Assembly: GCA_016200325.1 (NCBI GenBank) | Contig: JACQEZ010000016.1 | Location: 248,001 to 312,000 of the forward strand | Source of the DNA: Candidatus Manganitrophaceae bacterium | GTDB taxonomy: Bacteria > Nitrospirota > Nitrospiria > SBBL01 > Manganitrophaceae | DNA: 64,000 nucleotides | Reading direction: 5' to 3' | Shown: piece by piece, positions 1-64,000 of the stretch | Layout of the letters: the number at the start of each line of letters is the position of its first letter | Position numbering within the stretch: the first letter of the stretch is position 1 | Notes under the pieces: model-generated | What the model saw: only the letters and a program-made list of their open reading frames with translations | Database searches by the model: none | Told to the model about the DNA's origin: nothing | Position numbers and translations under genes: made by a program

Positions 1-571
1 CGACGACCCCTTTCGGCTTAATCAATTCAACCCGGGGCAGTTTCGAGGCGCGGGCAAAAAGCGCTTCGGCGGAGATGATCAGCCCCGGCGCAATCGCTCC
101 CCCTAAATAATCCCCCTCTTTCGAAATCACGCAGAAGGTCGTGGCCGTGCCGAAATCGACGATGATCAGCGGACCGCCATAGAGGCGGTAGGCGGCCGAG
201 GCATTCACGATCCGGTCGGCGCCGACCTCTTTTGGATTGTCATATCGGATGCGAAGGCCGGTTTTGAGATCAGGGGTGACGACCATCGTCTCCAGTAAAA
301 AATACTTCCGGGTCATCTCCTGAAGGACCGGCGTCAGCGGGGGAACCACGCTTGAAAGGATCGCCCCCTTCACCCGTGCCGCCTTGATTGCTTGTTGTTG
401 GAGCAGATCCAGCAATAAGATTCCATATTCATCGGCCGTCTTCTGAAAGTGGGTCGCAACACGCCACTCTCCAACGAGGCGCTTCCCCTCAAAGATGCCG
501 AAGACGACATTGGTGTTTCCGACGTCGATCACCAGGAGCAGTGAGGGTTGTTTTGCTTTCTTCGCGCGCAT
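1..571 (-). CDS. coaX: Type III pantothenate kinase, 3' end cut by window edge
   Basis: Phosphorylates pantothenate in the first step of coenzyme A synthesis, in the cytoplasm. About 190 codons are visible. The N-terminal DVGNTN motif (residues about 16-21) is the phosphate-binding signature of type III enzymes. GADR (about 117-120) and DFGTATT (about 139-145) are the other family motifs. These separate it from the type I and II kinases. The ATG at 571 lies 9 bases after the birA stop, so the two are probably co-transcribed, with coaX last among birA, nadC and valS. The C-terminus lies outside the window. Confidence 0.93.
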   Translation of the reverse strand, partial: MRAKKAKQPSLLLVIDVGNTNVVFGIFEGKRLVGEWRVATHFQKTADEYGILLLDLLQQQAIKAARVKGAILSSVVPPLTPVLQEMTRKYFLLETMVVTPDLKTGLRIRYDNPKEVGADRIVNASAAYRLYGGPLIIVDFGTATTFCVISKEGDYLGGAIAPGLIISAEALFARASKLPRVELIKPKGVV

Positions 572-580
572 CCCGTTCCC

Positions 581-1420
581 TTATACAGAGGAGCTTTTCC
601 CGTCGACGAAAGGATCTTCCACTTCCCGAAGATGAGTCACATCTCCCACCAAAATACGCCGGAGGCTCCGGTCGCCCATCCGGATCACCAGCGCACCATC
701 TTCTTCGACCTGCTCCGCCCATCCTTCGAACTGCTGTCGGGCCGTCTGAACATGGACCCGCTTTCCCAGGGTCTGACAGCGCTCGCGCAGCTGTTGGAAC
801 AAGCGGGCCTTCTCGCTTTCGATCAAAGGATAGCGTTGAACGAGTTGGTTGAAGATCTCGATTAAAAGATCGGACCGGTCGACCGGCTGGCCGAGGAGAC
901 TCTTGAGTGAGGTGGCAACCCCCTGGAGCTCCGCCGGAAAATCGGCTGAATCGATATTGACATTCAGCCCCACCCCGACGACCAGAGGAGGAGATTGGTC
1001 CCCGCGGCTCTCCGTCTCCAATAAAATCCCGCCGACCTTTTTATCATCAAGAAGGATGTCATTCGGCCATTTGATCTGAGCGGTGAGTCCGGTGACCTTT
1101 CCAATCGCATCGACCACCGCCACTGCGGTTGCCAGGGAAAAGAGGGGAAACTCGCGGACCGGCTGATAAGGACGGAGCAGCAAGGAGAAGTAGAGGTTGA
1201 CTCCATGAGGTGAAAACCAACTCCGCCCCAAGCGCCCTTTTCCCTTCTCCTGCGCTTCGGCGAGGATAGCGACCCCCCCCGGCAAGCCTTGTGAGGCAAG
1301 CTCCAGCGCAACCCGGTTCGTCGAATCGACCCGATCGAACAGCAACACCTCACGGACCCATTCGCGCACCTCGGTGTGGCTGCGGCAGTGCTTTTCAATT
1401 TTCGCCAGATCGAACGCCAC
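581..1420 (-). CDS. birA: Biotin--[acetyl-CoA-carboxylase] ligase, catalytic form without DNA-binding domain
   Basis: Makes biotinyl-AMP and transfers biotin to the carboxyl carrier protein. At 279 aa it has the biotin-binding catalytic core and small C-terminal domain. KGRLGRSW (residues about 61-68) is the biotinyl-AMP loop and KWPNDILL (about 117-124) holds the catalytic lysine region. The N-terminus lacks the winged helix of E. coli BirA, so it is unlikely to act as a biotin repressor. The GTG start at 1420 is one base after the nadC TAG and has a good AAGGAG ribosome site, which implies translational coupling with nadC. Confidence 0.95.
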   Translation of the reverse strand: MAFDLAKIEKHCRSHTEVREWVREVLLFDRVDSTNRVALELASQGLPGGVAILAEAQEKGKGRLGRSWFSPHGVNLYFSLLLRPYQPVREFPLFSLATAVAVVDAIGKVTGLTAQIKWPNDILLDDKKVGGILLETESRGDQSPPLVVGVGLNVNIDSADFPAELQGVATSLKSLLGQPVDRSDLLIEIFNQLVQRYPLIESEKARLFQQLRERCQTLGKRVHVQTARQQFEGWAEQVEEDGALVIRMGDRSLRRILVGDVTHLREVEDPFVDGKSSSV

Positions 1421-1421
1421 A

Positions 1422-2288
1422 CTATCTCCTTTGCGGATGGGAAGAGGGGGTCATCTCAAGACTGAGATCGGCGGCCGGCGCCGAGTGGGTAAGCGCGCCG
1501 ACCGAAATCATATCGACCCCGCAGGCCGCGATCGCGGCGACCGTCTCCAGCCGCACGCCGCCGGAGACCTCTATTTTTGTCGCCGGTGCGGTGCGCCGGA
1601 TCAGCGCCACCGCCTCTTTCATTTGCGGCAGGGTCATGTTGTCGAGGAGGAGGATCTCCACGCCGGCCTCAAGCGCCTCTTGAACCTCGGCCAAAGTCGT
1701 CGTCTCGACCTCAATCTTAAATGGATGTGAGAGGGCGGCGCGTGCCGCCTGGATCGCCGGCGCCACCACTCCGGCCAGCGCGATGTGATTGTCCTTGATT
1801 AGGACGAGATCCCCCAGATGGAAGCGATGGTTCCATCCGCCGCCGAGCCGGACCGCCTCCTTCTCGAGCGACCGGAGACCCGGGGTGGTTTTCCGCGTGT
1901 CGACGATCCGGGCGCCGCTCCCGGCGACCTGATCGACAAAACGACGGGTCAGCGTCGCCACCCCCGAGAGACGCTGCAAGAAATTGAGCGCCGTCCGCTC
2001 TCCCTTCAGGAGCACCCGACCGTCTCCGGAGAGCGTCGCGATCGAATCGCCCGGCTTTGCCCGTTGACCCGGCGCGATTTGAATATCGATCCGTATGGTG
2101 GGATCGAGCGCGTTGAAAACGGCGGCAAAAACATCGACCCCGGCGACGACCAGCTCCGCTTTGGCCACCACCTCTCCGACCGCCGGAAAGGGATTCGGGA
2201 AAAGCGCCTCTGTGGTCCGATCGCCATAGGCAAGATCTTCGGCCAGGGCGCGCACAACCCACTCTCTTAAGAAGACCGCCTCCGCCAT
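1422..2288 (-). CDS. nadC: Nicotinate-nucleotide pyrophosphorylase (carboxylating)
   Basis: Converts quinolinate and PRPP to nicotinate mononucleotide, CO2 and pyrophosphate in de novo NAD synthesis. The 288 aa length matches the family. Visible family features are an N-terminal GDRTTEAL segment, a central VDTRKTTPGLR stretch that binds quinolinate, HRFHLGD and LIKDNHI, and the barrel strands EVETTTL and ILLDNM. It is followed by SGGV and VDMISVGALTHSAP near the C-terminus. The ATG at 2288 has an AGAGGAAG ribosome site. It lies 16 bases downstream of valS and one base ahead of birA. Confidence 0.96.
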   Translation of the reverse strand: MAEAVFLREWVVRALAEDLAYGDRTTEALFPNPFPAVGEVVAKAELVVAGVDVFAAVFNALDPTIRIDIQIAPGQRAKPGDSIATLSGDGRVLLKGERTALNFLQRLSGVATLTRRFVDQVAGSGARIVDTRKTTPGLRSLEKEAVRLGGGWNHRFHLGDLVLIKDNHIALAGVVAPAIQAARAALSHPFKIEVETTTLAEVQEALEAGVEILLLDNMTLPQMKEAVALIRRTAPATKIEVSGGVRLETVAAIAACGVDMISVGALTHSAPAADLSLEMTPSSHPQRR

Positions 2289-2304
2289 CGCTTCCTCTAC
2301 CGTA

Positions 2305-5055
2305 TCACTCTGCCTGAGAAATCATTTTTCGGAACCGGTCGAGATCGGAGGTGACTTTCCGCTGCCGCTCGGTCAGATCGGCCCGCTGCCCTTCGAGCTT
2401 CTCCCGGATCTCCTTCGGCGCCTTGGCGATAAAATTCGGATCGGCGAATTTCTTTTCGACCGGCTCCCGCTCTTTATCGATCTTCGCCCGCGCTTTTTCC
2501 AGACGGTCGATCTCTTTGGTGAGTCGCGCTTCATTCAACGGAACATAAATTTTCACCATCTCGGTCTGAACCGTCGCCGCCATTTTCGGCAGGGGGAGAT
2601 CGACGCCGATCGTCACCTCGGAAAGACGGGCGAGCCGTTGAATGTAGGGGAGAGCCGTTCGAAAGAGGTCGCGCGTCCGCTCGTTGTCGGCGCTGATCTC
2701 CACCGACAGCGCCTCCGCGGGTGGAATGTTCATCTCCCCCCGGAGATTCCGAATCCCAATGACACTTCCGATGACCACTTCTTCAATAATTGCCTCGATC
2801 GGCGCATTCAGCTTGGCCGGGTCAGGCAGCGGATAGGGGGCGACGGCGAGGCTCTTCCCTTCATGTGGAAAGTGGACCGCCAGCTCCTCGGTCATAAACG
2901 GCATGATTGGATGGAGCAACCTCAGCAGCGTTCCGAAGGTCTCGACCAGCGTCCGCTGCGTCGCCCGTCGCTCGGCCTCGCTCCCGGCCTGCAGGTCAAC
3001 CTTTGACAACTCCAGGTACCAATCGCAGAACTCATGCCAGCTGAATTGATAAAGCGCCTGCGCCGCTTCATCGAAGCGATATCGCTCGAGTGCATCGTTG
3101 ATCGATCCGATCGTCCGGTGCAGACGGCTGACGATCCAATGATCGGCGGGCGACCGCGCAGCCAGACCGGGCTCGGAAGCGGCGGCCTCCCATCCTTCCG
3201 GCAGGTTCATCAGAATAAACCGCGCGGCATTCCAGAGCTTGTTGGCGAAGTTGCGATAGCCCTCGATCCGCTCCTCGGCGAGCTTTACATCCCGCCCCGG
3301 CGAGGCCATCGCCGCCAGGGTAAACCGGAGCGCGTCGGTCCCGAACCGGTCCATGATCTCGAGCGGATCGATGACGTTCCCCTTCGACTTGCTCATCTTC
3401 TGCCCCTCGGCATCCCGGACCAGCGCGTGGATGTAAACATCCCGGAACGGAACCTCCTTCATGAAGTGAAGCCCCATCATGATCATCCGGGCGACCCAGA
3501 AGAAGAGGATGTCGAAGCTGGTGACCAGGGTCGAGGTCGGATAAAAGGTCTTTAAGAGCGCCTCCGCTTCCTTCCGCAGCTGCGGATCGGGCTGATGCTC
3601 CGCCGGCCAGCCGAGCGTCGAGAAAGGCCAGAGCGCCGAGGAGAACCAGGTGTCGAGCACATCGGGATCTTGCCGCAGCTCGGCGGAGCCGCAGCGAGGA
3701 CATTTCTCCGGCGGGGTCAGCGCCACAATCGGCTCTTTACATTCAATCCGGCACTGTCCGATATCACTTCCCACACAGTACCAGGCCGGAATCTGATGCC
3801 CCCACCAGATCTGACGGGAGATGCACCAATCCTGGATGTTCTCCATCCAGCCGAAGTAGTTCGGCTCCCAGCTCTCCGGAATCAACCGGATTTTCTTTTG
3901 TCGAACCGCATCAATCGCCGGCTGGGCCAGTGAGTTTTTTGGATCGTTGATTCGGACGAACCATTGGGTCGAGAGAAACGGCTCGACGACGGTCTTACAG
4001 CGATAACAGCGGCCGACCGCGTGGGTGTGGTCCTCAATTCCGTGAAGCCGCCCCGCCTGCTCCAAATCGTGAACCACCTGCTGGCGGGCCTCCGCAATCG
4101 TGAGTCCTGCATAGCGGCCGGTCCGGGTCGTCTTCGCCAGGTGGCCGTCGGGGGTTAAGATATTTTCCACCGGCAGCCGATGTCGCTTCCCCATCGCCTC
4201 GTCGTTGAAGTCATGCGCCGGGGTCACCTTCACCGCGCCGGTCCCGAAGGTCCGGTCGACCGCCGGATCGGCGATGATCGGAATGTCAGCCCCGGTCAGC
4301 GGGAGCCGGACTTTCTTTCCGATCAGATCGGAATAGCGCGCATCCTCCGGATGGACTGCGACGGCGGTGTCACCGAGCATCGTCTCCGGCCGCGTCGTCG
4401 CCACGGTGATCATCCGGGAGGGCTCCTCCGCCAAGGGATAGTCGATCCGGTAGAGCTTCCCCCGCGTCTCCTCATGCTCCACCTCAATATCGGAAAGCGC
4501 CGTCTGGCAGCGAGGGCACCAATTGATCAGCCGCTCGGCGCGGTAGATCAGCCCCTCTTGATAAAGCCGGACGAAGACCTCTCGGACCGCGCGGGAGAGC
4601 CCCTCGTCGAGGGTAAAGCGCTCCCGCTCCCAATCACACGAAGCGCCGAGCCGCTTCAGCTGCCGCAGGATCGTTCCGCCGGAGCGCTCTTTCCACTCCC
4701 AGACCCGTTCAATAAAGAGCTCCCGTCCGAGCCGATGGCGATCAAGCCCCTCCTTCACCAGTTGCCGCTCGACGACGTTTTGCGTGGCGATCCCGGCATG
4801 ATCGGTCCCCGGCACCCAGAGGACATTAAAGCCGCGCATCCGCTTCCATCGCGCGAGAATATCTTGGAGGGTGTTGTTCAGCGCATGCCCGACATGGAGC
4901 GAGCCGGTGACGTTGGGCGGGGGAATGACCATGGAGAACGGGGGGCGCGCCGAGGTCGGCTCGGCATGGAAGAGGTGCTCCTTCTCCCAAAAGGCGACCC
5001 ATTTCTCCTCGACCCGCTTCGGGTCGTATACCTTCTCTAAGTCTTCTTTCGACAT
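2305..5055 (-). CDS. valS: Valyl-tRNA synthetase
   Basis: Class I aminoacyl-tRNA synthetase that charges tRNA-Val and edits mischarged threonine. The 916 aa length is usual. HVGH (residues 54-57, after PPPNVTG) is the HIGH signature and KMSKSKGN in the second half of the catalytic domain is the KMSKS loop. The editing CP1 domain lies between them, with zinc-like Cys pairs. The last 70 or so residues are a charged coiled coil (alternating K/R/E), the tRNA-binding arm of ValRS. It starts with ATG at 5055 and is the first gene of the probable valS-nadC-birA-coaX unit. Confidence 0.98.
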
Positions 5056-5197
5056 GATTCAACCAAAATAAAGAGGAAATCAGGGGAGTTATCTTAACAT
5101 GGCGGCAGGGTGTTGTAAACCGCTTGCTGCGGGAAATAAGAACCGGTGAGGAGGGTTCGATCGGCGTTCGGCAGGAGAAAACCCGCGACAGAAAAGC

Positions 5198-5226
5198 TTG
5201 ACAAAACGACCGACAATCATGTAGGG
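5198..5226 (+). promoter_or_regulatory. Candidate promoter for pyrE (TTGACA -35 only)
   Basis: A perfect TTGACA lies at 5198-5203, 31 bases ahead of the pyrE ATG. At 17-base spacing the -10 position reads GTAGGG, a poor match, so only the -35 half is convincing. If used, the leader would be only a few bases long. Confidence 0.25.
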
Positions 5227-5233
5227 ATTAAGC

Positions 5234-5812
5234 ATGTTTCTTTCCCGTTCCGACCGCGACAAGCTTCTGGGTCTTCTCTTCCAACGCGCCTTCCGCTACA
5301 GCGAGACCCCCACCTTCAAACTGACCTCCGGAAAGATGAGCTCCTTCTACATCGATTGCAAGAAGGTCTCGCTCGATCCCGAGGGGGCATTTCTGATCGG
5401 AGAGCAGATCTTCGATCGAATCAAAACGCTCCCGGTCGATGGCATCGGGGGGATGACCCTGGGAGCCGACCCGATCGCCACCGCCGTCTCCCTCATCAGC
5501 TTCCTGAAAAACAGACCGATTCCCGCCTTCATCGTCCGAAAGGAGCCGAAAGGGCACGGCAGCGAACAGCAAATCGAAGGAACGCTCCCGGCCAACGCCA
5601 AAGTGGTGGTGGTGGAGGATGTCGTCACCACCGGCGGCTCCACCCTCCGGACGATTGAGGTCTTGAGGAAAGCGGGTCACTCGATTTTAAAGGTCATCAC
5701 CCTGATCGACCGGAAGGAAGGGGGAGCCGAGATCATCGGCTCCGAAGGAATCGGCTTCGAATCCCTTTTCACAATCGACGATCTGATGCGCCTGGTCCGG
5801 TTTCAGAAGTAG
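5234..5812 (+). CDS. pyrE: Orotate phosphoribosyltransferase
   Basis: Joins orotate to PRPP to give OMP in pyrimidine synthesis. 192 aa, a normal length. The PRPP-binding motif VVVVEDVVTTGGSTL lies at about residues 118-132, and KMSSFYIDCKKVSL near the N-terminus is the orotate-binding region. It stands alone on the plus strand between two minus-strand blocks, divergent from valS and convergent with the GGDEF-EAL gene. The ATG at 5234 has only a weak purine-rich AGGG upstream. Confidence 0.95.
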   Translation: MFLSRSDRDKLLGLLFQRAFRYSETPTFKLTSGKMSSFYIDCKKVSLDPEGAFLIGEQIFDRIKTLPVDGIGGMTLGADPIATAVSLISFLKNRPIPAFIVRKEPKGHGSEQQIEGTLPANAKVVVVEDVVTTGGSTLRTIEVLRKAGHSILKVITLIDRKEGGAEIIGSEGIGFESLFTIDDLMRLVRFQK

Positions 5813-5863
5813 CATCTTCTCTTTGAAGCCGCTTCCGCAATAACCAGGTCCTTCCTGATTGTT

Positions 5864-8290
5864 TTATTGCGCATTGGCAAACCACACGCTAAACTCCTCT
5901 GCCGAAACCGGACTGCTGATCGAATAGCCTTGGGCGGCATCGCACCGAAGCCGAGCCAAATGATCCCAGATCTCCCGATTCTCGACCCCTTCTGCGATCA
6001 CTTTCAAACCGAGATGATGAGAGAGATCAATGATCGATCGAACGATGAGGGAGTCTCCTTCATTCGTGTTCATCTCCCGAACAAACGATTTATCGATCTT
6101 GATCGCCTCCACGGGGAGCTTCCTCAGATAACTCAACGATGAATAGCCGATTCCGAAATCATCAATCGAGAAGCGGACCCCGATTTTATTCAGCCGGGTC
6201 AGGGTGGCGATCGCCCGCGCGGGATCGGACATGATGACACTCTCCGTAATCTCCAGCTCCAGCCATTTTCCCTCCAGCTGATGTCGTCTCAACAGATCCG
6301 CGATCTCATCGGGAAAGCGCGAATCTTGGAGGTTCCGCGCCGAGAGATTCACCGCCACGCTCACCTTGACTCCCGCTTCATGCCAGGCCCGACACTGACG
6401 CAGCGCGACATTGAGAACCCAGAAGGTCAGCGGCTCAATGAGCCCGGTCTGCTCGGCAATTCCGATGAACTGGTCCGGAAGGTTGGTCCCATACTGGGGA
6501 TGCTCCCATCGAACGAGCGCCTCGACCCCGGTGACACAATAGGGGGCGATCGTCACCTTCGGCTGGTATTGCAAAAAGAGCTGGTCCTGATCGATCGCCG
6601 ATCTGAGTTCTCCCATTAAGACCAGGCGGCGCGGACTGAATTGATCATGCTCGGCCGTATAGAGCACGCAGCCGCTCCCCTCTTGCTTCGCGGCATACAT
6701 CGCCACATCGGCGCGCTGCAAGAGAAGCGCGGCTCCTTCTCCATGAATCGGAAAGAGCGCCACGCCGATGCTCGCTCCGATATGGAAGTTTAAGCCATTC
6801 AACGTGAAGGGCCGCTCCAAGCCGCGGAGAATTTTCTGTGATGCAGTGATCGCCCCTTCTCTTCCGGTCTCCGGCAGAAGCACTGCGAACTCATCCCCTC
6901 CCAATCTGGCTACGGTATTGGAGGCCCGCAGCACGGCCTGAATCCGCGCCCCGACCTGCTGTAAAAGGGTGTCTCCCATGGAGTGGCCCAAGGTATCATT
7001 GACCTCTTTGAAATGGTCGAGATCTAAAACCAAAAGGGCGACCGGTTTTTCTTCCCGTTTTCCGGCGAGAATCGCCTGCTCCAATCGATCATAGAGGAGG
7101 GTGCGATTGGCCAGGCCGGTCAGGGTGTCGTGCGTTGCTTGATACTCCAACGCCGCCGCTTGCGTCTTTCGCTCGGTGATGTCTTTAAAAATGACGACCG
7201 CTCCCACAATTTGGTCCCGCTCGCGGATCGGCGTCCCGACATACTCTACTGGAAAAGAGTCGTTGTCCTTTCGCCAAAAGAGCTCGTCCGCGACGGAATG
7301 GACATCGGTGTGGGCAAAAGAGGCGTAAATGGCCTGATGCCCTCCCGGAGGTGAGCTCTCAAGCCCACCGGGAGAGCGGGCGATCGAGTGGACCGGCTTT
7401 CCGATGAGCTCCTCTATTTCATAGCCGAGCATCCGCGCCGCGGCCGGATTGACGAAGGTGGCTTTTCCCTCCAGGTCTAATCCATAGATTCCTTCTCCCG
7501 CTGCGCTGAGGATTAATTCGTTTCGTTGCGCCAACTGCTCGCTCATTTGATTGAAACTGCGCGCCAGATCTCCCAGCTCGTCTTTCGAAAGAACCGGAAT
7601 CTTGGCCCCATACTCTCCCCGGCTGATCCGGCGGGTTCCCTCGGAAAGAAGCTGCAGCCGTTGGAGGATCCCCTGAAGAAATACAAAAATAATCCCGAGG
7701 ATCAGCACCCCCATCGCCACGATCATCCAGATGATCTGATTCGATACTTTTCCGGCCGCCTCGAGCGCTTCGCCCATTGGAAATCCGAGCCGAAGGGTTC
7801 CCAGCCGGGTCGCTTCATTCGCCGTCTCTTTCCCCCCCAGGAGCAAGAACTCTTCTCCGGAATCGGCCCGGCGAACGGCCCAAACCGGAAGGGAGAGGTC
7901 GACGACCGACTGCCCGCCGGCCGAAGAAGATCGATAGGCGGGGCGGTCCAATGAAAGCGCCTCCTGTGTGGCCGGGTCATGGTAGCGCTTTCCGGTTTCG
8001 ACCACGTTGGTATGGGCCAAGACATCCCCTTTCTGATTCAACGCAATCGCATAAAGCGCGCCCGTCCGGACGAGTCCCGCCTGCAGCAGCGGCAGCAAAA
8101 GGGCCTCGCCCCCCTGGGCAAAACCGGCGGCCGCCTCTTGCGGCAGATCGACCGCTTTCAGAAGGCCGCGCTTGGAGACCTCATCCATTAAAATGGCACG
8201 CACCACCCGCTTTGAGAGGACGGTCAAAAACCCGCCCGACACCAGTGCGACCGCCAAGAATACCAGAAAAACCTTCGTCTTTAACCTCAC
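5864..8290 (-). CDS. Membrane PAS-GGDEF-EAL c-di-GMP signalling protein
   Basis: Probably makes and/or degrades cyclic di-GMP in response to an envelope signal. Predicted order in an 808 aa protein: membrane segment about 6-27, a periplasmic sensor region of about 150 residues, membrane segment about 186-208, HAMP about 209-261, PAS about 258-372, GGDEF about 382-540 with intact GGDEF at 464-468, then EAL. The EAL half keeps EALVRWEHP, ITESVI, DDFGIGYSS and VIAEGVEN, so both activities look possible. I chose the GTG at 8290 because its GTGA overlaps the stop of the upstream substrate-binding gene; an in-frame ATG at 8347 would overlap far more. It is the last gene of a three-gene operon with that protein and a TonB receptor. 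Confidence 0.92.
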   Translation of the reverse strand: MRLKTKVFLVFLAVALVSGGFLTVLSKRVVRAILMDEVSKRGLLKAVDLPQEAAAGFAQGGEALLLPLLQAGLVRTGALYAIALNQKGDVLAHTNVVETGKRYHDPATQEALSLDRPAYRSSSAGGQSVVDLSLPVWAVRRADSGEEFLLLGGKETANEATRLGTLRLGFPMGEALEAAGKVSNQIIWMIVAMGVLILGIIFVFLQGILQRLQLLSEGTRRISRGEYGAKIPVLSKDELGDLARSFNQMSEQLAQRNELILSAAGEGIYGLDLEGKATFVNPAAARMLGYEIEELIGKPVHSIARSPGGLESSPPGGHQAIYASFAHTDVHSVADELFWRKDNDSFPVEYVGTPIRERDQIVGAVVIFKDITERKTQAAALEYQATHDTLTGLANRTLLYDRLEQAILAGKREEKPVALLVLDLDHFKEVNDTLGHSMGDTLLQQVGARIQAVLRASNTVARLGGDEFAVLLPETGREGAITASQKILRGLERPFTLNGLNFHIGASIGVALFPIHGEGAALLLQRADVAMYAAKQEGSGCVLYTAEHDQFSPRRLVLMGELRSAIDQDQLFLQYQPKVTIAPYCVTGVEALVRWEHPQYGTNLPDQFIGIAEQTGLIEPLTFWVLNVALRQCRAWHEAGVKVSVAVNLSARNLQDSRFPDEIADLLRRHQLEGKWLELEITESVIMSDPARAIATLTRLNKIGVRFSIDDFGIGYSSLSYLRKLPVEAIKIDKSFVREMNTNEGDSLIVRSIIDLSHHLGLKVIAEGVENREIWDHLARLRCDAAQGYSISSPVSAEEFSVWFANAQ

Positions 8291-9177
8291 GGCAATCCTT
8301 TCTTCCGTTCCTCCGGCGGATTCTGAACGATCTCCAGACCGAGCCATTGAGCCATCCGCGGATGCAAGACCACCTCCGCCTGCATCGGATAAAAGGTCCC
8401 TTGAATCCTCTTATCCGCCAGTACTTGCTTGACGGCCATCGCCGCCGTTCGTCCGATTTCCCGAAAGTCGGCCGAGACCGAAGCGGTGGCTCCCTGCTCC
8501 ACCAGACCGGCGATCGGCACGTAAAATGGAATGGCATTGGACCAGGAAAATTCCTTGAGAATTGAAAAATTTCGCAGGGTCACCAGGATCGGATCGGGGG
8601 TGAGCCAGACCGCATCGATCTTGGTATAGAGGGCCCGCAGCCGCTCCGGAAGATCCTTCGGATCACCCAGCTGCTCGGAGAGAATTTCAATTCCGGCCTT
8701 GGCGGAAGCCCGTTGGAGCTCTCGCAAGTCACTCTCCAACGGCTTTGAGGACCAGAAAACCGCGAGCCGTTTGAGCGAAGGTTGAATCTCCTTGATCTTC
8801 GATAAAATTACCTCTGCGCGCGGGAGCATCTGAATCTCGACAACGCTTGGACCAAATTCCTGCGGCGCCAGTTTCGTTCCGGGCGCCATACAATAGACCA
8901 CGGTCACACGGCTCGGATAATGGCGGAGGGCGGCCTTTCCGCCAAACGCAACGACGACCCGCGTTTCGGGACCGATCTCCGGCTCCTCTCTTGAGAGAAG
9001 CGCGGCGGGAACACGGCGGCCTAAGGCATCTTGAAAGCCCTCATACGCTTCCCGATAGGCGGCCACCTCGGAGCTGAGGATGGCAACCACCTCCTCGGCC
9101 CGCGCCAGCGCCGGCCGGTGAATGGCCGAGAAGGCCATCATCGAGAAGAACATCCATTGAGCACCCGCCCGTTTCAT
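8287..9177 (-). CDS. Periplasmic ABC-type substrate-binding protein (orphan)
   Basis: A 296 aa exported protein with a signal peptide (residues about 1-27, ending ALARA). The rest resembles the ABC substrate-binding family often labelled TrpX-like or DUF534: FGGKAALRHYPSRVTVVYCM in the first lobe, RLAVFWSSKP at the hinge, and a second lobe with PFYVPIAGLVEQGATASVS. No ABC permease or ATPase lies nearby, so transport is doubtful. It sits 12 bases after the TonB receptor gene and overlaps the GGDEF-EAL gene by 4 bases. I infer that it is a periplasmic sensing partner of that protein. The ATG at 9177 has a strong GGGGAG ribosome site. The ligand is unknown. Confidence 0.85.
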   Translation of the reverse strand: MKRAGAQWMFFSMMAFSAIHRPALARAEEVVAILSSEVAAYREAYEGFQDALGRRVPAALLSREEPEIGPETRVVVAFGGKAALRHYPSRVTVVYCMAPGTKLAPQEFGPSVVEIQMLPRAEVILSKIKEIQPSLKRLAVFWSSKPLESDLRELQRASAKAGIEILSEQLGDPKDLPERLRALYTKIDAVWLTPDPILVTLRNFSILKEFSWSNAIPFYVPIAGLVEQGATASVSADFREIGRTAAMAVKQVLADKRIQGTFYPMQAEVVLHPRMAQWLGLEIVQNPPEERKKGLP

Positions 9178-9189
9178 CCTCTCCCCTTT

Positions 9190-11094
9190 TCAGAACCGAA
9201 CGGAAACTTCTCCATAGTAGGTCCGGGGTACTTCCAGGCCGTCAAAGTCGATATATTCGCGATGTCGCGGCGAAAGGAGGTTCTGCCCCGCCAGCGCGAC
9301 CTCCACCGAGCGTATGGGACGATAGGCCAGCCGGGCATCGAGCCGCCAATACGCCGGGAACGATTCAATTAGGCTTCGGTTGGCAGGCGCCGTGGTATAC
9401 CCGCTTTTATAGCCGGCATGCATTCCGGCGGAAAAACCGGAGCCGAGATAGACGGTTCCACCGAGGTTCACCTTGTGGCGCGGCGTTGCCGTGGTGATGA
9501 CGACGTCGTCCAACCTATCCTCAATCCGCTCGAACGTGTAGTTAACGTAAGTTGACGTGGCCGGGGTGAGCCAATAAACGAACTTGGTCTCGACCCCGCG
9601 CGCCGCCGCGCGGTTGCGATTGCCGAAAGAAATGATGACCGGCATGGCCGTCGGATCTTCGACAAAGCTGGCGCTCACATCGTCAATTTTCATATAGAAA
9701 AGATTCGATTCGAATTCAAGACGGCCGAGGAAGAAAGTCCCCCGATACCCGGCTTCGTAAGAGTGCAAGCGCTCCGGTCGGAGGCTCGGATTCCCGACAA
9801 TATGGGCCGCGGGGCTTGGAATCTGCATAACCCCCCGTTCATACAGATCAGGAAGGGTCGGCGCCAGGGCGTAGGAGATCCGGAGGGTATGATGTTCGAC
9901 GGGGGTCCAGAGCGCGGCAAGCTGATACGCAGGCTGCCATCCGCTCGTGTTCGAGTCCTCATAAGAAAGCGCCCCCACGAGAATCACGGAATAGAGCGGC
10001 TTGGCGGTTTGATGGACAAACCCGCGGAGAAGCCGACTTCGTTGCGGCGGTTTTTCCAAAAACACTTCCAGAGAAGAGGCCGCGGAATGCCGGTAGTTTC
10101 CCCCCCAGGTCGTCTCGAAGAGCCCGCCGCCCCACCCCTGTCGATAGAGCGCCTCAAGATCAAACTGCGCATAATCGACCTGAGCCAGATCGGGATAGAC
10201 GCCGGCGTTCTGAGCGGTATAGGCGGTCATGATCTCGAGGGAGGCATCCGACGCCACCTGTTTTGAAAACCGCCACATGCCGAAGCCGGTTCGGAACTCT
10301 CCCTCTCGACTTCGTGGGACGGTCATCTCATCCCACGATCCTCCCAAGAAGAGATCCATCTCCGCTCCCGCGGGATGCCACCCTCCTCTAAAATTAACCT
10401 TGTTGGATCGGAGGGAATCCTCTCGCCACCGGCCCGAAGGAGTGACGAAAAAATTCTCGCTTTGATAACTGTAGCTTAAGCGGAAAGGGAACGCTTCTTG
10501 GAAGCGGCTCTGCACAGAAAGGGCCGAGCGAACGGTCTCCTGATTTCCGACATCGGCTCTCGCCGCCAGTGCGTTTTCTTCTTCGGGACGGTGGGTAATA
10601 ATGTTGATGACGCCGAGTCCGGCGTTCGAGCCGTAGAGCGCGGCATTCGGCCCCCGAATAATTTCAATCCGCTCGATGTCTTGGATTTGAACAGGGAGTT
10701 GTTCCCAATCGACCCCGCCTGAGTAGGCGGAATAGACGGAACGACCATCGACGAGGACCAGCATGTTGTTGACATACTCTCTGGGAAAACCGCGGACCGA
10801 AACGATGGCACGGCCGCCGACGCCGGAGCGTGCGTCGAGGACATCCATTCCGACCCTGAAACGGAGTAAATCCCAGAGATGGACCGCACCGGAGGCTTCA
10901 ATTTCTTCGGCGGTGATCACATCGACGGCAACGGGAGACTCTCGTGTCGGCTGGAGACGGCGGGATGCGGTAGTCGTCTTCGCCTCCTCTTCAAAAAGCT
11001 GGAACGGGTCGTCATCGGCTCCCTCTCCCGTCGTTGGGACGAGCACGATCATCCATATCATAAAAACCCAGACGCCGACCCCCTTCACCCGCAC
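9190..11094 (-). CDS. TonB-dependent outer-membrane receptor
   Basis: A 634 aa outer-membrane protein with an N-terminal signal sequence, a plug domain (from about residue 50: SPVAVDVITAEEIEASGA, later IERIEIIRGPNAALYGSNAGLGVINIIT) and a C-terminal 22-strand-type barrel ending in SVRF. The final Phe is the usual BAM signal. The plug motifs resemble receptors for vitamin B12 or siderophores, but the ligand cannot be read from sequence. The GTG at 11094 has only a weak ribosome site, so the start is uncertain by several codons. It heads the operon with a substrate-binding protein and a GGDEF-EAL protein. Confidence 0.93.
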   Translation of the reverse strand: MRVKGVGVWVFMIWMIVLVPTTGEGADDDPFQLFEEEAKTTTASRRLQPTRESPVAVDVITAEEIEASGAVHLWDLLRFRVGMDVLDARSGVGGRAIVSVRGFPREYVNNMLVLVDGRSVYSAYSGGVDWEQLPVQIQDIERIEIIRGPNAALYGSNAGLGVINIITHRPEEENALAARADVGNQETVRSALSVQSRFQEAFPFRLSYSYQSENFFVTPSGRWREDSLRSNKVNFRGGWHPAGAEMDLFLGGSWDEMTVPRSREGEFRTGFGMWRFSKQVASDASLEIMTAYTAQNAGVYPDLAQVDYAQFDLEALYRQGWGGGLFETTWGGNYRHSAASSLEVFLEKPPQRSRLLRGFVHQTAKPLYSVILVGALSYEDSNTSGWQPAYQLAALWTPVEHHTLRISYALAPTLPDLYERGVMQIPSPAAHIVGNPSLRPERLHSYEAGYRGTFFLGRLEFESNLFYMKIDDVSASFVEDPTAMPVIISFGNRNRAAARGVETKFVYWLTPATSTYVNYTFERIEDRLDDVVITTATPRHKVNLGGTVYLGSGFSAGMHAGYKSGYTTAPANRSLIESFPAYWRLDARLAYRPIRSVEVALAGQNLLSPRHREYIDFDGLEVPRTYYGEVSVRF

Positions 11095-11236
11095 CCCACT
11101 TCAGCCGGCCATCCCACCAATGGCTTCTTATACGGTATTGGAGCTCCAAAAAGGACATTCGATTTCTGAAGAAGGCAATCTGGATTTCTAGCGTCTTTGC
11201 GCTGATTTTCCGAAGGCATACAGTTGGCCCATTCAT

Positions 11237-11265
11237 TGTGTAATGAAAAAGATACATTTTGTCAA
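11237..11265 (-). promoter_or_regulatory. Candidate promoter of the TonB receptor operon
   Basis: Read on the minus strand, TTGACA (11265-11260) is followed after 17 bases by TACACA (11242-11237) in an AT-rich stretch upstream of the receptor gene. The -35 is perfect and the -10 matches the consensus at three positions. The leader would be about 140 bases. Confidence 0.35.
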
Positions 11266-11354
11266 TTATCAAATTGGATTTGTTTCATTTTCATCGCGGA
11301 GGTCAGTAAGATCATGCAGAAAAATATAAATTATTATGTAACACTAATTACGTA

Positions 11355-11440
11355 TGCGAGGGTGAGCGCAAGAAAAGCTGTTTTCTAAACAGGCAGACCG
11401 ACAAAAGGTCACCCTGAGCCCGAAAGGGATTGAACAGGTA
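11355..11440 (+). ncRNA. Potentially structured leader RNA upstream of the VPLPA-CTERM gene
   Basis: Several complementary segments cluster here. AGGGTGA (11359-11365) pairs with TCACCCT (11409-11415) and encloses CTGTTT/AAACAG (11378-11383 with 11387-11392). Next comes CCC-GAAA-GGG (11419-11428), itself inside CCTG/CAGG (11413-11416 with 11435-11438). The CCTG/CAGG pair competes with the outer stem, as a switching RNA would. The segment lies about 110 bases ahead of the ATG at 11547, in the same direction. I could not match it to a riboswitch class by eye. Confidence 0.35.
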
Positions 11441-11546
11441 AAAACAATATTTTCTTTTGGGATTCTACATTGACAAAAATCACTTTGTGTGTGACGCTAG
11501 ACATCGGCGATCAGCCATCTGTCTTATTCCATGGAGGGGTTCTCTT

Positions 11547-12203
11547 ATGCGGCGAGTACACCGATTGCTGCTGTCGGCTCTGTTCGTATCGTTCCTTCAT
11601 CTCCTTCTCATGACATCCCCCGCTTCAGCGGACACCATTAACGTCGGCGTCCTCAGTTTCGGCCTGTTCAACGGAGGCGCGGCGGGAGGACCCTCGAAAA
11701 ACACCTTCGCGATCGGCAATTTCACCGGCGCTCCGGCCAACGGCGGCTGGGCGGCCCCTCCCATCGCCCCTGTTTTTACCCCGCTGATCTTTAAAGACAG
11801 TCTGCTGGTGCTCACACATGAGGATGGGACGGTGCAGCGGATTGATCTGGGCGGGATCGGCCCGAGCTTGTATGGCTTTTTCGGAACCGATCCGACCGGC
11901 CAATTAAAATTTCCGGAGACGGAAAAGTTTCGCTCCGCACAGTTCACCGCCACACTCAGTGAAGACCGGTTTCGCTTATATGACGGCCGGATCTTTGAGC
12001 CGAGCGCGCTTTCTTTCTCTTCCGAATTGACCAATCTTTTAACCGGCAGCGGCACCTCTTGGATCACGGTCACCGGCGCAATCTCTCCGGTACCCCTTCC
12101 GGCCGCATGGCTTCTGATGGGGAGCGGGCTGGCAGGCCTTTGGTTATTGGGGCAGGCGCGATATGCGAGCGATCGGAAAACTGGTGCGCCTGGCAGGAAT
12201 TGA
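11547..12203 (+). CDS. Secreted protein with VPLPA-CTERM sorting signal
   Basis: 218 aa from the ATG at 11547, chosen because it has a GGAGGGG ribosome site and is followed directly by a signal peptide (about residues 1-28, ending ASA). In-frame codons further upstream have no such support. The body has no domain I recognise. The tail is VPLPAAWLLMGSGLAGLWLL followed by basic residues, the VPLPA variant of the PEP-CTERM signal: conserved motif, membrane helix, positive end. Such proteins are cut and sorted by an exosortase, often with exopolysaccharide. No exosortase is in this window. The last codons (GAPGRN and TGA) lie inside the 3' part of the opposing tRNA-Arg gene. Confidence 0.8.
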   Translation: MRRVHRLLLSALFVSFLHLLLMTSPASADTINVGVLSFGLFNGGAAGGPSKNTFAIGNFTGAPANGGWAAPPIAPVFTPLIFKDSLLVLTHEDGTVQRIDLGGIGPSLYGFFGTDPTGQLKFPETEKFRSAQFTATLSEDRFRLYDGRIFEPSALSFSSELTNLLTGSGTSWITVTGAISPVPLPAAWLLMGSGLAGLWLLGQARYASDRKTGAPGRN

Positions 12204-12257
12204 ACCTGCAACCAATAGCTTAGAAGGCTACTGCTCTATCCATTGAGCTACAGGCGC
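12182..12257 (-). tRNA. tRNA-Arg (anticodon TCT)
   Basis: A full cloverleaf can be folded. The 7-bp acceptor stem is GCGCCTG with CAGGCGC, the D arm is GCTC/GAGC, the anticodon stem GTAGC/GCTAT encloses loop CTTCTAA, and the T arm is GCAGG/CCTGC. The CCA end is encoded (12182-12184, minus strand). Its last 22 bases overlap the 3' end of the convergent VPLPA-CTERM gene. Confidence 0.97.
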
Positions 12258-12304
12258 AGCAAAGGCAGTGCAGATCTCGAAATGCGGATTGCGGAGTAAA
12301 AAAC

Positions 12305-12381
12305 TGGTCGGGGTGAGAGGATTTGAACCTCCGACTCCCTGCTCCCAAAGCAGGTGCGCTACCAGGCTGCGCCACACCCCG
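12305..12381 (-). tRNA. tRNA-Pro (anticodon TGG)
   Basis: A full cloverleaf can be folded. The acceptor is CGGGGTG with CACCCCG, the D arm is GCGC/GCGC, the anticodon stem CCTGC/GCAGG holds loop TTTGGGA, and the T arm is GGAGG/CCTCT. The CCA end is encoded. It lies 47 bases upstream of tRNA-Arg on the same strand, and the two may be co-transcribed. Confidence 0.97.
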
Positions 12382-12418
12382 AAAACGACATTAAAGATAC
12401 CTCAATAGTCGATTTGGT

Positions 12419-13015
12419 TCAAGAGGCCGCTTTCTTCAAAAGCGGAATCGCCGCGCGGACCGCCCGCCCGCGATGGCTGATTCGATTCTTCTCCTCCGGA
12501 GAGAGCTCGGCGAACGTCTTATTGTAGGCCGGAAGGAAAAAGATCGGATCATATCCAAACCCCCCTTCTCCCGACGCACCCCGAGTAATGCGTCCCTCGC
12601 AACGTCCCTCCACCACCGCTACCGTTCCATCGGGACCGGCGACGGCGATCGTGCAGACAAACTGCGCCCCCCGTCTTTCATCGGGAAGATCTCCGAGCGC
12701 CTCGAGCAGCTTTCTCCGGTTGTCGGCATAGGTGACCCCCTCTCCGGCAAACCGGGCGGAGTAGAGACCCGGCGCCCCGTCGAGCGCGTCGACCTCCAAG
12801 CCGGAATCATCTCCCAGCGCCCACTGTCCGGTTGCGCGGGCGGCCGACACCGCCTTCTGGATCGCGTTTTCTCGATAGGTCGATCCGGTCTCCGGCGGAA
12901 GCTGGACGCTCGGAAAGTCGGCCAGCGTTTGAACCTCGATCGGTATCTCTTGTTTTAGGATTGACGCGAGCTCCTCCCCCTTGTGGCGGTTCTCGGTCGC
13001 GATCACCAAAAGCAC
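12419..13015 (-). CDS. rdgB: XTP/dITP diphosphatase (RdgB/HAM1 family)
   Basis: Removes pyrophosphate from non-canonical purine nucleotides (XTP, dITP, ITP), protecting DNA. 198 aa, typical for the family. Visible motifs are the start LLVIATENRHKGEEL, the catalytic ALGDDSGLEVDALDGAPG with YSARFAG, and the C-terminal GFGYDPIFFLP and ISHRGRA. The GTG at 13015 directly follows the rph TAG with no gap. An upstream GGGGAG provides the ribosome site, and the pair is almost surely translationally coupled. The rph-rdgB order is common in bacteria. Confidence 0.95.
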   Translation of the reverse strand: MLLVIATENRHKGEELASILKQEIPIEVQTLADFPSVQLPPETGSTYRENAIQKAVSAARATGQWALGDDSGLEVDALDGAPGLYSARFAGEGVTYADNRRKLLEALGDLPDERRGAQFVCTIAVAGPDGTVAVVEGRCEGRITRGASGEGGFGYDPIFFLPAYNKTFAELSPEEKNRISHRGRAVRAAIPLLKKAAS

Positions 13016-13738
13016 CTACTTCAGCTCCCCGATCAACTTCTTCTGGCCGGCAATCAGTTTTTTGATCCCGGCGGTGGCGAGCCTCAACAGCTGATCGAGC
13101 TCCTTTTTATCAAATGCCTGCTGCTCGGCGGTCCCTTGCACTTCGACGAATTTTCCGCTCCCGGTCATCACGACGTTCATGTCGACCTCGGCCTTGGAGT
13201 CTTCCGGATAGTTCAGATCGAGAAAGAGCTCGCCGTTCACCTTCCCGACGCTGATCGCTGCCAGGTAATCCCGAATTGGAATCGCTTCTATTTTCTTCTC
13301 TTTTTTTAAAAACAGACAGGCATCGAAGAGCGCCAGGAACGATCCGGTAATCGACGCGGTGCGGGTGCCGCCGTCGGCTTGAATGACATCACAGTCAATC
13401 CAGACCGTCCGCTCCCCCAGCATCGTCGGCTCAATGACCGAGCGGAGCGACCGGCCGATCAGCCGCTGAATTTCATGCGTCCTCCCGCCGACCTTTCCCT
13501 TCGATGACTCCCGCGAGATTCGCTCTTTCGTAGAACGGGGGAGCATCGCATACTCGGCGGTGACCCATCCCTTTTTCTGATCGCGCATAAAAGGGGGGAC
13601 CCGCTCCTCGACAGTGGCGGTGCAAATCACTTTGGTATCCCCCATTTCAATTAAGACGGAGCCCTCGGCATGCTTGATAAAGTTCCGCGTGATCTTCAGC
13701 GGTCGGAGCTGGTTCTTCTTTCGTCCATCGATGCGCAT
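13016..13738 (-). CDS. rph: Ribonuclease PH
   Basis: Phosphorolytic 3'-5' exoribonuclease that trims tRNA 3' ends. 240 aa from the ATG at 13738, preferred over a TTG one codon earlier because of a GAGG ribosome site. Family features are the start MRIDGR with the basic stretch after it, [18 protein letters not shown], the [13 protein letters not shown] loop, [10 protein letters not shown], and [17 protein letters not shown], which holds the catalytic aspartates. It is coupled to rdgB. Confidence 0.97.
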
Positions 13739-13922
13739 CAAGCAACCTCGTCAGAATAAGGAAATAAAAACGGATCATTATACCGGGTGGCCTTTAAAAG
13801 ATCAACAAAATCGAAGCGGCCCGGAGGGGTCCGTGAAGCCCCTCTCTCCTCCGGATTGGCATCGGATTCGACTTCTGATATAGTTCCCCTATTGATTTGC
13901 AGGCAGGTTGCGGGAAGGACGC

Positions 13923-14333
13923 TTGGAAAAACCGGTGATTGATGTGGCGATTGGGGTAATCCTCCGGGAAGGGCAGGTACTCATCACCCGTCGGAAAGAA
14001 GGGGTTCACCTCGCCGGGCTGTGGGAATTTCCCGGGGGAAAACGAGATGGCGAAGAAACGATTGAAACTTGTCTATTCCGCGAAATAGAAGAGGAGCTGG
14101 GGGCCCGGATCGCCATCGAACGGCTCCTCTGGACGAAGAGACACCCCTATCCCGATCGAACCGTTATCCTCCATGCATTTCTTTGCCGGCCCCTTTCAGA
14201 CGATCTGAAGCCGCTTGCAGCGCAAGAGTTACGGTGGGTCTCGCCCGAGACGCTTCTCTCCCTTCCTTTTCCGGAGGCAAACCGGCCGCTCTTAGAGGCG
14301 CTGGCCGCCGAGCTGACGGGGGAATCGCCGTAA
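13923..14333 (+). CDS. Nudix hydrolase, MutT-like (8-oxo-dGTP diphosphatase type)
   Basis: A 136 aa Nudix protein. The Nudix box is complete: GG, then E six positions on, then REIEEELGA (about residues 32-56). The start VIDVAIGVILREGQVLITRRKEGVHLAGLWEFPGG is strongly MutT-like, so cleaning of 8-oxo-dGTP is the best guess. I chose TTG at 13923 because GGGAAGGA precedes it at good spacing; another TTG at 13908 lacks that. queG follows after 22 bases, so the two may be co-transcribed. Confidence 0.85.
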   Translation: MEKPVIDVAIGVILREGQVLITRRKEGVHLAGLWEFPGGKRDGEETIETCLFREIEEELGARIAIERLLWTKRHPYPDRTVILHAFLCRPLSDDLKPLAAQELRWVSPETLLSLPFPEANRPLLEALAAELTGESP

Positions 14334-14355
14334 CGCCGTTCCGCGGAGTCCTGAA

Positions 14356-15309
14356 ATGACATCGACCCTCACCGAAGAGATTAAATCAATCGCCTTGGCG
14401 CTCGGCTTTCATCGGGTTGGAATTACGTCGGTCGAGCCGGTGGAAGAGGCCGGCCGCCATTTTTCGACGTGGCTCGCCGACGGCTTCGCCGGAGAGATGG
14501 CCTACCTCTCCAAATCCCCCGAGGTCCGCGCCGACCCCCGGCTCCGTTTTCCGGAGGCAAAAAGCGTGATCTGTCTCGCCCTTAATTATTACCAGTCACC
14601 CCCGTCCGATGCCGTCCCGAAAGAGACACTGACAGGAAAGATCGCTCGGTACGCCTGGGGGGAAGACTATCATCTCATCATTGAAGAGAAGCTGACGCAG
14701 CTGATCGCCGCGATCGAAGCGCGCGGCGGACGCTGCTGGAAAGGGTATGTTGATCATGGCCCCCTATTAGAGCGCGCCTTTGCCGAACGGGCAGGGCTCG
14801 GCTTCATCGGGAAGAACACCCTGCTCATTACGCCGGATTACGGTTCGTGGGTTTTTCTCGCCGAGGTCGTGACCACTCTCGACCTGGACGAAGACACGCC
14901 GGCCCTCTTTGAGTGCGGGAGCTGCCGGCGCTGCCTCGAGGCCTGCCCGACCGGGGCGTTGACCGAGCCGTTCCGGCTCGACGCCCGGCGCTGCCTCTCT
15001 TATCTGACCATCGAGAACAAAGGGGAGATTTCGGAGCCGCTCGCTTCGCAGATGGACGGGTGGCTCTTCGGCTGTGATGCCTGCCAGGAGGTCTGCCCCT
15101 ACAACCGTCGACCGATCGAGACCGATGAGGCGCGCCTCTCGGCCGCGCAGGGGGCCGGCCCATCGCTCTTGCTGGAAGAGGTTCGCGCGATCGAAGACAA
15201 CCGGCAATTCAAAGCGCGCTTCGGCCACACCCCGCTTGTCCGCGCCAAGCGGTCAGGACTGATTCGAAACGCCGCCGCCGTCGAACACGCTCAAAGGGAA
15301 GGTGAATGA
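14356..15309 (+). CDS. queG: Epoxyqueuosine reductase
   Basis: Performs the last step of queuosine synthesis in tRNA, reducing epoxyqueuosine with a cobalamin cofactor and two 4Fe-4S clusters. 317 aa. The two ferredoxin-type Cys motifs are plain: CGSCRRCLEACPTGAL and CDACQEVCPYN. The N-terminal half carries the cobalamin-binding fold, with SVICLALNYYQS and YVDHGPLLERAFAERAGLGF. The ATG at 14356 follows the Nudix gene closely, and the stop overlaps the start of the HAD gene (ATGA). The protein needs B12, which the cell must make or import. Confidence 0.95.
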   Translation: MTSTLTEEIKSIALALGFHRVGITSVEPVEEAGRHFSTWLADGFAGEMAYLSKSPEVRADPRLRFPEAKSVICLALNYYQSPPSDAVPKETLTGKIARYAWGEDYHLIIEEKLTQLIAAIEARGGRCWKGYVDHGPLLERAFAERAGLGFIGKNTLLITPDYGSWVFLAEVVTTLDLDEDTPALFECGSCRRCLEACPTGALTEPFRLDARRCLSYLTIENKGEISEPLASQMDGWLFGCDACQEVCPYNRRPIETDEARLSAAQGAGPSLLLEEVRAIEDNRQFKARFGHTPLVRAKRSGLIRNAAAVEHAQREGE

Positions 15310-16046
15310 GGCCATACAAAGCCCTCTTGTTCGACCTCTGCGATACACTGATGCCGTTCCGGAATGACCGGCTTCCGCTCGTTGAAATTCGCGGCCGGCA
15401 GGTTCGAACAACGAGCCCCCTCCTATACGAATCGTTCAGCGGCTTCTCCGCCATCCCTTACGAGGAATTTCACGATCACTTTGTCGAAACAACCGAAGCG
15501 ATCTGGCGCCTGCGGGAGGAATCGGAAAAGGAGATCTCTTCCGCCACCCGGTTCGAGCGCTTTTTGGAAAAGCTCGGTGTTCCCCGGGGAGCGGACTGGG
15601 AGAGGCTTCATCGTCGCTTTCTCGAAACACACCTTGGACAGATTGCCCTCTGCCTCGATTGCGCCCCGGAACACCGCCGGCTGTTGAACCAACTGAAGAG
15701 ACGATATAGGCTCGGACTGGTTTCAAACTTTGACGATACCGATACGGTTTATCGGGTTCTGGCGCGAGAGGGGGTCGATCATCTCTTTGAAGCGATCTTG
15801 ATCTCCTCCGAAATCGGAATCCGAAAACCGCACGCCGACATCTTCCTCGCCGCCTGTGAAAAGATCGGCATCTCTCCCTCGGACGCCCTTTTTGTCGGCG
15901 ACAGCTTTGAGAATGATGTCGTCGGCGCAAAGCAGCTCGGGATGGATGCGGCCTGGATCAACCGCACGGGACTGCCGCCGCCGATCGCGCGATATACGCC
16001 CGATTACAGTCTGACCGAGCTGGCCGACCTGTCGAAAATCATCTAG
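15306..16046 (+). CDS. HAD-superfamily protein with altered catalytic motif
   Basis: A 246 aa haloacid-dehalogenase-fold protein. Motif I reads FDLCDTL, where active phosphatases have FDLDDTL: the nucleophile Asp is present but the +2 general acid is Cys. Motif II (SNFDD), motif III (IRKPH) and motif IV (GDSFENDVVGAK) are kept. The region between motifs I and II is a helical cap of about 90 residues. With the acid missing, ordinary phosphatase turnover may be impaired; a different reaction or a binding role is possible. It is coupled to queG by an ATGA overlap. Confidence 0.85.
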   Translation: MRPYKALLFDLCDTLMPFRNDRLPLVEIRGRQVRTTSPLLYESFSGFSAIPYEEFHDHFVETTEAIWRLREESEKEISSATRFERFLEKLGVPRGADWERLHRRFLETHLGQIALCLDCAPEHRRLLNQLKRRYRLGLVSNFDDTDTVYRVLAREGVDHLFEAILISSEIGIRKPHADIFLAACEKIGISPSDALFVGDSFENDVVGAKQLGMDAAWINRTGLPPPIARYTPDYSLTELADLSKII

Positions 16047-16077
16047 CCCTTGGTAGGAAGGGTCCTCAGATTTTCCA

Positions 16078-17049
16078 TCATTGCGCGGGAGGAGGGGGCG
16101 GGGCGGTCTGCGTCAACAAGGCCGCCAAAAGGAGGGTCACCGTGGCGAGACCAACCTCGATCAGGATCAATCGAGAGAAACGGCGCTCCAATTCGGGCGC
16201 CGATCTTTCGACCCGATACAGAGAAGGGAGGATGTAGATCCGGCTCACCCCTCCCATCCCGATCGCCGACGCGGCCAAGAGCAGCTTCGTTAAAAGGACC
16301 TGCCCATAGTTGAAATCAAAAATCCAATGCCGGTCCAAAAACAGAAAGGCATTATAGCTGCCGGTCGTGACGATTAGGGCAACCGCCACGATGGCCCACT
16401 TCGAAAAGGTGCCGATGAGGGTCCGGAGAAAGAGCGCCAGACGATCCGGCGCCATCCAGACGGCCCCTTTGCTCGCCAAACGCCGCAGCGGGAGAAGCCC
16501 TCCGATCCAGATCGAGACCGCAGTGAGATGAACCCAATCCGAGAAGACCGCCCCTTGCGCGACGCCGTGCGTAAAGGGATGTCCCACCAGACTCTCCGTG
16601 ACGCAGAGGAAGAGGCCACATCCGAAGAGGAGAGGGTCTCTCAATCGGAATCGGATTCGAATCAGGATAAAAAGAAAGAGAAGGAGGAAAAGCTTGATCA
16701 CCCAGATCGATCCGAAATGGGTTTTCGTCAGGACAATCGGCAACACCGGAAGAATGTCGGAGAGCGGCTTTCCGCTCATCATCTCCGCCTGATGCACCCA
16801 GGTGATGAAATGGAGGACGATCAGATAGACAAGAAGGCCCCGCAGCGCCGGCTCGGTATAGGCCGCTTCTTCCCGTCGCAGCCGCTCTTCTATACTGGGA
16901 TCGCGGAGCGCTTTTAAAGAAGGGCGAAAAACCAGGAGGCGAAATCCGAGCGCGCCGATCCAGAGGACGATCCCGATGATGTCGAACCATTTGAAAAGGG
17001 CCATCCTGAAGAGGTGAGAATCAATCAGATGAGAAAGCGGTTGCGCCAT
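16078..17049 (-). CDS. copD: CopD-family copper resistance membrane protein
   Basis: A 323 aa inner-membrane protein with about eight predicted helices, ending in a Pro-rich tail. The CopD domain signature WVHLTAVSIWIGGLLPL is present. His residues lie in HFITWVHQAEM and GHPFTHGV, placed as metal ligands would be. It probably moves or handles copper together with CopC. Its gene starts 4 bases after the copC stop, and the two form an operon with the outer-membrane protein gene upstream. The direction of transport cannot be read from sequence. Confidence 0.88.
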   Translation of the reverse strand: MAQPLSHLIDSHLFRMALFKWFDIIGIVLWIGALGFRLLVFRPSLKALRDPSIEERLRREEAAYTEPALRGLLVYLIVLHFITWVHQAEMMSGKPLSDILPVLPIVLTKTHFGSIWVIKLFLLLFLFILIRIRFRLRDPLLFGCGLFLCVTESLVGHPFTHGVAQGAVFSDWVHLTAVSIWIGGLLPLRRLASKGAVWMAPDRLALFLRTLIGTFSKWAIVAVALIVTTGSYNAFLFLDRHWIFDFNYGQVLLTKLLLAASAIGMGGVSRIYILPSLYRVERSAPELERRFSRLILIEVGLATVTLLLAALLTQTAPPPPPAQ

Positions 17050-17053
17050 GATC

Positions 17054-17428
17054 TCACTTTACAGTAAATGTAAAATCCCCCTCGGTCCGATGGGTGTCTA
17101 TCGCCACCACCTCCCAATTCACCCGATATTTTCCCGGACTCAAAGGGGGGACGGAGACGATCAGGACGTTATGTTCCTTCTCATCGACCTTCGCATCTTT
17201 TGCATCGACCTCTTTGCCATCCGGTCCCGTGACCTTCAGGCTGCTGAACGCCGGCTCAATGTCGCCGTCAAACCAGATCTTTACCTGGGCCGGAGACTGT
17301 TTCACCTCCGACCCGACCCTCGGCTCCGAGCGCATCGGAAAAGCATGCGCCCAGACCGAAGATCCCCAAAACAAGAGAAACAAGACGGAGGCGAAATAGG
17401 ATCCGATATTCATTCGATGCGCGCTCAT
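17054..17428 (-). CDS. copC: CopC-family periplasmic copper-binding protein
   Basis: A 124 aa exported protein with a signal peptide cut near WAHAF, leaving His at or near the mature N-terminus, a copper ligand in CopC proteins. The Greek-key fold is indicated by HAFPMRSEPRVG, IWFDGDIEP, SLKVTGPDGK and the end THRTEGDFTFTV, where the last His is the second ligand region. The usual Met-rich Cu(I) loop is not seen, which suggests Cu(II) binding. ATG at 17428, or a later ATG at 17413, could start it. It overlaps nothing and couples tightly to copD. Confidence 0.9.
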   Translation of the reverse strand: MSAHRMNIGSYFASVLFLLFWGSSVWAHAFPMRSEPRVGSEVKQSPAQVKIWFDGDIEPAFSSLKVTGPDGKEVDAKDAKVDEKEHNVLIVSVPPLSPGKYRVNWEVVAIDTHRTEGDFTFTVK

Positions 17429-17439
17429 CGTTCCTGACC

Positions 17440-18369
17440 TTATCGTTGCGTCGGCCCCAAGACCCCGCCGAACGGGGTCCAGGTATAGCTGTTGGGAAAC
17501 ATGTCATCCAAAAAGAGATGAATGAGCCCGCGCACCCCTGCATGATTGCCGCTGCGATCGTTCAGCGGCAAGATCGCTTCCACGCCCAGCTCGTAATATT
17601 TGCCCGCCCAGATCACCCCCGGATTGGCCGTCGCGACCGTTTGGCCTGCGTTCGGTCCGTTCAATGGCTGCTCAAAACTGAACTCGGTGATCGGCACCAG
17701 GCGGCTGAACGGCCAGCCGATCCCGATGTCTTTGATGAACGATTGAAGGTACAAAATGCTATATTCGACGACAAAGCCATAACTGAGGGTATTGGCAATC
17801 TCAGCCGCTTCCGTGCTCCGGTTCCCGACCGGTGCACTCAATCCCACCTGTCCGGTGATCGCCAACGGCCGTAGATATTGTAATGCGTCGGGGAGGTCTC
17901 CCAATCCATAGACGAAAAGAAGCTGCGGAGCGATGGCACTGTGGGCTTCTCTTCCGATCTCTTTGGTGCCGGTTCCTCCGAGCTCCCATCCCAAGGCGGA
18001 GGTCACCAAAAATTCATGTTCCGGCACCCGAAGCATCGCATATTTCACCATCAGCCCGATATTTTCAAATCCGCGCACACTGGGGGAGCCGTCGTTCGGA
18101 CGGATCTGATCATACGCTCCATCGAGATCGACCGAAAGGTTCTGCGACAGCCGCTTTGAGATCCCAAAACCATAAACATTGCTCAAAACGTCATTGTCTT
18201 TTTGATGGGAGAAGGCGAGCAGATCGGCTTCATCGGAGGGAAACGGATCGGTCACCGTCAGCGATTCCGGAACGAAGCGTTTGCCGATGACGCCATGGGC
18301 AAACAAAAGCTGTGGAGATAAAACGAGCATGGAAAACAGGACAAAAAGCACAAATCGATATCGTCGCAT
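17440..18369 (-). CDS. Predicted outer-membrane beta-barrel protein of the Cop cluster
   Basis: A 309 aa exported protein with a signal peptide (residues about 1-24, ending LFA) and a mature start HGVIGKRF. The body has alternating strands and short turns, for example NLSVDLDGAYDQI and HEFLVTSALGWELGG, and resembles transporter-like outer-membrane proteins often found beside copper genes. It does not end in the classic aromatic residue. No exact function can be given. It lies 11 bases upstream of copC, so a role in copper or heavy-metal handling is inferred from context. Confidence 0.7.
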   Translation of the reverse strand: MRRYRFVLFVLFSMLVLSPQLLFAHGVIGKRFVPESLTVTDPFPSDEADLLAFSHQKDNDVLSNVYGFGISKRLSQNLSVDLDGAYDQIRPNDGSPSVRGFENIGLMVKYAMLRVPEHEFLVTSALGWELGGTGTKEIGREAHSAIAPQLLFVYGLGDLPDALQYLRPLAITGQVGLSAPVGNRSTEAAEIANTLSYGFVVEYSILYLQSFIKDIGIGWPFSRLVPITEFSFEQPLNGPNAGQTVATANPGVIWAGKYYELGVEAILPLNDRSGNHAGVRGLIHLFLDDMFPNSYTWTPFGGVLGPTQR

Positions 18370-18449
18370 TGATTTTTCCTCCTCATCCCGGCAGACGGAC
18401 TCACATCCGAACCGCCGCCTGAAAGACCCAAGATCGCTGATCGCCCTGT

Positions 18450-18773
18450 TTATGAGATGAATGCTTCAAGCAGAGGAGGGGCACGATCGTGCGTCTTCCA
18501 AACCACCCGCTGGGAGGGGAAAGAAACGAGGAAAAGAAAAGAAAACCCAAGAAAAAGAATAAAAAATGGGGGCAGCGCGGGAGGGACCTTCTCCGCCACC
18601 GAGGTGTCACAGGCGAGAAGACACCCGAGGGGGTGATCCGGGGCAGAGGACTGATGATGTCCGTGGCGCGACACACCCGTCTGACCGAAACAGTATGTGC
18701 CGAGAATCACGGCGGCCGTATAAACAAAAATGAGGAGCGGCATTACCGCCTTTTGGGAGAGAGGTCGAACCAT
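18450..18773 (-). CDS. Small His/Cys-containing membrane protein at the head of the Cop cluster
   Basis: 107 aa from the ATG at 18773, or 97 aa from an in-frame ATG at 18743 that has a better purine-rich ribosome site. Two predicted membrane helices (about 12-30 and 66-86) flank a loop with His37, His39, His40, His47, Cys51 and Cys55. That loop looks able to bind a metal ion. I do not recognise the family. It lies 80 bases upstream of the outer-membrane protein gene on the same strand. Coding status rests on the membrane pattern and the metal-like loop. Confidence 0.5.
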   Translation of the reverse strand: MVRPLSQKAVMPLLIFVYTAAVILGTYCFGQTGVSRHGHHQSSAPDHPLGCLLACDTSVAEKVPPALPPFFILFLGFSFLFLVSFPSQRVVWKTHDRAPPLLEAFIS

Positions 18774-18815
18774 AGCTAGGAGTATATTCCCAGTCTTCCC
18801 AAAAAAGCAAACAGA

Positions 18816-19442
18816 CTACCGTTTGATACTCACCGACACCCCATCTCGGAGTGGAATGATCGTGGAGGTCAGCTCGGGACGGGCATAGATCGCTTTGTTG
18901 AAAGCCTGAATTCCGGCCGTGTCGGGATCGGTGGAGGAGGAGGTGACCCGGCCGCTCCAGAGGACATTGTCGGCAATGAAGAGGCCGCCGGGCCGCAGAA
19001 GCGGGATGCCGAGGGAAAGGGCGTCCAGATAGGATTCTTTATCGATGTCGCAGAAAATAATGTCGAATGGGCCGTCCGCCGGGGTTATCAGCTCCAGCGC
19101 ATCTCCCTGGCGGAAGGTCACCCGATCGATCAAGCCGGCGCGGGTCAGGAAGTCGGTTCCCTGAGCGATCCGATCGGCCGACCCCTCCGTGCAGATCACC
19201 TTTCCGGTCTTGGGAAGCCCCTTTGCGAACCAATAAGCGGAGTAACCGAATCCGGAGCCGAACTCCGCAATCCGCTCCGCATGATGGATGAGCGTTAGCT
19301 GATGGAGAAGGCGTCCGACCAGCGGCCCGACGATCGGAAATCGGATCTTTTCCGCCAGCGCCTCCATCTCCGCCACCACCGGCTCCCGCGGCGGAAGAAG
19401 ACGCTCTAAATATTCCTCGATATGTGGATCGACAATATCCAT
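18816..19442 (-). CDS. SAM-dependent O-methyltransferase (catechol/caffeoyl-CoA type)
   Basis: A 208 aa class I methyltransferase. The SAM site is IAEFGSGFGYSAYWFA (about residues 58-73), followed by the acidic strand VICTEGSADR. FDIIFCDIDKESY and FIADNVLWSGRV are the metal and substrate signatures of O-methyltransferase family 3, which includes caffeoyl-CoA and catechol enzymes. The substrate is not predictable. It lies 25 bases after aspA on the same strand and may share its transcript, though no pathway link is obvious. Confidence 0.85.
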   Translation of the reverse strand: MDIVDPHIEEYLERLLPPREPVVAEMEALAEKIRFPIVGPLVGRLLHQLTLIHHAERIAEFGSGFGYSAYWFAKGLPKTGKVICTEGSADRIAQGTDFLTRAGLIDRVTFRQGDALELITPADGPFDIIFCDIDKESYLDALSLGIPLLRPGGLFIADNVLWSGRVTSSSTDPDTAGIQAFNKAIYARPELTSTIIPLRDGVSVSIKR

Positions 19443-19467
19443 CTGTTGAACCGCTTTCCGCTTGGCG

Positions 19468-20865
19468 TTATTCGCTCGGCTCGGTCATCTGGATCGGATT
19501 GAGAATTTCATCGACCTCTTTCGGTGAGAGAATTCTTTTTTCGATGATGATCTCCCGAAGCGGCTTTCCGGTGGCGGCCGATTCTTTCGCCACGACCGCC
19601 GCCGCTTCGTATCCAATCCTGGGATTGAGAATCGTCGCGAGCCCGACGCTCGTCTCCGCATAGGCTTTGCAGCGCTCGCGGTTGACCGTGATCCCTTTCA
19701 CACATCGCTCGGTGAAGAGGTCGATGTCGCGCGTCAAGATCTCGATCGACTGGAGGAGGTTGAAGTTGATCACCGGCATCATCACATTCAACTCCATCTG
19801 GCCCGCCTGCGCCGCCATCGTGATCGTCAGGTCGTTTCCGATCACATGGAAGCAGACCATGTTCGTCACCTCCGCCATCACCGGATTGACCTTCCCCGGC
19901 ATGATCGACGATCCCGGCTGAACCGGCGGGAGGACGATCTCGGCGAGACCGGTTCGCGGCCCGGAGGAGAGAAGCCGAAGGTCGTTGGCAATCCGGATCA
20001 CCTCCACCGCCAGCTCACGCAAGGCGCCGGAGATCTCGACAAAATCGGCCATGCTCTGCATCCGCTCGAAGAGGTTGTTGGAGGGGACGACATCGAGACC
20101 GGAAATCTTTTTGACCGCGGCAACCATCTTCTTCTTGTAATCGGGATGGGTGTTGATGCCGGTTCCAACCGCAGACCCGCCGATGCCGAGCTCCTTCAAC
20201 CCTTCCGAGGCGGCGGTGATCCGCTTGCGCGCGCGCGAAACCGCGCGGGCATAACCGGAGAATTCCTGTCCCAGCCGAATCGGCACGGCATCTTGCAAAT
20301 GCGTCCGGCCCGACTTGATCACATCGTCGAACTCCTTCGCCTTCTCGGAAAGTCTTTTTTCAAAGCGGGCCAGGACCGGATCGAGCTCACGGAGCTTCAG
20401 AAGGGCCGCCACCCGCATCGAGGTTGGGAAGACATCGTTGGTCGATTGCGACATGTTGACATGGTCGTTCGGGTGAACGAGCTTGTATTCGCCCCGTTTC
20501 CCGCCGAGCATTTCGATCGCCCGGTTGGCGATCACCTCATTGGTATTCATATTGTGCGATGTTCCGGCGCCGGCTTGAAAGACATCGACGACGAATTGAT
20601 CGTTCCACTTTCCGTCGATCACCTCTTCGGCCGCCTTTTGGACAATTTTGCCGATCTTGGGATCGAGTTTTCCGATCGCCATGTTCGCCTGGGCCGCCGC
20701 CCATTTGACCATCGCCGTCGCCCGGATGAAGGTTGGATGCGGCCGCAGTCCGCTGATCGGGAAGTTGGCAATCGCCCGGGCCGTCTGGACCCCATAGTAG
20801 GCCGACTCCGGGACTTCCAGCTCGCCCAATGAATCCTTCTCCTTACGGACCTTCAGACGTTCCAT
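19468..20865 (-). CDS. aspA: Aspartate ammonia-lyase (class II fumarase/aspartase superfamily)
   Basis: Reversibly splits aspartate into fumarate and ammonia. 465 aa. Superfamily signatures: GAGTSHNMNTNEVIANRA, HPNDHVNMSQSTNDVFPTS and the catalytic loop GSSIMPGKVNPVMAEVTN. The GAGTSHNMN and HPNDHVN forms favour aspartase over fumarase C, which usually has GSGTQTNMN. The start is the ATG at 20865 because AAGGAGTCACG precedes it; an ATG ten codons earlier lacks a site. It may feed fumarate to the TCA cycle or provide nitrogen. Confidence 0.88.
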   Translation of the reverse strand: MERLKVRKEKDSLGELEVPESAYYGVQTARAIANFPISGLRPHPTFIRATAMVKWAAAQANMAIGKLDPKIGKIVQKAAEEVIDGKWNDQFVVDVFQAGAGTSHNMNTNEVIANRAIEMLGGKRGEYKLVHPNDHVNMSQSTNDVFPTSMRVAALLKLRELDPVLARFEKRLSEKAKEFDDVIKSGRTHLQDAVPIRLGQEFSGYARAVSRARKRITAASEGLKELGIGGSAVGTGINTHPDYKKKMVAAVKKISGLDVVPSNNLFERMQSMADFVEISGALRELAVEVIRIANDLRLLSSGPRTGLAEIVLPPVQPGSSIMPGKVNPVMAEVTNMVCFHVIGNDLTITMAAQAGQMELNVMMPVINFNLLQSIEILTRDIDLFTERCVKGITVNRERCKAYAETSVGLATILNPRIGYEAAAVVAKESAATGKPLREIIIEKRILSPKEVDEILNPIQMTEPSE

Positions 20866-21087
20866 TCGTGACTCCTTGCTCAAAAGGGTTTCCAAACCAA
20901 ATAACGCTCAGGATAATAGGCGGCTGAATATGATCGATTCGAGAATCCGATCGGCCCCTCGAAAGCTTCGCCTAAAATGAAAATTATTCTAATCGTCTTG
21001 CGGCGGATGATCAAGAGAAATCAGGAAGGGATCGTTGACTTTGACGAGAGTGAAATTGATGTAGTAAACTAATTTCAGGAGGTCCAC
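20866..21087. promoter_or_regulatory. Divergent intergenic region between aspA and a small gene
   Basis: About 220 bases with no gene. Near its right end TTGACG (21041-21046) and TAAACT (21065-21070) at 18-base spacing could drive the small plus-strand gene, but would leave almost no leader before the AGGAGG at about 21077. An alternative -35 TTGACT is at 21035-21040. Confidence 0.3.
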
Positions 21088-21285
21088 ATGAACGAGAAGA
21101 TCTTGCTGGAAAAAGTAGACGGGGGTTACATTGTGGCGGAAGCGAACCCGGAGCCCAAACACCCGACCGATCTTTGGATCAACAAAGCGGTCTTTACCGA
21201 CTTTAGCTCCGCCGTAGAAGAGATCCGGAGACGCCTTCGGGTGTCGGACATCATTGCATCCAAGGAAGGGAAGCTGACCCTTTAA
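21088..21285 (+). CDS. Small conserved-looking cytoplasmic protein, function unknown
   Basis: A 65 aa protein starting with ATG at 21088 behind a near-perfect ribosome site (AGGAGGTCCAC). The sequence is balanced and foldable, alternating beta-like and helical segments (KVDGGYIVAEANP, AVEEIRRRLRVSD), with no signal or membrane segment. No family is recognised. It stands alone, divergent from aspA and convergent with lipA, which ends 34 bases downstream. The strong ribosome site is the main reason to accept it as real. Confidence 0.7.
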   Translation: MNEKILLEKVDGGYIVAEANPEPKHPTDLWINKAVFTDFSSAVEEIRRRLRVSDIIASKEGKLTL

Positions 21286-21318
21286 GCCTCACCGGATCAG
21301 GATGGAAACGCGCTTCAT

Positions 21319-22227
21319 TTAGGGGATGATCGGCAAGGTTCCAGGGAGCTCGCGCGCCTGGCTTTCGGCGTGGTAGGAGCTTCGAACGAGCGGGCCGGCT
21401 TCGACGTGGGCCAGTCCCATCCGCTCTCCTTCTTCTTTCAATTGAGCAAACTCGTCCGGGTGGACGAAGCGGACGACCGGAAGGTGTTTGGCGGTCGGCT
21501 GCAGATATTGACCCAGCGTTAAAATGTCGCAGCCGATTTCGACCAGGTCGGCCATGACGGCCCGCACTTCGTCTATCGTCTCCCCCAATCCCAGCATCAA
21601 TCCGGTCTTTGTGAGAAGCCCCGCTTCCTTCGACCAGGCGAGCAACTGCAGCGAGCGGTCGTATTTTGCCTGGGGACGGACATGCGGATGAAGGCGTGGC
21701 ACCGTCTCGGTATTGTGCGCCAGAATCTCAGGTCGGGCCGCCAGGACCAGATCGAGCGCCGTTTTCTTCCCCTGAAAATCGGGGATCAGCACTTCGACTG
21801 TACAACTCGGAGCGCGCGCTCGGATTTTTCGGATCGATGCGGCGAAGAGCTCCGCCCCGCCATTCTCCAATTCATCCCGATTCACCGAGGTCACGACGAC
21901 ATGTCCAAGGCCGAGCGCGGCCACCGCCTCCGCCAAATGGTCCGGCTCGGCGAGGTCTAACTCCGTCGGACGTCCGAAGGTCACCGCGCAGAAACCGCAG
22001 CTGCGGGTGCAGATATCCCCGAGAATCATAAACGTCGCCGTCCCGATGTTCCAGCACTCCCAAATGTTCGGGCACTGCGCCTCCTCGCAGACGGTGTGAA
22101 GGTTCAGCGCTTTGACCAGCTGGCGGATCTTCAAGTAGTTGGCCCCGGTCTTCGGCTGAACCTTAAACCAGGGGGGAAGCCGCTCGGTACGCCGTTGCGG
22201 CGGGGTTAGGAAATGTCGTTCGGGCAT
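21319..22227 (-). CDS. lipA: Lipoyl synthase
   Basis: Radical-SAM enzyme that inserts two sulfurs into octanoyl groups on lipoyl domains. 302 aa. The auxiliary cluster motif CEEAQCPNIWEC and the radical-SAM motif CTRSCGFC are both intact; RSSYHA near the C-terminus supplies the serine ligand. The ATG at 22227 has an AGGAG ribosome site. It is the last gene after pdhA, pdhB, pdhC and lpdA, so the enzyme that builds the cofactor is made with the complex that uses it. Confidence 0.97.
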   Translation of the reverse strand: MPERHFLTPPQRRTERLPPWFKVQPKTGANYLKIRQLVKALNLHTVCEEAQCPNIWECWNIGTATFMILGDICTRSCGFCAVTFGRPTELDLAEPDHLAEAVAALGLGHVVVTSVNRDELENGGAELFAASIRKIRARAPSCTVEVLIPDFQGKKTALDLVLAARPEILAHNTETVPRLHPHVRPQAKYDRSLQLLAWSKEAGLLTKTGLMLGLGETIDEVRAVMADLVEIGCDILTLGQYLQPTAKHLPVVRFVHPDEFAQLKEEGERMGLAHVEAGPLVRSSYHAESQARELPGTLPIIP

Positions 22228-22239
22228 GATGCTCCTAAA

Positions 22240-23646
22240 TTAAATATAATGAATCGCTTCCCCAAAGATGGCCCCGCCCGCCTCCATCACCGCCTCGGAG
22301 AGGGTCGGATGCGGATGGATCGCCTGTTTTAATTCCAGCGCGGTCGCTTCGACCGTCTTGGCCAGGACAAACTCGCCGATCAGCTCGGTCGCTTCCGGGC
22401 CGATGATGTGCGCCCCCAGGATTTCGCCATACTGCGCATCGGCGACGATCTTGACGAACCCTTCGGTCTCTCCCAGCGCAACGGCCCGGCCGTTCGCCGC
22501 GAGGGGATATTTTGCGACCTTGATCTCGTGGCCCGCCTCGCGCGCCTTCGCCTCGGTCAGGCCGACCGAGGCGACCTCCGGATGACAGTATACCGCGCTC
22601 GGAATATTCAGCAGATCGACCGGCGGCCGCTCCATTCCGGCGATCGCTTCAACCACCGAGACCCCCTGCGCCATGGCCCCATGGGCCAGCGCCGGCCGGG
22701 TCGTCACATCGCCCAGGCCGAAGACATTCGGCACGTTGGTCCGCATCCGCGCGTCGACTTTGATCAACCGTCGCTTCTCATCGATCGCGACACCGATCGC
22801 ATCAAGACCGATCCCATCAATGTTGGGAGCCCGGCCGATGGCGACCAAGATCGCGTCGGTGGTGATCGTTTTTCCCCCCTCCGCCGTTTGCAGCTCGATG
22901 GCGAAACCGCCGTTCTGATCTTTGATCGGCCCCACCCGGGTCTGGGTGAAGAGCTCGATCCCCCGCTTCTTGAAGCTCCGCTCCAGCAGCGTCGTCACCT
23001 CGCGGTCTTCTAAAGGAAGAAGGGTCGGCAGCATCTCGACGATCGTCACCTTGACCCCATAGACCGAATAAACATAAGCGAACTCGACGCCGATCGCGCC
23101 GCCGCCGATAATCGTGATTGAGCGGGGGAGTTCCCGAAGGAGCAGCGCCTCATCGCTGGTGAGGACCCGTCGTCCGTCGACATTCAGCCCGGGCAGGCTT
23201 CGAACGCGGCTGCCGGTGGCGATGATAAGATTCTCTCCCCGAACCCTCTTTTTTCCGTCGGCCCCGGTTACTTCAATCTCATTGGGTGAGAGAATTTTCC
23301 CGACGCCGGTGTAGATATCGACCTTGCTCTTCTTCATGACATGCTGGAGACCGGTATAGAGCTTCTGAATCACCTTTTTGCTTCGATCAATCGCCTGGCC
23401 GAAGTCGGCGCGAATGTTGTCGACTTTGATTCCAAACTCTTCCGCATGTTGGATGAGCGAGAGGACCTCGGCGTTCCGGATGATCGCCTTTGAAGGGATA
23501 CAGCCGTGGTGAAGGCAGACCCCGCCGACCGCCTCCTTCTCGACGACGGCCACCTTTAAACCGAGCTGCCCGCCGCGGATGGCGGCGACATAGCCTCCCG
23601 GCCCCCCTCCTAAAATGATGACGTCATAGCTTTTATCGTCGGCCAC
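22240..23646 (-). CDS. lpdA: Dihydrolipoyl dehydrogenase (E3)
   Basis: Reoxidises dihydrolipoamide on the pyruvate dehydrogenase complex, passing electrons via FAD to NAD. 468 aa. FAD site IILGGGPGGYVAAIRG, redox-active disulfide GGVCLHHGCIPSK, NAD site IIGGGAIGVEFAYVYS, and the C-terminal HPHPTLSEAVMEA with the catalytic His-Glu pair. The GTG start at 23646 is backed by GAGGAG. It lies 12 bases ahead of lipA. A 195-base gap with imperfect repeats separates it from pdhC. Confidence 0.97.
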   Translation of the reverse strand: MADDKSYDVIILGGGPGGYVAAIRGGQLGLKVAVVEKEAVGGVCLHHGCIPSKAIIRNAEVLSLIQHAEEFGIKVDNIRADFGQAIDRSKKVIQKLYTGLQHVMKKSKVDIYTGVGKILSPNEIEVTGADGKKRVRGENLIIATGSRVRSLPGLNVDGRRVLTSDEALLLRELPRSITIIGGGAIGVEFAYVYSVYGVKVTIVEMLPTLLPLEDREVTTLLERSFKKRGIELFTQTRVGPIKDQNGGFAIELQTAEGGKTITTDAILVAIGRAPNIDGIGLDAIGVAIDEKRRLIKVDARMRTNVPNVFGLGDVTTRPALAHGAMAQGVSVVEAIAGMERPPVDLLNIPSAVYCHPEVASVGLTEAKAREAGHEIKVAKYPLAANGRAVALGETEGFVKIVADAQYGEILGAHIIGPEATELIGEFVLAKTVEATALELKQAIHPHPTLSEAVMEAGGAIFGEAIHYI

Positions 23647-23717
23647 CTTTAACTCCTCTTATATGTGGCGTTATATGTGGAGCCGGCGCTGGAAGAAGTC
23701 TTTTGTATTCGATCTTC

Positions 23718-23832
23718 ACACCAGGTGCGCCCTACCCCACACCCCCTCTTACTTAAATTTCATACGGAACAGCATCGGGGAATTCCTAATCGACTTTAGG
23801 CCTTTCCATCAGGCACGCCCTGTCCCACCCCC
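23718..23832. repeat. Two-copy imperfect GC-rich repeat between pdhC and lpdA
   Basis: Copy A (23718-23745) and copy B (23807-23832) share the pattern CA-C/T-CAGG-2 bases-CGCCCT, then CCCAC and a C run. They are about 60 bases apart, in the same orientation, inside the only large gap of the pdh operon. They could be a REP-like element or a processing site. Confidence 0.45.
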
Positions 23833-23841
23833 TGGTGATCG

Positions 23842-25212
23842 CTATAGCGCCAGATAGAGCGGGTTCTGAAGAATCCGCTTTAACTCTTTTAAGAACTCCG
23901 CCGCCTGTACGCCGTCGGCCACCCGATGATCGGTCGAGAGGGTCACCTTGACCGTCCTGCCGATCTCAATCTTACCGTCGGTCACAATCGGCTTCTGTAA
24001 AATCGATCCGACCGCCAACACCCCCGACTCCGGCGGGGTGATAATCGCGCTGAACGATTCGACGTCGTACATGCCGAGATTCGAGACACTGAAGATCGCG
24101 CCGGTATACTCCTCCGGCTTCAATCCTTTCTCACGGGCCCGCTTCACCTTATCGCGGACGTCGGCTGAGATCTCCGAGAGGGTCTTATGATCGCAATTCC
24201 GAATCACCGCCGTGATCACCCCATCGGGAACGCCGATGGCGAGACCGACGTCGATCGAATTCGCAATGCGGACCCGATCTCCAAGAAAGGTCGATCGGTA
24301 CCCGGGAAACTTTTGCAGCGTGAGCGCGGCCGCTTTGAGGAAGAGCTCACTCAATGTCAGCTTCACCCCATTGGGCGCATTCTCCATTTCGTCTCGGAAA
24401 GAAAGGATCTTTCCCATATCGATTTCGGAGGTGACATAGAAGTGGGGCACCGGCGCTTTGCTCTGGGTCATCCGCTTGGCGATCGCCTTGCGGATCATTG
24501 ACAGCTCAACCTCTTCCCCTTGAATCTGGGAAACGGCCGCTGTGCCCGCACCCGTCTCCTCCCTCCCTTTGGTTGCCGCCTGCGGTCCCGCGGCGCCCTC
24601 TCCCGCGCCCGCTTCTTCGACATCCCGCTGGGTGATCCGCCCCCCCGGCCCGGACCCCTTGACCGACCTCAGATCAATCCCCCGCTCCTGGGCAATCTTT
24701 CTCGCGAGCGGCGACGCTTTGATCTCCTCTCCCTCGGAGCGGAGCGGCGGGGCGGCAGCCGGTCTCTCTTTTTTTTGAGCTTCCTTTGTTTGAGCTTCCT
24801 TCGCAGAGGTCTCTTTATTGGGAGGCGTCGGCGCCCGGGTTCCCGCTTCTTCCTGGGGCGAGGTCTCTGCCTGGGGTCCGGGCGGCTTCTCCCGCTCCGC
24901 AGGCGCCCCCTTCAGCTCCTTCTTCCGCATCCTCGGCTTTGCTTCGTGGGAGAGGACCTCGTCGACATCCTCATCTTCGCGCGCAATCAGGGCGATCAAA
25001 TCCCCCGATGGAACGACATATCCTTCCGGGACGAGAATCTTTTTCAACGTTCCCGAGGCGAAGGCCTCGAGATCCATGACCGCTTTGTCGGTCTCGACCT
25101 CGGCGATCGGGTCGCCGCTCTCCACCTTATCCCCCTCGTGCTTATACCATTTGAGGAGAACCCCTTCTTCCATCGTGTCGGTCAACTTGGGCATCACAAC
25201 GCGGTTTGCCAT
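23842..25212 (-). CDS. pdhC: Pyruvate dehydrogenase E2, dihydrolipoamide acetyltransferase
   Basis: Core of the pyruvate dehydrogenase complex; transfers acetyl groups from lipoate to CoA. 456 aa from the ATG at 25212, chosen because MANRVVMPKLTDTMEEG is the usual lipoyl-domain start and a GAGGG site precedes it. Order: one lipoyl domain (lysine in ETDKAVMD, about residue 44), a charged Pro/Ala/Glu linker, the E3-binding domain (ASPLARKIAQERGID), a second linker and the catalytic domain with the active-site STDHRVADG near the C-terminus. It lies between pdhB and lpdA. Confidence 0.95.
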   Translation of the reverse strand: MANRVVMPKLTDTMEEGVLLKWYKHEGDKVESGDPIAEVETDKAVMDLEAFASGTLKKILVPEGYVVPSGDLIALIAREDEDVDEVLSHEAKPRMRKKELKGAPAEREKPPGPQAETSPQEEAGTRAPTPPNKETSAKEAQTKEAQKKERPAAAPPLRSEGEEIKASPLARKIAQERGIDLRSVKGSGPGGRITQRDVEEAGAGEGAAGPQAATKGREETGAGTAAVSQIQGEEVELSMIRKAIAKRMTQSKAPVPHFYVTSEIDMGKILSFRDEMENAPNGVKLTLSELFLKAAALTLQKFPGYRSTFLGDRVRIANSIDVGLAIGVPDGVITAVIRNCDHKTLSEISADVRDKVKRAREKGLKPEEYTGAIFSVSNLGMYDVESFSAIITPPESGVLAVGSILQKPIVTDGKIEIGRTVKVTLSTDHRVADGVQAAEFLKELKRILQNPLYLAL

Positions 25213-25341
25213 AAGAACCCTCATTTCTATTAGAATGTGGAGGCCCGTGCGGCGACTGAAGGAAAAGGTTCCTCCGATGCCCCTACGCCCCGCGGCTCGG
25301 ATCGGCAAGGCCTGCGCTTCACCTTTTACCTTTGAACTGAA

Positions 25342-26322
25342 TTATTCCAGGTACATCACTTTTTTGACCGCATGAATAATTTTTTCGGAGCTGGGGAGCG
25401 CCGCCTGCTCCAGATTCTTCGCATACGGAATCGGCACATCTTCTCCCGTCACCCGTTCGACCGGGGCGTCGAGAACATCGAGCGCCTCGTGACTGATCCG
25501 ATCGGCGATTTCAGCGCTCACGCCGGCATAAGGCCACGCCTCTTCCACAATCACGACGCGATTGGTTTTTCGGACGGAATGGAGGATCGTCTCCAGATCC
25601 AACGGACGGAGCGTTCGCGGGTCGACCACCTCGGCGTCGATTCCTTGCTTTGCCAATTCCTCCGCCGTCCTCAGACAGAGCAGCAGCATCTTCGACCAGG
25701 CGATCAGGGTGACATCTTTCCCTTCTCGCTTCACATCGGCGACCCCAATCGGGATCGTGTAATCCCCTTCCGGCACCTCTCCCATGGTTCCATAAAGGGC
25801 CTGCGCCTCAAAACAGATCACCGGGTTGTTGTCCCGAATGGCGCTTTTGAGCAGCCCCTTTGCATCTTTAGGAACGGAAGGGGCGATGACTTTGAGACCA
25901 GCGATGTGACAGTAGAGCGACTCCAGGCTCTGAGAGTGCTGCGCGGCGAGCCGCGCGGCCGAGCCGCCCGGCCCCCGAACAACCATCGGGACGGTGAACT
26001 GGCCTCCCGACATCGATCGGATCTTGGCGGCGTTGTTGATGATCTGATCCATCGCCAGGATCGAGAAATTAAAGGTCATCATCTCGATGATCGGGCGGAG
26101 CCCGACCATCGCTGCGCCGATGCCGACCCCGGTGAAGCCGGCCTCGGTGATCGGGGTGTCGATCACCCGCATCGGCCCGAACTCTTCGAGCATCCCCCGG
26201 CTCACTTTGAATGCACCCTGATAGAAGCCGACCTCCTCCCCCATCAGGAAGACTTTTTCATCGCGGCGCATCTCCTCGCTCATGGCTTGGCCGAGCGCTT
26301 CACGGTAAGCAATATGGGCCAT
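25342..26322 (-). CDS. pdhB: Pyruvate dehydrogenase E1, beta subunit
   Basis: Second half of the alpha2beta2 E1 decarboxylase. 326 aa. Visible family features include VFLMGEEVGFYQGAFKVSRG, ITEAGFTGVGIGAAMVGLRPIIEMM and the C-terminal half with LRPLDLETI and VIVEEAWP. The ATG at 26322 has a CGGAGG ribosome site. It lies 49 bases downstream of pdhA. The split alpha/beta form, rather than the single-chain AceE type, is the one found in Gram-positives, mitochondria and many deep-branching bacteria. Confidence 0.95.
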   Translation of the reverse strand: MAHIAYREALGQAMSEEMRRDEKVFLMGEEVGFYQGAFKVSRGMLEEFGPMRVIDTPITEAGFTGVGIGAAMVGLRPIIEMMTFNFSILAMDQIINNAAKIRSMSGGQFTVPMVVRGPGGSAARLAAQHSQSLESLYCHIAGLKVIAPSVPKDAKGLLKSAIRDNNPVICFEAQALYGTMGEVPEGDYTIPIGVADVKREGKDVTLIAWSKMLLLCLRTAEELAKQGIDAEVVDPRTLRPLDLETILHSVRKTNRVVIVEEAWPYAGVSAEIADRISHEALDVLDAPVERVTGEDVPIPYAKNLEQAALPSSEKIIHAVKKVMYLE

Positions 26323-26371
26323 TCAACCTCCGGATTGAAAAAAATACAAAACAAACAATTTGATATTCTCT

Positions 26372-27343
26372 TTACGGTGCATAAATATATTCGCTCAGCG
26401 CGGAGAGGGGCGGCTCCGGGCTCTTGTCGGCGAACTCGACCGACTCCAGGACGATGTCCTGGATGTCGCGTTCCATCTTGGAGATCTCCTCTTTCGTGAT
26501 CTCCTTCGTCTCAAGCAGCAGCTGCTGCAGGGTCAAGATCGGATCGCGTTTTTTATGCTCGTCGATCTCCGCCTTCGTCCGGTAATGTCCGTGGGCCGGA
26601 TCGGACATCGAATGTCCCATGTACCGATAGGTCCGGGCTTCTACAAAGATCGGCCGCTTCGCTTTTCGAACCCCTTCGATGATCTTCTGCATCTGCGTGT
26701 AGACATCGGTCACGTCCATCCCGTCGATATGATGAAACGGCATGTCGTGCGCCTGGGCGGCATGGGCGATGTCGTAAAGTGCCGACGACCGCTCCACCGG
26801 GGTTCCCATTCCAAATCGGTTGTTCTCGCAGATGTAAACCACCGGCAGTCGCCACAGGGAGGCGAGATTCAGCGCCTCATGGAAATTCCCCGACGGAACG
26901 GAGCCCTCCCCGAAGAAGCAGAGGACCACCTGGTCCTTCTTTTCATATTTCATCGCAAAGCCGATTCCGGTCGCCAGGGGAATGTGCCCTCCAACGATCG
27001 CATAGCCCCCCATGAAATTCCGCGAGGCGTCAAAGAGGTGCATCGACCCCCCCATCCCCTTCGAAACACCGGTCGCTTTTCCAAACAACTCCGCCATTAC
27101 CCGCTTCGGCTCCAATCCGCGCGCCAGGGCATGTCCATGGTCCCGATAAGCGGTGACGATATAATCTTTCGGATCGGCCGCCCCGATCGCCCCCACCGCC
27201 ACCGCTTCTTCGCCGATGTAGAGGTGGCAGAAACCGGCAATCTTGCCGAGGGCATACATCTCGGCCGCTTTCTCCTCAAATCGACGGATGAGCGTCATCT
27301 GTCGAAGAAATTCGATGAACGGTGGCTTTTGTTTGGAAGTCAT
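26372..27343 (-). CDS. pdhA: Pyruvate dehydrogenase E1, alpha subunit
   Basis: Thiamine-diphosphate subunit that decarboxylates pyruvate. 323 aa from the ATG at 27343, backed by AAGGAG; the open frame extends further upstream without a ribosome site. The ThDP motif is GEGSVPSGNFHE through ICENN, with Glu in place of the common Asp of GDG. The phosphorylation-loop-like YRYMGHSMSDP is present. Some family members act on 2-oxoisovalerate or acetoin; the adjoining E2, E3 and lipA favour a pyruvate or general 2-oxoacid complex. It heads the operon, divergent from glgC. Confidence 0.93.
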   Translation of the reverse strand: MTSKQKPPFIEFLRQMTLIRRFEEKAAEMYALGKIAGFCHLYIGEEAVAVGAIGAADPKDYIVTAYRDHGHALARGLEPKRVMAELFGKATGVSKGMGGSMHLFDASRNFMGGYAIVGGHIPLATGIGFAMKYEKKDQVVLCFFGEGSVPSGNFHEALNLASLWRLPVVYICENNRFGMGTPVERSSALYDIAHAAQAHDMPFHHIDGMDVTDVYTQMQKIIEGVRKAKRPIFVEARTYRYMGHSMSDPAHGHYRTKAEIDEHKKRDPILTLQQLLLETKEITKEEISKMERDIQDIVLESVEFADKSPEPPLSALSEYIYAP

Positions 27344-27756
27344 GATGCATTCTCCTTGAGGTGGGGCACGTCGCGGCAATGAAGCCGGGCGGGTCATCAC
27401 CGCCGGCGCTACGAAGCGGTGAGTGGTGGAAGAAATAAAAAAAATTCTATCAGGTTTGGGGCTAAAAATCAAAAGGGGATAAGGAGGTCACTCGGGGCCT
27501 CGGCGGGCGAATGCGGGTGAAAAAGGATGCGATTTGTATCGACCAACCGTTCACTTTGTGCTGAGAAATTCGCATCAGTCCGAATTCTTGACACCTTTGA
27601 AAAGAATCTGTTAGGTTAGAGTTAACTTTTGATTTGCACTGCTTTCTAACGGTGCTTGATGAACTGTTACCCGACGACGAGATCTTGTCCCTCCTATTCT
27701 TATTGCTCCACCTCTTCAGATGACCGATTCCGCATGTCCCCGCGGAGGTGGGTCTA
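27344..27756. promoter_or_regulatory. Divergent regulatory region between pdhA and glgC
   Basis: About 410 bases without a convincing gene. A perfect TTGACA lies at 27588-27593 on the plus strand; at 17-18-base spacing the -10 reads TTAGGT or TAGGTT, both weak. A glgC leader of about 140 bases would follow. No palindromic operator stands out. I could not place a pdhA promoter with confidence. Confidence 0.35.
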
Positions 27757-28974
27757 ATGCCGCCGACGATGCTTGGAATGGTGTTGGCCGGAGGGCGTGG
27801 AGAGCGACTCGTTCCGCTCACCCGTGACCGGAGCAAACCCTCCGTCCCGTTTGGAGGGAAATATCGGATCGTCGACTTCGTTCTGAGCAATTTTATCAAC
27901 TCGGGCATCTTCTCCATCTATGTCGTCGTTCAATATAAATCGCAGTCGCTGATCGAGCATCTTCGGGCCGCCTGGAGGCTGGGGGGCCGGATCAAAGGAC
28001 ACTTCATTACGATCGCCCCGCCGCAGATGCGTCGCGGAGAGAGCTGGTATCAGGGGACAGCCGATGCGGTTTATCAAAATCTCCATGTCGTCCGAAATTT
28101 CGACCCGGAGTTGGTGATCGTCTTCGGCGCCGATCACATCTATCGGATGGACATCGCACAAATGGTCGATTTTCACCGCCAACGGGAAGCCGACGTGACC
28201 GTCGCGGCGATTCCGGTGCCGATCGAAGCGGCCAACCGCTTCGGAATCATCAAGGTGAACAAAGAAGGGCGGATCACCGGTTTTGTCGAAAAGCCGAAAG
28301 ATCCCCCGCCGATGCCGGGCAATCCGAAATTCGCTTATGCATCGATGGGGAATTACGTTTTTAACCGAGAAATCTTGATGGACGCGCTCCTGCGGGATGC
28401 CAAGCGGCACAGCGAGCACGACTTCGGCCGGACGATCATCCCGGAGCTCTTTCCGGAGGCACGCGTCTTTGCCTACGACTTTAATAAAAACCAAATTCCC
28501 GGACTCAAGCCATACGAGGAGCGCGGCTATTGGCGCGACGTCGGAAATATCCAAGCCTACTATGACGCCCACATGGACCTCCTCGGCGAGCAGCCCCACT
28601 TTGACCTCAACAACCTCGACTGGCCGATCCTCTCCGACGCCGTCAACACGCCGGCCGCGCGGGTAATGGGGGGAGAGATCACCGACTCTTTCCTCGGCGA
28701 GGGGAGTGTGATCAAAGGGGCCAAGGTGACGCGGTCGATCATCGGGCGAGGGGTGGTCATTAAAGAAGGGGCCGAGGTGGAAGATTCGATCCTTTTTGAT
28801 TTCTGCGAGGTCGGCACCGGCTGCCGATTAAAACGGACGATCGTCGACCGCTTCAATCTGCTCAAACCGGGAGATCGAATCGGTCATGATTTAGACAGCG
28901 ACCGGCAACGCTTCACGGTGAACAATAAAGGGATCGTCACGATCCCCCGCGCGCCGACCCGCTTTTTCTATTGA
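27757..28974 (+). CDS. glgC: Glucose-1-phosphate adenylyltransferase
   Basis: Makes ADP-glucose, the glucosyl donor for glycogen. 405 aa from the ATG at 27757, which has GGAGGTG upstream; a GTG three codons earlier overlaps that site. Family motifs: VLAGGRGERLVPLTRDRSKP, GGKYRIVDFVLSNF, YQGTADAV, FGADHIY, FVEKPKD and YWRDVG. The C-terminal third is a left-handed beta-helix of hexapeptide repeats. It is the first of four sugar genes in one direction (glgC, phosphohexomutase, ROK kinase, GH57 protein). Allosteric control is typical of the family. Confidence 0.96.
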   Translation: MPPTMLGMVLAGGRGERLVPLTRDRSKPSVPFGGKYRIVDFVLSNFINSGIFSIYVVVQYKSQSLIEHLRAAWRLGGRIKGHFITIAPPQMRRGESWYQGTADAVYQNLHVVRNFDPELVIVFGADHIYRMDIAQMVDFHRQREADVTVAAIPVPIEAANRFGIIKVNKEGRITGFVEKPKDPPPMPGNPKFAYASMGNYVFNREILMDALLRDAKRHSEHDFGRTIIPELFPEARVFAYDFNKNQIPGLKPYEERGYWRDVGNIQAYYDAHMDLLGEQPHFDLNNLDWPILSDAVNTPAARVMGGEITDSFLGEGSVIKGAKVTRSIIGRGVVIKEGAEVEDSILFDFCEVGTGCRLKRTIVDRFNLLKPGDRIGHDLDSDRQRFTVNNKGIVTIPRAPTRFFY

Positions 28975-29029
28975 TTAAAAATGATTAAAAACCGGCTCGC
29001 ACGGCGAGAGATCCGCTATAATATGGGAG

Positions 29030-30460
29030 ATGATGCAGACAATTAAATTCGGCACTTCAGGATGGCGGGGGCTTTTGGCGGAGGATTTTACCTTTGACCG
29101 CGTCCGTGTGGTCGCACAGTCGATCGCCGATTATTTAAAACAGAACACGAAGGGGAAGCCGACGGTCTTCGTCGGTTATGACACCCGCTTTATCGGAGAC
29201 CGATTGGCCGGCGCGGTCGCCTCCGTATTGACCGGCAACGGCATTGCGGTGATCCGATCGACCGATCCGGTTCCGACGCCGGTCGTCTCGTTTGAGATTT
29301 TAAACCGCGGGCTCGCCGGCGGGGTTACCGTCACCGCCAGCCACAATCCCCCCGAGTGGAACGGCCTTAAATTCTCCCCCGCCTGGGGAGGACCGGCCTT
29401 GCCGGAGACGACGAAACAGATCGAGGCCCGCGCCAACGCCCTGCTCGACCAGCCGATTCAGATTCCGCAGAAAAGCAGAGCGGAAGCGGAGCGGGAGGGG
29501 CTCTGGCGCGATGAACGGATCGGCGACACCTATCGGGAGAAGGTCGTCGGGCTCCTCAGTAAATCTGTCTTCTCCCAGGGCACGCTTCGGATCGCCGTTG
29601 ATCCCTTCTGGGGAACGTCGCTCGGCTATCTCGACCGGATTTTGATAGAGTTGGGAACTCCGGTCGATTTGATCCATGCGGAGCGCGATCCAAATTTCGG
29701 CGGCATCCGCCCCGATCCGGAAGGGGAGAGCCTCGCCGGGCTGATCCAGAAGATGCGCGACGGAGCGTATGACCTCGGCCTGGCGACCGATTGCGACGCC
29801 GATCGATTCGGCATTTTGGACCGCGGCGGGGTCCCGATCGTGCCGAACTACATCATCGCCCTTCTGATCGATTACCTCGTAACCGATCGAAAATGGACCG
29901 GCAAGGTGGCCCGCAGCGTGGCGACCTCCCACTTCGTCGACGCCGTAGCGCATGAACACAAGTTGGAAGTGATTGAAACGCCGGTCGGGTTCAAATATAT
30001 CGGGGAGTTGATCTCGAAGAAAGAGATCTTGCTGGGAGGCGAAGAGAGCGGTGGGATCTCCATCCAGGGACATCTTCCGGAAAAAGATGGGATTCTGACC
30101 TGCCTATTGGTTGCAGAGATGGTCGCGAAGCGGAAGCGTTCAATCCGAGCGATGCTCGACGACCTCTTCCGCCGGGTCGGCTTTTTCCATCCGTTACGGC
30201 GGGACCTTCACCTCTCGGAAGAGGGGAAAACACGGGCGAGCGCGCTCGTGAAGAATCCCCCCGGCAGCATCGCCGGTAAAAAGGTACTCTCCGTCTCCCA
30301 CCTCGATGGGGTAAAGCTCTTCCTAGAAGGGGGAGGCTGGGCCTTGATCCGTCCCTCGGGAACCGAGCCGATCGTCCGCCTCTATGTGGAAGCCTCCGAG
30401 GAGAAAGAGTCGGAGCAGCTCGCCGGTGCCTGCCAAGCCTTAATACAAACAGGATCCTAG
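29030..30460 (+). CDS. Phosphoglucomutase/phosphomannomutase family protein
   Basis: Interconverts hexose 1- and 6-phosphates. 476 aa. The start IKFGTSGWRGLLAEDFT, the phosphoserine loop TASHNPPEWNGLK, the metal loop DCDADRFGI, the sugar loop GGEESGGISI and the phosphate loop RPSGTEPIVRLY are all present, so the enzyme looks intact. The neighbours (glgC upstream, glucokinase downstream) point to glucose phosphates: glucose-6-P to glucose-1-P for ADP-glucose. ATG codons at 29030 and 29033 are both possible; GGAG lies just ahead. Confidence 0.92.
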   Translation: MMQTIKFGTSGWRGLLAEDFTFDRVRVVAQSIADYLKQNTKGKPTVFVGYDTRFIGDRLAGAVASVLTGNGIAVIRSTDPVPTPVVSFEILNRGLAGGVTVTASHNPPEWNGLKFSPAWGGPALPETTKQIEARANALLDQPIQIPQKSRAEAEREGLWRDERIGDTYREKVVGLLSKSVFSQGTLRIAVDPFWGTSLGYLDRILIELGTPVDLIHAERDPNFGGIRPDPEGESLAGLIQKMRDGAYDLGLATDCDADRFGILDRGGVPIVPNYIIALLIDYLVTDRKWTGKVARSVATSHFVDAVAHEHKLEVIETPVGFKYIGELISKKEILLGGEESGGISIQGHLPEKDGILTCLLVAEMVAKRKRSIRAMLDDLFRRVGFFHPLRRDLHLSEEGKTRASALVKNPPGSIAGKKVLSVSHLDGVKLFLEGGGWALIRPSGTEPIVRLYVEASEEKESEQLAGACQALIQTGS

Positions 30461-30467
30461 ACTAAAA

Positions 30468-31451
30468 ATGGACCCATCCACCTTCGTTATCGGCATCGAT
30501 TTAGGGGGCACCTTTATTAAAGGAGCCACCCTTGATGCGAATGGGACCGTTATTTTTGAAGGTCGCCTCGGAACGGAGGTGGTCGAGGGGAGGAAGCGGG
30601 TTCTTCAAAACCTGGCACAGTTGATCGGCGATCTGCGGAAGATGAGCCCGGGGCGATCGCTCGTCGGGGTCGGTTTGGGCATTCCCGGCGCGATCGATTT
30701 TAAAGAGGGCCGCATTATCCAGTCTCCCAACTTTCCCGGTTGGGACGGCTTTCCGATCCGCTCCGCCGTTGAAGAGACCGTCGGGGTCCCGGTCATTGTC
30801 GAAAATGACGCGAACGCCGCGGCCGTTGGAGAAGGATGGGTCGGCGCGGCGCGGACGCTGGAAAACTTTCTCCTGATCACCCTCGGCACCGGGGTGGGCG
30901 GCGGGCTGGTTCTCGGTGGAAAACTCTGGTATGGTGAGAGCGGCAAAGCCGGGGAGATCGGCCATATGCAGATTACCCCGGACGGCCCCCCCTGCGGGTG
31001 CGGTTCGAGAGGTTGTCTGGAAGTTTACGCCTCGTGGCCGGCCCTGGTCAGAATGGCGAAAGAAGAGTGGAGCCGCCTCCGGGAGAACGGGACGGTCGAT
31101 TCGGCTCCTCCCCCCTGGAAGAGCGCCTTCGAGGTGGCTGAGGCGGCCGGGCGGCACGATCCGATCGCGAAAGCCGCCTTCGCCGAGATGGCCTATTACC
31201 TCGGCATCGGAATCGCGAATGTGTCGAACCTACTCGACCTCAACTATTTTATCCTCTCCGGCGGGGTCAGCAACGCGCTCCCGCTTTTTGAGACCGCTCT
31301 TCGGCAGGAGGTCGCCCGGCGGGCTTTCGGGATGACCGAGGCGGAAGCCTTGAAGCGGATCGAGATCCGGCAGGCACTCCTCGGCGAGAGCGCCGGGATG
31401 ATCGGCGCCGCTTACCTGGCGCTTCAAGCGACACAGCGGTTCAACGTTTAA
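30468..31451 (+). CDS. ROK-family glucokinase
   Basis: Phosphorylates glucose with ATP. 327 aa. It shows the ROK pattern: IGIDLGGTFIKGA at the N-terminus, VENDANAAAVGE with the catalytic Asp, LGTGVGGGLVLGG, and the zinc-type motif GHMQI with CGCGSRGCLE. There is no N-terminal helix-turn-helix, so it is a kinase rather than a ROK repressor. It follows the phosphohexomutase by 7 bases and precedes the GH57 gene by 14 bases. A second, unrelated glucokinase lies at the right edge of the window. Confidence 0.93.
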   Translation: MDPSTFVIGIDLGGTFIKGATLDANGTVIFEGRLGTEVVEGRKRVLQNLAQLIGDLRKMSPGRSLVGVGLGIPGAIDFKEGRIIQSPNFPGWDGFPIRSAVEETVGVPVIVENDANAAAVGEGWVGAARTLENFLLITLGTGVGGGLVLGGKLWYGESGKAGEIGHMQITPDGPPCGCGSRGCLEVYASWPALVRMAKEEWSRLRENGTVDSAPPPWKSAFEVAEAAGRHDPIAKAAFAEMAYYLGIGIANVSNLLDLNYFILSGGVSNALPLFETALRQEVARRAFGMTEAEALKRIEIRQALLGESAGMIGAAYLALQATQRFNV

Positions 31452-31465
31452 GGTATTGGAAAATA

Positions 31466-33940
31466 ATGAAACGGTATCTTTGCATCCATGGACATTTCTA
31501 CCAGCCCCCCCGGGAGAATCCCTGGCTCGACGAGATTGAGCTTCAAGATTCCGCCACCCCTTATCACGACTGGAACGAGCGGATCTCGGCCGAATGCTAT
31601 CTCCCGAACACGGCGGCGCGGATTGTCGACCATGAGAACCGGATTCTGGAGATCGTGAACAACTACTCTAAAATCAGCTTTAACTTCGGTCCCACCCTCC
31701 TCTCCTGGCTGGAGCGGGCACACCCGAATGTCTACAGACGGATTCTGGAAGCCGATCAGATCAGCCTTCGGGAGCGGGGGGGACACGGCAACGCGCTGGC
31801 GCAAGCTTATAATCATATCATCATGCCGCTTGCGTCTCGGCGGGACAAGGTAACGCAGGTCCGATGGGGAATTTCCGACTTTGAGTCGCGTTTCCGGCGA
31901 AAACCGGAGGGGATGTGGCTTCCCGAGACGGCGGTCGACCTGGAGTCGCTGCAGGTGCTCGCCGAGGAGGGAATCCGCTTTACCCTGTTGGCCCCCCATC
32001 AAGCAAAGCGAATCCGACCGATCCCGACCGATTCAGCAGAGGGAGACAGCGGCGGAGAGTGGGAAGAGGTCGGCGGGATGAAGATCGATCCGACCCGACC
32101 GTATCGATGTTTTCTGAGTGATGGCCTTTTTATCGATCTCTTCTTTTATGACGGTCCCATCTCACACGCGGTCGCCTTCGATCGACTCTTAGGGAGCGGC
32201 GAGACGTTCGTCGAACGGCTCCGCGGCGGTTTTTCGGATGCGCGCGAGTGGCCGCAGCTCCTCCACATCGCAACCGATGGGGAGTCGTACGGCCATCACT
32301 TTGCCCATGGCGACATGGCGCTTGCTTACAGCCTTCAAGAGATTGAGCGGCAAGAAATCGCCGAGCTGACCAATTATGGAGAATATCTCTCCAAAAATCC
32401 GCCCACCTATGAGGTCGATCTCTTCGAGAAAACCTCCTGGAGCTGCTTTCATGGGGTGGAGCGGTGGAGGTCGAATTGCGGCTGTCACTCCGGGGGAAAT
32501 CCCGGTTGGAACCAACAATGGCGCCAGCCGCTGCGCGAAGGGCTCGACGCAATGAAGAAGTCGCTTGATCTGATCTTTGAAGGAAAAGGGGTCAAGTGGC
32601 TCAAAGATCCTTGGCAGGCACGGGACCACTATATTACCCTCATTCGAAAGCGCGAGGAAGGGGCGTTGACATGGGAGGCGACCGAGGCCTTCTTTTCCAA
32701 GCACCAGTCACACAGGCTCAATTTACTGGAGCGGGAGCAGGCGCTCAAGCTGCTGGAGATGCAGCGCAACGGCCAGCTGATGTTCACCAGCTGCGCTTGG
32801 TTCTTCGATGACATCTCCGGAATTGAAGCGACTCAGATCCTCAAATATGCCGGCCGGGCGGCCCAGCTTGCCAAAGAAATCGATGCATCGGGGTTGGGGG
32901 GAAAGGTCGAAGGGCTCCTTCTGGAGAGATTAAAAGAGGCAAAGAGCAATCTTCCGGAGCTCGGCGACGGCGCATTGATCTATCAGCGGTTCGTCAAAGG
33001 GGCGGTGGTCGATGCGGAGCGGGTCATCGCTCATTTTGCCATCGCCTCCCTCTTCGAGGAACAACCGTATGGCACTCCGCTTTACAGCTATCAGATCGAC
33101 CTTCAAGATTATCAAAAGGTCACCGACGGGACATTGACATTGGCCATCGGGCGGGCCCATATTACCTCCAAGATTACGCTCGGCATCGAAGAGGCGATTT
33201 TTGGGGTGCTCCACTTTGGCGGACACGACTTTCACTGTGCGGTCGGTGCGATGCTCGGCATCGAGGGATATGAGCGGATGAAATCGGATCTAATCGATAA
33301 ATTCCATCATGGCTCCCAGGCCGATGTAGTCCGCGGCCTCTATCAATCTTTGGGAGAGCGATCATTCAGCTTAAAAGATCTCTTAATCGAGGTGAGGAGA
33401 AAAGTGCTCTCGCAGGTCAGCCAGACCCTTTTCCGGCAATATGAAACGATCTGGCGGCAGATTTATCTTGATCATCAGCGGTTCATGCTCTACCTCCAGT
33501 CGACTCAGGCGAAACTTTTGAAAACCTATCTTGCGACGGCGGAGCAAGTGCTCCACCATGACCTGCGTGAAGAGATCGCGCTCCTCCCCCATCACCCCGC
33601 ATTCGACCGGATCCTCCGAATCCTTGATGAAGCAAAAAAGTGGGGGATTGAACTGGAGGTGGATGAGGTCGAACGATCGTTGCAGTCGTTATTGGAGGAA
33701 CAGATGGAGCGTCTGGTGCAGACCGGATCGCGCGAAGCGCTTGAAGAAACCTCTTACCTCCTCAACATCGCCGATCGCGGCAACCTGCACATCGACCTTT
33801 GGGAAACTCAAAACCGTTTCCATCTTTTTGTCCTCCATCGCAAAACACAACGGCAGGGAAAGCCCCTCGACCACTCCTTTCTGGAGAACGTTGCCAAGTT
33901 GGCAGGACGACTGTCGCACCACTGGAGCAATCCAACCTGA
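31466..33940 (+). CDS. Glycoside hydrolase family 57-like protein with DUF3536
   Basis: An 824 aa protein. The N-terminal part resembles the GH57 barrel: CIHGHFYQPPRENPWL at the start, a region around SFNFGPTLLSWLE, and a WLPETAVD segment where GH57 enzymes keep the catalytic Glu. HIATDGESYGHHF carries an Asp typical of the acid. The long C-terminal half is helical and matches what is called DUF3536. It probably acts on an alpha-glucan, but hydrolase, branching or transferase activity cannot be told apart. It is the last gene of the glgC cluster, 14 bases after the ROK kinase. Confidence 0.85.
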   Translation: MKRYLCIHGHFYQPPRENPWLDEIELQDSATPYHDWNERISAECYLPNTAARIVDHENRILEIVNNYSKISFNFGPTLLSWLERAHPNVYRRILEADQISLRERGGHGNALAQAYNHIIMPLASRRDKVTQVRWGISDFESRFRRKPEGMWLPETAVDLESLQVLAEEGIRFTLLAPHQAKRIRPIPTDSAEGDSGGEWEEVGGMKIDPTRPYRCFLSDGLFIDLFFYDGPISHAVAFDRLLGSGETFVERLRGGFSDAREWPQLLHIATDGESYGHHFAHGDMALAYSLQEIERQEIAELTNYGEYLSKNPPTYEVDLFEKTSWSCFHGVERWRSNCGCHSGGNPGWNQQWRQPLREGLDAMKKSLDLIFEGKGVKWLKDPWQARDHYITLIRKREEGALTWEATEAFFSKHQSHRLNLLEREQALKLLEMQRNGQLMFTSCAWFFDDISGIEATQILKYAGRAAQLAKEIDASGLGGKVEGLLLERLKEAKSNLPELGDGALIYQRFVKGAVVDAERVIAHFAIASLFEEQPYGTPLYSYQIDLQDYQKVTDGTLTLAIGRAHITSKITLGIEEAIFGVLHFGGHDFHCAVGAMLGIEGYERMKSDLIDKFHHGSQADVVRGLYQSLGERSFSLKDLLIEVRRKVLSQVSQTLFRQYETIWRQIYLDHQRFMLYLQSTQAKLLKTYLATAEQVLHHDLREEIALLPHHPAFDRILRILDEAKKWGIELEVDEVERSLQSLLEEQMERLVQTGSREALEETSYLLNIADRGNLHIDLWETQNRFHLFVLHRKTQRQGKPLDHSFLENVAKLAGRLSHHWSNPT

Positions 33941-34059
33941 TCTCCGTCCGGACGGGCTGCACGGGTAAAATGACCCTGATTCATTCCGACGATTAATCCC
34001 TTCTACAGAAACGCATCCATGCGAACCCCGATCCCGATTTTCTTCTCAACATTTTTGGG

Positions 34060-34151
34060 CTTGTCAAGACAAATTAATTAAGCTATTGAATTTGTTGATC
34101 TATTTTTTTATTTTCATTGGCTTGACAAGAATAATCCCAAGAGAGTATGAT
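34060..34151 (+). promoter_or_regulatory. Strong promoter with two CTTGWCAAG palindromes
   Basis: TTGACA (34122-34127) and TATGAT (34146-34151) at 18-base spacing form a good sigma-70 promoter in an AT-rich stretch, giving a leader of about 60 bases to the small secreted-protein gene. CTTGACAAG (34121-34129) overlaps the -35, and a sister site CTTGTCAAG lies at 34060-34068, about six helical turns upstream. The pair looks like an operator. Confidence 0.6.
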
Positions 34152-34219
34152 AAAGCTAGCAATCGTCTTTATTTCAAAACGCCTCCTCGTCAGCATGATC
34201 CATAAACAGGAGGTGAAGC

Positions 34220-34570
34220 ATGAGATCGATTATCATTCGCCGAATCATCGGATTCTCGGCGGTACTTTTTTTAATGGCGTTCTCCACCCTGGCGCACTCC
34301 CAAACGCAGGAGCAGCTCGGACAAGCGATCCAACAAGCGGCCGTTCTGAATCAGCAACATAATTCGGAGATCGGAGCGGCCCAGGAACAGCTCGGGCAGG
34401 TGATCCTGGAGACGGCCCAGCATTCAATACTGTCCAACTCCACGGACGGAAGGTTTCAGGAGCAGTTGGGCCATGAGATTCAGGATGCAGCGACCTTCCA
34501 GTATGCTCACGGTCTGATTCAAGAGAGGATGGGCAACACCATTGTCCAGATGGAGATCGCAAGATCATAA
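34220..34570 (+). CDS. Small secreted protein with 25-residue repeats
   Basis: 116 aa with a signal peptide (about residues 1-27, cut near AHS). The mature part is made of repeats starting QEQLG at residues 30, 55 and 80 and a degenerate fourth (QERMG) at 101. Each has the form QEQLGxxIxxAA followed by variable spacer, giving a 25-residue period in the first three. I recognise no family. The start at 34220 has an AGGAGGTGAAGC ribosome site, and a strong promoter lies upstream. The Gln/Glu-rich amphipathic repeats suggest helices that bind a surface or one another. Confidence 0.75.
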   Translation: MRSIIIRRIIGFSAVLFLMAFSTLAHSQTQEQLGQAIQQAAVLNQQHNSEIGAAQEQLGQVILETAQHSILSNSTDGRFQEQLGHEIQDAATFQYAHGLIQERMGNTIVQMEIARS

Positions 34571-34609
34571 AGAAGATTGGAGGAAGGGAACCACTCAAAT
34601 GGGGCTTGA

Positions 34610-34849
34610 ATGGCACTGAAGAAGAAAAAGGCCGGAACCGTCACAAAAAAAACGGTTGTTACGAAGAAAAAGAAGGCCAAAAGACCCGTATTGAAGAAGT
34701 CCCCTCTCAAGCACCAGCAGGAGGAAGCACCCGAAGCGGTTGATCTTTACGAGCGGGCACGGTGGAAGAAAGAGCGCCGCGAATACTGGAAAAACCGGTT
34801 TAGGAAGATTCTGTCCAGCCTCTCCACTGAATCGAAAGCCAAGAAATAA
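34610..34849 (+). CDS. Small Lys-rich basic protein
   Basis: A 79 aa protein with an N-terminal half made largely of Lys with Thr, Val and Pro (KKKK and TKK runs) and a C-terminal half with Arg, Trp and Tyr (RARWKKERREYWKNRF). The N-terminal part resembles histone-H1-like or AlgP-like tails, so nucleic-acid binding is plausible. No family is certain. The ATG at 34610 has GGGG eight bases ahead. It lies 39 bases after the secreted repeat protein and is convergent with fabH, with stop codons touching. Confidence 0.55.
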   Translation: MALKKKKAGTVTKKTVVTKKKKAKRPVLKKSPLKHQQEEAPEAVDLYERARWKKERREYWKNRFRKILSSLSTESKAKK

Positions 34850-35821
34850 TCACCAATCGATCCAGGCCGTTCCCCAGGTCAGCCCTCCTCCGAAGGCACA
34901 GAGTACCACCCGATTCCCCGGACGAATCTCCCCTCTTTTAAGCGCCTCATCCAACGCAATGGGAAGGGAGGAAGAAGAGGTGTTTCCGTATCGGGGAATC
35001 GTAATACGGGTCTTCTCTAAAGGGATCTCGGCCCGTTTAAAAACCGTTTCCAAGATCCTCAAATTCGCCTGGTGGAAAACAAAAAAGTCGACGGCAGAGA
35101 GGGGGAGCGCCGATTCCTGAGCAAAGGAATGAAGCGCCTCCTCCATTCTCCTCACCGCCATTCGGAAGAGCCCCTTCCCCTCCATCTTCATATAATTTAA
35201 TCCTTCACTCAGCGACGTGGCGGTCGTCGGGCAACGCGATCCCCCTGCCGGCAGGGAGATCAACCGATGCTTGGCCCCGTCGGCATGGAGGCGAATCGAT
35301 CGGATTCCCCGCTCGCCCCGCGCCAGCACCACCGCCGCCGCGCCGTCGCCGAACAAGATCGCGGTGGAGGGATCGTCCGGATCCACAAACGGAGATTTCA
35401 CCTCGGCCGAGATGATCAATGCCGCTCCGGCCGATCCATTCCGAATAAACTGATCCCCGACCGACAGGGCGTATAAAAATCCGGTGCACGATGCATTTAG
35501 ATCGAGCGCCGGGACGGTTCGGAGAGAAAGCGCCCGCTGTACGAGGCAAGCGGTTGAGGGGAAAACCATATCGGGTGACGTCGTCGAAACGACGATTAAA
35601 TCGACCTCCTCCGTCGAGAGCGCGGCCGAAGCGAGCGCCGCCCGGGCGGCTTCGGCGGCAAGCGAGGCGGTCGTCTCTCCCTTCTCCACCCAGTGTCGCT
35701 GCCGGATGCCGGTTCTTTTTTCAATCTCCCCCTCGGTCAAGCCAAGCCGCTTCGAAAGCTCGGCATTGGTCACGATCCGCTTGGGAAGCGCAATTCCGGT
35801 TCCGATAATTTGCGACGGCAT
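34850..35821 (-). CDS. fabH: Beta-ketoacyl-ACP synthase III
   Basis: Condenses acetyl-CoA with malonyl-ACP to start fatty-acid synthesis. 323 aa. The catalytic triad is visible: Cys in LNASCTGFLYAL, His in FHQANLRI and Asn in YGNTSSSSLPIAL. The glycine-rich end FGGGLTWGTAW is typical of the family. The start IIGTGIALPKRIVTN also fits. It stands alone; no other fatty-acid genes adjoin, so it may be a second copy or a specialised KAS III. Confidence 0.92.
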   Translation of the reverse strand: MPSQIIGTGIALPKRIVTNAELSKRLGLTEGEIEKRTGIRQRHWVEKGETTASLAAEAARAALASAALSTEEVDLIVVSTTSPDMVFPSTACLVQRALSLRTVPALDLNASCTGFLYALSVGDQFIRNGSAGAALIISAEVKSPFVDPDDPSTAILFGDGAAAVVLARGERGIRSIRLHADGAKHRLISLPAGGSRCPTTATSLSEGLNYMKMEGKGLFRMAVRRMEEALHSFAQESALPLSAVDFFVFHQANLRILETVFKRAEIPLEKTRITIPRYGNTSSSSLPIALDEALKRGEIRPGNRVVLCAFGGGLTWGTAWIDW

Positions 35822-35950
35822 AGGCCGCGATTATAGGAGTTCTCTTCCGCTTCTGTCAATGCATGACCCTTGCGCTTTCCGGGAAGATCTGTTATTTATT
35901 ACCTCATTGTTTTCAATGGGAGCGGGCGACAAACGCCCCTCCGGAGAGGG

Positions 35951-36682
35951 ATGATGATCCGTCGCGCCGCCGTCGTTTTACTTGCCCTTTTCCTGGTCGG
36001 CTGCAGCCGATCGGGGGAGAAATCAGACCTCCTGTCGCTGCTCGGAATCGATGAGAAGATCGCCGACACCTCCGATCAAGAAGCCGGCAAAATCTACGAC
36101 GCCCTCACCCTCCTGAAGCGGGGCGAAGCCCATTTTGTCAAAGAAGATTATGCCGCCGCCGCGGAGGAATATCAGCGGTTCCTGGAACTCCACCCGTTCC
36201 ATCGGATGGCGGCGTTTGCGCAATATCGACTCGGCATGAGCTATTACCACCAGCTCAACACGATCGATCGCGATCCGGGCCCGGTCGAGAAGGCGATCAC
36301 GGCTTTCCAGAAGGTGGTCAAAGATTACCCGCAAAGCCTCTACACCCAAGAGGCGGGAGACAAACTCCATGACCTCACCCGTCGGCTGGCACAGCATGAT
36401 TTTTATGTCGGCTATTTTTATTACAAAAACAGCGCCTACCCGGCGGCGATCGCCCGTTTCCAGAAGATCATCACAAAGGGGGAAAATCGGTCTCTGATTG
36501 AAAAAAGCCTCTATTACAAAGGACTCTCACTTTATTATTCGGAACAGCGCGAAGAAGCAAAAGAGACCCTCCAGCGGCTGCTGCAAGAATATCCGGAGAG
36601 CTCCTTCGCGAGGGGCGCAAAACAGATGCTCTCCGAACTGGACGCATCGATCCGCCCTTCTCCCGTCTCAGGGAACCCCTGA
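35951..36682 (+). CDS. bamD: BamD-type outer-membrane assembly lipoprotein
   Basis: A 243 aa lipoprotein from the ATG at 35951 (ATG at 35954 is equally possible); the open frame extends upstream but GGAGAGGG and the signal peptide fix this start. Lipobox LFLVGC places the lipidated Cys at about residue 18. The rest is a chain of TPR repeats (YAAAAEEYQRFLELHP, AITAFQKVVKDYP, AIARFQKII, AKETLQRLLQEYP), the BamD/YfiO pattern. It helps BamA fold outer-membrane proteins. It lies 35 bases ahead of the siroheme dehydrogenase gene. Confidence 0.88.
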   Translation: MMIRRAAVVLLALFLVGCSRSGEKSDLLSLLGIDEKIADTSDQEAGKIYDALTLLKRGEAHFVKEDYAAAAEEYQRFLELHPFHRMAAFAQYRLGMSYYHQLNTIDRDPGPVEKAITAFQKVVKDYPQSLYTQEAGDKLHDLTRRLAQHDFYVGYFYYKNSAYPAAIARFQKIITKGENRSLIEKSLYYKGLSLYYSEQREEAKETLQRLLQEYPESSFARGAKQMLSELDASIRPSPVSGNP

Positions 36683-36717
36683 TCCGAAGGAGCCTCCATC
36701 CAATCTATGCCGAGTCA

Positions 36718-37410
36718 ATGCGATACTATCCTCTCTTTCTCAATTTAGAACAACAGCTCGTGGTGGTAATCGGGGGCGGTCCGGTCGCAGAACGAAAGAG
36801 CGCCGCCCTCCTGAAAGCAGGCGCGTGTGTGAAGGTGATCAGTCCCCGCTTGACCCCCCGTCTCACCCGGTGGAAAACCGAGGGGTCAGTCGAAATTCAC
36901 GCCCGACCTTACCGTCGGGGCGATTTAAAAGGGGCGCGGCTCGCCTTTGTCGCCACCGACGATGCGGCGGTCAACGAGGCGGTCTTCCGGGAGGCGAAAC
37001 GAAGAGGGGTGCTCCTCAACCGGGCCGATCTAAGCGAGGCGGGCGCCGACACGGGCGGCTTTATTGTACCGGCGTCGTTCTCCAAGGGCGGTATCATAGT
37101 GGCGGTCTCGACACAGGGGAAGAGCCCGGCCCTCGCCAAAGTGATTCGAAATCAATTAAAAGAGGCGCTACCGCCGACGGTCTCCCTCCTTACCGAGCTT
37201 CTCGCCCGGGTGAAGCGGATCTTGGTCGAGAAGAAAATACCGGTCGAGCGGAGGAAAAAAATCTTAACCCGCCTGGCCGAATCGAGCCTCCCCGCCCTCT
37301 ATGCGCAGGGAGAGATCGATCAAGCGGAAGAGCTGATCGTTCAACTCAGCGGCCTGCAACGGGCCGAATGGTCCTTGCGTCCCGAATCGAAGCAGAAAGG
37401 AATCGGATGA
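36718..37410 (+). CDS. Precorrin-2 dehydrogenase/sirohydrochlorin ferrochelatase (Met8/CysG-N type)
   Basis: Oxidises precorrin-2 with NAD and may insert iron to make siroheme. 230 aa, the length of the stand-alone enzyme without a methyltransferase domain. NAD site VVVIGGGPVAERKSAALL (about residues 15-32), the aspartate-region LAFVATDDAAVNE and FIVPASFSKGGIIVAVSTQGKSPALA with the family phosphate loop are clear. It could feed siroheme or, through sirohydrochlorin, cobalamin or heme d1. It overlaps the next gene by ATGA. Confidence 0.92.
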   Translation: MRYYPLFLNLEQQLVVVIGGGPVAERKSAALLKAGACVKVISPRLTPRLTRWKTEGSVEIHARPYRRGDLKGARLAFVATDDAAVNEAVFREAKRRGVLLNRADLSEAGADTGGFIVPASFSKGGIIVAVSTQGKSPALAKVIRNQLKEALPPTVSLLTELLARVKRILVEKKIPVERRKKILTRLAESSLPALYAQGEIDQAEELIVQLSGLQRAEWSLRPESKQKGIG

Positions 37411-38363
37411 AGAAAAAAACGGAGCTCCCCTGGGATCAGCTCCGGACCTACTCCGTCAAACAGCGGCCGAGCAAGGTCCGGAAAGAGGAATTCGCCGCGC
37501 CGCTCTCACCGGGTGCTGGGGTCAAGGCTTTTCTGAACTCGCTCCCTCAAATTCTCGCCGCCAAAGACCTTCGTGCCGTCCTCACCGCAACGGCCGAGGC
37601 CCATCGGAACGAGAAACAGGTCCTCTTTGCGATGGGGGCGCATGTCATCAAGGTCGGGCTCAACCCGTTGATCATCGATCTGATGGAGCGGGGGATCCTC
37701 ACCGGCCTCGCCCTCAACGGCGCCGGAATCATCCATGACTTTGAGCTCGCCTTTATCGGACAGACCTCCGAGGATGTCGCCCCGGAGTTGGAAGACGGCA
37801 CCTTTGGGATGGCGGAGGAGACGGCGAGTTATCTCAACCAGGCGATCACGAAGGGAGCGGCCAAGGGGATCGGCATCGGGGAAGCGGTCGGGAAGATGAT
37901 CCTCGCCGGCGGATTCCCCTACACCGAGAACAGCCTCTTGGCGGCCGCGGCCCGCCTCGGCATTCCGGCCACCGTCCACGTGGCGATCGGAACCGACATC
38001 ATCCATATGCACCCCTCGGCCGACGGCGCGGCGATTGGGAAGGGATCGTATCTCGACTTCCGCCGCTATACCGAAGGGGTCGCCGATCTGGAAGGGGGAA
38101 TCTACTTTAACATCGGCTCGGCGGTGCTCCTCCCGGAAATTTTCTTAAAATCATTGTCGATCGCCCGGAACCTCGGTCGGACGGTCCAAAATTTTACCGT
38201 GGTGAACATGGACTTCATCCAACACTATCGGCCGATCACGAACGTCGTGAAGCGGCCGACGCAGAAACATGGCAGAGGCTACGCGCTCACCGGGCATCAT
38301 GAGATCATGCTCCCGCTGCTGATCGCCGGCCTCCTGGCCGAACTGGAGGGGGACAAAAAGTGA
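37407..38363 (+). CDS. Conserved-looking protein of unknown function, possibly deoxyhypusine-synthase-like
   Basis: 318 aa from the ATG at 37407, which overlaps the upstream stop (ATGA). The sequence is rich in glycine and conserved-looking: GAHVIKVGLNPLIIDLMERG, NGAGIIHDFELAFIGQTSEDV, HVAIGTDIIHMHPSADG and FNIGSAVLLPE. The first two segments recall the NAD-binding fold of deoxyhypusine synthase, but I am not certain, and bacteria lack the usual eIF5A substrate. No signal or membrane segment. It overlaps the heptose adenylyltransferase gene by GTGA, so it is coupled on both sides. Confidence 0.75.
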   Translation: MKKKTELPWDQLRTYSVKQRPSKVRKEEFAAPLSPGAGVKAFLNSLPQILAAKDLRAVLTATAEAHRNEKQVLFAMGAHVIKVGLNPLIIDLMERGILTGLALNGAGIIHDFELAFIGQTSEDVAPELEDGTFGMAEETASYLNQAITKGAAKGIGIGEAVGKMILAGGFPYTENSLLAAAARLGIPATVHVAIGTDIIHMHPSADGAAIGKGSYLDFRRYTEGVADLEGGIYFNIGSAVLLPEIFLKSLSIARNLGRTVQNFTVVNMDFIQHYRPITNVVKRPTQKHGRGYALTGHHEIMLPLLIAGLLAELEGDKK

Positions 38364-38848
38364 AATTGGCAAAAGAGATCAGCCTCGCCACCCTTCAAAA
38401 AAAGATCCGCGCGCTCCAGAAGCAAGGAAAGAAGATCGTCTTCACGAACGGCTGCTTCGATCTTCTCCACGTCGGACATGTCCGGTATCTGTCCATGGCC
38501 CGGGCGTTGGGCGACTGCCTCATCGTTGCCGTCAACTCAGACGCCTCGGTTCGCCGTTTGAAAGGTCCGACCCGCCCGATCGTCCCCCATCGAGAGCGGC
38601 TCGAGGTCCTCTCCGCGCTCGCTTGCATCGACTATCTCATCCTCTTTAGCGACAACACCCCCGGCCGGGTCATCGACACCCTGATCCCGGACATCTTGGT
38701 CAAGGGGGGCGATTGGAGCCTCAATGAGATCGTCGGACGGGAGACGGTGGAACGGCAGGGCGGCAAAGTGATCCGGATCAAGACGGTCGCCGGCGCCTCC
38801 ACCACGAACCTCATCGAGCGCATCCTCAGCCGAGCCGGCCGGGGATGA
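38360..38848 (+). CDS. rfaE2: D-glycero-beta-D-manno-heptose 1-phosphate adenylyltransferase (HldE C-terminal type)
   Basis: Activates heptose 1-phosphate to ADP-heptose for lipopolysaccharide core. 162 aa, the free-standing adenylyltransferase domain. The nucleotidyltransferase motif FTNGCFDLLHVGHVRYL holds HVGH, and ILVKGGDW and the STTNLIERI end agree with the family. The GTG start at 38360 overlaps the previous stop. No heptose kinase partner (the N-terminal half of HldE) adjoins. Its presence supports a heptose-containing outer membrane. Confidence 0.95.
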   Translation: MKLAKEISLATLQKKIRALQKQGKKIVFTNGCFDLLHVGHVRYLSMARALGDCLIVAVNSDASVRRLKGPTRPIVPHRERLEVLSALACIDYLILFSDNTPGRVIDTLIPDILVKGGDWSLNEIVGRETVERQGGKVIRIKTVAGASTTNLIERILSRAGRG

Positions 38849-38968
38849 CTTCAGAATGAACTGTGTTATAGTATGGAAGCATGCACCGCAGAAAGGGTTA
38901 AAGGCGCGGGGCGGAAACCTTTATTCCGATTACACCGCGCGCCGCATTTCAAATTCCGCATTTAATTT

Positions 38969-41900
38969 ATGATTCACCAACTTCAATCTCCCCTCTTCTC
39001 GCCCGTGTTGGAAGCGATCGGAGAGGGAACCACTAAAATTAAGACGAGCGGCCTGTGGGGGTCGTCCGAAGCGTTCTTTCTCTCCCGCGTTGTCCGCGAA
39101 GGGAGATCGTTCTGTTTGGTCGCCCCTTCCCATGCACAGGCGGAGCGGTTCCATCGCGAGCTTCGATTCTTTCTCGATCTCGACGCCGCCGCCCATCCTC
39201 CATCGGAGATCCTCTTCTTTCCCCCGTGGGATATCTTGCCGTACGAGCCGTCGACGCCCCGGCCCGACTGGATTGCGCAGCGCCTGGCGACACTCCACCG
39301 ACTGACGGAGAACCCGACCGCGTCGGTCATTACCTCCGTTGAAGCGTTCTTACAGAAGGTCGTCTCCAAATCGGTCATTCAAGAAAGAACCTTCACCCTC
39401 CGAACAGGAGAGACCCTCTCGAAAGAGACCCTGATCGAGCGGCTCTATCAAGGGGGCTATGAAGTCGTTACCAGTGTGACGCAGCCGGGTGAGCTCGCCT
39501 TTCGCGGCGGGATCGTCGATCTCTCGACGCCGGGCGCGCCCCAGCCGGTCCGGATTGAATTCTTCGGCGATGAGATCGAATCGATCCGAACGTTCGATCC
39601 GGAGACGCAGAAATCGATCTCACCGATCGATTCGGTTCAGGTGATCCTCGGGCGGGAAAATCTCTTCGACCCGAACTTCTACCGGATCCCATTAATCGAC
39701 TACTTCCCCGCCGGCGCGCTCCTGGTGCTGGATGAGCCCGACGAGGTCTTGCAGAAAGGAAAGCGTTTTCTGGAAGAGGTTGAAGAGGGGGCGCTCTTTG
39801 CCGCCCGCCGAAATCCCAAATACCCCAAGACCGACGAGCTCTATCTTCCGCTTGATTTCTTGTTGGAGGCCGACCCGGGGCGGACCCGACTCGATCTCGA
39901 GTCGCTCTCCCTGCGGCAGGAGCGCAACGCCCGGCGCTTTTCGTTCGATGTCCGGTCGATCCCTTCGCTTGGATTGGGACGCCCCGGGCAGCCTTTCTCC
40001 GAAGTGATGCAGACGCTCGATATTCTCCGCCGAGACCACCTCGTCGTCGTGGCGGTTCGGAATGAAACCCAGCTCGCCCGGTTCAAGCACCTCTTCTCCG
40101 ACCACGACCTTCCCTGGGGGCTCTGGGATCCGGGCCAAGGCGCGGCGGCGACCTTTCCGCTGCCGATCTATCTCACTATCGGCGCCGTCTCGGAAGGCTT
40201 CTCGATTCCGGAGATCAAAATTGCGTTTTTAACCGAAGAGGCGCTGATGGGACGGGCTGGCGCCGCGCCGACACGGCGCACCTCCTCCCGCCGCACTAAG
40301 CACAAGGCGTCGGGCGCCGGGCTTCTCTCCTCGTTCGAGGATTTGAAGCCGAACGATTATATCGTTCATCTCGACCATGGGATCGGCCGGTATGTCGGCT
40401 TGAAGCGCCTCTCGATCCGGCAGCAGGAGCGGGCGCCGGCGTACGATTCCGATTTTCTCGTTCTGGAATATGCGGCCAAGGATAAAGTTTACGTCCCGCT
40501 CAACTCGCTGCACCTCGTCCAGCGCTACATCGGACCGGAGGGAAACCCGCCGCGGCTCGACCGGCTCGGAGGGACACAGTGGGCGAAGACCAAATCTCGC
40601 GTTCAGAAAGAAGTTCAGCAGATTGCCGAAGAGCTCTTGCAGCTTTATGCCGAGCGGGAGGTCGTCAAAGGACACCCGTTCGCCCCGCCCCCCTCCCTTT
40701 CGGAGGAGTTCGCGGCGGCGTTCGAATACGAGGAGACCCCCGATCAGCTCCGAGCGATCGAAGAGGTCCTCTCCGACATGGAGCAGCCCAAGCCGATGGA
40801 CCGGCTCGTCTGCGGCGATGTCGGTTACGGCAAGACGGAGGTCGCGATGCGGGCCGCTTTCCAAGCGGTGATGGAGAACAAGCAGGTCGCCATGCTGGTG
40901 CCGACCACCCTGCTCGCGCAGCAGCACTATCAAAACTTCGCCAACCGCTTTGCCTCCTTTCCGGTCCGGGTGGAGGTCTTAAGCCGCTTCCGCTCCCGAA
41001 AAGAGCAAAAGGAAGTGGTCGCCGAGCTTCAAAAGGGAGGGGTCGATATCTTGATCGGCACCCATCGGCTACTTCAGAAAGACATTCACTTCCGGGACCT
41101 CGGATTGGTCATCATCGACGAGGAGCACCGCTTCGGCGTCCGGGCCAAGGAGCGGCTCAAGCAGCTTCGAAAACAGGTCGACGTCCTCACCCTGACCGCC
41201 ACACCGATCCCCCGCACCCTGCAGATGGCGCTGGCGCAGGTCCGCAATCTCTCCGTCATCGAGACCCCGCCGGCCGATCGCCTGGCGATTCGGACGATCC
41301 TCGCCCCGTTCGATCCGACGATCATCCGCGAGGCGATCTTCCGGGAGCTGGTCCGGGGAGGACAGGTCTTCTTTGTCCACAATCGGGTCCATAACATCGA
41401 GCAGATCGGTCGCTTCCTGGCCGACCTGGTACCGGAGGCGAAGATCGCCGTCGCCCACGGCCAGATGCGGGAGCCGCTGTTGGAAGAGGTGATGCTCAAA
41501 TTTCAGGCGAAGGAATACAATCTCCTGTTGACGACGACGATCATCGAATCGGGGATCGATATCCCCTCGGCCAATACCATGATCATCAACGACGCCGACC
41601 GATTCGGACTGGCCGAGCTCTACCAGCTTCGCGGGCGGGTCGGCCGCTCCGACGAGCAGGCCTATGCCTATCTGCTGGTGCGCGAGGGACGGATGCTCAC
41701 CGAGGAGGCGCGGCAGCGGCTGCAGGCGATTCAGGAGTTCACCGAGCTCGGCTCGGGCTTCCGGATCGCCGCGCGCGACCTGGAGATCCGCGGCGCGGGG
41801 AACCTGTTGGGTCAGGAACAATCGGGACAGATCGCGGCGGTCGGCTTCGAGCTTTATTTAAAAATGATTGAAGACGCCGTGCAGCGGATCAAAGGGGTCG

Positions 41901-42361
41901 CGGTCGAGAAGGAGATCGAGCCGGCGCTGCAATTCCAGCTCTCCGCTTTTATACCGGACATATATATCCCCGACACCTATCAGCGGCTCTCGATCTACAA
42001 ACGTCTTTCCAGCTGCGAGGAGGTGGAGGAGATCGATGCGATCCGAGGCGAGCTGGAAGACCGCTACGGCCCGCTTCCGGAGCCGGTGGTCCATCTCCTC
42101 CAGATCATCCAACTGAAGACGATGGCGAAAGCGCTCCGGATCGTGAAGATCGAAGAGAAAGAGCGGGTCCTCTCGTTCGTCTTCGATGAATCGGCCCAAA
42201 TCACCGAAAATGACCTGCTCCGGCTGATGGAGACCCTCCGCAACCGGATTCACTTTACCTCCCACTACTCTTTTGAGATTCAGATCAAGAACCGCGCCTG
42301 GGAAGATCTCTTTCTCGATGTCGCCCATTGTCTCTCGACCCTGCAGAAAGGGAAAAAATGA
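38969..42361 (+). CDS. mfd: Transcription-repair coupling factor
   Basis: An ATP-dependent translocase that removes RNA polymerase stalled at DNA damage and recruits UvrA. 1130 aa, full length. UvrB-homology region N-terminal (GGIVDLSTPG, IRIEFFGDEIESIRTFDP), RNA-polymerase-binding domain around LKPNDYIVHLDHGIGRYVGL, helicase motor with CGDVGYGKTEVAMRAAF (Walker A), IIDEEHRFGV (DEEH box) and QLRGRVGRSDEQAYAYL (motif VI), then the TRCF C-terminal domain. The ATG at 38969 has no clear ribosome site. Its stop overlaps the next start (ATGA). Confidence 0.98.
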   Translation: MIHQLQSPLFSPVLEAIGEGTTKIKTSGLWGSSEAFFLSRVVREGRSFCLVAPSHAQAERFHRELRFFLDLDAAAHPPSEILFFPPWDILPYEPSTPRPDWIAQRLATLHRLTENPTASVITSVEAFLQKVVSKSVIQERTFTLRTGETLSKETLIERLYQGGYEVVTSVTQPGELAFRGGIVDLSTPGAPQPVRIEFFGDEIESIRTFDPETQKSISPIDSVQVILGRENLFDPNFYRIPLIDYFPAGALLVLDEPDEVLQKGKRFLEEVEEGALFAARRNPKYPKTDELYLPLDFLLEADPGRTRLDLESLSLRQERNARRFSFDVRSIPSLGLGRPGQPFSEVMQTLDILRRDHLVVVAVRNETQLARFKHLFSDHDLPWGLWDPGQGAAATFPLPIYLTIGAVSEGFSIPEIKIAFLTEEALMGRAGAAPTRRTSSRRTKHKASGAGLLSSFEDLKPNDYIVHLDHGIGRYVGLKRLSIRQQERAPAYDSDFLVLEYAAKDKVYVPLNSLHLVQRYIGPEGNPPRLDRLGGTQWAKTKSRVQKEVQQIAEELLQLYAEREVVKGHPFAPPPSLSEEFAAAFEYEETPDQLRAIEEVLSDMEQPKPMDRLVCGDVGYGKTEVAMRAAFQAVMENKQVAMLVPTTLLAQQHYQNFANRFASFPVRVEVLSRFRSRKEQKEVVAELQKGGVDILIGTHRLLQKDIHFRDLGLVIIDEEHRFGVRAKERLKQLRKQVDVLTLTATPIPRTLQMALAQVRNLSVIETPPADRLAIRTILAPFDPTIIREAIFRELVRGGQVFFVHNRVHNIEQIGRFLADLVPEAKIAVAHGQMREPLLEEVMLKFQAKEYNLLLTTTIIESGIDIPSANTMIINDADRFGLAELYQLRGRVGRSDEQAYAYLLVREGRMLTEEARQRLQAIQEFTELGSGFRIAARDLEIRGAGNLLGQEQSGQIAAVGFELYLKMIEDAVQRIKGVAVEKEIEPALQFQLSAFIPDIYIPDTYQRLSIYKRLSSCEEVEEIDAIRGELEDRYGPLPEPVVHLLQIIQLKTMAKALRIVKIEEKERVLSFVFDESAQITENDLLRLMETLRNRIHFTSHYSFEIQIKNRAWEDLFLDVAHCLSTLQKGKK

Positions 42362-43311
42362 AGCGACCGGCGTCGTGCCTGGGACCGCTCCTCCCCCCCG
42401 TTTTTCTCTTTCTGCTTCTCACTGGCTGCTGGCAGCAGAAACCCTCTCCGATGCTGGCGACGGTGGCGCTGGTCAACGACGAGCCGATCACCTTTCAAGA
42501 GCTCCAGATGGAGCTCTCCGAATCGAATGAAAAAGGGACGCAAGGGCTGGAGGCGACCGAGCAAGAAAAAGAGGCGTTGAAGCGGCGCCTGCTGGAGCAG
42601 CTGATCGAGCGGAAGATGCTCCTGCAAGAAGCGAAACGGCTGAAGATCGATCTGAAGGAAGGAGAGATGCAGGAGCGGCTGGCCGAGATCCGCGACAACA
42701 TGGACGAGGAGGCGTTTCTCCGCTTTCTCGCCGAACGGCGGCTGACGAAAGAAGCGTGGGAGAACACGGCTCGCGAGACGCTCCTGATCGAAAAATTGCT
42801 GAATCAGCTCGTCGGCGATCAGATTTCGCTACCAGACGACGAGCTGATGCAGTATTATAACGGCCATCTGGAAGAGTGGCATCTGCCGGAGCAGGTCAAG
42901 CTGCGGCAGGTTCTCGTCCCGACGGAGGACGAGGCGAAGACGCTCCACGGCACCCTCGCTGCAGGAGCGGACTTCAACGAGACCGCCCGGACCCATGCCT
43001 CCTCCGAATTCGGAGAGGGGGGGGATTTGGGCTATCGGACGGCGGCCGAGTTGCCGGTCGAATTCGAGCCGCTCTTCAAGGCGGAGGTCGGATTTGTCAG
43101 TGACATCATCAAATCCCCCTTCGGCTATCACATCGTGAAGGTGGAAGACCGTCAGCCGGCCCGGACCCTTCCTTTCGACGATGTGAAAGAGCGGATCTAT
43201 CAGACCCTCTTGGAAGAGAAGCGGGAAGTCCTCTTCTCCCGCTGGTTCGACAATATCCGCCGCAAAACGGAGGTCAAGATCAATGAAGAGCTGCTTCACA
43301 AATTTTCTTAA
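42358..43311 (+). CDS. PpiC-type peptidyl-prolyl isomerase lipoprotein
   Basis: A 317 aa lipoprotein from the ATG at 42358, coupled to mfd. The lipobox LLLTGC puts the lipid Cys near residue 22. The N-terminal region carries the SurA-like chaperone helices (NDEPITFQELQMEL through RKMLLQEAKRL). The parvulin domain covers about residues 180-275 (VKLRQVLVPTEDEA, GGDLGYRTAAELP, GYHIVKVEDRQP). It probably assists folding in the periplasm, as PrsA does. It overlaps the next gene by 29 bases. Confidence 0.9.
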   Translation: MKRPASCLGPLLPPVFLFLLLTGCWQQKPSPMLATVALVNDEPITFQELQMELSESNEKGTQGLEATEQEKEALKRRLLEQLIERKMLLQEAKRLKIDLKEGEMQERLAEIRDNMDEEAFLRFLAERRLTKEAWENTARETLLIEKLLNQLVGDQISLPDDELMQYYNGHLEEWHLPEQVKLRQVLVPTEDEAKTLHGTLAAGADFNETARTHASSEFGEGGDLGYRTAAELPVEFEPLFKAEVGFVSDIIKSPFGYHIVKVEDRQPARTLPFDDVKERIYQTLLEEKREVLFSRWFDNIRRKTEVKINEELLHKFS

Positions 43312-44266
43312 TCGCCTTCTCTTGCCGATCCTGACGGGAATGCTCCTCTCTACCTCCGTAGAGGCCGCTTCGGCGGTGCTCATCGACCGGGTGGTGGCGG
43401 TGGTCAACCGCGAGGCGATCACACAAAGCGACCTGGATGAGGCGGCGCAGGCGCTAAAGAAGCAGGGGCTGCGCGTCGGCGGCGCGGAGACGGAGAAAAA
43501 AGAGGTCGAGCACGACCTGCTCAACCAGATGATCGAGCAGAAGCTGCTGTTGCAGGAAGCGAAGAAAAAGGGAATCCGCGTCACCGATTCCGAGCTCGAT
43601 CTGGCACTGAAAGATATCGAAGAGCGAAACCGTTTTCAAAATCGCGATGCGCTGAAGCAGGCGGTCTCGCAGGAAGGAATTCCCTGGGATAAATATATGG
43701 ACGACCTGCGAAATCAGCTGACCTCGCTGAAGCTGATGAACCGCGAGGTCGACTCGAACCTCCTGATGACGGAAGAGGAAATCAAAGCGTATTATGACAG
43801 CCACCCCGAGCAATTCCAACTTCCGGAGCAGATTCGGGTGAAGCAGATCCTCCTGCGGGTCCCGTCGGAGGCGTCAGCCGATGCGGTCGAGCGGAAACAT
43901 CAGAAGGCAACGGAGGTTCTGACCGAGCTCAAATCGGGAACCGACTTCGAGCGGTTGGTTGAACAGTACAGCGAGGGCGCCGAGCGGCGCAACGGCGGCG
44001 ACCTCGGATTCTTCAAAAAGGGAGACCTCGCCCCCGAGATCGATCGGGTGATCTTCTCCCTCAAAGATGGCGAGGTCAGTCCGGTCATCCAGACCTCGCT
44101 CGGCTTTCATCTCTTCAAAGTGCAAGTCCCCCCCGAACTTCGGAAGCAGCCGTTCGAGAAGGTCAAAAAAGAGATCGAAGAAAAACTCCACAACGAAAAA
44201 CGAAACGCCCTCCGTCAAAAATGGATGAATGACATCTGGGGGCACTCGTTCGTCGAGGTAAAGTAG
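43283..44266 (+). CDS. surA: SurA-family periplasmic chaperone/peptidyl-prolyl isomerase
   Basis: Escorts outer-membrane proteins to the BAM machine. 327 aa with a cleavable signal (residues about 1-29, ending VEAAS). Chaperone core: LIDRVVAVVNREAITQSDLDEA and LLNQMIEQKLLLQEAKKKGI. One parvulin domain (IRVKQILLRVPSEA, NGGDLGFFKKGDLAPE, GFHLFKVQ); the second domain of E. coli SurA is missing, which is common. The ATG at 43283 has a GGAGGTCAAGATCA site. It is the second of a tandem pair with the PpiC lipoprotein. Confidence 0.9.
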   Translation: MKSCFTNFLNRLLLPILTGMLLSTSVEAASAVLIDRVVAVVNREAITQSDLDEAAQALKKQGLRVGGAETEKKEVEHDLLNQMIEQKLLLQEAKKKGIRVTDSELDLALKDIEERNRFQNRDALKQAVSQEGIPWDKYMDDLRNQLTSLKLMNREVDSNLLMTEEEIKAYYDSHPEQFQLPEQIRVKQILLRVPSEASADAVERKHQKATEVLTELKSGTDFERLVEQYSEGAERRNGGDLGFFKKGDLAPEIDRVIFSLKDGEVSPVIQTSLGFHLFKVQVPPELRKQPFEKVKKEIEEKLHNEKRNALRQKWMNDIWGHSFVEVK

Positions 44267-44380
44267 GTCGCCTGATCAAGGCCCCATCGGCCGCTCCGTA
44301 CAACCTTCCCTGAATGAGATGCTGGACTCTCCATCATCCAAAGACTTCGATGCCAAAGGCCTCGTCGCGCTTTGACCGAA

Positions 44381-44400
44381 GGCCTTCTGCCCAGAAGGCC
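44381..44400 (+). terminator. Short perfect hairpin after surA
   Basis: GGCCTTCTG (44381-44389) and CAGAAGGCC (44392-44400) can form a 9-bp stem. It is not followed by a T run on either strand, so it is terminator-like only. It lies in the 283-base gap between surA and the convergent engB gene, where nothing else stands out. Confidence 0.3.
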
Positions 44401-44549
44401 CTGCGCGGAAGGCGCCCATCCACCGTTCACCCTGTGAAGAGGTCACAAGGCCGGAGCCCTATCCGCTGTTTCGAACTGTCGACAGAACTTAGAGCGAAAG
44501 GTATAGAAAAGATTTTCAGGACAGGGAAGAAGGCTTGCGCTCTTCAGGA

Positions 44550-45137
44550 TCAACCCCGCTTTCCTCCGAGCGCCATCCGCTCGATCTCCCGCCAAAGATC
44601 GTCCCGCCCCTCTCGGGTCTCCACGGAGGTGACAATCAGATCGGAAATGCCATACGACACTTTGACCGCATCGATCTGGGTCTTCCGCTGTCCTCGGTTG
44701 ATTTTGTCGGCCTTGGTGGCGACGTAGAGGGTCTCCCGCTGGAAATGGTCGAGCCACTCTTTCATTTTATGGTCGAGCTCGGCATCGGGATGTCGAAGGT
44801 CGATGAGAAAAACGATCCCGCGGAGCTGCTCGCGCTGAAAGAGGTAATCTTCCACCATCGGCCCCCACTGCTCTTTTACCGAGCGCGGCGCCCGGGCGTA
44901 GCCATAGCCGGGGAGATCGACAAAGTGAAAGATGCGATTGATCAGATAGAAGTGGATCAGCTGCGTCTTCCCCGGCGTGCCGGAGACATGCGCCATTCTC
45001 TGTTGTAGAAGGAGATTGATCAGCGACGACTTCCCGACGTTGGAGCGCCCGACAAACGCCACCTCCGGCAGCAGCACCTTGGGGCACTCTTCGATCCGGG
45101 GCGCCCCTTTGACATATTCGACCGACGTCAGCTTCAT
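44550..45137 (-). CDS. engB: Ribosome-biogenesis GTPase EngB/YihA
   Basis: A small GTPase needed for large-subunit assembly and division. 195 aa from the ATG at 45137, where family members begin (KLTSVEYVKG); an ATG 15 codons earlier is less likely. G1 GRSNVGKSSL, G2 TPGKTQ, G3 DLPGYGYA, G4 TKADK and G5 TSVETREG are all present. No strong ribosome site is visible. It is transcribed toward surA and divergent from glgX. Confidence 0.93.
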   Translation of the reverse strand: MKLTSVEYVKGAPRIEECPKVLLPEVAFVGRSNVGKSSLINLLLQQRMAHVSGTPGKTQLIHFYLINRIFHFVDLPGYGYARAPRSVKEQWGPMVEDYLFQREQLRGIVFLIDLRHPDAELDHKMKEWLDHFQRETLYVATKADKINRGQRKTQIDAVKVSYGISDLIVTSVETREGRDDLWREIERMALGGKRG

Positions 45138-45189
45138 CGGAGCTGATGCTGCACGAAAAGCGGCGAAAAAGCAAGTACCCATGCGCTGT

Positions 45190-45219
45190 TTGCATCCGGT
45201 TGAACGAAATCGCTATAAT
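45190..45219 (+). promoter_or_regulatory. Promoter upstream of a long glgX leader
   Basis: TTGCAT (45190-45195) and a perfect TATAAT (45214-45219) at 18-base spacing. Transcription would begin near 45226, about 330 bases ahead of the glgX start. Confidence 0.5.
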
Positions 45220-45225
45220 AAATGC

Positions 45226-45516
45226 AAGTATCCATGCGGTCCAGGTGCCAGGTGTCACGGAAGAGATCTCGGCGGCCATCCGGCCGCTCTGAAAAGGCCA
45301 CCTTCGAGCCCACTCCCTTCTGAAGAACAGGCCCCATCCACCGCACCAGCGGAGTCACAGAATTAAAACCGAATCAGGTCGGGCTTCCACAGCCTGGGGT
45401 GTCCTTGCGTACTCTTCCGCTTTCAACAAAGGGAACCCGGTGTAAAAATCGATTCCGGTCCCCTATTAAGTTCACTCAAGAAGAGCGGCCTCTGACGTCC
45501 GAGGCGCTTTCCTTTT
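45226..45516 (+). ncRNA. Candidate untranslated leader of glgX with terminator-like end
   Basis: The segment from the promoter at 45190 to glgX has no supported gene. Near its end, 45398-45464 shows GGTGTCC, then AAAGGGAACCCGGTG, then CCGGTCCC, which resembles the 5' half of cobalamin riboswitches; the later conserved parts are not visible. At 45484-45508 AGC-GCCTC pairs with GAGGC-GCT, with one bulged G, followed by TTTCCTTTT, a terminator-like unit 41 bases before glgX. This could be an attenuated leader or a short RNA. Confidence 0.3.
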
Positions 45517-45556
45517 CAACGTCACTCATTTTCTCTTAATGTTAGGAGCTTTGACC

Positions 45557-47686
45557 ATGAAGAAAAAACTCTGGCCGGGCCGCTCGTATCCGCTGGGAGC
45601 CACCTGGGACGGCGACGGGACCAACTTCGCCCTCTTTTCCGAAAATGCCACCGGTGTTGAGCTCTGCCTTTATAACGATGTCTATGACAAAGATGCCTCC
45701 GCAACCATCCGCCTCCGCGAGCAGACCGATCAGGTCTGGCACGGCTATCTTCCCGGGATCGGGCCGGGGCAGCTTTACGGATTCCGGGTCCATGGTCCGT
45801 ACAAGCCTGAGGAGGGGCAGCGGTTTAATGCCACGAAGGTTCTCCTCGATCCCTATGCCAAGGCGATCTCCGGAAACATTCAATGGAGCGAGCGGCTCTT
45901 TGCCTACCCGCTGGGAAATCCCGATGCCGACCTAAAAATGGACGACTGGGACAATGCCGACAGCGTTCCGAAGAGTGTCGTGATCGATGCGACGTTTGAT
46001 TGGGGAGACGACCGCCTGCTGCGGACCCCCTGGCACAAGACGATTATTTATGAGGTCCATGTGAAGGGCTTCACCATGCTTCACCCTGAGATCGACGAGA
46101 AAATCCGCGGCACCTATGCGGGGCTTGCTTCCGAGCCGTCGATCCGTTACCTGAAAGAGTTGGGGGTCACGGCGGTCGAGCTCCTTCCGATTCACCATCA
46201 TGTCGACGACATGTACCTGACCGAGAAGGGGCTGGTGAACTACTGGGGCTATAACTCGATCGGCTTCTTCGCCCCCGACTTCCGTTATGCCGCTTCCAAC
46301 GAACGGGGAAGCCAGGTTCAGGAGTTCAAGCAGATGGTCAAGGCGCTCCATGCCGCCGGGATCGAGGTGATCTTGGATGTCGTCTACAACCACACCGCCG
46401 AAGGGAATCATCTCGGGCCGACCCTCTCCTTTCGCGGCATCGACAACCTCGCCTACTACAAAACCGTTCCCGGCCAGCCACGCTACTACATGGATTATAC
46501 CGGCTGCGGCAACAGCCTGAACATGAACCACCCCCGGACCCTGCAGCTGATCATGGACTCGCTTCGCTACTTCGTCAATGAGATGCATGTCGACGGGTTT
46601 CGATTCGACCTCGCCAGCACCCTCGCGCGGGAGCTTCACGATGTCGATCGGCTCGCCGCCTTCTTCGACATCATCCATCAAGACCCGGTTCTCTCTCAGG
46701 TAAAGCTGATCGCCGAACCGTGGGATGTCGGCAACGGCGGCTACCAGGTCGGCAACTTCCCGGTTCTCTGGACCGAGTGGAACGGGAAATACCGCGACAC
46801 CGTCCGCCGCTATTGGAAGGGGGATGACAGCTTGATCTCGGAGATGGGCTGGCGGCTCACCGGCTCCAGCGACCTCTATCAGCACAACGGCCGGCGGCCG
46901 TATGCGAGCATCAACTTTATCACGGCGCACGACGGTTTTACCCTCAACGACCTCGTCAGCTACAACGAGAAACACAACATCGCGAACGGCGAGGAAAACC
47001 GGGATGGGGTGAATGAGAACTACAGCTGGAACTGCGGGGCGGAAGGACCGACCGACAATCCCGAAATCATCGCGCTTCGGGAACAGCAGAAGCGGAATTT
47101 CCTGGCGACCCTCTTTCTCTCGCAAGGGGTGCCGATGCTCCTCGGCGGGGATGAGGTCGGCCGGACGCAGCAGGGGAACAACAATACCTACTGCCAAGAC
47201 AGCCCGATCGCCTGGCATCATTGGGAGTGGGGAAAACGGGACAAGGAGCTGTTGGAATTTACCAAGAAGCTGATCCAAATCCGCCGAGAGCATCGGATCT
47301 TCCGACGGCGGAAATATTTCTCGGGAAGAAAGATCCGCGGCACCGGGGTCAAAGACATCGCCTGGTTCCGGCCCGACGGCGAGGAGATGACCGACAACGA
47401 GTGGAACAGCGCCTTCGTCAAGGTGGTGGGACTCCGCCTGGTCGGCGAAAAGATGGATGAACCGGATGAGGAGGGAAACCCGATCCATGACGACAGCTTC
47501 CTCATCCTGATGAACGCCCACCATGAGCCGATTCAATTCATCCTTCCCAAAGAGCCGCAGCCGGTCCTCCGAGAGGTCATGCTCGACACCACGACCCCCG
47601 ACCGGAAAGCGGAACGGTTCAAAAGCGGGGAGGTCTTCTCCCTGCCCGGCCGGGCGCTCATTTTATTCAAACGGGTCGAGGGGTAA
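45557..47686 (+). CDS. glgX: Glycogen debranching enzyme GlgX (GH13 isoamylase type)
   Basis: Hydrolyses alpha-1,6 branches of glycogen. 709 aa from the ATG at 45557, which has AGGAG upstream; another ATG at 45539 lies inside that site. N-terminal carbohydrate-binding domain ([20 protein letters not shown]), then the GH13 barrel: [10 protein letters not shown] (region I), DGFRFDLAS with the nucleophile Asp (region II), IAEPWDVG with the acid Glu (region III) and FITAHDGFT (region IV). The C-terminal beta domain follows. A second, unrelated debranching enzyme faces it, with its 3' end 45 bases away. Confidence 0.96.
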
Positions 47687-47707
47687 GTAAGAAAGTCGGC
47701 GCCAGAA

Positions 47708-47748
47708 GTCAGAAGAAATAGGGACCTGTTCTTATCCCGACTTCTGAC
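47708..47748. terminator. Stem-loop shared by convergent glgX and debranching genes
   Basis: GTCAGAAG (47708-47715) pairs with CTTCTGAC (47741-47748), and GGGA/TCCC pairs inside the loop. The structure spans the stop codon of the minus-strand gene (47732-47734) and lies 21 bases after the glgX stop. It lacks a long T run but suits a bidirectional end. Further CTTCTGA-type copies follow to about 47768. Confidence 0.4.
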
Positions 47749-49783
47749 GCCCGGCTTCTGAATTCTGACCTTTCTCCTCGCTCTCCAGCCAGGCGCGCAA
47801 GACCTCCGCAACGCTCCAGGCCTGCGCGATGCAGCCCTGTCCGGTATGCGGCGGGGCCGCATCGAAGATCTCGCTGATCGTCCCCACCCCGCTCTCCGAA
47901 AGATGCGCCTCAAACCCTTTCAAGAGCGCCCGCGCCTGCGGCCCGTTGCCATGGACCTTTCTCCAGGCGTCGAAGAAGGGGCCGATCAGCCAGGCCCAGA
48001 CCGTCCCCTGGTGATAAGAAGCATCGCGCGCGCGCAGGTCTCCGAAATAGCGCGCCTGGTAATCTTTGTGGCCCGGATCGAGGCTTCGCAGGCCGAACGG
48101 GGTCAAGAGCTTTTCCGCAACCAGATCGATCACCGGCTTCCAGCGGGTTTCATTGAGGATCGGGAAACGAAGCGAAATGGCAAAGATCTGATTCGGCCGC
48201 AGGCTCGGATCATCCCCCCCCTCGCCATCGATCAGGTCGTAGAGATATCCCCCTGCGTCATACCAGAAGCGGACGTTGAACGATTGAGATGCCCGATCGG
48301 CCAGCGCGGTATACGGTTCCCCGGACTCCCCCATTTCCTCCGCCCAGGTCGCCATCAGCCGGAGCGTGTTATACCAGAGGGCCTGGATTTCGACCGGCTT
48401 GCCGCGACGGGGGGTCACGATCCAGTCTCCCACCTTCGCATCCATCCAGGTGAGCGGCAGGTCGGGCGTTCCCTCCCGGATTAGACCGTCGCTCGGATCG
48501 ACACCGATTCCGAAATGCGTCCCCTTGAGGTGATGTTCGATCACCGATTTCAGTCCGGGGAAGAGGGTTCGTAACGTCTCTTTATCGCCGGTCACCTGCA
48601 GGTAGCGATCGATCGCGTGAAAGTACCAGAAGGTCGCATCGACCGTGTGGTAGAGCGCGGTCCGCTGCCCCTCCGGAAAGAGGTTGGGAAGCAGCCCCTC
48701 TTGCAAATAGTGTGAGAAGGTCCGGAGGATCGCCCCCGCCTCCCGGTGACGCCCGGTGCAGAGGGTCAGCCCCTCCAGGCTGATCATCGTATCGCGCCCC
48801 CAGTCGGTGAACCAGTGATAACCGGCGATCACCGTCCGGGCCATGTCCCCGGAGGCGCGCGCCAGCGCATGCTCATCCAGCCGGCTGCCGGGGAGGACGA
48901 TAAACTGATCGGCCGCCAGGACGAGCTGCGCGGCAAAACCGTGTCGGGCGGCGGGCGGGGCGAGATTTAAAAGTTTCTCAAAACGCTGTCGCTCGGCTTC
49001 GAAGAGCGCCGCGGGAGGAATATCGAGCAGATCCCATCCCTCGGTGCTGGCGACGAGGGCGACCGGCTCGCCCGGGCTCAACTCCAGCGGAAAAAAGCCG
49101 GGGCTGTAGAATTGAGCGAGCGCTTCATGCCCACGGTCCCGCTCAACGCGGTAGAAAAGCGTTCCACTTGCCTTTTCGTCAAAATTGAACTCACGCCCCG
49201 CAGGACAGAGGCAAAGCTTGAGCAAGGGGGCCTCGTCCGGCAGTCGGATTTCGCAACATCCTTCAAAAAATTTCACCGGGAGCGACGCGCGCGGCTCGAT
49301 TTGCAGCGGCTTGTCGTGGCCGCGGAATCCGATATAAGGACGGATCTGCATCCGAAGCGGGCCGGGTCCCTCCCACTGATAGACGACGTAGACCGTATTC
49401 TGAAGATACGGCATGGTAATCCGCTTCTCCAAAATACCGCCGCCGATCTCGAACCGCCAAGTTGGAACCATTTGTTCCTGCCGAAACTCTTTTAGAAAAG
49501 AGTAGCCCTCCCCTTCCAGCGTTTCATCTTCCCGCTCCGCCCCGGACAACCGGATCGTGCGATCGGAAAGGAGAACCTCTTCATCGAGAAGGGGGAGGAG
49601 GACTGTCCGCCCCTGGGTCGGAATATTGGGAATAAAATAGCCGTGATAGCGGCGCGTCGGAATTCCAAGGAGGGTCCCGGAGGCATAGCCGCCGAGGCCA
49701 TTCGTCACGAGCCATTCCCGCCCGCGAAGAAATTCAATCCCCTCTTCTCGGTTCCAACTGAAGGTAAAGACCGGCTCACTCAT
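47732..49783 (-). CDS. Amylo-alpha-1,6-glucosidase/glycogen debranching enzyme (GDE, GH133 type)
   Basis: Removes alpha-1,6 branch glucose. 683 aa. The N-terminal domain begins REWLVTNGLGGYASGTLLG and TRRYHGYFI, a hallmark of bacterial GDE proteins. The C-terminal catalytic alpha/alpha barrel shows YHWFTDWGRDTMISLEGL, YHTVDATFWYFHAIDRYL, DASYHQGTVWAWLIGPF and the end GCIAQAWSVAE. The ATG at 49783 has a GAGGTG site. The last dozen residues (QNSEAGRQKSG) come from a repeat-rich segment and are probably not part of the fold. It follows treZ in the same direction. Confidence 0.93.
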   Translation of the reverse strand: MSEPVFTFSWNREEGIEFLRGREWLVTNGLGGYASGTLLGIPTRRYHGYFIPNIPTQGRTVLLPLLDEEVLLSDRTIRLSGAEREDETLEGEGYSFLKEFRQEQMVPTWRFEIGGGILEKRITMPYLQNTVYVVYQWEGPGPLRMQIRPYIGFRGHDKPLQIEPRASLPVKFFEGCCEIRLPDEAPLLKLCLCPAGREFNFDEKASGTLFYRVERDRGHEALAQFYSPGFFPLELSPGEPVALVASTEGWDLLDIPPAALFEAERQRFEKLLNLAPPAARHGFAAQLVLAADQFIVLPGSRLDEHALARASGDMARTVIAGYHWFTDWGRDTMISLEGLTLCTGRHREAGAILRTFSHYLQEGLLPNLFPEGQRTALYHTVDATFWYFHAIDRYLQVTGDKETLRTLFPGLKSVIEHHLKGTHFGIGVDPSDGLIREGTPDLPLTWMDAKVGDWIVTPRRGKPVEIQALWYNTLRLMATWAEEMGESGEPYTALADRASQSFNVRFWYDAGGYLYDLIDGEGGDDPSLRPNQIFAISLRFPILNETRWKPVIDLVAEKLLTPFGLRSLDPGHKDYQARYFGDLRARDASYHQGTVWAWLIGPFFDAWRKVHGNGPQARALLKGFEAHLSESGVGTISEIFDAAPPHTGQGCIAQAWSVAEVLRAWLESEEKGQNSEAGRQKSG

Positions 49784-49850
49784 CGGCGCACCTCACTATG
49801 AACAAAATAGAAATATCTAAAAAGAGAAGGGGCGCTCATCCCCCCGATCC

Positions 49851-51725
49851 CTACGTCATTGGAGAGAAGAAGACCGCCGATTTACCGGGAAGACGCCACC
49901 CCGCTGCAGTACAGGGATTGACCGCGCCCGGTCCGCAATAAGAAGGGTCATCGCTCGACCAGACCACCTGCCAGCCGCCGGAAGGATGCGGTGTCACCGG
50001 CGCCAGCAGCGGCTCTTGCGCGGGACGTAAATCAAGATCCGATCCCAGGTTTATGACGAGCAGCCGATCGTCTCCCTCGGCTCCGAAGAAGCGGATGACG
50101 AACGCCTGCGGCCCGAGGACCGCCCCATCGATCGCGCTGCGGGATTGGAGGAAGAGAACAGGATCTTCCCGGCGCAACCGGAGCAGGTCCTGATGAAGGA
50201 GATAGATCTCCTCGTTTTTTTTTCGCTCTGAGAAATCGAGCTTCGAGCGCCGGAAGGCCTCCTCCGCGCTCGGATCGGGAATCCGCTCCTGCACCGCCGC
50301 CGTGGCATAGCTCGGGAACTGGGAGAGGAACGCCTTTCGGCCCTGATGAACCAGAGGGGCGAGGGTCTTATTGTGGTCGGCGAAAAAGAGAAAAGGGGTC
50401 GATGCGCCGAACTCCTGCCCCATAAAGAGCATCGGGGTCTCGGGCGCCAACAGCAGGAGCGCGGTCATCGCCCGAATCCGCGCCGGACCGACCATCGCCT
50501 GCAGCCGATCGCCGCAGAGGTGATTGGCCACCTGATCATGGTTCTGAATGTAGAAAACGAAGGCGCTCGCCGGCTCGGCGGTCACCCGCGATCCGCGCGG
50601 CTTCTTTTGCCACTGATAGATCTGGCCCTGGGAGAGAAATCCCCGCTTCAAAGCGGAGATAAACTCCTGCGCCTCGCCGCGATAGTCGCTGTAATAGGCC
50701 TCATGACGGCCGGTCAGCGCCACCCGGGCGGCGTGGTGAAAATCATCGCTCCACAAGGCGTCGAGACCATATCCCCCCTTCTCCACCGGCGCCAAGTTGA
50801 CGACCTGCTGACACTCGTTCTCCGCGATCAAAACGATTTCCCGGCGGCCGGCCGCCTCTCGGGCGCGCTGCGAGAGCTCCGCCAAGAGATGCTTGGGGCT
50901 CGCGTCGAAGATCTGCTGCGTCGCATCGAGCCGAAGCCCGTCCATGTGAAACTCGGCGATCCAGTAACAAGCGTTCCGGATAAAGAACTCCCGGACGGCG
51001 TTTGCATTCGGTCCGTCGAAATTGATTGCCTCTCCCCATTCGTTGGAATAGCGATCGGTAAAGTAATCTTTGCTGAATTCTTTCAGATAACAGCCGTCGG
51101 GCCCCAAATGGTTGTAGACGACGTCGAGGATCACGGCGATCCCCTGCCGATGGGCGGCGTCTACAAAACGCTTGAGCGCCTCGGCGTCGCCGTAGACATG
51201 GGTCGGGGCATAGAGATCGACCCCGTCGTAGCCCCAGTTCCACCGCCCTGAAAATTCCGCCACCGGCATCAGTTCAATCATCGTGATTCCGATTCGTTTC
51301 AGCTCCGGCAACTCGCCTGCCGCTGCATCCAAGGTCCCCTCGGGGGTAAAGGTGCCGACATGCAATTCATAAATCACTTGGCCGGCCATGCGTCCGCCGC
51401 GCCAGTCGCCATCGCTCCATCGGTAAGCCGCCGGATCGATGACCACCGACGGGCCGTGCGGCCCCTCCGGCTGAAATCGTGAGCAGGGATCGGGATAGGC
51501 CCCCTCACCGTCGAGCCGGTATCGGTAGCGCGCTCCGGCGCGAATTTCAGAAACCGTTCCTGAAAAATAGCCTTCCCCCCCCGGCGCCAGCGGATAGGCC
51601 GACCCGCTCTCCTCGATCACAACGTCCACCTGTCGATGCTGAGGCGCCCAAACGCGAAAGTGAACTCCCCCCGCTTGGACTTCGGCGCCCAATCCTAAAC
51701 GCCAATTCATTCCTCCTTGAACCAT
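49851..51725 (-). CDS. treZ: Malto-oligosyltrehalose trehalohydrolase
   Basis: Releases trehalose from malto-oligosyltrehalose. 624 aa GH13 enzyme. N-terminal domain GVHFRVWAPQHRQVDVVI; barrel with IYELHVGTFTPEGT, DVVYNHLGPDG (region I), MDGLRLDATQQI (nucleophile Asp), LIAENE (acid Glu) and QNHDQVANH (region IV); the ELHVGTFT and LFMGQEFGASTPF stretches favour TreZ over branching enzyme. The partner TreY is not in the window. The ATG at 51725 is preferred because GGAG lies six bases ahead; an ATG at 51710 sits too close to its AAGGAGG. Confidence 0.9.
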   Translation of the reverse strand: MVQGGMNWRLGLGAEVQAGGVHFRVWAPQHRQVDVVIEESGSAYPLAPGGEGYFSGTVSEIRAGARYRYRLDGEGAYPDPCSRFQPEGPHGPSVVIDPAAYRWSDGDWRGGRMAGQVIYELHVGTFTPEGTLDAAAGELPELKRIGITMIELMPVAEFSGRWNWGYDGVDLYAPTHVYGDAEALKRFVDAAHRQGIAVILDVVYNHLGPDGCYLKEFSKDYFTDRYSNEWGEAINFDGPNANAVREFFIRNACYWIAEFHMDGLRLDATQQIFDASPKHLLAELSQRAREAAGRREIVLIAENECQQVVNLAPVEKGGYGLDALWSDDFHHAARVALTGRHEAYYSDYRGEAQEFISALKRGFLSQGQIYQWQKKPRGSRVTAEPASAFVFYIQNHDQVANHLCGDRLQAMVGPARIRAMTALLLLAPETPMLFMGQEFGASTPFLFFADHNKTLAPLVHQGRKAFLSQFPSYATAAVQERIPDPSAEEAFRRSKLDFSERKKNEEIYLLHQDLLRLRREDPVLFLQSRSAIDGAVLGPQAFVIRFFGAEGDDRLLVINLGSDLDLRPAQEPLLAPVTPHPSGGWQVVWSSDDPSYCGPGAVNPCTAAGWRLPGKSAVFFSPMT

Positions 51726-52055
51726 CTTTTACTCCGCCCTTTTTAAAAACCGTCTCTGAGAAAACGCTCCTGCAGCCGGCAATCGCGCCGCGGCCCTTCA
51801 ATAATGCAGATCAAAAGGCAACGGAGATCTTTGCGCATCGTCCAAGGCGCACCGTCCAAGCCGGCAGACTCAACCCGGGGTTGGTTGGCCGTAAAAAGAC
51901 CTAAAAACCGAGTGTATATTCATTATATTGATTTGCACTGTAACGTTACAAGGGAAGGAGACTCGCACTGGGAGAAACCGCTACGAGCGCTTCGCGCTGA
52001 TGAAGATAGGCGAGAAGATGGGGAAAAAGAAAAGAAAGAGGAAGGGGCTTTAGAT
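51726..52055. other. Intergenic leader region of treZ
   Basis: 330 bases without a supported gene. The right part holds the minus-strand promoter and palindrome described at 51922-51951. The remaining 180 or so bases would be the treZ leader, in which I see no clear structure. Confidence 0.5.
51922..51951 (-). promoter_or_regulatory. treZ promoter with LacI-type palindromic operator
   Basis: On the minus strand TTGTAA (51951-51946) and a perfect TATAAT (51927-51922) are 18 bases apart. The -35 is overlapped by TGTAACGTTACA (51939-51950), a perfect 12-bp palindrome with the central CG typical of LacI/GalR-family operators. It would repress the treZ-debranching operon, perhaps released by a sugar. 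No LacI-type gene is in the window. Confidence 0.55.
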
Positions 52056-53048
52056 TCAATCAGGAGATGCGTGTGGATGGACCCGCTTTTCTTCGGGGGA
52101 ATAGAGGGCGATCTCATGAAAGGTCGCGGTATCGACCCCATTCCTTCCCCCCCGTTTTACCCGATAGAGGGCAAAGTCGGCGGTGGAGATCACCTGGGAG
52201 GCCTGTTGGATTCCCGGATCGGGAAGTCCGGCGAGGCCGATGCTTACCGTGACCGAATCTCTTTGGGGAAGGGCCGGATGGATCTGCTCGGCCACGGCCA
52301 GGCAGATGCGCTCTGCCACCTGTCTTGCACTGTCTCGCGGCGATTCAGGGAGGAGGATGGCGAACTCATCGCCGCCGTAACGGGCAAGGAGATCGACATC
52401 GCGAATCTGCGTCTGGAGGAGGTGGGAGACGGCATTGAGCACCTTGTCCCCGGCATCATGCCCGAACGTATCGTTGATCCGCTTGAAATGATCGATATCA
52501 ATCATGAGACAAGAGAAGAGGGTCCCATACCGCTGGGCGCGGGAGAACTCCTGCTGCAAGACCTCTTTGAAATAGCGCCGATTGAAAAGATGAGTCACCG
52601 GATCGGTGATGGCAAGCTCCTGCACATGCTTGAGCAGTCCTTTATACTCCTCATTCTTCTGGATCAGGTCGTTTTGAAGCTGCTTCATGCGAAGACAGGC
52701 ATCGATGCGAGCCTTCAGCTCCCGGGCATCAAACGGTTTGGTGATATAGTCGCTGACCCCCTGCTCGAAGCTGAGGACCTTATCGTCCGTTTTGTCCCGG
52801 ACCGTCACCACAATCACCGGAATACGCGCCGTCCCCGGGTTGGCACGCAGCAGCCGAAAGACATCATGCCCGGTAATGTCGGGGAGGACCAGGTCGAGCA
52901 GAATGAGATCGGGCGGGTTCTGCCGGACCTGCCGGATTGTCTCCGCACCGGTATAAGCCCACGAGACTTCAAAACCCATCTTCTCCAAAAGGGCTTTGAT
53001 CTGCTCCACTTCGAAAGCGCTGTCGTCGGCAATCAGGACACGCGGCAT
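52056..53048 (-). CDS. Response regulator with GGDEF diguanylate cyclase output
   Basis: 330 aa from the ATG at 53048 (start MPRVLIADDS; GGGAGA at good spacing). Receiver domain about residues 1-120 with the phosphoacceptor Asp in ILLDLVLPD and Lys in ITKPFD. A short coiled linker follows, then a GGDEF domain with intact ARYGGDEFAILLPE. It probably makes c-di-GMP when phosphorylated. No histidine kinase adjoins. The gene lies between the treZ region and the glucoamylase operon, a possible link between c-di-GMP and storage carbon. Confidence 0.93.
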   Translation of the reverse strand: MPRVLIADDSAFEVEQIKALLEKMGFEVSWAYTGAETIRQVRQNPPDLILLDLVLPDITGHDVFRLLRANPGTARIPVIVVTVRDKTDDKVLSFEQGVSDYITKPFDARELKARIDACLRMKQLQNDLIQKNEEYKGLLKHVQELAITDPVTHLFNRRYFKEVLQQEFSRAQRYGTLFSCLMIDIDHFKRINDTFGHDAGDKVLNAVSHLLQTQIRDVDLLARYGGDEFAILLPESPRDSARQVAERICLAVAEQIHPALPQRDSVTVSIGLAGLPDPGIQQASQVISTADFALYRVKRGGRNGVDTATFHEIALYSPEEKRVHPHASPD

Positions 53049-53414
53049 CGTCATTCTCCCGTTCGTTTTTGAAAAGGTAACATAAAAGCAGAGGTTGTCA
53101 ATGAAACCGGCCAGGTCTGGGGTGTCATCAGGAGCGTCGCCGTAAATAGTTGGACAGAATACCCTGGGCGCTCCATCGCGCCCCGGGCTTACGATCATCA
53201 TCCAGGATCGCTCCGTCACCGTGTCGATCTTGGGGCTTGTAAGCGGCGACCGCCTTCAGTAAACTGAACAGATCATCCCCTTGTTTCCGCCGGGGAGACT
53301 CTTTCGCTTGATCCCTGCGTCTACCGAAATGAATGAACGGAATGAATTCAATTTCGGCGGGGGCCGCTTTCTGCTTTTGGGTGATCCGATAAAAAGGCCA
53401 CACGCGAGGCACTG
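53049..53414. other. Intergenic region between response regulator and glucoamylase operon
   Basis: The region is 366 bases long. An inverted repeat CCGAAAT/ATTTCGG (53324-53330 with 53351-53357) lies about 60 bases ahead of the glucoamylase start. A doubtful small reading frame occupies most of it on the minus strand. I found no convincing -10/-35 pair for either neighbour. Confidence 0.4.
53128..53412 (-). CDS. Doubtful small reading frame upstream of the response regulator
   Basis: 94 aa with a GTG start and no ribosome site. The sequence is basic and low in structure (FGRRRDQAKESPRRKQGDD, ending SNYLRRRS). It could be a small gene 80 bases upstream of the GGDEF regulator, but it also covers the likely promoter of the glucoamylase operon on the other strand. 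I recognise no family. Confidence 0.22.
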   Translation of the reverse strand: MPRVWPFYRITQKQKAAPAEIEFIPFIHFGRRRDQAKESPRRKQGDDLFSLLKAVAAYKPQDRHGDGAILDDDRKPGARWSAQGILSNYLRRRS

Positions 53415-55832
53415 ATGGAAATTCTATTTCAGGGGAAGGAGGCCTTCGGACATCCGGGGATGCCGCCCCGCTGGACCCGCAGCGAAAAAGAGGGGGTCGG
53501 AACCGCTTACAACACCGCCAGCCGGATCTGGTTTACCCTTTCTCACGGCATCCTCAACGAGGTTTATTTTCCCACCGTCGATTCCCCGCAGATTCGGGAT
53601 CTTGAATATTTGATCTCCGACGGCGCGCAGCTCTTTCACGAGGAGAAGCGGGATCTCATCACCGAATCGGAATACATCGATGCGCATGCCCTCGGATATC
53701 GGATCATTCAAAGCGATCCGGCCGGGCGCTATCGGTTGGTCAAGGAGATCATCACCGATCCTCACCTCTCTTGCGTCCTAATTCACACCCGACTGGAAGG
53801 AGAGGAGGCGTTCTTAAAGAAGCTCCATCTCTACGTCTTGCTTGCCCCTCACCTGGCGGTCGGAGGAGGGGGCAATACGGCGGCGAAGGCGAGAGTCGCC
53901 GGCCGGGATCTTCTGGTCGCGTTTAAAGACGGGGTCTATCTCGCATTGGGAGCGACCGTTCCCTTCCGGCGGACCTCTTGTGGGTTCGTCGGCGCAAGCG
54001 ACGGCTGGACCGACCTTCGTGACAACTTTCAAATGGACTGGGAATTCGACTTCGCCAGGGACGGCAACGTCGCCGTGATGGGAGAGGTCGATCTCTCCGA
54101 AACGCGCAGCTTCACCTTGGGACTCGGCTTCGGCTTCGCGCTTCATGGGGCGATCACGACGTTATTACAATCGTTGGGAGGATCCTATGAGAAACAGCAG
54201 CAGCGTTATCGCGAACAGTGGCATCGAATCTGCGGGGACACCCTCCCGCTCGACACCCACTCGGGAGACAAAGGGCGCCTCTACCGGATCAGCCACAGTC
54301 TCCTCCTCGCCCATGAAGACAAAACCTATCCGGGGGCGCTGATCGCGTCGATGAGCATCCCCTGGGGGGAGGTTCATGGAGATGACGACGGTTTGGGGGG
54401 CTATCACCTGGTCTGGACGCGCGATCTCTGCCAGAGCGTCACAGCACTCCTCGCCTCGGGAAACAGGGAGACCCCTTATCGAGCGCTGATTTATCTCGCC
54501 GCGTCCCAGCGTCCCGACGGCGGGTTTTATCAGAACTTCTGGATCAACGGCGCCCCCTACTGGCAGGGAATTCAGCTCGACGGGGTCGCCTTTCCGGTCC
54601 TCCTCGCCTGGCGCTTGCAAGCGCTCGGCGGATTAAAAGATTTCGATCCTTATCCGATGGTGATGAAAGCGGCGCAGTATCTGATCCGGCAAGGACCCGC
54701 CACCCCGCAAGAGCGATGGGAGGAGAACAGCGGCTACTCCCCGTCAACCCTCGCGGCGAACATCGCCGCGCTCATCTGCGCCGCCGCGTTCGCCCGCCTT
54801 CATAGACAGGAGAAAGAAGCGGCGTTCTTCGAAGCGTATGCCGATTTTCTTGAATCGCATCTCGAAGCCTGGACGGTCACCACACAGGGAACGTTGGTGC
54901 CGGGGATTTCCCGCCACTTCATCCGGATCCACCCGGTCGATCCGAAGGAGCCGCGGCCGCACGAAGATCCGAATGTCGGCCGAATCATCCTCAGCAATCG
55001 GCCGCCCGGATCGCAATATGAGTTTGCGGCGAAGGAGATCGTCGATGCCGGATTTTTAGAGCTGGTCCGATACGGCATCAGAAAACCGGACGACCCGTTG
55101 ATTGAAGATTCCCTGAAAGTGGTCGATGCCGTTCTGAGAGTCGAGACCCCCGTGGGGCCCTCCTGGAGACGGTACAACCATGACGGTTTCGGCCAACGGG
55201 CGGACGGCGGGCCCTACGTCGGCTCGGGACAAGGGCGCGCCTGGCCGCTGCTGACCGGCGAGCGGGCCCACTATGAATTGGCGGCGGGCCGAAAGGTGGA
55301 GCGCTATATCCGGGCGATCGAGCGCTTCGCATCCCCGGGGGGAATGCTTCCGGAACAGATCTGGGATGCGCCGGATCGGCCGGAATGGGGAATGTATTTC
55401 GGCCGTCCGACCGGCGCCGCCATGCCGCTGATGTGGGCGCATGCCGAATACATCAAACTCCTTCGGTCGGTTCACGATGGAGTCGTCTTCGATCTGCTCC
55501 CCCCCGTGGCGGCCCGGTACCGGGAAGGGAAAGGCCGAAAAGAGCTCGAAGTCTGGAAATTGAATCGCCAGGTCGGCGCCGTCGCCGCCGGAAAGACGCT
55601 CCGCATTCTGGCCCACACCCCCTTTCGGATCCGCTGGAGCTCGGACGAATGGAAGACGGCCCGCGATACGGAGGCGGATCGGCTGGGGGTGGAGATCGCT
55701 TTTGTCGATCTACCGATTCCGAGGCATCAAACGGCTCCGATTCGCTTCACCTTCTACTGGCTGAAGGAGGCGCATTGGGAGGGAAAAGATTTTTCAGTGG
55801 AGGTCGCTGCACCCCATCATGCAGACTCGTAA
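53415..55832 (+). CDS. Glucoamylase-like glycoside hydrolase (GH15)
   Basis: Releases glucose from the ends of alpha-glucans. 805 aa with the two-domain layout of bacterial GH15: a beta-sandwich N-terminal domain (AYNTASRIWFTLSHGILNEVYFP, FHEEKRDLI) and an (alpha/alpha)6 catalytic domain (WGEVHGDDDGLGGYHLVWTRDL, RPDGGFYQNFWINGAPYW, the Glu in GMLPEQIWD). No signal peptide is seen, so the target is internal glycogen or maltodextrin. ATG at 53415 with GAGG five bases ahead. It starts the sugar operon that runs to the window edge. Confidence 0.93.
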   Translation: MEILFQGKEAFGHPGMPPRWTRSEKEGVGTAYNTASRIWFTLSHGILNEVYFPTVDSPQIRDLEYLISDGAQLFHEEKRDLITESEYIDAHALGYRIIQSDPAGRYRLVKEIITDPHLSCVLIHTRLEGEEAFLKKLHLYVLLAPHLAVGGGGNTAAKARVAGRDLLVAFKDGVYLALGATVPFRRTSCGFVGASDGWTDLRDNFQMDWEFDFARDGNVAVMGEVDLSETRSFTLGLGFGFALHGAITTLLQSLGGSYEKQQQRYREQWHRICGDTLPLDTHSGDKGRLYRISHSLLLAHEDKTYPGALIASMSIPWGEVHGDDDGLGGYHLVWTRDLCQSVTALLASGNRETPYRALIYLAASQRPDGGFYQNFWINGAPYWQGIQLDGVAFPVLLAWRLQALGGLKDFDPYPMVMKAAQYLIRQGPATPQERWEENSGYSPSTLAANIAALICAAAFARLHRQEKEAAFFEAYADFLESHLEAWTVTTQGTLVPGISRHFIRIHPVDPKEPRPHEDPNVGRIILSNRPPGSQYEFAAKEIVDAGFLELVRYGIRKPDDPLIEDSLKVVDAVLRVETPVGPSWRRYNHDGFGQRADGGPYVGSGQGRAWPLLTGERAHYELAAGRKVERYIRAIERFASPGGMLPEQIWDAPDRPEWGMYFGRPTGAAMPLMWAHAEYIKLLRSVHDGVVFDLLPPVAARYREGKGRKELEVWKLNRQVGAVAAGKTLRILAHTPFRIRWSSDEWKTARDTEADRLGVEIAFVDLPIPRHQTAPIRFTFYWLKEAHWEGKDFSVEVAAPHHADS

Positions 55833-55898
55833 GAAGGTTCTCCGGCGAATCGAATGCGGCCGGGACAAGCGTGGAAGAATTGAAGTGGGAGGAATAGA

Positions 55899-57953
55899 AT
55901 GAAAAAGATGACCGATCAAGATCTCGACCTGCTCTGCATCAATACGATCCGAATGCTGGCGGCCGATGCGGTGCAGAAGGCAAACTCGGGCCATCCCGGC
56001 ACCCCGATGGGGTTGGCGCCGCTGGGGTATCTCCTCTGGACCCGGTTTTTAAAACACAACCCGGAGAACCCCCGTTGGCCCGACCGCGACCGCTTTGTCC
56101 TCTCGGCGGGGCATGCCTCGATGCTCCTCTACAGCCTGCTCTATTTAACCGGCTATGATCTCTCTCTGGAGGACATTAAGCAGTTTCGACAATGGGGAAG
56201 CCGTACCCCCGGCCATCCGGAGCACGGCCACACCCCCGGCGTCGAGACGACCACCGGCCCGCTGGGACAGGGATTTGCGAACGGGGTCGGGATGGCGATC
56301 GCCGAGCGCTTTTTAGCGGCGCGCTTCAATCGCCCCGATTATCCGATCGTCGACCACCACACCTACATGATCGCCAGCGACGGCGACCTGATGGAAGGGA
56401 TCGCTTCGGAGGCGGCCTCGCTCGCCGGAAACCTTCGACTCGGAAAATTGATCTGCTTCTACGACGACAACCGGATCACGATCGAGGGGAGCACCGACCT
56501 CGCCTTTCGAGAAGATGTCAAAAAGCGCTTCGAAGCCTACGGCTGGAATGTCCTCGGCCCGCTCCCCGACGGAAACGATTTGGCGGCGATGTCGGAGGCG
56601 ATTCAGACCGCGCAGGCCGAGACAGCGCGCCCCACGTTGATCATCGTCCGGACGCATATCGGCTATGGCAGTCCGAACCGGCAAGACAGCGCCCAGGCGC
56701 ACGGCGAGCCGTTGGGAAAAGAGGAGGTTCGGCTGACGAAGGAACATCTCGGCTGGCCGTTGGAGCCGGAGTTCTACGTTCCCGAAGCGGCGTTATCGGA
56801 GTACCGAAAAACAGTCGACCGGGGAAAGCGGCTCGAGACCGAATGGCAGGGCCGGTTTCAATCCTATGCCGCCGCTTATCCCGATCTGGCGCAGCAGTGG
56901 CGGCAGGCGATGGAAGGGACCCTTCCCGAAGGATGGGACGCGGAGATCGAAAAATACCAGCCGAAAGGGTCGGTGGCAACCCGTCGCGCCTTCGGCGAGG
57001 TGCTCAACCTCGTCGCCCCCAAGCTGCCGAACCTGATCGGCGGCTCCGCCGACCTCGCCCCCTCGACCGATACCACCCAGAAGGGAACCGGCGATTTTCT
57101 CGCCGGACACTATGACGGGCGGACCCTCCACTTCGGCGTGCGCGAGCATGCGATGGGAGGGGCGCTCAACGGGATGACCCTCCATGGCGGGGTGATTCCG
57201 TATGGCGGGACTTTTTTGATCTTCTCCGATTACATGCGGGGGTCGATCCGGCTGGCGGCGCTGATGAAGCTGCCGGTCACCTATATTTTTACCCACGACA
57301 GCATCGGGCTGGGGGAAGACGGCCCGACCCATCAGCCGATCGAGCAGCTCGCCGGCCTGCGCGCCCTTCCGAACATGACGGTGATCCGTCCGGCCGACGC
57401 GACCGAGACCGCCGTGGCGTGGCGGCTGGCGATCGCGCGGCGGGAAGGACCGATCGCGCTGATCCTCACCCGGCAGAAGGTCCCGGTGATCGATCGAAGC
57501 CGATCCGCGCCGGCCGATCACCTGGAGAAAGGGGCCTATGTCTTGACCGAGACCGAAGGAAAATCGCCGGAGCTGATCTTGATTGCCACCGGATCGGAGG
57601 TCCATCTCGCCCTGGAAGCGGCCCACGTGCTGGAAGCGGAAGGGACCGCCGTCCGGGTCGTCAGCATGCCGAGCTGGGAGCGCTTCGAGGCGCAACCGGC
57701 GGCCTATCGCGCCTCGGTCTTTCCCGCGGAGATCACGGCGCGGATCTCGATTGAAGCGGCCTCGACCTTCGGCTGGGATCGCTATGTCGGCCCGGAAGGG
57801 GCGATGATCGGTCTCGACCGATTCGGCGCCTCCGCCCCCGGCGAGGTGGTGATGCGGGAGTTGGGATTTACGGTAGAGAATGTCGCGGCGCAGGCCCGGC
57901 GGCTTCTGAAGCGTTCTTCGGAGGCGGCGGCCGGAAGGAGGAAAGTGTCATGA
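55899..57953 (+). CDS. tkt: Transketolase
   Basis: Thiamine-diphosphate enzyme that moves two-carbon units in the non-oxidative pentose phosphate pathway. 684 aa. Signatures: [20 protein letters not shown] at the N-terminus, [17 protein letters not shown], the ThDP loop [19 protein letters not shown] and [35 protein letters not shown] in the pyrimidine domain. ATG at 55899 with a GGAGGAATAGA site. Its stop overlaps the tal start (ATGA), so the two are coupled. Confidence 0.97.
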
Positions 57954-59113
57954 AAACGAATCCGATTCTAGAATTGAACAAGCTCGGCCAAAGCGTTTGG
58001 CTCGATAACATCAACCGAACATTGATCACCTCCGGCGCACTCCAGCGTTTGATCGACGACGGGTTGACCGGGGTCACCTCCAATCCGACGATCTTCGAGA
58101 AGGCGATTGGAGAGAGCAGCGACTATGATGAGGAGATCCGGCGGCTCGTCTCCGAGGGGAGCGACGTCGCGGAGATCCTCGATGCGCTGATGATTCAAGA
58201 TATCCAGAGAGCGGCCGATCTCTTTCGTCCCGTCTATGAGAGAACCGAGGGAGACGATGGGTTTGTCTCGATCGAGCTGAACCCGGCGCTCGCTTATCGA
58301 ACCGACGAGACGATTGCGGCGGCCAAAGCGCTTCATCCCCGGCTGAACCGGCCGAATGTGATGATCAAGGTCCCCTCCACCGCCGAAGGCCTTCCGGCGA
58401 TCGAAGCGTTAACCGCGGAGGGGATCTCGATCAACATCACCCTTCTCTTTTCGCTCGAGCGTTATGAAGCGGTTGCGCGCGCCTACCTCGCCGGGATGAA
58501 ACGTCGGAGGGAGCGAGGGAAAACGGTTGAATCGATTCGATCGGTCGCCTCGGTCTTCGTCAGCCGGATCGATACGACGGTCGACCGGCTCCTGGAAGCG
58601 AAAATCGAGACGGCCGGCTCGGAAGAAGCGCGAAAAGAGCTGAAGGGGTTGCTCGGCAAAGTCGGAATCGCCAACTCCAAAATGATCTATCAAAAATTCA
58701 AAGAGATCTTTCAAAGCCAAGCGCAAAGCCAAGCGCAAGGTCAAGCGCAAGGTCAAGCACCGCCCGACGGCATCCCCCTTCAGAAAGTCTTGTGGGGAAG
58801 CACCGGCACCAAAAACAAGAACTACTCGGATGTCCTCTATGTCGAGGAGCTGATCGGACCGAATACGATTAATACCGTCCCGCCTGCCACGCTGGCGGCC
58901 TTCAGAGACCACGGCCAGGTCCGGCCGAGCTTGGAAGAAGATCTGGAAGGGGCCCGAGCCACCCTCCAAAAATTGGAACGGCTTGGAATCGACCTCCGGC
59001 AGATTACCCGGACCGCCCAAGAAGAAGGGGTCAAGGCCTTCGCCGCCTCGTATGAGAAGCTCTTCGCTTCGGTGGCGGCGAAACGACAGGAGATGAGACG
59101 GAAGATCGCCTGA
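57950..59113 (+). CDS. tal: Transaldolase with an internal Gln/Ala repeat insert
   Basis: Moves a three-carbon unit between sugar phosphates. 387 aa, the longer class of bacterial transaldolase. Family features: [28 protein letters not shown], the Schiff-base Lys in [26 protein letters not shown] and [28 protein letters not shown]. After FKEIF there is a QAQ-rich insert (about residues 255-270) encoded by a 12-base tandem repeat. There is no fused phosphoglucose isomerase domain. It is coupled to tkt by a 4-base overlap. Confidence 0.95.
58715..58762 (+). repeat. 12-base in-frame tandem repeat inside tal
   Basis: Units AGCCAAGCGCAA (58715-58726 and 58727-58738), GGTCAAGCGCAA (58739-58750) and a decayed fourth (58751-58762). 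Because the unit is 12 bases, copy changes keep the frame. It encodes a run of SQAQ/GQAQ blocks in a surface loop. Confidence 0.9.
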
Positions 59114-59309
59114 AGCGCGCATCGGATCTTTGCCGGGGCGCGCAGCGGAGGCCGGCGCTAAGCCCAGTCGAAGGGCTTACTGTATCGCTTCGACCAGCAG
59201 AGCGTGAACGGAGAGAAAATAAGATCCGATCACCCAAACCGTCCGCTCGTCGACGGCAAGGGTTGAACGGGATCGAGGCCCACATACTACTACATGAGGA
59301 GGCGGACCG
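59114..59309 (+). other. Gap with hairpin between tal and gnd
   Basis: 196 bases, the largest gap inside the pentose phosphate operon. TAAGCCC (59159-59165) pairs with GGGCTTA (59173-59179) in a 7-bp stem without a T run, so it may be an RNA-processing or stability site rather than a terminator. Confidence 0.35.
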
Positions 59310-60221
59310 ATGCAACTGGGATTGATTGGGCTGGGAAAGATGGGAGCCAATATGGTTCAGCGCCTCGTCGAAGGAGGCCATGCGGTCATCGGCTATGATC
59401 GGAATCCCGACGCCGTGCAGCGGATCACCGGCGACGGCGCCGCCGGTGCGGCGAGTCTGGAGGAGTTGGTGAAGAAGCTGGAGACGCCGCGGGCCCTCTG
59501 GATCATGGTGCCGGCGGGTGCGCCGGTCACCGAGACGATCAACACCCTCCTCCCCCACCTCTCCCCGGGCGATCTCCTGATCGACGGGGGAAATTCATAC
59601 TACAAAGACGCGATCAGCCGGGCAGAGACCCTCAAGCAAAAAGGGATCTCCTTTATGGATGTCGGGACGAGCGGGGGAATCTGGGGGTTGTCGGTCGGTT
59701 ATTGCCTGATGATCGGCGGGGAAGAAGCGTCCTTTAAAAAACTAGAACCGGTTTTCAAAACGCTCGCCCCCCCCGATGGATATCTCTACTGCGGCAAAAG
59801 CGGCGCCGGACATTTTGTGAAGATGGTCCACAACGGGATTGAATATGCGATGCTCGAAGCATATGGAGAGGGGTTCGAACTGCTGAAAGCCTCACCGTTC
59901 GGGTTCGATTTCAAAAAAGTGGCGCATCTCTGGAACCAGGGGAGTGTCGTCCGCTCCTGGCTGCTTGAGCTGGCGGAAGAGGCCTTTGAAAAAGATCCGA
60001 CGCTGTCGGGGGTGAAGGGCTATGTCGACGATTCGGGGGAGGGACGGTGGACGGTGCTGGAGGCGGTGGAGCGCGGCGTGCCGGCTCCCGCCATCACGAC
60101 CGCTCTCTTCCGGCGCTTTCAATCCCGGCAGGACGATCGATTCTCAGATCAGTTCATCGCCGCGCTTCGAAAGGAGTTTGGAGGCCATGCAACCAAAACC
60201 AGAACCAATACAAAAAAATGA
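59310..60221 (+). CDS. gnd: 6-phosphogluconate dehydrogenase, decarboxylating (short form)
   Basis: Oxidises 6-phosphogluconate to ribulose 5-phosphate with release of CO2. 303 aa, the short class of about 300 residues rather than the 470 aa type. Dinucleotide site [17 protein letters not shown], the linker [12 protein letters not shown], the catalytic Lys in [20 protein letters not shown] and the domain end VDDSGEGRW are present. The ATG at 59310 has AGGAGGCGGACCG. Cofactor preference (NAD or NADP) cannot be told from sequence alone. It overlaps zwf. Confidence 0.95.
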
Positions 60222-61773
60222 CGAGATCGATCCGACCTTTATCTCCGGCGGGATGACGACCCAGTATGGAAACTGCAGCGAGCCGATTCCGGAGCCGTGC
60301 GGGATCATCATCTTCGGGGCGACGGGAGATCTCACGCAGCGCAAGCTGGTCCCCGCCCTCTTCCACCTCGCCCAAGGGGGACTCCTTCCCGACCGGTGGT
60401 ACGTCCTCGGGGTCGGACGGAGCCGCCTGGACGATGCGGGGTTTCAAAAAAGGGTCGCGGCCTCGATCGAGAGCGATGCGCGGGGCCGGCCGATCGATCG
60501 ATCCACCCGAGAGACCTTTCTCGGCCGGTTTCACTATTTGTCCGGAGATTCTCACGAGCCGGAGTTTTATGCGCGATTGAAGGCGCGGCTGATGGCGCTC
60601 GATGAGCAATATCGATCGGGCGGCAACCGGCTCTTTTATCTCGCCGTCCCCCCGACCTTATATACCGAGATTATCGAGAATCTCGGAGAGGCGGGGCTGA
60701 ACCGCTCTCCCGGAAAGGGATGGAGCCGGATCATTATCGAAAAGCCGTTCGGCACCGATCTCTCGTCGGCCCAGGCGCTCAATCGCCGGGTCCGAGAGGT
60801 TTTTAAAGAGCCGCAGGTCTACCGGATCGATCACTTCCTGGGGAAAGAGGCGGTGCAGAACATCCTCTTTTTCCGCTTTGCCAATGCGATTTTCGAGCCG
60901 ATCTGGAATCGCCGCTACATCGACCATATTCAGATTACCGCCTCCGAGACGCTCGGGGTCGAGCGCCGGGCCGGCTATTATGAAGGGGCGGGGGCGCTTC
61001 GGGATATGTTCCAGAACCACCTTCTTCAGCTTCTTTGTGTCATCGCGATGGAGCCTCCGGCGAGCTTCGAATCAGAGGCGATTCGCGACGAGAAGACGAA
61101 GGTCTTACGATCGATCCGGTCGATCCACGCCTCTGAGATCGACCGGGTTGCGGTCCGGGGGCAGTATGGCGAAGGGGTGATCGACGGCGCGCCCTCCGTC
61201 GCGTATCGAAATGAACCGGGGGTCGCCCCGGCGTCTCAGACCGAGACCTTCGCCGCGCTCAAGCTTCATGTCGATAACTGGCGGTGGCAGGGGGTCCCCT
61301 TCTATCTTCGCTCCGGAAAACGGCTCGACAAGAAGGCGACCGAAGTAGCAATTCAGTTCAAGCAGGTCCCCCACCTTCTTTTCAAGCCGCTCCTCTCCGA
61401 AAAGATTCAGCCGAACACCCTCGTCCTGTGCGTTCAGCCGAGCGAGGGGATTTCCCTGACCTTTCAAGCGAAGCGTCCGGGTCCGAAGCTCTGTATGTGC
61501 ACGGTGACGATGGATTTTAATTATCGCAATGCCTTCCAGGTCCCTTCGCCCGATGCTTACGAGCGGTTGTTGTTGGATTGTCTGGCCGGAGACCCGATGC
61601 TCTTTTCGCGCGAAGATTGGATCGACTGGTCCTGGTCGATCCTCGCACCGATTCTAGACCGCTGGGAGAAAGGTCCCGCCGACCCTTTCCCGATTTATAA
61701 AGCGGGAAGCTGGGGGCCGAAGGAGGCCGATGACCTTATCGAGCAAGATGGGCGACAGTGGCGATCCCCCTAA
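60187..61773 (+). CDS. zwf: Glucose-6-phosphate 1-dehydrogenase
   Basis: First enzyme of the oxidative pentose phosphate pathway. 528 aa from the ATG at 60187 (GGAGG just ahead, overlapping gnd by 35 bases); a later ATG at 60253, just after the gnd stop, is a real alternative. NADP site [17 protein letters not shown], the substrate motif [14 protein letters not shown], and [19 protein letters not shown] follow, with [16 protein letters not shown] in the middle. All catalytic residues I can name are kept. It overlaps pgl by 44 bases. Confidence 0.95.
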
Positions 61774-62533
61774 AGAGATCGTCGTTTGCCTCGACCGGGA
61801 GGATCTGGGACGGCAGGCGGCAGAGGCGTTCGTGAAGGCGGCCGATGAAGCGGTCTCTCTTCGACGCCGCTTTTCGGTCTCGCTCGCCGGCGGATCGACC
61901 CCGCGCACCCTCTACCGGAAGCTGGCCGGCCGGCCCTTTGCGGAGCGGATCCCCTGGCGCGCGGTCCATCTTTTTTGGGGAGACGAGCGCGCCGTCCCCC
62001 CCGATCATCCCGAATCGAATTACCGGATGGCCGACGAGACGTTGATTTCGAAAGTTCCGATTCCCCCTGAAAATGTGCATCGGATTCCGGGGGAGTGGAG
62101 TGATGCCGATGCGGCGGCCGAAGCCTATGAGGAGGCCCTCCGCTCCTTCTTTCAGCCGCCGACGGGGAAATGGCCTTCATTCGATCTGGTCCTGCTCGGC
62201 ATCGGACCGGACGGACATACCGCCTCGCTCTTCCCCGGATCGCCCGCTTTAGAGGAAAAGGCGCGGTGGGTCGTCGCGCCCTATGTCGAGAAACTCAACG
62301 CCCGGCGCTTCACCCTCACCCTGCCGGTGTTCAATCATGCGCGGCAGGTGCACTTTCTCGCGGCGGGAAAAGAGAAGGCGCCGATCATCAAAGAGGTCGT
62401 GTCGAAAGATGCTCTTTCTCAAGAAATCCCCGCCCGGCTGATCCGGCCGCGGGGGGGGAAGCGACTCTTTTTTCTGGACCGGGAGGCCGCCGGTCTGGCA
62501 GGTCTGATGGACTCCAAGGAGAATCTCCCATGA
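61730..62533 (+). CDS. pgl: 6-phosphogluconolactonase
   Basis: Hydrolyses 6-phosphogluconolactone, between Zwf and Gnd. 267 aa, DevB/Pgl type: [56 protein letters not shown] and the C-terminal [14 protein letters not shown] at 61730 has AAGGAGG close ahead; an ATG at 61748 is possible. Its stop overlaps the next start (ATGA). Having zwf, pgl and gnd adjacent gives a complete oxidative branch. Confidence 0.95.
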
Positions 62534-63036
62534 AGACCGTGGTCATTGGAAGCGATCATGCCGGATTAGAGGCAAAAGAATTTATAAAAAAGCGCTTGGA
62601 GAAGTGGGACTATCGGGTCGAGGATGCCGGTCCGTATAGGCTCGACCCCGCAGACGATTATCCCGACTATGTCGAGAAAGTGGCATTGAAGGTGTTGGAA
62701 GGGAGGGGGAGACGGGGTGTCCTAAGCTGCGGCACCGGCATCGGCGCCTCCATCGCGGCGAATAAAATTCCCGGCATCCGGGCCGCCTTGGTGAGCAATG
62801 TGGAGGAGGCGCGGCTTAGCCGCGCGCACAACGATGCCAACCTGCTGGTATTGAGAGGTTGGGGATATGATCAAAAGGAGCTCCCGAAAATTCTCAAGGC
62901 GTGGCTGGAAGGCAAATTCGAGGGAGGGCGGCACCGCCGCCGGGTCAGCAAGATCACGGCGATCGAAAAAAAATATCTGAGCGCCTGTCCGGAGGATTCG
63001 GAAGATTCCAAAAATTCAACGGAGAAAAGAGGATGA
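62530..63036 (+). CDS. rpiB: Ribose-5-phosphate isomerase B family protein
   Basis: Interconverts ribulose 5-phosphate and ribose 5-phosphate. 168 aa. The family core is clear: VVIGSDHAGLEAKEFIKKRL at the N-terminus, DYPDYVEKVA, LSCGTGIGASIAANKIPGIRAAL with the catalytic Cys, and SRAHNDANLLVLRGWG. The C-terminal 20 residues are acidic and Ser-rich, longer than usual. Start and stop both overlap the neighbours by ATGA. Confidence 0.93.
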   Translation: MKTVVIGSDHAGLEAKEFIKKRLEKWDYRVEDAGPYRLDPADDYPDYVEKVALKVLEGRGRRGVLSCGTGIGASIAANKIPGIRAALVSNVEEARLSRAHNDANLLVLRGWGYDQKELPKILKAWLEGKFEGGRHRRRVSKITAIEKKYLSACPEDSEDSKNSTEKRG

Positions 63037-64000
63037 TCTTAGCCGGCGACATCGGTGGAACCAAAACATTTCTTGCGCTGTTCGACGAGGAGAAAAAAGG
63101 GACCCCAGCGGTCCATCAAGCGGTCTTTCCGAGCCACCATTATCCCGACCTCAATGGGGTCTTAAAGGAATTTTTAAGCCGGCGGCCGGTCTCGATCCAA
63201 CGGGCCGCCTTCGGCGTCGCCGGTCCGGTGGTACAAGGACGCTGCGAGACGACCAACCTTCCCTGGATCGTCGACGCAGCCGGCCTCGCCCGGGAGTTTG
63301 AGATCGCTTCCGTCGTATTGCTGAACGATCTGGAAGCGACGGCGTATGGCACCCTGGTGCTGACGGAGAATGATTTTTTCGTTCTCAATCCGGGAGCGGC
63401 GACGGAGAAGGTTTCGTCCGAAACGGGAACCCGAGGAAACCGGGCGATCATCTCCGCCGGGACCGGCCTGGGCGAAGTCGTTCTTTTCTGGAATGGCTCC
63501 CGCCACCAACCCTCCGCTTCGGAGGGAGGCCATTGCGACTTCGCACCGTGTAATCCGCTGCAGATAGCGCTTCTTGAATATTTGTGGAAGGACTATCCGA
63601 CGATCAGCTACGAGCGGATTCTCTCCGGGCCGGGCCTGTTCAATATCTACCGATTTTTAAGAGACACCGGACAGGGAGACGAGCCCCCCTGGCTCTCCGA
63701 GCGGCTCGCCATGGAAGACCCGCCGGCGGTGATTTCCGAGGTGGCGCTCGCCGGCGGGGCCGATCTCTGCGTCAACGCGCTCGATCTCTTTGTCTCCGTC
63801 TATGGCGCCGAGGCGGGAAATTTGGCGCTCAAGGCGCTGGCAACCGGCGGGATCTATGTCGGCGGAGGGATTGCTCCGAAGATCTTACAGAAGCTGCGAG
63901 ACGGCACGTTTATGAAGGCATTTGTCGACAAAGGACGTTTTTCCGAGATGATGACCCAAATTCCTGTTCGGATCATCCTCAACGAAAAAGCGGCGCTGCT
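63033..64000 (+). CDS. glk: Glucokinase (Glk family), 3' end cut by window edge
   Basis: Phosphorylates glucose with ATP. About 322 codons are visible. The ATP site AGDIGGTKTFLALF, the active-site AGPVVQGRCETTNLPW and LNDLEATAYG, and AGTGLGEVVLFW with the lobe EGGHCDFAP match bacterial Glk, which differs from the ROK enzyme near 30500. The ATG at 63033 overlaps the rpiB stop. It closes the visible part of the operon and would phosphorylate glucose from the GH15 enzyme for zwf. Confidence 0.95.
   Translation, partial: MILAGDIGGTKTFLALFDEEKKGTPAVHQAVFPSHHYPDLNGVLKEFLSRRPVSIQRAAFGVAGPVVQGRCETTNLPWIVDAAGLAREFEIASVVLLNDLEATAYGTLVLTENDFFVLNPGAATEKVSSETGTRGNRAIISAGTGLGEVVLFWNGSRHQPSASEGGHCDFAPCNPLQIALLEYLWKDYPTISYERILSGPGLFNIYRFLRDTGQGDEPPWLSERLAMEDPPAVISEVALAGGADLCVNALDLFVSVYGAEAGNLALKALATGGIYVGGGIAPKILQKLRDGTFMKAFVDKGRFSEMMTQIPVRIILNEKAAL

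Follow-up and report, generated by a model that had tools for sequence, protein, structure and literature searches.

The Genes at the Locus

The region considered here lies in a stretch of 64,000 nucleotides from a Candidatus Manganitrophaceae bacterium (Nitrospirota), referred to below as the window. Positions 5864-11094 carry, on the minus strand, three genes in the order TonB-dependent outer-membrane receptor, periplasmic binding protein of family PF04392 (SBP), and a protein with sCache, HAMP, PAS, GGDEF, and EAL domains (the sensor). A gap of 12 bases (9178..9189, minus strand) separates the receptor and SBP genes, and the stop codon of the SBP gene overlaps the start of the sensor gene by four bases, GTGA (8287..8290, minus strand). 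The triplet is flanked on the plus strand by a gene named by eye as pyrE (5234-5812) and, at the other end, by a gene at 11457-12203, whose product has no Pfam match and may be an exported protein of the PEP-CTERM type (C-terminal VPLPAAWLLMGSGLAGL). Farther along, at 16078-17428, is a pair of CopD- and CopC-like (copper) genes, judged by eye only. Scans for promoters and terminators found no dependable operon promoter for the triplet.

The receptor (634 amino acids; 9190..11094, minus strand) matches the Pfam Plug domain (E = 1.6e-23) and the barrel domain TonB_dep_Rec (E = 1.9e-27), and its N-terminus has a stretch, FQLFEEEAKTTTASR, that looks like a TonB box region. Its best relatives in NCBIfam are the OmpS/TOL_0244 receptors (NF053590; TOL_0244 is from Thalassolituus). 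The match, at 225 bits, is far under the cut-off of 645 bits, and the receptor is therefore not a member of that family. OmpS of Alcanivorax has been reported to detect alkanes and to trigger a chemotaxis response (PMC6304351), an identity that was rejected for the receptor on the strength of the score.

One might suppose that the receptor itself signals, as a transducer of the FecA type, and that the SBP is incidental. As in FecA/FecR/FecI, an outer-membrane TonB receptor is linked to an inner-membrane regulator, here by a shared operon, but Pfam finds only Plug and barrel in the receptor (the plug starting at residue 50) and no STN signalling domain at its N-terminus, the neighbors of the operon show no evident FecR or ECF sigma factor, and an SBP stands in between. 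I consider this explanation very improbable.

The SBP (296 amino acids; 8287..9177, minus strand) has a hydrophobic, signal-peptide-like N-terminus and matches PF04392 with an E-value of 2.8e-13 and a score of 50.2 bits, above the curated cut-off of 25.9. Its AlphaFold model, made from a small alignment (pLDDT 79.8), has the type I binding-protein fold, with TrpX (3lft) and a protein of V. cholerae (3lkv) as best matches in the PDB and, among further structural matches, XylFII and the LuxP of the LuxPQ complex (2hj9). The gene has no cognate partners nearby: no ABC ATPase motif was found within the first 20 kb of the window, nor any candidate for a permease of the PF04392-importer type among the ORFs of the same 20 kb.

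The sensor (5864-8290, minus strand) has 808 amino acids counted from its GTG start, the mechanically called ORF beginning upstream at ATG 8347. Its input half (residues 1-257; 7520..8290, minus strand) consists of a first transmembrane segment, a periplasmic sCache domain (sCache_3_2, E = 3e-7), a second transmembrane segment, and HAMP (1.3e-13), the transmembrane-like segments lying near residues 3-27 and 182-215. An AlphaFold model from a small alignment (pLDDT 78.9) places a CitA/WalK-like sCache domain between two helices. The output half (5864..7519, minus strand) comprises PAS (2.4e-12), GGDEF (1.1e-47), and EAL (2e-70). Both catalytic motifs are intact, that of EAL in all its parts (EALVR, VNLS, LEITE, DDFG, KID, AEGVE, QGY), and the inhibitory I-site of the GGDEF domain is degenerate (RASN for RxxD).

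A preliminary description of this DNA had reported three genes, 12 bases apart and then overlapping by four, that encode an outer-membrane receptor, a binding protein with no ABC permease or ATPase nearby, and an inner-membrane protein with a periplasmic sensor region and intact GGDEF and EAL motifs. All of this agrees with the coordinates, domain matches, and motifs given above.

Neighborhoods of PF04392 Genes in Other Genomes

The same description took the orphan state of the SBP as a hint that its job is something other than transport, and proposed that relatives be searched for co-occurrence of the three families. I scored 101 PF04392 SBP loci, from Nitrospirota except for two from Elusimicrobia, in a sample chosen partly by similarity, with many draft assemblies, and annotated with home-made profiles and simple ORF calling; these limits probably affect the counts but not their direction. 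The gene next to the SBP encodes a membrane signal transducer in 85 of the 101 loci: a histidine kinase (HK) in 62, an MCP chemoreceptor in 14, a GGDEF-EAL protein in 6, and an HD-GYP protein in 3. The remaining 16 have in this place a contig end, an unidentified gene, a gene on the opposite strand, or an ABC gene. Only 3 of the 101 SBPs have an ABC ATPase gene at a distance of three genes or less. A less biased sample of 61 PF04392 SBPs gave a similar picture (HK 32, MCP 12, HD-GYP 3, GGDEF-EAL 2, ABC ATPase nearby 3), and the output domains of representatives were confirmed by Pfam. A search of genome contigs with a single SBP as query returned no match, and one with a profile of seven SBPs returned six loci.

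The SBP and sensor genes are typically joined or nearly so: 73 of 80 measured pairs are spaced by 20 bp or less, and the exact overlap of four bases seen in the window is the commonest spacing (33/80). A TonB receptor lies near the SBP in 58 of the 101 loci and an MtrB-like barrel in 17 more, an association less constant than that of SBP and sensor. The preliminary description remarked that the gene order follows the envelope from outside to inside, which is true of the window but fails as a strict rule, some loci having the TonB gene last or an MtrB-like barrel instead.

These counts bear on the possibility that the SBP feeds an ABC importer whose genes lie at another site of the genome, the SBP's place in the operon merely coupling uptake to regulation. 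In other bacteria PF04392 proteins are importer SBPs, and permease and ATPase genes adjoin the SBP in plasmid loci of Salinivibrio and Pseudomonas, outside the surveyed phyla. Likewise, the SBP shares family and fold with that of importers of the TrpXYZ type (3lft), but the window has no adjacent permease or ATPase, the sensor standing in their place. Matches to the permease family PF02653 in the window's genome amount to only two pairs (genes named by eye, not by family scan), one directly downstream of its own SBP-like gene and the other in a cluster that also includes a urease-like gene and an ATPase. Given also the ATPase count of 3 in 101, there is little chance that such an importer explains the SBP. 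The counts of 85 and 3 instead lend strong support, at the level of gene neighborhoods, to the core of the preliminary suggestion, that the SBP serves the sensor rather than an ABC importer. The result named there as one that would speak against signalling, an SBP usually beside permease and ATPase genes in relatives, was not obtained among Nitrospirota and Elusimicrobia.

The Elusimicrobia loci and a Geobacter plasmid have TonB, SBP, and HK genes together, in Geobacter in the order TonB-SBP-HK-response regulator (RR). Set against the SBP-permease-ATPase order of the Salinivibrio and Pseudomonas loci, this arrangement indicates that PF04392 has two uses, and judging from its neighborhoods the branch that holds the window's SBP belongs to signalling.

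Genomes from three families of Nitrospirota (f1, f19, f35) have the order TonB-SBP-GGDEF-EAL. In a tree of the SBPs, a quick one with SH-aLRT support only, GGDEF-EAL output requires at least three changes, leading to the window, to the group G100/G071/G062/G126, and to G291. One might yet regard the triplet as a chance neighborhood or an artefact of assembly or annotation, since it comes from a single genome and its architecture is rare (6/101). Against this are the recurrence of the order in three families, the roughly 50% identity of its parts to those of a sister HK triplet, and the recurrent overlap of four bases, which leave that explanation almost no credence. Recurring as it does in several families and phyla, the arrangement is more than chance.

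Several other loci are of note. The window's own genome has a second TonB-SBP-HK-RR module (L047, G000:C9:113000-131000, at 6038-12078), whose SBP is about 25% identical to that of the window. In eight loci (L153, L118, L143, L144, L145, L147, L192, and L196) a PF04392 SBP lies between an MtrB/PioB-like barrel and a chemoreceptor, possibly linking taxis to an outer-membrane conduit or porin; in L153 the barrel's Pfam match is weak (2.4e-8) and the chemoreceptor is sCache-HAMP-MCP. The SBP-adjoining chemoreceptors of L119 (3744-6641) and L121 (2846-5749) have a phosphonate-type SBP domain (PF12974) C-terminal to MCP, an odd position for a periplasmic domain. L100 (G184:C90:25133-27877) has an ORF of 1271 amino acids with three tandem PF04392 domains, adjoining an ABC ATPase gene. 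In L098, L099, and L097 an HD-GYP protein comes after the SBP (its domains in L098 are dCache-HAMP-HD), which gives a third route from the SBP family to c-di-GMP. Finally, L111 (5814-7749, G062) has TonB and SBP genes followed by a truncated GGDEF-EAL remnant lacking the sensor input half, a cassette in decay.

Sister Triplets with Histidine Kinases

Relatives in the same genus and the same class keep the order TonB-SBP-sensor, with SBPs 42-56% identical to that of the window. Sister triplets in which the sensor is a histidine kinase are similar to the window throughout the SBP (about 51% identity), the sensor input half (52%), and the receptor (50%), and the start of their sensor gene overlaps the end of the SBP gene in like manner. 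The similarity of the sensors stops at residue 253, just past HAMP, beyond which the sister proteins end in HisKA-HATPase and that of the window continues with PAS-GGDEF-EAL. Relatives therefore keep what is probably one sensing line and vary the switch in which it ends at the inner membrane, a pattern suggesting that the SBP is there for signalling rather than food uptake.

In several relatives, a gene for a receiver-only regulator and one for an RR-GAF-GGDEF-HD protein adjoin the HK triplet, and in genomes of the same genus a small kinase does so as well. The HD domain of the RR-GAF-GGDEF-HD protein keeps both HHE and GYP. By its proximity, the sister kinase presumably phosphorylates this regulator. 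With that protein beside the kinase of the sisters, the link of the input to c-di-GMP is supported twice. Both versions plausibly end in c-di-GMP, the sisters through phosphotransfer and the window directly through its GGDEF-EAL protein.

There is a simpler way to read the sensor: the sCache domain might bind the ligand directly, the SBP only buffering or carrying it and the TonB receptor only importing it, with the genes co-regulated and no physical chain among them. The model of the sensor resembles domains of CitA, DcuS, and WalK, among which there are several cases of direct binding of small ligands. Because CitA-type sCache domains themselves bind such ligands, the SBP may be dispensable, and the adjacency of TonB varies between loci. 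On the other hand, the genes for SBP and sensor overlap, or nearly so, while output and barrel change, a persistence that a physical pair fits better than loose co-regulation. I judge direct binding by sCache to be unlikely, though it merits more attention than the other alternatives, and take a physical pairing of SBP and sensor as the preferred reading.

Origin of the Triplet

The HK triplet of the sister genomes has queE on one side and the RR genes on the other. The corresponding site in the window's genome retains the neighbors, with identities to the sisters of 79% (queE), 82% (RR-GAF-GGDEF-HD), 89% (RR), and 66% (small kinase). The triplet is missing from the site and a gap of 1 kb remains, in which there is a scar of 112 bp (L204, 10212-10323) that is 72% identical (E = 5e-11) to the junction of the SBP and kinase genes in the sisters. 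Translated, the scar recalls the C-terminus of the SBP and the N-terminus of the kinase. The window's triplet sits between pyrE and valS, where the sisters have none. With the ancestral HK triplet lost and a GGDEF-EAL triplet present elsewhere in the genome, the phosphotransfer route of the sisters would be direct here.

Plain relocation of the sister triplet was rejected: the triplet is about 50% identical to its sisters while the neighboring genes are 66-89% identical, so a distinct copy is likelier than a moved original. Replacement of the ancestral HK triplet by a distinct copy fits these identities better. The SBP is equally close to proteins from other families (56% identity to that of G036) and to those of its own genus. 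The composition of the triplet (58.1% GC, as compared to 58.5% for the window; GC3 of 66-68%, as compared to 67-77% for seven neighbors) does not separate horizontal transfer from old paralogy.

Comparison with Known Systems

Activation of kinases, chemoreceptors, and c-di-GMP enzymes by SBPs of many families is established (PMC9602780). The closest parallel is NspS-MbaA of Vibrio cholerae, with homologues in Sinorhizobium, in which a liganded SBP controls c-di-GMP (PMC8079147, PMC9993111) by inhibiting the phosphodiesterase and favoring the cyclase (PMC8079147). There, as in the window with its GTGA overlap, the SBP gene lies immediately upstream of a gene for a GGDEF-EAL protein of the inner membrane whose sensor region is periplasmic. 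The two systems differ in their motifs (SGDEF/EVL in MbaA, GGDEF/EAL in the window), in the TonB receptor that the window has of its own and that is lacking from the NspS-MbaA unit as described, and in the SBP. NspS is a polyamine-binding, PotD-like protein; that of the window belongs not to the NspS/PotD family but to PF04392, with a type I fold like that of TrpX and LuxP. LuxP-LuxQ and XylFII-LytS, in which SBPs activate histidine kinases, share the type I fold, and the sister HK triplets match their logic. They differ from the window in SBP subfamily, in kinase output, and in having no TonB receptor in the unit. The best reading, by analogy, is that the cassette would work like NspS-MbaA or LuxPQ, though its SBP comes from another family and it has an outer-membrane receptor of its own.

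By the same analogy, the mechanism best supported is one in which the SBP gates a bifunctional c-di-GMP enzyme. The TonB receptor would admit (or sense) a scarce ligand, which the PF04392 SBP would capture in the periplasm. The liganded SBP would then dock onto the sCache domain of the inner-membrane protein, and HAMP and PAS would relay the change, shifting the balance between synthesis of c-di-GMP by GGDEF and its breakdown by EAL. Of the signalling line drawn in the preliminary description, the service of the SBP to the sensor and the link to c-di-GMP are supported by the survey counts and the sister triplets. The contacts of the receptor and the SBP with their partners, the flow of ligand through the receptor, and the direction of the change in c-di-GMP are what I infer beyond them.

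A Probable Cassette with Exchangeable Outputs

A point absent from the preliminary description is that, on the comparison of sequences, the cassette is widespread and the window's triplet represents one of its output variants. I think it probable that the three genes form a single trans-envelope sensory cassette, of a family common across Nitrospirota in which the input is conserved and the output (HK, GGDEF-EAL, HD-GYP, or chemoreceptor) exchangeable. With somewhat less assurance, I would extend this to propose that PF04392 SBPs in Nitrospirota, and at least some in Elusimicrobia and Geobacter, are mainly sensory couplers, that barrel, SBP, cache, and HAMP make up a portable input with swappable outputs, and that the TonB receptor serves as a gate. 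Searches of the literature that paired PF04392 with kinases or with TonB turned up no account of such a cassette.

For most GGDEF/EAL proteins no ligand is known, and TonB receptors tend to be regarded as transporters alone. The natural swap of outputs, the orphaned partner genes, and the scar together provide independent evidence that one input can be wired either to phosphotransfer or directly to c-di-GMP. The cassette offers a rule by which signalling SBPs may be recognized, and the label of ABC transporter that is automatically given to PF04392 genes in the surveyed phyla is probably wrong in most cases. Its output variants are ready-made natural chimaeras for the finding of ligands.
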